Positions 1 to 27,083 of a DNA stretch of 27,083 nucleotides are shown one piece after another. Each line of letters opens with the position of its first letter. Position 1 is the first letter of the stretch. Under the pieces are notes generated by a model that had not been told where the DNA came from, searched no databases, and saw only the letters and a list, made by a program, of their open reading frames with translations. The DNA lies in the NCBI GenBank assembly GCA_024220525.1, contig JAMYWO010000289.1:1-27083 (forward strand). Reading direction: 5' to 3'. A program made the translations under genes and the position numbers. The DNA is from Cochliopodium minus. Lineage: Eukaryota; Discosea; Himatismenida; Cochliopodiidae.

Positions 1-118
1 AAATAAAAAATAAAAAATAAAAAATAAAAAATAAAAAATAAAAAATAAAAAATAAAAAATAAAATAAAAAATAAAAACAAAAAATAAAAATTAAAAAAAT
101 GAAAATATTAAAGATTAC
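1..118 (-). repeat. (TTTTTA)n hexamer array inside a PIG-C intron
   Basis: Nearly perfect TAAAAA hexamers (plus-strand reading) occupy about positions 1-85. They fall after the exon 2 donor of PIG-C, so they appear to be intronic. The same hexamer recurs at about 4168-4320 and, in shorter runs, in other introns of the window. Confidence 0.85.
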
Positions 119-1125
119 TTGGGTTTAGATTCAGAATAGTTTTTGGAATAATCATAAGAAAAAAGATGCAGCAGCGTCAAAAGAATGACCATGGCGGTAA
201 CAGTATCATCACTGATAGAGTTAGTTAGAGTGATGAGCAAGGGGGTCAGTGTGTACAACGTTCCGATGAGAAGGGCAATGCTTTTAATAGATCCGAATAT
301 AAAGTTTCTAAAGTTTGGCTCGTTTTTTTTAGCTATGGCGATCACTATGAACCCAAGTATTGTTGATACTGCTTCCAGAATCAAAATTGTGTTTGATGAT
401 ATCTTTTTGATTGAAAAAAAAAAAATAATAAAAAAATAAAAACTATTTTTTTTTAATTAAAATTAAAACTAATTTTTTAATTTTTTTTTTCATATTTTTT
501 ATTTTTTTGAAGTTGAATGTTTTTATTGGTGAAATAATTAAGAAAAATTAATTGAATGTTCATTTAATTTTAAATTAGTTTTTTATTTATTTTTTTGAAT
601 AGTTCTTCATATTTTTTTATTTTTTGAAGTTGATTGTTTTTATTGGTGAAATAATTATTAAAAAAACAATAAAAACTTTTAAATAATTTAAAATTTTATT
701 AGGAAAATTTTTTTTTAATTCAAAATGATTATTTTATTATTTTAAATGATAAAGTTTTTTTTTTTGTCTCAACAAATTTATTTATAAGATTGATTTTTGA
801 AAAGATTTTATATATGAGATTGATATATAATTGATTGAAGGTCAAATTATTATTTCCTTATTCATTCTTTGCTTATTTAAAATGAAGCATATAATTTTTA
901 TAATACCTTCTCATATAAAGTCACATAAAAGGCCAAAGAATATAATATCACCAAACTTATTTGGCATGAGATAGTTATACTTCCTCTCACTAATTCCAAG
1001 AACTTCAGTGGTATGATATTTGCATTCATAATCAAATCTTTCAAAAATCCTTCTTCATCTGCATAATTATCATCAAATGGTTGTTCTTTATACAAAATCT
1101 TCCTCCATTTTTTTTCTTTTTCCAT
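119..1125 (-). CDS. PIGC: PIG-C / GPI2 subunit of GPI-GlcNAc transferase, 5' part only
   Basis: Multi-pass ER membrane subunit of the complex that transfers GlcNAc to phosphatidylinositol, the first step of GPI-anchor synthesis. Exon 1 is 1125..907 and exon 2 is 402..119, joined in phase 0 (donor GTATTA, acceptor at 404-403). The N-terminus reads KWRKILYKEQPFDDNYAD, close to the family's conserved W-x-K-x-L-Y-x-x-Q-P-F-x-D-N-Y start. Exon 2 carries LTPLLITLTNSISDDT and a following hydrophobic stretch, matching the region of the human protein with LTESVSTDTIYAM. The ATG at 1125 is chosen because the open frame upstream has only GTG and TTG. About 167 of the usual ~290 residues are present. Exon 2 ends at a GTAATC donor, one base before an in-frame stop if unspliced, so the rest lies beyond the left edge. 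The protein family is well supported; the last donor is inferred. Confidence 0.85.
490..657. repeat. Pair of ~51-bp direct repeats in PIG-C intron
   Basis: Positions 490-540 and 607-657 are almost identical 51-mers, offset by 117 bp. Each runs from a TCATATTTTTTATTTT start through GAAGTTGA and TATTGGTGAAATAATTA. They differ at only a few sites. Both lie in the 504-nt intron between PIG-C exons 1 and 2 (906..403), which otherwise shows no coding signal. Confidence 0.8.
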
Positions 1126-1351
1126 TTTCAAAGAACTCACTTCAAATTGTTTCCAATTTTTTTTTTTTTTTAATTCAAATTAATCCTTGGGACTTTCAAT
1201 CAAAATGATTATAAATAAAAATGAAAGAATATGATATGACAAATGAAAAAAGCATAAAATAAAGATGGTTTTAAATTAATAAAAAAAAAATGTTTAAAAT
1301 AAATATGATTAAATCTTAAAATGATTTATTCCTAAATAAAAACAAATATCA

Positions 1352-1422
1352 GCACAATTAGTTAAATGGTATAATAGCTGCCTTCCAAGCAGTTGGCCCG
1401 GGTTAGATTCCCGGAATGTGCA
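1352..1422 (+). tRNA. tRNA-Gly (anticodon UCC)
   Basis: A 71-nt cloverleaf. Acceptor arms are 1352-1358 and 1415-1421, with discriminator A1422. The D stem is GTTA/TAAT with GG in its loop. The anticodon stem is GCTGC/GCAGT with loop CTTCCAA, anticodon TCC at 1384-1386. The T stem is CCGGG/CCCGG. The core TAGCTGCCTTCCAAGCAGTT is essentially that of eukaryotic tRNA-Gly(UCC). Two oddities: an A-A mismatch at acceptor pair six (1357/1416), and A instead of the near-invariant C56 in the T loop (1405), which should pair with G19. No intron; CCA is not encoded. Confidence 0.93.
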
Positions 1423-1429
1423 TTTTTTT
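1423..1429 (+). terminator. RNA polymerase III terminator of the tRNA
   Basis: Seven T residues directly follow the discriminator base, the standard pol III stop signal on the sense strand. Confidence 0.8.
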
Positions 1430-1516
1430 ATATAAAAATAAAAATAAAAGGCATTTTAGAAAAAAGAATGGTTTTTATTTTTAAAAAGGTAAAAATCAAG
1501 TTTTTGTTTTAAAAAT

Positions 1517-4500
1517 TTAGAGAATGCTGCAATGATGATGACTTTGAACATCACCACCTTCACTAACCTCAAACCCGTTAGGCTTATTGTAAGTATCTTG
1601 GTAGTTGTAGAAGAGTTGGTCGATGTAGGGGTTGATAAAGGTTCCTCCTTGATCGAAACGAGTTCTTACTTCTTTCCAAAGCTTGAAGGAAGTGTTGAAC
1701 TCACTACTATTAGGGTATTTGCTGAACTCGGGGTCATCATATATTCCTTTAAAATAAATCAATTTAAGAAAACAAAAAATAATAAAAATAAATTTAACCA
1801 AAAAAAAAAATAAAAAAAACAAAAAATTAAAAAATAATTATATTTTAAAAAAATTTACCTCTAAGATGCTTCAACATACCATCCAATGAAGAGAATTGTT
1901 TGGCATGGTGAACGCGGATGTTATCTCCATAGTTCTTTTTTGGTTGTTGGTAGCAAGTGGTCTGCTTGTTCATTTCTACGAAAATAAAAATAAAATAAAT
2001 AAATAATAAAAAATAAATAATAATAATAAAAAATAAAAAATAAATGATTACCATTATAGAAATCAACCCACCAAGGATTAGGAGAGTTGGAGACGATTTC
2101 AGGAGCTGCAAACCCCCTGTTTGCAAGACCCTTGCCCTCTTCAGAGTCAATGAGAGGCTGGTGGTTGTATTGCATGCTGAGGGGAGAGTTGGAACCTCTC
2201 AAAAATCTCATTTCGCAGTTGATGGTAACTGGAAATTCGTTGTGGTTTTCGAATCTGTCTTTCACGTTTCTGATCAAATTTCTATGTAATTTTTTAATTT
2301 TTAATTAATTTTTTTTATATGTTATATTTTATTTTATTTTTTTATTTGTCATTTTTAAATATAAAATTCAGGCATGAAAAAATTAATTTTTTATTTTTTT
2401 TTCAATAAAATTTTTAAAAATTTTTATTTTAACTTTTTCAAAATTTATTTTTAATTAATTTATTTTTATTTTGTATTATTTTTTAAAAAAATTTATTATT
2501 TTTAATTATTTCTATTTTTTAATTTTAAAACTATTTTAATGATTTTTTTTTACCCAAAAGCACCTATGACGTTGGTGAATCCCTTCTCGTCAAAAGAAGG
2601 CACTGGAACTTCCCACTCAATATCCAAAACAGGAATCAATTCCACGACAGCAGTCGCATCAAGAACAGGGTGACTTTTAAAAAATAAAAATAAAAATATT
2701 GAAAAAAAATGAAAATAAAAATAAAAAAAATAAAATGTTAACAATAAAAAATGAAATAATTTAATAAAAATAAAAAACAACAAAAATAATTAATAAAAAT
2801 AAAAATAAATTTCAAAAATTTAAATAACTAAGAAAAAAATTATAAAAATATACTTTGCGATCCATTGGGGTATTCTCCATACTTCTCCTTTGGTTATAAG
2901 CTTTCCTTCAGAGTCGAAAGAAGGTTCTTTCCCCCAATTTATTTTTCCTACCCAACTGCACATCTAAAAAAAAAAGTGAAATTGTAAATTAAAATGAAAA
3001 TAAAATAAATGAATATTTATTTGAAAAATAAATTACCAAAGCAATGAATTTGATCATGAACAATCCAACCTTTTTGAATAAAGGGTTGTTGTAAAGTGTG
3101 TTTGCCCACCTATTAATTAAATTAACAAAAAATAAATACAATTTAAAAAAAATGAAATTAAAAACATATTAATGAAGAAATTAAAACCAAAAAAAAAAAT
3201 TTAAAAAAATTTACAAAAAAAAAAAGAAGAAATTAAAAATTTAAAATAATGTTAAAAAAAATTGTTAAATTTAAAATAAATTAAAAATTTAAAATTAAAA
3301 AATAAAAAATTAAAATAAATCTTAAAATAAATCTAAAAATAAATTGTAAAATTTAAAAAAAAATATTGAATGATAAATAATAAATAATAAAAACTTTTGA
3401 AAAATGAAAATAAAAAAGAAATTTTTACTTCCAAATTCTGGAAGCGAATTGAGCGCCAACACTTTGGAAGGCGAGCTGAGCTACAAATACGGGAGAGTTA
3501 TAGTTCTTATCTACGACGTCGTATTGTAATTTTTGCTTCTCATTAAGTTCGTTGGTCATTGTTTTGGTGATTGTCACATAAGGTGTATGTGTGACAGTAC
3601 CTAAAGAAAAATGAAAAAAAAATTTTAAAAATGGTAAAAATAAAAATCAAATTAAAAAATTTTAATGAAGAAAATAATATAAAAAAAATAAAAAAAAAAA
3701 AAAAAAAGAGGAAATTAAAAATAAAAAAAATCAAAAAAATCAAAAAATTTAACAAAGAATGTGAATAAAGAATCAAAATAATAAAAATAAAATATAGTAA
3801 AAATAAAAATCAAAAAAAAAAATTAAAATAAAGAAATTAAATAAAATATAAAATATAAAATTAAAATAAATAATAAATTTTGGAATAATGTTAAAAATAT
3901 AAATTAAAAAACCTCTTAATAGCTGTAAGATGCTTGGTTGGTAAATGTTGTCCACAGTGAAAGGGAAATGCCAGAATTCGAGAGTGTCCCAGTCGTTGTT
4001 GAGGTCGTTGAGGTTCTTGGCGCAGGAAGGTTCAGTTCCGAAGTAGTCTGCCCATTTTCCTGCTTGAGAGACGAACAATGCATGTATCTTTGGTTGAACG
4101 AGAATGGTCATGTCATACCTATTAAATGAAAAAAAAAAATTTAATAAGAGCTTATCAGTTTCTAACAAATAAAAAATAAAAAATAAAAAATAAAAAATAA
4201 AAAATAAAAAATAAAAAATAAAAAATAAAAAATAAAAAATAAAAAATGAAAATAAAAAATAAAATAAAAAATAAAATAAAAAATAAAAATAAAAATAAAA
4301 ATAAAAAATAAAAAATGAAAAAAAAAACATCAAAAAAATTTTGTTGCAATAAAAAGTTTAAAATGTCAAATTTTTTACACAATACCAAACGCACCTAAGT
4401 TTACTTGAGCAGCTCTCCAGATGTCTTCAGGAGTAAGTTTCTTTCCCTCTCTTTCCAACAACCAAGTAGCAGGTGTTCTTTTATCTCCATTTACTTCCAC

Positions 4501-6463
4501 GCATTCTTGAGGAGAAACTTCGACTACCTTTCCATTGGAGCAAACGAAGGTCATTGCAATAACCAAATCGGATAAGACAGTACATTTTTTACCTAATTTT
4601 TACATTATGAAAAAATATTTTTTAGAGATACTAAAAAATTTAAAAAATAATATAATTATTCAATAATTTTTTTTCAATAATTTTTAAAATGAAAAAATTT
4701 GTTAGAAAAAATGAGAAATAACAAATATGATAACTGTGAAATAAAAATAATAAAAAAATCAAATCAAATGAAAAATTAAAAAAATAAAAAACAAATATTA
4801 CCAGTTCCATGGGACGAGGTGACACCAATACCAGCCATCGTAAAGACATCCTCAATGGTTGAAGCCTCCAAAGAATAACCCAACTTCCAAAGAGCCTTCT
4901 CGAGAGTACCAGTAGTGATACCAGGAGAGGTGGTGACGGTAGTCTGAGGTTTATCCTTGTAAGAGATGGAAGGGTTTTCGGTACGAGGATCCTTTTCGTT
5001 GATTTTGATGTAGTGGTCTCCGCTTTTGGGGTCAATCAATATTCTTCTATTGTCCACGAGAATGCCGTTGGTAGTGTGGATTGGTGACCAAGAATGGCAG
5101 CTTCCAAACAACTTTTTTTTTTTCAATAAAAATTAGTTAAACGAATAAAAAAAAAGAAATTGTTAACATATGTTTAAAAAAAAATTTCGAAAAAACTTTA
5201 AGATTACAATTAAAATATAATTTAATATAATAATTATTTAATAATAAACTTTTAAAAATAAAATTTATCTATATATAAAGGATTCTAAAATCATATGAAT
5301 ATACAAAAATAACGTTTTAATACTATTCAAGAAGTTTCTAACAAATTAATTTTTCATTTTACCTTTATTATCTTATTCTTTGATGTTGCAAGTTGTGTGA
5401 TCGCCACCAAATGTTCTTTTGTGATAGGGGAGTAGTAATACTTTGGGAAATGCACTCCAATCTTTATTTTTTTGTTGACATCTTTTCCATCTGTATGATA
5501 AAAGGTTCCATTCTCGTAGAGCAAGAATCCTACTGTATCTTTTGCATCATCTGAGAAGATGAATTCAGGTGTATTCAACAGGGTTTCTCCGAAATTTCTC
5601 CATTCTTTGCCTGATATGTGATTGATTTGATTTTTGTTTGCAAAGAGATCAATCAAAAGTTTATCTCCAACATATTTCAAGATTTCAAACACCTATTTTT
5701 GTTACAACATCAAAATTAATTTTTTTGAGAATTATAAAATATTTTATGAGATGTATATGAGGGATATGATAATGATTATTGAGATATTATAAAGAATTGT
5801 ACTTTTATGATCAATATATTGGAATTTAAATCTTTTGGAATATAAGACAAATATTTTTTATTTTATTATTAATTGGTTTACTTTCTTGATTGCTTCTTCC
5901 AACTCCTTGATGATCTTTGAAAAGAAAGTACATGCTTTTTGGGCTTCTTCATTCTTTTGTTGAGGATGCAATAATGACTTCAATAAATCAACCAAGTGAT
6001 AATTGGTGGTGAAATCAGAGCTGAACAAATCTACTGGTGGCTTATCTTCCCTTTGAATGTTCTCAAAAGTATTGTTTTGAATATCTTTGAGGGCGGTGAT
6101 TGAGAAATTATCAGTTGTTGAGAAAACATGATGATCCTTGAATAGATCATTTTGATAGAGATATCCCATCTGATTTACTTGATTGCAAAAAGAAACAACT
6201 AACAAAAAAAAAAAAAAATTAAAAATAAATAGAAATGTGGAGATATAAAAATAATTTTGATAATTTCATTTTTTAGTTAAAAGAAAAATTGAATTTGTTT
6301 TTCAATTTCCAAATATGAATTTCAGATCAAAATTTAATAGCATAGATTTGATTGGAATTTTTTTACTTGGTATTTCATCATCATGATGTACAGTAAAATT
6401 GAATAAATGATCATGTATTGGTTCAGTTTTTTTGTTCCCTGGTGGATAAGAATCATCTTTCAT
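1517..6463 (-). CDS. FAD-linked oxidase, PCMH type (aldonolactone-oxidase-like), paralog A, with C-terminal CaaX
   Basis: Flavoprotein oxidase of the VAO/ALO superfamily; substrate unknown. Thirteen exons: 6463..6367, 6198..5882, 5692..5363, 5111..4802, 4592..4379, 4118..3913, 3600..3429, 3109..3037, 2963..2854, 2673..2554, 2281..2052, 1975..1859, 1746..1517; 841 aa. The FAD domain starts near residue 225. GSCHSWSPI contains His254, the usual covalent-flavin position, and SSHGTG (347-352) is the second FAD-contacting loop. The C-terminal half has the ALO-like basic/His stretch NIRVHHAKQ. At 841 residues it is much longer than typical ALO/GULO enzymes (about 440-600), mainly through a ~220-residue N-terminal extension I do not recognise. 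It ends HHHCSIL, a CaaX box. Donors are GTAAA-like except GTTTTT after exon 6. A possible acceptor lies just before the ATG, and a hydrophobic 35-codon ORF lies upstream (6700..6593), so an extra 5' exon cannot be excluded. Family and exons are well supported by paralog B; the function is inferred. Confidence 0.9.
4168..4320. repeat. (AAATAA)n hexamer array in oxidase A intron 5
   Basis: At least eleven hexamer units, degenerating into AAATAAAA and AATAAA mixtures, fill most of the 260-nt intron 4378..4119. Long translations across it (runs of F, Y, L and I) are artefacts of the repeat. Confidence 0.85.
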
Positions 6464-6999
6464 CTAATCAAAAAGAAAATGAATTTTAAGAAGGATTGAT
6501 TTGAATTTACTTTTATAAGAATTAAAATTAGTTTTTTTTTATTTTTTTTTTAATTTTATTAATTTTTTTTAATAAAATTCATATTTTTTTTATTAATTTT
6601 TTTTTAAAGATATCTTAGTTATGTGATCCAAAATTTGTTTAGTGAAAATCAGGATACAGAAGAAAAAGTAAAACAAAATCAAAACAAACAAAAACAACAT
6701 TTTTTCGGAACAAAATTAATTTTTTTAATTAATTAATTTTTTTCTTAAATAAGGAAATTTCATTATAATTTTTTCAATGATTTTTAGTTTTCAATTTTAA
6801 AAGAAAGGTTAGTTATTAAGTATTGTTGAAAGATAAATTTGTTTGTTATATTTTTTTTTCTTTTGTTGAGGAATTTATCCACAATTTTTAATTAAATTAT
6901 TTAAGAGGCATATGAGAAATTTTTTAAAAAGAACTTGTATTATTTTGACCATGTTTCTTTCATTCTATTGATTTATTGAATTTAAATAAAAAAAAAAAA
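6464..6999. other. Divergent spacer between oxidase A and the type II membrane protein gene
   Basis: 536 nt with no clear gene; it should hold both promoters. The one notable item is a minus-strand 35-codon ORF at 6700..6593, starting MLFLFVLILFYFFF and ending TAA. It could be a uORF or a hydrophobic first exon of oxidase A: a GTATCC donor inside it and an AG at about 6457 would join in frame. Nothing comparable is visible upstream of paralog B, so I left it out of the model. Confidence 0.5.
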
Positions 7000-8427
7000 A
7001 TGATAAAGGGTTATTTCAAAGTGAGGAGATTTATAATGAATCTAGTGTTGGATTATACGAAGTGCATTACCATCAAAAAATCATTAATAATCATATTCAT
7101 ACTATGTATACTGGTATTTATAATTATATTTGGATCAGAAGAAAATATATCAGCAAAAGAATTCGAATGGGAAGAGATTATACAAGAAAATGATCATGAT
7201 TATCAATATAATAAAGATAATATAAATATAACATCCATCAAACAAAAGTACAATAAAATCTCAACTGTGATATTAAGGAATTTCAGTGAAATAATGTATC
7301 AACATGAAACATCAAAGAAATACATCAAAAATAAAAGAATAAAATTTGGAGCTGCTTTAAAAACAAAGAAGGGATTCTACCACACTCTAACAAAGTTAAT
7401 TTTTTTCAAACATTTTTTTTTCAAAACTGTCAAAATCCTTTCTTGTAACTTTGATTCAAGTTGGCAGCTAATAAATTGTTACATCTTAAATAATGAAAGA
7501 AAATTAGATAATCCAAAAATGTTGATGATTGAAGGTAAAAAAAATTTAATTTTAAATTCACTTTAAAAAAAAAATTTCATTTAAATAAAAAAAAGATAAT
7601 CAGAAAAATTTTTAAAAAAATAATAAATGCAATTGTTTTAATGTTTTAGGAGAAATAATTTATATTTTTCAAAAGAATGAGAAATCAACAATCATTCAAT
7701 CATCAAAAGAGTATGAATTTAAGAACTCCAAAGTGGAGGAACGTTCCGCAGATATAATATGGACCCCTTTTTTCAGGAGAAAAAATGAGTTGTCTTTTGT
7801 ATACACTTTTGATCCTTTGGTCTTGTTGAAATGTCATTATAAAGAAAGATATTTGTGCGATTCTATTTTCAAACAAACAAATTTACCAATAAATAAAAAT
7901 AAATTAATAATAAATGGAGGTGAAAAATTCCTAATAAAAGTTTTTTTTAAAATTTAATTTTTAATTTTTTAATGTTCAATGTTAATTATTTAATTTATTT
8001 TTAATTTATTTTAGGTTCACAAAGCTTGATTTACAAAGAAAACTTTCTGATCAGTTTCGTTCACTCAAAATTGACTTGCCATAAATCACCATTCGGCTAC
8101 CTCCACCATACCCACCTCTCCCTCATCGACATCTTCACCAAAAAAATGTTTCACATCAGTCCACAACTAAAATTGACAAACGTGACTGCTTACATTGTCG
8201 ATCCCGTCTCTATAATCGAACACAACATTCTTAATGATACCATTGATGTTTCTTTGAATGTTAATAATGACTTTGTTCTTCATGTTCGGGTTTTCGGTTG
8301 TTTTTCTCTTGTTGACCGGCTTGTCGCTTTGAACTTCAACACTTTGAATCATGGTCTTGGTTATTTTGAGTCTCATGTTAAGAATGAGCTCTTTCACACT
8401 TGCAATAGAATGCCCATTTTAAAATAA
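7000..8427 (+). CDS. Type II membrane protein, candidate beta-propeller glycan-active enzyme
   Basis: Three exons, 7000..7534, 7650..7919 and 8015..8427, give 405 aa. A short basic cytosolic tail precedes one transmembrane helix at about residues 29-45 (SLIIIFILCILVFIIIF); the rest should be lumenal, the topology of Golgi glycosyltransferases. The lumenal part has W-T-P-F followed by LSFVYTFDPLVLLKC, then INGGSQ and, about ten residues later, FLISFVHS. This W-x-P-F / Y-x-x-D-P-L / GG / F-x-H-S order resembles protist and giant-virus proteins with a five-bladed propeller fold (GH32/43/130-like). That assignment is from memory of the pattern and is moderate at best. The second donor is GTGAAA at 7920, chosen because it restores the GG motif; reading on hits a stop at 7957. 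It lies 186 nt upstream of the CaMK gene on the same strand. Confidence 0.6.
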
Positions 8428-8613
8428 AAATTGTATTTTAGTATTTATTAAACCTTATTTCAGATTTATTTATTTTCAATCGAACATTAGAAAAATCAAA
8501 TAACTTTATAATAATTGGATTTTTTTTTATTTTTAAATTTAATTTTATTTTTATTTTATTAAATTTTTTTTTTTGATTTAAAAAAAATAAAATCGATTTC
8601 AACCCATTTCATT

Positions 8614-11444
8614 ATGGATAATAACAACATTGAGAATAATAATGAAGAAGATATAATCGATGATAATGGAGAATGTGATGAGGAAGAATTACCTGTCTTT
8701 GAGAAATTTACCATCATCCCCAATCATCCCATCAAAAAATTGGATGAAAATTATGAGAATTTTGATCTTTTGGTTGATTTGAATGTGTAAAATATATCCT
8801 CTTTAATTTGCCTCAAAAAATAACACGTTAAAAAAATATAATTTTTTATATGTTAAATATAAATGGATGGTTTGAATAATACTTCTTATACCTTGCCTCA
8901 TTTCATCTTGGGAAAATATTTTTCATAAAAATTTATGATAAAAGGGTATATATTAACTAAACAAGTATAATTGTTTTATAATTGGGAATGAGATGTATAA
9001 TTTCATGTGTTTATACAAAGGAGAAATATTTTTTTGGAAATAATTAATTTTTTAAAAATTTATCACCACATATAATCTCCAAAAAAATTAATATCACAAT
9101 CAATGATCAATTTCAATATAAATACTGATTTATTTATTTATCATAATCATTTATAATTAGCTGAATAAAAAAAATTAAAATTATAATTTTCAATTCAGTG
9201 ATACTGGTGCGACAATCCTAACAGGAACAAAAGTAAATGATACATCAGGCAAAAAATACGCATTGAAAATCATCGAAAAATCGAAAATAGCAGATGACAA
9301 ATTGAAGATAGCCAGGTTGAAGAGGGAGGTCAAAATCTACAATAAAACTCGTCTTTGCAAACATGTCGTTGACTTGCACGAAATAATTGAAACTGACTAT
9401 GATCTTACTTTTGTCATGGATTAGTAAAAAAATAATTAAATCTCCTTTTTTAATTAAGTATTATTTTTTTAAAAAAATATTATTTTTGTTAAATTTTTTT
9501 TTAATATTTTTTGTTTGTTTTTAATTAATTATATTATTTTAATATTTTTGTTAATGGAATTTTTTATTTAAATTATTAAAAACTTATTCCTTTTTTTAAT
9601 TTTTTGATGGAATTTGTTTTTTATTATATAACATTTTTATAATCTTTTCATATCTTTCAATTCACAATTTTTTATTATATTTTTATTTTATTTTTATTCA
9701 TTTTTTTTTTAATTTTATTATTTTATTTTATTTTATTTTATTTTATTTTATTTTATTTTATTTTATTTTAAATTTTAAATTTTTTGTAAAAGTATTGATG
9801 GAGGACAATTATTCGACAGAGTAGCTAAAACAAAGGGAATGAGATTGAGCGAGGAGGTGGCAAGCAAAATTGTGAGACAGTTGACCGAAAGCATCAAAGA
9901 TCTTCACACTAACGGTGTTTGTCACAGAGACCTCAAACCAGAAAACGTAAAAAAAAAACAAAATAAAAAATAAAAAAACAAAATAAAAAATATGATAATT
10001 AAAAATAAATTAGACATGTCCAAAATTTACAACTTTTTTAGCGGATATAAATTAATTGCTAACAAAATTTGAACTGTTGTAAAATTTTGAACATCTCTAA
10101 AAATAAATTAAAATAATTGAAAAATAATGTAAAATAAAAAATAAAAATAAAAAATAAAAATAAAAACAAAAATAAAAAATAGATATTGTGCACATCAGGA
10201 GACGATTTTGATTTAAAACTAAGTAAATTTTTTATTTATTTATTAATTTAATTTTTATTTTAATTTCAATTTATTTTATTTTTTAATTTTTAATTTTTAT
10301 ATTTTTAATTTTTATTTCATTTAAAAGTTGACTTTGGTCTCGCCAAATTCATCAAAATAGACAATGGTGAAGAAATATTGAAAGCAAGCACGTCAGGAAC
10401 CCTTGCCTATGTAGCCCCAGAAAGATTCGACAGCAACGACACCAAAGGTAAAGAAAAATGAAAATTTCATTTTTCTTTTTTTTTATTTTTTTATTTTTTC
10501 AATTTCAATTTTAAATTATTTTATTTTATTTTATTTATTTTTAATTTTCTACGATTTGATTTTATTTTTTTTATTTTTAATTTGATAAATAATTGAACAT
10601 TTTTCTTTTGTTAATTTCATTTTTAGTTTTATTTATTATAAATTTTTTTCTAATTATTTTTTTTGTTTTTAAATTTATTAATTTGATTTATTTTTAATTT
10701 TATTAATTTTTTTTTGTTAATTTTATTTTAATTTTAATTATATATATTTGTTTATTATGTTTTTTTAAAAAATTATTAAATTTTTTTTAATTATTTGACT
10801 TATTTTTTTAATTTATTTGATTTATTTTTAATTTTATTTTTTATTTTTTTTTTGGCAGCCATTGACATATGGTCGATTGGTATCATCATGTATTTCGTTT
10901 TGTTCGGAAACACTCCCTTCTGCGATCTCACACAAGACCAGCAAGACGAAGAGGAAGTTTTCAGGAAAATTACTTCGTAAAAAATTTTAAAAAAAAAATT
11001 TTAAAAAAAATTTAAAAAATATTAAAAAAAAATGTTCAAAAAAATAAATTATTTTTTGTTTAAAAGTGCACCTCTCAAACTCCCTCCCAAAATTCCAATC
11101 TCCAAAGGAGCCAAAGAAGTCCTCGCAGGATGTCTCAAAAGAGATCCCAAACAGAGATGGACTTGTCAAAAAATTTTAGAGCACAGTTGGACACAAGGTA
11201 AAATAAAGCGAATTTTCCATATCTTAATTTATTAAAATATTTTTTTTTTTTATTTTTTATTTTTTTAATTTTTTTTTTTATTTAATTTTTAAAAGGTGAT
11301 ATCCACACCGTTCTTTCAAAAAACAAAGAAGAGTCACAAGACATCTTGGCAGAAGAAGACATCCAAAAATTGAAAGCTTCCATGTCTATGGTCATCAACG
11401 CTTCGAGAGACATTCAGGATAACAACGACAAATTGAATAAATGA
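8614..11444 (+). CDS. CaMK-type serine/threonine protein kinase
   Basis: Eight exons: 8614..8786, 9199..9423, 9793..9946, 10183..10222, 10328..10447, 10859..10976, 11067..11197, 11296..11444; 369 aa. A very acidic, Asn-rich N-terminus (about 25 residues) precedes the kinase domain. Landmarks are YALK with Lys81, HRDLKPEN with Asp179, DFG at 199-201, APE at 227-229, then DIWSIGIIMYFVLFGNTPF and KRDPKQRWT. The TPF pocket and the substrate-loop pattern indicate the CAMK group. The glycine loop is degenerate: DTGATI stands where GxGxxG is expected, so the first and third glycines are missing. The ~50-residue tail (KLKASMSMVINASR) resembles the post-kinase helix of CaMK relatives, but no clear calmodulin site or EF hand is present. 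Exon 4 is only 40 nt. Intron 3 holds a MITE copy. Confidence 0.9.
9721..9770. repeat. (TTTTA)10 perfect pentamer array in CaMK intron 2
   Basis: Ten uninterrupted TTTTA units in the intron 9424..9792, just upstream of the exon 3 acceptor. Confidence 0.95.
10002..10108. mobile_element. MITE copy 1 with target-site duplication, in CaMK intron 3
   Basis: An 89-bp element (10011-10099) is flanked by the 9-bp direct repeat AAAATAAAT (10002-10010 and 10100-10108; ten bases if the shared T is counted). Its ends are inverted: TAGACATGTCC at the left, and the right end reads TAGAGATGTTC on the other strand; the inverted match continues to TTACAAC. Inside, TTTTTTAGC and GCTAACAAA-like arms make it close to a single hairpin. 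It has no coding capacity. It is about 80% or more alike to copy 2 at 17066-17155. TSD length and TAG-start ends suggest hAT- or Mutator-type origin, undecided. Confidence 0.8.
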
Positions 11445-11561
11445 AAATGAAAAAAAAAATTAAAAAAATAAGTTTTTTTTTAATTTTAATTATATTTTAT
11501 ATTCATAAGAAAAAACTTTGAGAACATTTCCAAAACGTTTTATTTACAAACTCAAATTTAT

Positions 11562-13711
11562 TTACAAAGAATTTTTGTTGATAGATTCCAAATGACACAA
11601 AAATTTGATGATGTTCATAACGATCCCCTTCACCAAAAACCCCAAAGAGATGTTCTCGTTGCTTGATATTAAGTTCATTCTCGTTTTGGACAACAAAAGA
11701 AGGGTTATCAGTTGAGATTCTAATAGAGGGTTGCTGGGCCAGTAAATGTGGTACGAAGTTTTCCACTCAATAAAAGGAACCAAATTTTTGAAGTTTTGTT
11801 TTCCTTTGCTGCTGTCTTTGTTTGCAGATTTAAAGTATCTGTCAAAAGAAAAAAAAAAATAATTAAAATTAAAAATAAATAATTAACAAAAAAAATAAAT
11901 ATAATTTTACAAGATTGCTGCTAATTCGAGATTGATTGGTGCATACTTTCCTTCTTTGTAAATTCTTGCCAAATGGTTCATAGAGTTGACATTTCCCACT
12001 TCCACAGCAGTCTTGATAAAATAACGTGGAAAATAAAAAAAAATGAAAAACAAAATATAAATAAATTTTTTACTTGATAAAGATGCAATGCTCTATTTAC
12101 ATTTCTCTCTACTCCATTCTTGGCTTTCAAATAATAATTCCCAACTTTGAAGTAAAAAATAAAAAAAATTTCAAAATAAAAAATGGTCAATTCTTTTGTT
12201 ACGTTTGTTCAATGCAAAATCACTTCCCAAGTTGGCTGAATTTTCCCAAAGTTGTATAGCTTTACTAATATTTTTCTCAACTCCTAATCAAAATTGAGAT
12301 AATAATTTTTTATGAATTTTTATTTAATTTTCTTAAAAATCAAATTTGTTTTATTAATTTTTATTTTATTTTTGTTATTTTATTTTTAAATTTTTAATTT
12401 TTTTTAATTTTTAATTTTCTTTTTTTTTTACCTATCCCCATCTCGTACATTTTACCAAGGATGTTCATTGAATAAAAATTTTTGAGATCACTAGAACGCT
12501 TGAACAAAGAAGTGGCCTTTTCAAGTTTTTTTTTAACTCCCTCGCCCTTATAATACCTTTCAAAAAAAAAAAAAAAATCAAAAATAGAAATACAAAATAA
12601 ATTGAAATAAAATTTTAAAAAAATAAAAAAAATTTAAAAAATAAAAAAAAAATAAATAAATAAATTAAATAATAAAAAAAATAAAAAAAATTAATAAATA
12701 AAAAAATAATTAGATTAGATTAAAAACAAGTTTAAATAAGTGAAAATTAAATAATAAAGTTTTTTACATTAATCCTAAATAAAACATTGCGTTCTCGTTG
12801 TTCTTTTTCACAGCCTTCTTGAATAACACTTTGGCCTTCTCTAAGTCCCTTTCCACTTTTTGTCCCTTGTAGTAGATGTATGCCAGATAGTACTGAGCGA
12901 TTTCAATTTCTTGTTCTATGGACAATTCAAACAAATCAATAGCTTTTTTGATATCCTTAAGAATATTTTCATCTCCTAAAAAAAATTTTTTTTTTCAATT
13001 TTAATTTATTTTATTTAAAAAAATTATAAATTATAAAATTAAATAATTTTTTTTTTACCATCAAGATAAATTAACCCCAAATTGAAGTTTGAGATGTTGT
13101 TCCCTCTTTTGATCGATTTCTCGTAGTAATTTACAGATTCCTCAACGTTTTTCTCCACTCCTTTTCCGTTTCTGAGCATGTATGCCCTGTTGATTGAACA
13201 AAAAAAGAATTGTTGAGATAGATTGAAAGAAAAATTAATATTTTATGTTTTTTATTTCGTTGAAATATTATTTAAATAAAAAAAATTATATGCTTGAATA
13301 TTCTCTTTTATTGATAGCACATCTTCTTTATTTATGATTTTTAATAGATTTGTAACAAAAAGTTTTTTACATCATATGATATCCTATCATCTCTTCCTCT
13401 CCTGATCTTGGCTCCTTCAAATATTCTTTCAATATCTCGTAGCTTTTGGCAAAATCCTCCTTTCTATCCCATCCCAGATAATACTTGCGTGAGATAGCGA
13501 TCATATTTCCCTGATTGGCCGATCTTGTCAGCCATCTCCTCGCATCTTGCTCATTCTTCTCTATCTTGTCCCCATATTGCATCTTGAACGAGATATATAG
13601 CTGTGCTATCGGATCATTCTTCTCCTCTGCATTCTTTAGGTAATCTCTCAGCTTCATTTTTTTTTTATGTATCCTTGAAATCATTCTATTAATTATATTC
13701 TTCTTCACCAT
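11562..13711 (-). CDS. Sel1-like repeat (SLR) protein
   Basis: Eight exons: 13711..13371, 13186..13059, 12975..12768, 12556..12432, 12283..12203, 12144..12074, 12011..11911, 11838..11562; 443 aa. Most of the protein is about nine consecutive ~36-residue Sel1-type alpha/alpha repeats with the A-x-x-x-L-G-x-x-Y-x-x-G-x-G-V-x-x-D/N-x-x-K-A pattern, for example YYKGEGVKKKLEKATSLF and KNVEESVNYYEKS. Such solenoids usually act as protein-binding scaffolds; ligand and location are unknown. No signal peptide or membrane segment is visible. The last ~85 residues are not repeats and are unrecognised. The ATG at 13711 is the most upstream; Met10 and Met19 are alternatives, as the repeats start near residue 30. 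The 3' end is convergent with the CaMK gene, 117 nt away. All eight exon phases close. Confidence 0.88.
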
Positions 13712-14163
13712 TCTTATGTGCGTAATTTATGTTATATTCTATCAAAGATCTATCTAATGTCACTTGATACTCTCAAAGAAGTTTTTGTGTTTTTTTTTGT
13801 ATGTTTTTTTTTTATATTTCCTCCTGTTTTTTTTTTTGATTCAAGGATCTGTTATATACTGATGATATCGCTTTATTTGAACTAGTAGGATCTTTATTGA
13901 TTTGTTTTCAAAACTTTTTAAATTCAAATTCACAAAAATAAATTAAAAATATTTAAAAAATAAAATGTTTTGACAATTTAAGGCTTTTTACCGACTTAAT
14001 TCAGGTTTTAATAAAAGTTTAAAAATTTAAATTCCAAAGATCCTAAAGAAAAAAAAATTCGGTTAAAAATGTGGCTTTTAATTTCAAATAAAAAATAAAG
14101 GGAAAAAAGGTAGTTGAACAAATCAAAATATATCTTTGTCTTTTTTTTTTTTGTTTATCAATT
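13712..14163. other. Spacer between the C2-AGC kinase 3' end and the Sel1 gene start
   Basis: 452 nt of T-rich DNA between two minus-strand genes. I see no ORF, RNA gene or element. It should contain the kinase 3' UTR and the Sel1 gene promoter. Confidence 0.6.
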
Positions 14164-17100
14164 TCACTTTTCATTTTTTTCAAAGAATATTTTATCAGAT
14201 ACAAATTGAAAATTATCAAATTTCTTTTGAGATAAAGGAGAGATCTGTTCCAAAACCACAGAATCTAAAAAAAAAGTTTATTTAAAAAGAAATAAAAAAT
14301 ATAGGAAAAAAAAAATTAAATCTAACCTTTCAAACTTGAGTTAGTATATTCCTTATCAAAATATTTTAAGTCCGTAGCCATTTTCTAATTTTTAATTTAT
14401 TTAATTTTAAATTGTGTAAAAAAAATTTTTTTTTTTACCAATTTTGGTTTATATGGAGGTTCAACTGTTTGGAAATTGTAAAAGTTAGATATTGTTGTGT
14501 TGTTAAAATTTTATTTTTTCTTACTTTCTTTTCTCATAAATTTTTCCCAATCTGTCTTCACAAAAAAAGCGCTCGATTTAATTTCACTAAAAAAATATTG
14601 AACAAAAATAAAAATAAAATAAATAATAAAATAATAAAATAATAAAATAATAAAATATAAAAAATAAAAATAAAAATAAAAAATTTAAAAATAAAAATAA
14701 ATATGATGAAATAATTTATAAAAGAGTTCTTAAAAATTTATTTAAAAAAATATGGAACAAAAATACAAAATACAAAATACAAAATACAAAATACAAATTA
14801 AATAAAAATAAAAATAAAAATAAAAATAAAATAAAACAAAAATAATAAATGGGTTCTTAAAAATTTTATTTAAACTTATAAATAAAAATAAAAATAATAA
14901 ATGGGTTCTTAAAAATTTATTTAAAAAAATAAAAAAATTAATATAATTTATAAATAAACCCTAGAACAAATTTTAAAACTTACATTTCTGTAAATCTTGT
15001 TTGAGGATTCTTAGAAAGTAATCCCCATATGAGCTCCCTTAGAGTAGAATCCATGGTGCCGTCGAAGGCAGGGTCGACGCGGAGAATGAGATCAAATAGC
15101 TCGTTCTGCTCTTTGGAGGAGAAGGGGAGGCAGTTATAAAAGAGTTCGTACAACAATATTCCAAATGACCACCAATCCACTTTTTTTTTGTATTTTAAAT
15201 ATTAAACAACAATTTTAATAAAACCAAAAAAAAATTACCTTCAAAGTTATACCTGAAAATTGTTTATTTGTTTGCAAATGGATAAAAAAAAAAATCAAAA
15301 AAAATAAAAAATATTAAATTAAAACCAAAAATAAAAAAAATTGATTTAAAAAAAAAATTAAAAAATATTTGAATAAAAAATGTTCTAAAAAATTGATTGT
15401 AAAAAGTAAATATTATAAAAATGAAAAATAAAGTCAAAAAAAAAAAAAAAAAAATTTATTTTTACCCACTCGTTTTGTGATTTTTCAACTTTTTTTTAAC
15501 AAAAAAAAACCAATTGAAAATCAAAAAAAATATTTTAAAAAATTGTTTTACCATTTCTGGAGCTATATATTCCAGCGTTCCAACAATACTAAATGTGTTT
15601 TGGCAATTTTCTGAAATTTTGGACAAACCTTTTAAAAATAAAAATAAACAAAAAAAATAAAAAAATAAAAAATAAAAAATAAAAAATAAAAAATAAATCA
15701 TAAAAAAATATTTGAAAAAATATTTGAAAAAATATTTGAAAACTTTAAAACTTTAAATTTTTTATACCGAAATCTGTTATGAGAATGTAACCGTCCAAAC
15801 CTATTAAAATGTTTTCTGGTTTGAGGTCTCTAAGGATAATTTGATTGGCGTGGAGATGTTCTATTGCTAAGATGAGCTGGGCTCCAAAAAAATGGACAAG
15901 GTCCAAGTCTTTGTAAACTTTCTTCAACGTGTACTTTCAAAAAAAAAAAAGAAAAAATTTAACGAAGTTAATTCAAAAAATAAATGAAAAAATTTAATGA
16001 AAAAAAAAAAGAAAAATAAAAAATAAAAAAAATAAAAAATAAAAAATAAAAAATAATTATAAAAAAAATTATTCAATTAAATTACAAATTAAAAAAAAAA
16101 AAAATTTTTTTACCATGTGATAATGCAAATCACCACCAGCTACATACTCTAGACCCAAAAACAGTTTAGATTCACTTGAAAAAGCGAACTGGAGGCCAAT
16201 GATGAAGGGGTGGTTGATCTGAGAAAGAATGAGTTTCTCTATGAAGGTGTTTTTGATGTCTTTGTCGCTGTTCACCAAGTTTTGCTTTCTAATTGCTTTT
16301 ATGGCGTATTTTTTTCCTGTTGGTTTGTATCTTACTTGCCATACCTTTGAAAAAAAAAAATAATTAAAAATATTGTTAATAAAAAATAAAAAAATAAAAA
16401 AAATAAAAAAATATAAAAAATATTGTTGATAAATTTTATGTTTTATTTTAAAAAAAAATTTAAAAGTAGGAAATAATTTATTAATATTACTTTTCCAAAC
16501 TTTCCTCTTCCTAAAAGTTTCAACCACTCAAATTCTCCTTCGTTCATTGTCTCTTTCTACAAAAAAAAATAAAAAAAAAAGGTGAAATTAAAAAAAATTT
16601 AAAAAATTGAAATGTATTTAAATGAGAATAAAACGGTTTCTCTATTTTTAAAACATATAAAAAAGAAATTTTTATATTGAAGCTATTTCCGCTATTTAAA
16701 TGAAAAAATAAAAAATAAAAAATGTATTTCCGCTATTAAATAAAGTTACAATTTGATAATTAAAAGAAATTTTGATTTGAGGTATAGATAATTCATCGTT
16801 TCCCCCTTTTGGATTTCCCTCAACAAAGTACCAAGACTCTCCCTTTATTCTTATGTCTGTTTTTTCCTTTTGGAACTTTTGAACCAAGTCTTTAAGGTTA
16901 ATGTTTATGTGGCCGAAGTTATCTGTAATTGTCAATAGAGGAATTTTTCTTGGAAGATTGAGCTTCAGTTCTATGAAAGAGTTTTCTGGTATGTTTATCC
17001 TTTTACAGAAAAAATAAAAAATCACTTTTAATTTGAATTTTTTTTTGATTGTATTTAAGAAATTTTAGACATGTCCAAATATTACAACTTTGTTAGCGGA

Positions 17101-17944
17101 TATAAAATTTTTACTAACAAATTTTAAACTGTTGTAATATTTTTGGACATCCCTAAAGAAATTTTTTTTTTTTTGAATTGATTTTGTATTTATTTTTTCG
17201 GAGAAAAAATTTTTATAATTCTCAATAGGAGCTCTGATTGGATTGAAGAATTTTGAATTTATTCCATAGTAATACAATTCTGATTGATCTTTAGCAAAAA
17301 TTCTTTAATAATATGCATATTTCAAGAATCTGTAATATCGAAATCCTATTCAACTTTGATTTGGATTTAATTCTCCATTGAGTATGGAGAATTATTTTGT
17401 TCTTATATTTGATGTTATTTTGTTCATTATGTTATTGAAATTTCAATTTTATTAAATCGTATCATCTTAAATCTTCAAAATAGAACAGATCAATATTAAT
17501 ATTATTGGAAAGGAAGGTAAAATGATATTTCGATACTACACTATAAATGAATTACCATTTAAAAGGTAATCAAAGATAAGTGGAAGTCAAATTATATATT
17601 ATTCCTATTATGGGTGTAAATGTATCTTTGGATCAATTGATGAATCAAATCAATATAATTATACTCCTCTCTGAAATATTCAAAAAAAAAATTTAAATTG
17701 TAACTTACATATTTGAATCTTGTTTGATAGGAACCTTTTTGAAGATGACATTCTTTTCATTGTTGAATATCACAGTGAGTTGATAATTTGCCTTTGATAA
17801 TTTCTCAATAGGTTTCATGTTCTTTGATTCAATGATTTTCAAGGACATACATCCAAATCTCACTTTTTCTATATTTGTATGATTTGTATTAATTTGATTA
17901 TTACTTGTTCTTGGACTTATAAAGCCGTTATTTTGATCATTCAT
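14164..17944 (-). CDS. C2 domain-AGC protein kinase, Sch9-like architecture
   Basis: Thirteen exons: 17944..17709, 16999..16750, 16556..16491, 16344..16114, 15933..15768, 15628..15552, 15488..15466, 15252..15239, 15179..14984, 14586..14525, 14464..14439, 14384..14327, 14264..14164; 501 aa. Residues ~32-160 form a C2 fold ([11 protein letters not shown] at its start; WYFVEG and [10 protein letters not shown] as last strands). The kinase domain follows: GRGKFGKV, Lys200, LRDLKPEN with Asp297, DFG at 315-317, activation loop [13 protein letters not shown] with Ser330, then EVDWWSFG. The AGC C-tail has PPYKP, KYFD and a hydrophobic motif FDNFQF at 484-489, with Gln where Ser/Thr is usual. HRD is LRD rather than the common AGC YRD. 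The C2 and kinase parts could be read as two genes (an ATG lies at 16547), but GTAACT at 16749 and AG at 16558-16557 join them in frame, and C2 plus AGC kinase is known from yeast Sch9. Exons of 14, 23 and 26 nt make it hard for gene finders. Confidence 0.82.
14760..14794. repeat. (AAAATAC)5 heptamer array in C2-AGC kinase intron
   Basis: Five perfect heptamers in the 397-nt intron 14983..14587. The same intron carries a longer repeat: GAGTTCTTAAAAATTTATTT at 14724, then two copies of an ~34-mer starting AATAATAAATGGGTTCTT at 14841 and 14893 (52-bp period). Confidence 0.9.
15703..15738. repeat. Three tandem 12-mers (AAAAAATATTTG) in C2-AGC kinase intron
   Basis: Three perfect 12-bp units next to a hexamer run (about 15660-15696), in the intron 15767..15629. 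Confidence 0.9.
16684..16737. repeat. Direct repeat of TATTTCCGCTATT, 41 bp apart
   Basis: The 13-mer occurs at 16684-16696 and 16725-16737 in the intron between the C2 and kinase parts (16749..16559). It stands out because it has four G/C bases in a nearly G/C-free intron. Confidence 0.8.
17057..17164. mobile_element. MITE copy 2 with target-site duplication, in C2-AGC kinase intron 1
   Basis: A 90-bp element (17066-17155) flanked by AAGAAATTT at 17057-17065 and 17156-17164 (ten bases if the shared T is counted). The left end is TAGACATGTCC; the right end reads TAGGGATGTCC on the other strand, and the inverted match runs on through ATTACAAC. Inner arms TTTGTTAG and CTAACAAA form a second inverted repeat, so the whole element can fold as one hairpin. 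It shares its ends and the core TTAGCGGATATAAA with copy 1. No ORF belongs to it. Confidence 0.82.
17368..17394. repeat. Perfect 11-bp hairpin in C2-AGC kinase intron 1
   Basis: TAATTCTCCAT (17368-17378) and its exact inverse ATGGAGAATTA (17384-17394), separated by five bases. It lies within a 709-nt intron (17708..17000) of higher sequence complexity than its neighbours. Role unknown. Confidence 0.85.
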
Positions 17945-18327
17945 TTTAATTTTTTTTTAGTTTTATCACCTGCTTAATTTTTTTTGAAGTGAGGAAATAT
18001 AAATTTTTTTTTTTTTTTTATTTATTCAGTTAAAAATAAATTAATTTTTAACCATATTTCAATGATTAGACGATTGAGAGTTAAATAAACTTCTAATAGG
18101 ATAACTTGAGAAGAATGTGATTATCATAAATTTTCAAATTTTGATCAGAATTCCTTTTACAAAAACTGTAAGAAATTTCAAAAAAAAGTTTTTCTTTAGA
18201 ATTAATATTGAAAACGAGGAAATGTTATCAAGATTGTAAACTGATTAAAAAAAAAACTTTTCTGTACAAATTTTTAGTTTAATAATAAGCACAAATAAAC
18301 AATTGAAGTTTTTTTCTTTTTGAGTAT
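17945..18327. other. Spacer between pirin 3' end and C2-AGC kinase start
   Basis: 383 nt of A/T-rich DNA with no ORF or RNA gene that I can support. It should include the pirin 3' UTR and the kinase promoter. Confidence 0.6.
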
Positions 18328-19677
18328 TTAGTTTGCTCTCTTCAAGAACATTCCGGTTTGGATATCAATGAATGCTTGCATCAAATCTTCTTGGCTGGCT
18401 AAAACAAAAGGTCCTCTCTGAAAAATAGGTTCTCCCTAAGAAAAAATTTAAAGTTAAAAGTGTGTAAGTTTATTAAAAAAAAAGATTGTTTACGATAGGT
18501 TTTGCAGCAACTAAAATAAATGAAGCATTTTTGTTTTCACTACTTTTGATTGTTACAGTGTCACCTTGTGAATCAAACACGACAATGTTACCTTCGTCCA
18601 AATTGGAATTCAAGTCTCCGAATGAAGCGGAACCTTCGAAGAGATATGCAAAACAGGTGTGTCCTATAGGGATGTGATGTTGGAAGGTTGTGTTTGGTGG
18701 AAGTCTGACGTCCAAGAAGATTGGTTGAGTAGCAATTCCGTTGACAGGTCCAACAGTCTTTTTTTTGTTTTTAAAAAAAAAAAAGAAATTAGTATGAAAT
18801 TTGAAGAATTCAAGGATTAAAAAGGGATTATAGATATATTGATGATCTATCGGAAAGAATGGATCAATCTTTATTATTTTTCTTAATTTTACCTTTTCAT
18901 ATTCTCCTGCAATCACTTTGATTTTGATATTATCTTTCTCCACTGTGGGGATGTCTTCTGGCTGGATATCTTGGTATCTTGGCTTGCACATCTTCTCCTT
19001 CTTGGGCAAATTGATCCACATTTGGAAACCATGAACCATTCCCTCTGTCTGTTTGGGCATTTCAGAGTGGATAATTCCGGCCTGTTTTTAAAATATAGAG
19101 ATTTATAATTCATTTCTAAATCATTAGTGTTGTATGTGACAAGATAATCAATGTATTTCAAAATTATTTATTAATATAAATCATTTTATCGATCATTTTT
19201 TCTTTGAATTAAAAAAAAGAATATTTTACACCAGCTGTCATCCATTGAACTGATCCATCTTTCAATAGACCAACATTTCCCATATGATCTCTATGTTCGA
19301 ATGATCCTTTCAACATATAGGTCACTGTTTCGAATCCTCTGTGAGGATGATCAGGAAATCCCTCGATGTAATCTTCAGGGTTCTCATTCTTGAATTCATC
19401 TAACATCAAGAAGGGATCAAGATTTTTCAACTTGTTGGTTCCGATTGATCTGTGGATCAATACTCCTGCTCCTTCCATCATACCTTTAACAAATACAATT
19501 AATTTTGATATATGGGTGAAATAAAAGATAATCTCAATATATGAACAATTTATCCACAATATTATTGTTTGTTTGATTAAATGTTCTATTATTGATTATG
19601 AATCCATTATTAGTGACATATTTAAAAAATATACCTTGGCTTTTAAAATATTTTGATACTTTTCTAATATTGTTCAT
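18328..19677 (-). CDS. Pirin (cupin-fold iron protein)
   Basis: Five exons: 19677..19635, 19483..19230, 19081..18893, 18757..18494, 18435..18328; 285 aa, close to the ~290 of human pirin. Pirins are bicupin proteins binding one metal ion in the N-terminal barrel; members act as nuclear cofactors or quercetin dioxygenases. The N-terminal barrel shows DPFLMLDEF, then DHPHRGFETVTYM with two His ligands and WMTAGAGIIHSEMP with the third His and the Glu ligand; all four are present. The second half includes GPVNGIATQPIFLDVRLPP and a tail GPFVLASQEDLMQAF. The short first exon (14 codons plus one base) uses the ATG at 19677 and joins with a GGT codon across the splice. Nothing appears broken. The cellular role here cannot be told from the sequence. 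Confidence 0.95.
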
Positions 19678-20850
<1,173 letters not shown>

Positions 20851-21285
20851 ATTTTTGCCTTTTAAATTAATCATTGTTAAATAAAAAAATTATGTAAATT
20901 CAAAAATTTTCTTTATCTTTGAAATCAAACTAAATAGAAATGATTAACTTGACTTTAAATAGAAAGTAAGATGATGGAGTTTGATAGAAGTTGATAGGAT
21001 TGTTTGCTTGAGGTAAATTAGGTAATGAAGAAGGAATGAGTTGAAATCTTGGTTGTGGAATGAATTTGAAAGTAATTCAATCTATAATTGGAATATTTTC
21101 ATATATTTAGATATTTTTATCTTCATTGTTTTGGAAATTGTTGGCGCAATATTTATTTTTTTATATAACGGTATTAATTTTTATTTGAGAAAAATAAAAT
21201 TAAAAATTCCTTTCAAACTATTTCTGGATTTTCTCATTATTGCATTCAATTTTAACCATTTTCTAAATTTCATATTATTAGAATA
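20851..21285. other. Spacer downstream of Arf, no supported gene
   Basis: 435 nt. An open plus-strand frame at 21041-21286 translates to an 81-residue hydrophobic run but begins at TTG, with an in-frame stop just upstream and no ATG, so I do not call it. Otherwise only the Arf 3' UTR is expected. Confidence 0.5.
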
Positions 21286-21450
21286 ATGGAAAAGGAGAAA
21301 GATATTTTAATCCAAATCACCCTCATAGGAAAAGATGTTGAAAAGTCTCACGTAATCATCCCGAAAGGATCAGAAACAATTTTTATTGAAAAATTCTTTC
21401 CTGAGGATTATCAATACAAACAGATTATCAATGAGGGTTTCACATTATAA
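21286..21450 (+). CDS. Small ORF, 54 aa, unrecognised
   Basis: An ATG-to-TAA frame, MEKEKDILIQITLIGKDVEK at its start, with ordinary codon choice and a mixed polar/hydrophobic composition unlike the A/T noise around it. No membrane segment, signal or motif is visible. It lies 435 nt after Arf and 223 nt before oxidase B on the same strand. It may be a small gene, an exon of something larger, or chance. I do not know a family for it. Confidence 0.3.
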   Translation: MEKEKDILIQITLIGKDVEKSHVIIPKGSETIFIEKFFPEDYQYKQIINEGFTL

Positions 21451-21673
21451 TATTTTTAATATTTTTTTTTTTAATGAGATTTCATCCAAAAAATGATTTT
21501 TTTAAAATTAACACATTGGTTTATCTAATAATCTAAACACATCATAATTATGATAAAAAATTAGTACAAAGAAGGTAATTTTCTTCAATGATATTTTTTT
21601 GGAAATCTTTAAAATTTTATTTAAAAAAAAAAAAATAAAAAAAAAATCTTAAAAAAATTAATTAACTAAAATT

Positions 21674-24600
21674 ATGATCAGCAACGAAACAAAACAAAAT
21701 GATCCACAATGTAAGATTTATATTGTTCAAAAATATCCATATTAATTCGAAAAATATTTTATTTTCCACATTCGAAATAAATATAAAATTTTTTTTAATT
21801 AACATGTTTATAAACAATTAATTTCTTAGTGATCGGCTTTTTGAACATGGTGAACAAAATAGGGACAGAAGTGAGACCAGATATGTTTGATGATTCTCGT
21901 CAAATCAATTGCAGCGAGCCTGGACATTTCGAAAGAGTGAATATAATGATGGATGATAGCAATGCACCAGTAAGAGTATTCAGCACAAAGCATGAAGAAG
22001 CAAAGTAAAAAAAAAAAAATATCAATATTAAAGATATCTCACAAATTTTAGATGAATACTATTCACATAAATATCATTCTCTTGATTAAAAAATTTTTCA
22101 TATTTAATTGTTGAATTTAATTTTTAAAAAATATTTCATTGTGATCAAATTCACCTTTAATTTGGGAATTTATAATTATTTTGAGAATTTGATACCACAT
22201 TCCATTAATGATAATTCTTAAAATTGACATTATTTTTTTTTTTTATTTTCATTTTTAAAAAGGGAAGTGACACTCAGAGAGCTGGGAAAACAAGAACAAG
22301 ATCAAGTTACAATGGAAACAGTTTTAAAAACAGTCTTGAGCGAACACAAAGATGAGGAAGAGAAAAAAATCTCCAGCAAATTCATCAGCCTCTTCAAGAA
22401 TCTCGAAAAGGATGTAAACAGCATCATAGATGAGCTCAAAACGAAGGCAAACCAACTTTTGATAGATCTTTTCGCCAACAAAAAACAGATCAATCACATC
22501 ACAGGGGAGAACTGGAGGAACTTTGGGGAGACGTTGCTCAACAAACCAACTTTTATCTTCTCTGATTATACAAAGTTAGATGAGAACGACAAAAAGGTCA
22601 AAGAAGACACTCACTTATTGTACGAGGGAGGTCATTTTTACATCGAGCATGAGAACAAGTCCAAAACTCCTTTTGATCTAAAGCACGCAAAGTATCCCGA
22701 CACTCACTTTAGTTCTCCTGTTTCCATTCAACACTTGGTTGCTATTGTAGAACTGGCTAAGCAAACACACAAAGTAGTTAGGGTAAAAAAGAATTTTTAA
22801 TTTTTTTATTTGGAAATATATTGTTAAGTTTTTATTTTGTTAATTTAAGTTTAAAGACGATTATATTTTTATTTTAATTATTTATTTCTTTTAATTTTTT
22901 TCTTCTCATTATCTTTATTAAAATTTATTTTTAAACAGGCTTTTGGAAGTTGCCACTCATGGTCACCCATCCACACTTCTGACGGAATCCTCGTTGACAA
23001 CAGAAAGCTCGCTTCAGTAGACGGGAAACACGAAATCAAAATCAACAAGAACGACCCTCGTACCAAACACTCCACCATCTCCAAAAAGAACGAGCTCAAA
23101 ACCACTGTCACCACCTCTCCTGGTATCACTACTGGTGATTTGGAAAATCAGCTCTGGAAGTTGGATTATTCCTTGGAAGCTTCAACCATTGAAGATGTCT
23201 TCACTATTGGCGGTATAGGTTTCACTTCATCCCACGGAACTGGTTAAATTTTTATTAATTTTTTCACCTGAATTAATTTTTATGAAGTTCTATTTTTCTA
23301 AACTTTTTGTTCAACTTTTTTTACTCAATTCAAATATCTTTTCTTCAAATATAATTCCAAACTTTTTGTTTGACTTTTTAAATTTTGATATTTTAAATTT
23401 TGAAATTTTTTTTTTTTAATAATATTTTTGTTTTTTAATTTTACGAAATTCAAACTATATTTTAATAATTTCAATTTTTTATAATGTAAATATTTAGGTA
23501 AAAAATTTACTGTTGCTTCCGATTTGGTTATTGCAATGACTTTCGTTTGCTCCAATGGAAAGGTCGTTGAAGTTTCTCCTCAAGAATGTGTAGAAGTAAA
23601 TGGAGACAAAAGAACACCTGCTACTTGGTTGTTGGAAAGAGAGGGAAAGACACTCTCTCCTGAAGACATTTGGAGAACTGCACAAGTAAACTTGGGTGCG
23701 TTTGGTATTGTGTAAAAAAAATTTTATTTAATTTATTTTTATATTTATATTTATTTTTATTTATTATTTTATTTTTTATTTTCTAATATAAATTTTTTTG
23801 ATTTTATTTTTTTGATTTTTTTTTTTATTTCATTTTTTATTTTTTATTATAAATTTTAATTTATTTTTATTTATGTTTTTATTTTTATTTTTTATTTTTG
23901 TTTTATTTCACATTTATTTTAACATTTTATTTTTAAAGATATGATATGACATTGATTGTTCAACCAAAGATGAACGCTTTGTTTGTCTCCGAAGCAGGAA
24001 AATGGGAAGAATACTTTGGAACAGATCCTTCCTGCTTGGAAAAACTCAGCAAGCTCAACGAAGAGTGGGACACTCTCGAATTCTGGCATTATCCTCTCAC
24101 TGTGAATGAACTCGACAAACCTTCTTCTTTGAACATTTTGACTGGTGAGTTTTTTTTTATTAATTTTAGAAATTTTTTAATTTTTTAATTTATTTATTAC
24201 TTTATTTTGTGTTAATTTGATCGTATTTATATTTTTGGTTTTTATTTTTATTGTATTTATTTTTTTGATTTGATTTATATTATTTTTATTTTTATTTTTT
24301 GATTTTTTGATTTTATTTTTCATTTTTTATTTTTATTTTTTAAAAAATATTTTTATCAACTTTATTTTGTAATTTGGTTGTGTTATCAATTAAAAATTAA
24401 AATCATTTTTTTAATTTTTATTTTTCATTTATAAAATGAACTTAATTTTGTATTTATTTTTTTAATTTTTTTATTCATTTAGGTAAGGTCACTTATTGCC
24501 CATATGTAACAATCACCAAGACAATGACTGACAAGCTCTCCCCCAGTCAAATGGAAAAATACGAAATAGTTGAAAAGAAAGTTGATTCTTCCGAGTTCAT

Positions 24601-26619
24601 TTCTCAATTGGCTTTCCAAAGTGTTGGTTCCAAGTTTGCTGCAAAGTTTTGGAAGTAAAAATCATTTCTTTCAATTCTTTTTTTTTTTTTATTTATATAA
24701 ATATATTTATATATTTTCTTTGTTTGTTTTTTAATTTTTCATTTTGTATTTCGATCATTTTTACAATTTTTATAATTTTAGATTTATTTTTGAATTTTTA
24801 ATATTTTTAAATCATTTTTTTATTTTTAAATCATTTTTTTGTTTTGTTTTTTAATTTTTTTGTTTTATTATTTTTCTTTATTGTATAATTCTCATTTTAA
24901 AAATTGTAAATTTTTGATGTTAATAATTTTTCTTAATTTTTGAATTTTCAAATCATTTTTTTTATTTTTTATTTATTATTTTTTCTGTTATTTTTAATTT
25001 CTAATATTCTTATTTTTAAAAATGTACAATTTTTGATTTCAATAATTATTTTTATATTTTATTTTTTATAGATAAATATTTTTTGATTAATTTTTTAATT
25101 TATTTTGTTTATGCAGATGGGCAAACAAAGTTTACCAAAACAAGATAACCAGAAAATTGGGAAGACTCTTGATCAAATACATCCTCGTCTTCACAGGATG
25201 GGTCGGAAAAATCAGATGGGGAAAGGAGCCTGTCTACGACAAAGAGGGAAAGCTCGTCCAAAAGGGGGAAGTATGGAGCGTCCCTCAATATTTCGCTAAG
25301 TAAAAAAGTTTTTTTTTTAATTTTTTATTTTTTCTTCTTAAATTGTTATTATTGTTAATTTGACTTTTTTTCATTATTTTTTTTATTATTTTTATAATCT
25401 TAATTTTTTATTTTTTTTTCGTTATTTTTTTTATTTTTATAATTTTTATAATTTTTTTTCATTTTCATATTTCTTAATTTCATTTTTTATCAATCAATGT
25501 TTACATTTTTTTTTCATTTCTTTTTATTTTCATAATTTTCATCTTATTTGATTTTCTTTTAATATTTTATTTTTATTTTTTATATTTTATTTTTTAATGG
25601 TTAATTTTTATTTCATTTTTTTATTTTTTATTTGTTAGTCACCCTGTGATTGATGCAACATCCGTTGTAGAGAAGATTCCTTGCCTTGATATTGAATGGG
25701 AGGTTCCTGTTCCTACCTTCCAAGAAACTGTAGGTTTGAAACACACCGTCGAAGTATACGGGTAAATAACAAAGATAAAATTAAAATTAAAATTTAAAAT
25801 TAAAATTAAAATTAAAATTAAATTTAAAATTTAAAATTAAAATTAAAATTAAAATTAAATTTCTTTTATTTTTTTTTAGACATCTCATCAGAAACGTCAA
25901 GGAAAGATTCGAGAATCAAGAATACCCTGTTTCCATCAATGTAGAAATGAGATTTTTGAGAGGATCAGGTTCTCCATGTAAATCTCTTTTAAATTATTTT
26001 TTTACAATTAAATTATTTTTTTACAATTAAATTTTTTTTTATAATTAAAATATTTTTTTATTTTTTATTTTTTTTTTTTTAAAAAAAGTGAGTATGCAAT
26101 ACAATCAACAACCATTGTTCGACTCTGAAGACGGAGGAGAAATAGTCAACAAGGGATTTTCTGCACCAGAAATCGTCTCCATGTCTCCTAACCCTTGGTG
26201 GCTCGACTTCTACAAGAAAATGAACCATGACATCACCACCAACCACAAATCTTTTGGTGAAAATATTCGTGTGCATCATGCTAAGCAATATTCTTCACTG
26301 ATGGAATGTTAAAGTATTTAAGAGGTAAATTTTTAAATTAAATTTTTATTTTTATTTTTTTAAAACTTTTTTAATTTTTTTTTTTCAAAAGGTATTTATG
26401 ATAACCCTCAGTTTTCCTTATGATCACAAGGACTTTAACACATCTTACAAGATTTGAGGGAGGTCAGAACTCGTTTCTGATAAAGCAATATGTTCTTGAA
26501 CCTCACATCGACCAACTCTTCTACAACCACAAAACACCTACGAAAAGCCAAATGGTTGTGAAGTTAGTGAAGAAGGTGGTATTGTTCCAAAGAAAAACCA
26601 CACCTGTGTCATGTTTTAA
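21674..26619 (+). pseudogene. FAD-linked oxidase, PCMH type, paralog B; 3' end carries frameshifts
   Basis: Paralog of oxidase A. Exons: 21674..21710, 21830..22004, 22263..22782, 22939..23242, 23498..23711, 23939..24144, 24483..24654, 25117..25299, 25639..25761, 25880..25977, 26089..26324, 26392..26619. The first ten exons are fully open: flavin-His motif GSCHSWSPI (His250), SSHGTG, and the conserved LLIDLFANK/NFGETLLN block of the N-terminal extension. In exon 11 one base is missing near 26300 relative to paralog A, so translation stops at 26310-26312 after 751 residues (ending SSLMEC). Exon 12 is still clearly homologous but has at least four more small indels, several of them GG or CC runs shortened by one. 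Its last frame ends HTCVMF, a CaaX box like that of A. Either the gene is decaying at its 3' end or the sequence is locally poor. Intron donors include GTTAAA (intron 4) and GTGAGT (intron 6). Three large introns (24145..24482, 24655..25116, 25300..25638) hold only T-rich DNA. Confidence 0.82.
25777..25862. repeat. (AAAATT)n array in oxidase B intron 9
   Basis: Units of AAAATT/AAATTA with occasional extra A or T fill most of the 118-nt intron 25762..25879, arranged as two similar ~40-bp halves. Confidence 0.8.
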
Positions 26620-26899
26620 AAAAATAAATACGAATCTTTTTTCTATTCTTTTTGCAATAAAATTTTTTTCTTCGAACAAATTTAAAAGTTTTTATTTGTT
26701 AAAATTTATAAATAATTTGTTATTTCGTTTTGACTGAAGGTTGAAACCATGCCAAGATTGGAGCCAAAAGAAAAATTTTGTTGTTTGTGCTCCACTTTTC
26801 TTTGAGTCCTTTGAGTGATGAAATCTTGTTTTCAAGGAGAGGTCTAAAGCCCATAAACAGTTGGATCTTTCGTTAAATTCAGAAACAATAAGAGTTGGT

Positions 26900-27083
26900 T
26901 TAGATAAGTTTTGTTGAAAATTTCAAGAAAGGCAAAACAAAACCTTTTTTAAATAAAATAAAAAAATAATTTAAAAAAGATTAAAAGAAAATAATATTTA
27001 ATTAAAAAAACTTTAAATTACCTTCAATTAAAAATTTAGCAAAAAATTTGCATCTTTCATGGCTTTGCGGATAAGATACTTCT
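26900..27083 (-). CDS. Possible 3' end of a gene entering from the right
   Basis: Two candidate exons: 27083..27022 (open frame EVSYPQSHERCKFFAKFLIE) and 26943..26900 (FVLPFLKFSTKLI then TAA). They are separated by a T-rich intron with donor GTAATT (27021) and acceptor AG (26945-26944), joined in phase 1. The intron shape matches others in the window. An alternative frame in the first exon (KYLIRKAMKDANFLLNF then stop) is also plausible. I recognise no family. It would be convergent with oxidase B. Confidence 0.35.

Follow-up and report, generated by a model that had tools for sequence, protein, structure and literature searches.

Gene A of the amoeba Cochliopodium minus likely encodes a prenylated, probably dehydrogenase-type flavoenzyme, a divergent relative of the aldonolactone oxidoreductases, that is held on a membrane. 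The strength of this assessment derives mainly from the anchor, prenylation of the gene A product being by itself very likely to judge from the sequence. The sequence-only reading of the window (the whole stretch of 27,083 nucleotides that was analyzed) had proposed a lipid-anchored flavoenzyme that perhaps gives H2O2. The anchor is well supported indirectly, by the boxes CVIL and CAIL kept in two paralogs, by the prenyltransferases of the same genome and by the endings of its GTPases, whereas the H2O2 part is not.

CaaX boxes are chiefly familiar as the anchors of small GTPases, lamins and a small number of chaperones and enzymes; flavin redox enzymes of this class are, to our knowledge, not known to use them. 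No report of a prenylated aldonolactone oxidoreductase or FAD_binding_4 enzyme was found among the matches listed in a word-matching search of the open-access literature. In the A family, an already known type of anchor would be joined to a divergent enzyme from a superfamily that is also known. A box kept through gene duplication would show redox enzymes re-sited to a membrane by a tail of four residues, and a paralog that lacks the box (C9) provides a natural comparison for those that carry it.

C-terminal tails of gene A and its paralogs

As summarized in Table 1, gene A runs on the minus strand from 6463 to 1517 and was modelled from the sequence as 13 exons in one frame of 841 amino acids, with introns of 73–319 bases that are all of the GT-AG type. 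Minus-strand positions 1517–1746 are exactly the last exon, which is entered at the acceptor TTTTAAAG/GAATAT and ends with the stop codon at 1517–1519, and the encoded C-terminus reads ...GGDVQSHHHCSIL (in a longer stretch, ...YIDQLFYNYQDTYNKPNGFEVSEGGDVQSHHHCSIL). This 13-exon model confirms the earlier claim that the last exon of gene A, then called oxidase A, ends in CSIL. Because CSIL and the conserved block LWKEVRTRFD..F.NPYIDQLFY share one exon and one frame, joining the box to the enzyme requires no splice choice.

Table 1. Exons and other features of gene A and paralog B, in positions of the window.
Feature	Positions	Strand	Remarks
Gene A exon 1, proposed start codon	6367..6463	-	least certain exon
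Gene A exon 2	5882..6198	-	
Gene A exon 3	5363..5692	-	
Gene A exon 4	4802..5111	-	part of FAD-binding domain; GSCHSW (H254, place of FAD-linking His); gatekeeper T333
Gene A exon 5	4379..4592	-	
Gene A exon 6	3913..4118	-	donor GTTTTT, least usual of the gene
Gene A exon 7	3429..3600	-	
Gene A exon 8	3037..3109	-	most of moderately hydrophobic stretch VGLFMIKFIALMCSWVGKI, mean hydropathy 1.73
Gene A exon 9	2854..2963	-	
Gene A exon 10	2554..2673	-	
Gene A exon 11	2052..2281	-	E-x-R (E673, R675); aligns with GalDH E-x-R stretch
Gene A exon 12	1859..1975	-	H749 and K752 of H-x-A-K, both residues unchanged across the five paralogs
Gene A exon 13 (last)	1517..1746	-	conserved C-terminal block, hydrophilic tail, CaaX box CSIL, stop
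Gene A CaaX box Cys-Ser-Ile-Leu and stop codon	1517..1531	-	
Paralog B, readable part	21674..26304	+	whole gene, including 3' end, 21674 to 26619
Paralog B exons 1-6 of 11 readable	21674-21710, 21830-22004, 22263-22782, 22939-23242, 23498-23711, 23939-24144	+	
Paralog B exons 7-11 of 11 readable	24483-24654, 25117-25299, 25639-25761, 25880-25977, 26089-26304	+	
Paralog B 3' end	26290..26619	+	A-like reading shifts frame at least 5 times; last frame ends CVMF and stop

The window also contains paralog B, which is 58% identical to A across 723 comparable aligned positions. Its first ten exons show no stop and no frame change, and its last two (26089–26619) show at least five frame changes relative to A, one in exon 11 and four in exon 12, as counted by eye; a separate comparison shows the switching in part. 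These changes reflect either decay or a local sequence error. An effect of the contig end was rejected, as the contig has 47,754 bases, of which the window is the first 27,083. The final frame, which starts at 26380, reads ...GCEVSEEGGIVPKKNHTCVMF and then stop, so that the letters CVMF reported for this tail are present. Lying in a frame-broken end, they lend the claim weak support, and B taken alone says little in favor of a functional tail.

When 592 residues of A were searched against the genome from which the window comes (598 contigs totalling 44.65 Mb, 24.1% GC), three further paralogs, named here by contig, were obtained. C197 (794 amino acids from the first modelled residue) ends ...GYIISEGGDVKENHTSNKCVIL, with the box CVIL, and C261 (727 as modelled) ends ...GFFISEMGGVNDVKNCAIL, with the box CAIL, whereas C9 (740 as modelled) ends ...GFEVLESGGVGTNFKERHASKNIKK and has no box in its modelled last exon. 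A cysteine at position -4 followed by a hydrophobic a2 and a suitable X is thus found in A, C197 and C261, is absent from C9, and appears in B only in the broken frame; the cysteine itself is at -4 in three of the four intact tails and in four of five with B included. No box is present at the end (NSHLKQLLNY) of the genome's ALO gene, L001 on contig C341, which passes the PF04030 cut-off.

The three boxed intact paralogs are 44–53% identical pairwise overall, and their boxes all lie within the exon and frame of the last conserved enzyme block, which leaves little room for an explanation by alternative last exons. The spacer that separates ..GG[D]V from the cysteine has 5 residues in A, 8 in C197, 5 in C261 and 7 in B, and these spacers share little, one histidine of A and C197 falling in the same alignment column. 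Despite the diverged spacers, the cysteine of the intact boxed paralogs remains fixed at -4 and a2 and X stay Ile and Leu, which bears out the proposal that the cysteine position was kept while the tail diverged and that this argues against chance. The tails preceding the boxes, e.g., EVSEGGDVQSHHH and ISEGGDVKENHTSNK, are hydrophilic and, as judged by eye, fit the hydrophilic, flexible linker of about 11 residues that is described as part of the CaaX motif (PMC1175975).

The five proteins together contain 39 cysteines among 3851 residues (1.0%), and the binomial probability of finding a cysteine at -4 in at least three of four intact tails is about 4e-6 under an assumption of independence that paralogs do not satisfy. 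Among stop-to-stop frames of at least 40 amino acids within the window, 6 of 269 have a cysteine at -4, that of A included. The positional constancy of the cysteine is a stronger argument against chance than the binomial value.

Prenylation machinery and endings of Ras-superfamily proteins

The transferases that would modify these tails are encoded in the same genome. Seven pieces that match PF00432 fall into two genes, of which C538 is the GGTase-I beta subunit (PDB 8rdx_B, E 9e-71, vs. 7.7e-33 for GGTase-II beta and 2e-25 for the best FTase beta) and C71 is the FTase beta subunit (2h6h_B, E 6.1e-67). The alpha subunit shared by FTase and GGTase-I is encoded by C123 (2f0y_A, E 5.7e-43); two further genes carry alpha-subunit repeats (C400 and C44). 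Matches to PF02517, the family of Rce1-like proteases, occur at three places (best C212, E 5.2e-12), although this family is broad and also occurs in 11 of 14 control genomes. The exon-wise profile search of this genome detected neither an ICMT (PF04140) nor a third PF00432 gene, the expected beta subunit of the Rab transferase, and therefore either such a search misses genes or these genes are absent.

The endings that the organism places on its small GTPases were sampled in the best 30 of 164 Ras-family matches (loci L015–L044), which include several near-identical copies. Within this sample, 25 of the 30 loci have a cysteine at -4, followed at X by Leu in 22 and by Phe in 3; three of the others (L015, L018, L020) end in CCN and two (L036, L043) stop early. 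The boxes are CSIL, CNLL, CNIL, CSLL, CNLF, CNIF and CSIF, and CSIL itself ends nine of the sampled loci (L017, L021, L022, L037, L038, L039, L040, L041 and L042). The enzyme tails are thus like those of Ras/Rho proteins, which are GTPases rather than redox enzymes, and they end in what the cell uses at this place. Met, Ser, Gln and Ala do not occur at X among the 25 Cys -4 endings from these best 30 of 164 matches. One Ras-family match, at C1:633782-634150 on the minus strand, lies inside a reported open frame of 14711 codons, which is very long at a GC content of about 24%.

The residues of the boxes are those described for GGTase-I substrates. A clear preference of GGT1 for Leu at X has been described, with some Leu boxes also farnesylated (PMC1175975). 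For Arabidopsis PGGT1, significant prenylation was reported only with Leu at X, a hydrophobic a2 was required, and CVIL was kinetically the best of four boxes (PMC3017772).

It is also conceivable that the box is a relic or a chance ending, i.e., that the cysteine has been kept by ancestry or for some other reason and that the proteins are soluble, as might be argued from the facts that every copy is a paralog within one genome and that C9 manages without a box. However, inheritance alone fits poorly with paralogs that have diverged to this extent, whose dissimilar spacers of 5, 8 and 5 residues still place the cysteine at -4 with residues suited to GGTase-I, and the letters are identical to Rho/Ras endings of the organism among the best 30 of 164 loci. 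This explanation is considered very unlikely, and a prenylated tail is preferred.

Enzyme class and active site

The A family is a group of divergent VAO/PCMH flavoenzymes, as judged from the sequences, that is nearest to the aldonolactone oxidoreductases. All five paralogs match FAD_binding_4 (A with 45.5 and B with 54.8 bits, vs. a cut-off of 26.4), whereas the ALO domain PF04030 is matched by two of the five at E up to 0.1 (best 0.0037), which falls short of membership in that family. All five also give matches to TIGR01678, the model for sugar 1,4-lactone oxidase, at a best E of 1.2e-18, with A reaching 67 bits vs. a cut-off of 397. In a profile search of the PDB, GalDH (8qmy/8qnr) came first with a whole-sequence E of 1.2e-4 that is spread over weak pieces, and a phmmer search of the PDB with gene A gave nothing at E <= 0.01.

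The active site was compared in an alignment of eight sequences, namely the five paralogs and three bacterial relatives. The histidine of SHSW/CHSW (H254 of A), which stands opposite a Leu of GalDH, and the motifs E-x-R (E673 and R675 of A) and H-x-[A/S]-K (H749 and K752) are kept in all eight. Arg388 and Lys456 of GalDH have been assigned to substrate activation (PMC11099136), and K752 of A would be the counterpart of Lys456 from the order of the motifs.

Covalent flavin attachment has been attributed to the replacement of this Leu by His (PMC11099136). GalDH, in which FAD is bound noncovalently according to the same source, is thus like the paralogs in its FAD domain, in E-x-R and in a gatekeeper other than Gly (Ala in GalDH, Thr in the paralogs), and unlike them in the Leu, in length (511 amino acids for 8qmy vs. 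727–841 for the paralogs as modelled) and in its described mitochondrial location; the A family has an N-terminal extension, and three of its four intact members end in a CaaX box. The oxidases GULO and ALO share with the paralogs the His for covalent FAD and the conserved Arg and Lys, and differ in having Gly instead of Thr at the gatekeeper, as described in PMC11099136. GULO is membrane-associated and has been described as an integral microsomal membrane protein, whereas the A family is predicted to be prenyl-anchored.

The gatekeeper position, which corresponds to Ala113 of GalDH, was set by a stretch that aligns without gaps to the A113G variant and to the enzyme from which it derives (8qmy/8qnc). 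All five paralogs carry Thr there and all three bacterial relatives Ala, so that the Gly that marks the oxidase branch is absent from the family; the corresponding residue is Ala in GalDH and Gly in GULO and ALO (PMC11099136). Read without gaps, the amoeba's own ALO gene has Gly at this place. A survey cited in PMC3541233 places Thr among dehydrogenases and Gly, Ala and Pro among oxidases. The Thr of the five paralogs therefore leans the assignment toward a dehydrogenase and away from local delivery of H2O2, and the earlier idea of an oxidase that serves this purpose is not supported by the residue at the O2 gatekeeper. Because the gatekeeper rule has exceptions, the dehydrogenase reading is a lean and not a proof, and it is held to be moderately probable on these residues.

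A prenylated oxidase, in which O2 re-oxidizes the flavin and the anchored enzyme releases H2O2 at the membrane, would agree with the presence of a His where oxidases attach FAD covalently and with the description that covalent flavin and oxidase activity occur together in opisthokonts (PMC11099136); moreover, the authors of PMC3541233 doubt the gatekeeper rule outside GalDH, and a review notes exceptions to it (PMC11505616). This possibility appears rather unlikely, however, in view of the Thr and Ala found where Gly would be expected and of the Gly in the organism's own ALO gene. The pairing of a His for covalent FAD with a bulky gatekeeper departs from both branches as described in PMC11099136, and the A family, for which a dehydrogenase is the preferred reading, lends itself to testing whether Thr at the gatekeeper turns a flavin enzyme that has the linkage His into a dehydrogenase. 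That the substrate is of the aldonolactone type is possible, at somewhat less than even chances.

Bacterial relatives, origin of the box and a model

An alignment of the five paralogs found no relatives in collections of genome contigs and of viral contigs. With an alignment of the FAD domain, one Myxococcales locus, L087 (a metagenome-assembled genome, MAG), was obtained from the genome contigs, and none from the viral contigs. A phage search gave none. L087 encodes a protein of 599 amino acids that aligns with C261 from the FAD domain to the final F-Y (29% over 620 columns), passes PF04030 (34.6 vs. a cut-off of 23.1), has GalDH as its best PDB match (E 2.5e-11), and ends soon after F-Y without a cysteine at -4. 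Three of 377 Myxococcota genomes, including its own, match this protein at E <= 1e-60, and the three tails end in KRSDG, QEASP and VVSNA, with no box. Two of the three relatives have a hydrophobic N-terminus (L087 as computed, with a mean hydropathy of 2.11 in this segment, and L092 by eye).

The sequence-only reading had suggested that C-termini of homologs be tabulated and had held that homologs of the same architecture lacking a C-terminal CaaX would speak against it. The tabulation gave both outcomes, boxes in C197 and C261 and none in C9 and the three bacterial proteins, and the objection is therefore valid in part; C9 is evidence that a tail of this kind can disappear or that the family once lacked it. 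In a tree with the bacterial relatives, the four boxed genes lie on one side of a weak branch (71/69; 72% of 200 bootstrap trees), which allows a single gain of the box after C9 split off. The bacterial proteins indicate that a box-less architecture exists, that tethering to a membrane may be older than the box, and that the substrate could be lipid-like. Taken together, these observations make it very probable that the prenyl anchor exists and that it was gained in the lineage of the amoeba.

The gene preceding that of L087 (L087:634-1635) encodes a Rieske protein with a KshA_C domain, of the 3-ketosteroid 9alpha-hydroxylase type, at the one locus with a named neighbor, and KshA_C is matched once in the genome of the amoeba (C446:7621-7860). 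Both observations, together with the N-terminal hydrophobic segments of two of the three bacterial relatives, would suit a membrane-bound enzyme that acts on a steroid or another lipid rather than on a sugar lactone and is brought to its substrate by the anchor. Nevertheless, a single gene neighbor in a single genome is thin, the proteins retain E-x-R and H-x-[A/S]-K from the aldonolactone active site, and cholesterol oxidase (3js8) matched in the PDB profile search only at E 0.12. A lipid substrate of this kind is thus regarded as unlikely, and an enzyme nearest to the aldonolactone oxidoreductases is retained as the preferred reading.

In the model favored here, proteins of the gene A family would be synthesized in the cytosol, and GGTase-I, possibly in part FTase, would place a prenyl group on the last cysteine, after which a Rce1-like protease would remove the last three residues. 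The prenyl lipid would then hold the flavoenzyme at the cytosolic face of a membrane, where it may oxidize a lactone, a sugar alcohol or another hydroxylated substrate, and O2 is a less likely re-oxidant of its flavin than an acceptor that is a protein or is carried in the membrane. The anchor would have arisen in the lineage of the amoeba, two of the three bacterial relatives carrying an N-terminal hydrophobic segment instead. The most specific form of the model, in which lineage-specific, GGTase-I-anchored flavin dehydrogenases at the cytosolic face pass electrons from a lactone or lipid substrate to a membrane acceptor and the prenyl tail has replaced the N-terminal helix of the bacterial proteins, is tentative and on the doubtful side.

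The nearest functional parallel found, by analogy, is the Arabidopsis 6-phosphogluconolactonase PGL2, likewise an isoform of a lactone enzyme that ends in CSIL, is prenylated and reaches a membrane site, at the ER, together with G6PD5.4 (PMC12609287). The A family, as presented above, consists of flavoenzymes. PGL2 is a lactonase of the pentose phosphate pathway and not a flavin redox enzyme.

Several other features surround genes A and B in the window. A single-exon Arf GTPase (PF00025, 1.8e-74) lies between them at 20323–20850 on the plus strand, and pirin exons (18476–19595) and a protein kinase fragment (16072–16527) lie on the minus strand. Upstream of gene A, three open frames at 6949–8427 on the plus strand are perhaps one intron-containing gene; two of the three were examined (6949–7566 and 8005–8427), and neither has a Pfam match. 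About 95 bases past the end of gene A, a tRNA-Gly (TCC) occupies 1352–1422 on the plus strand.
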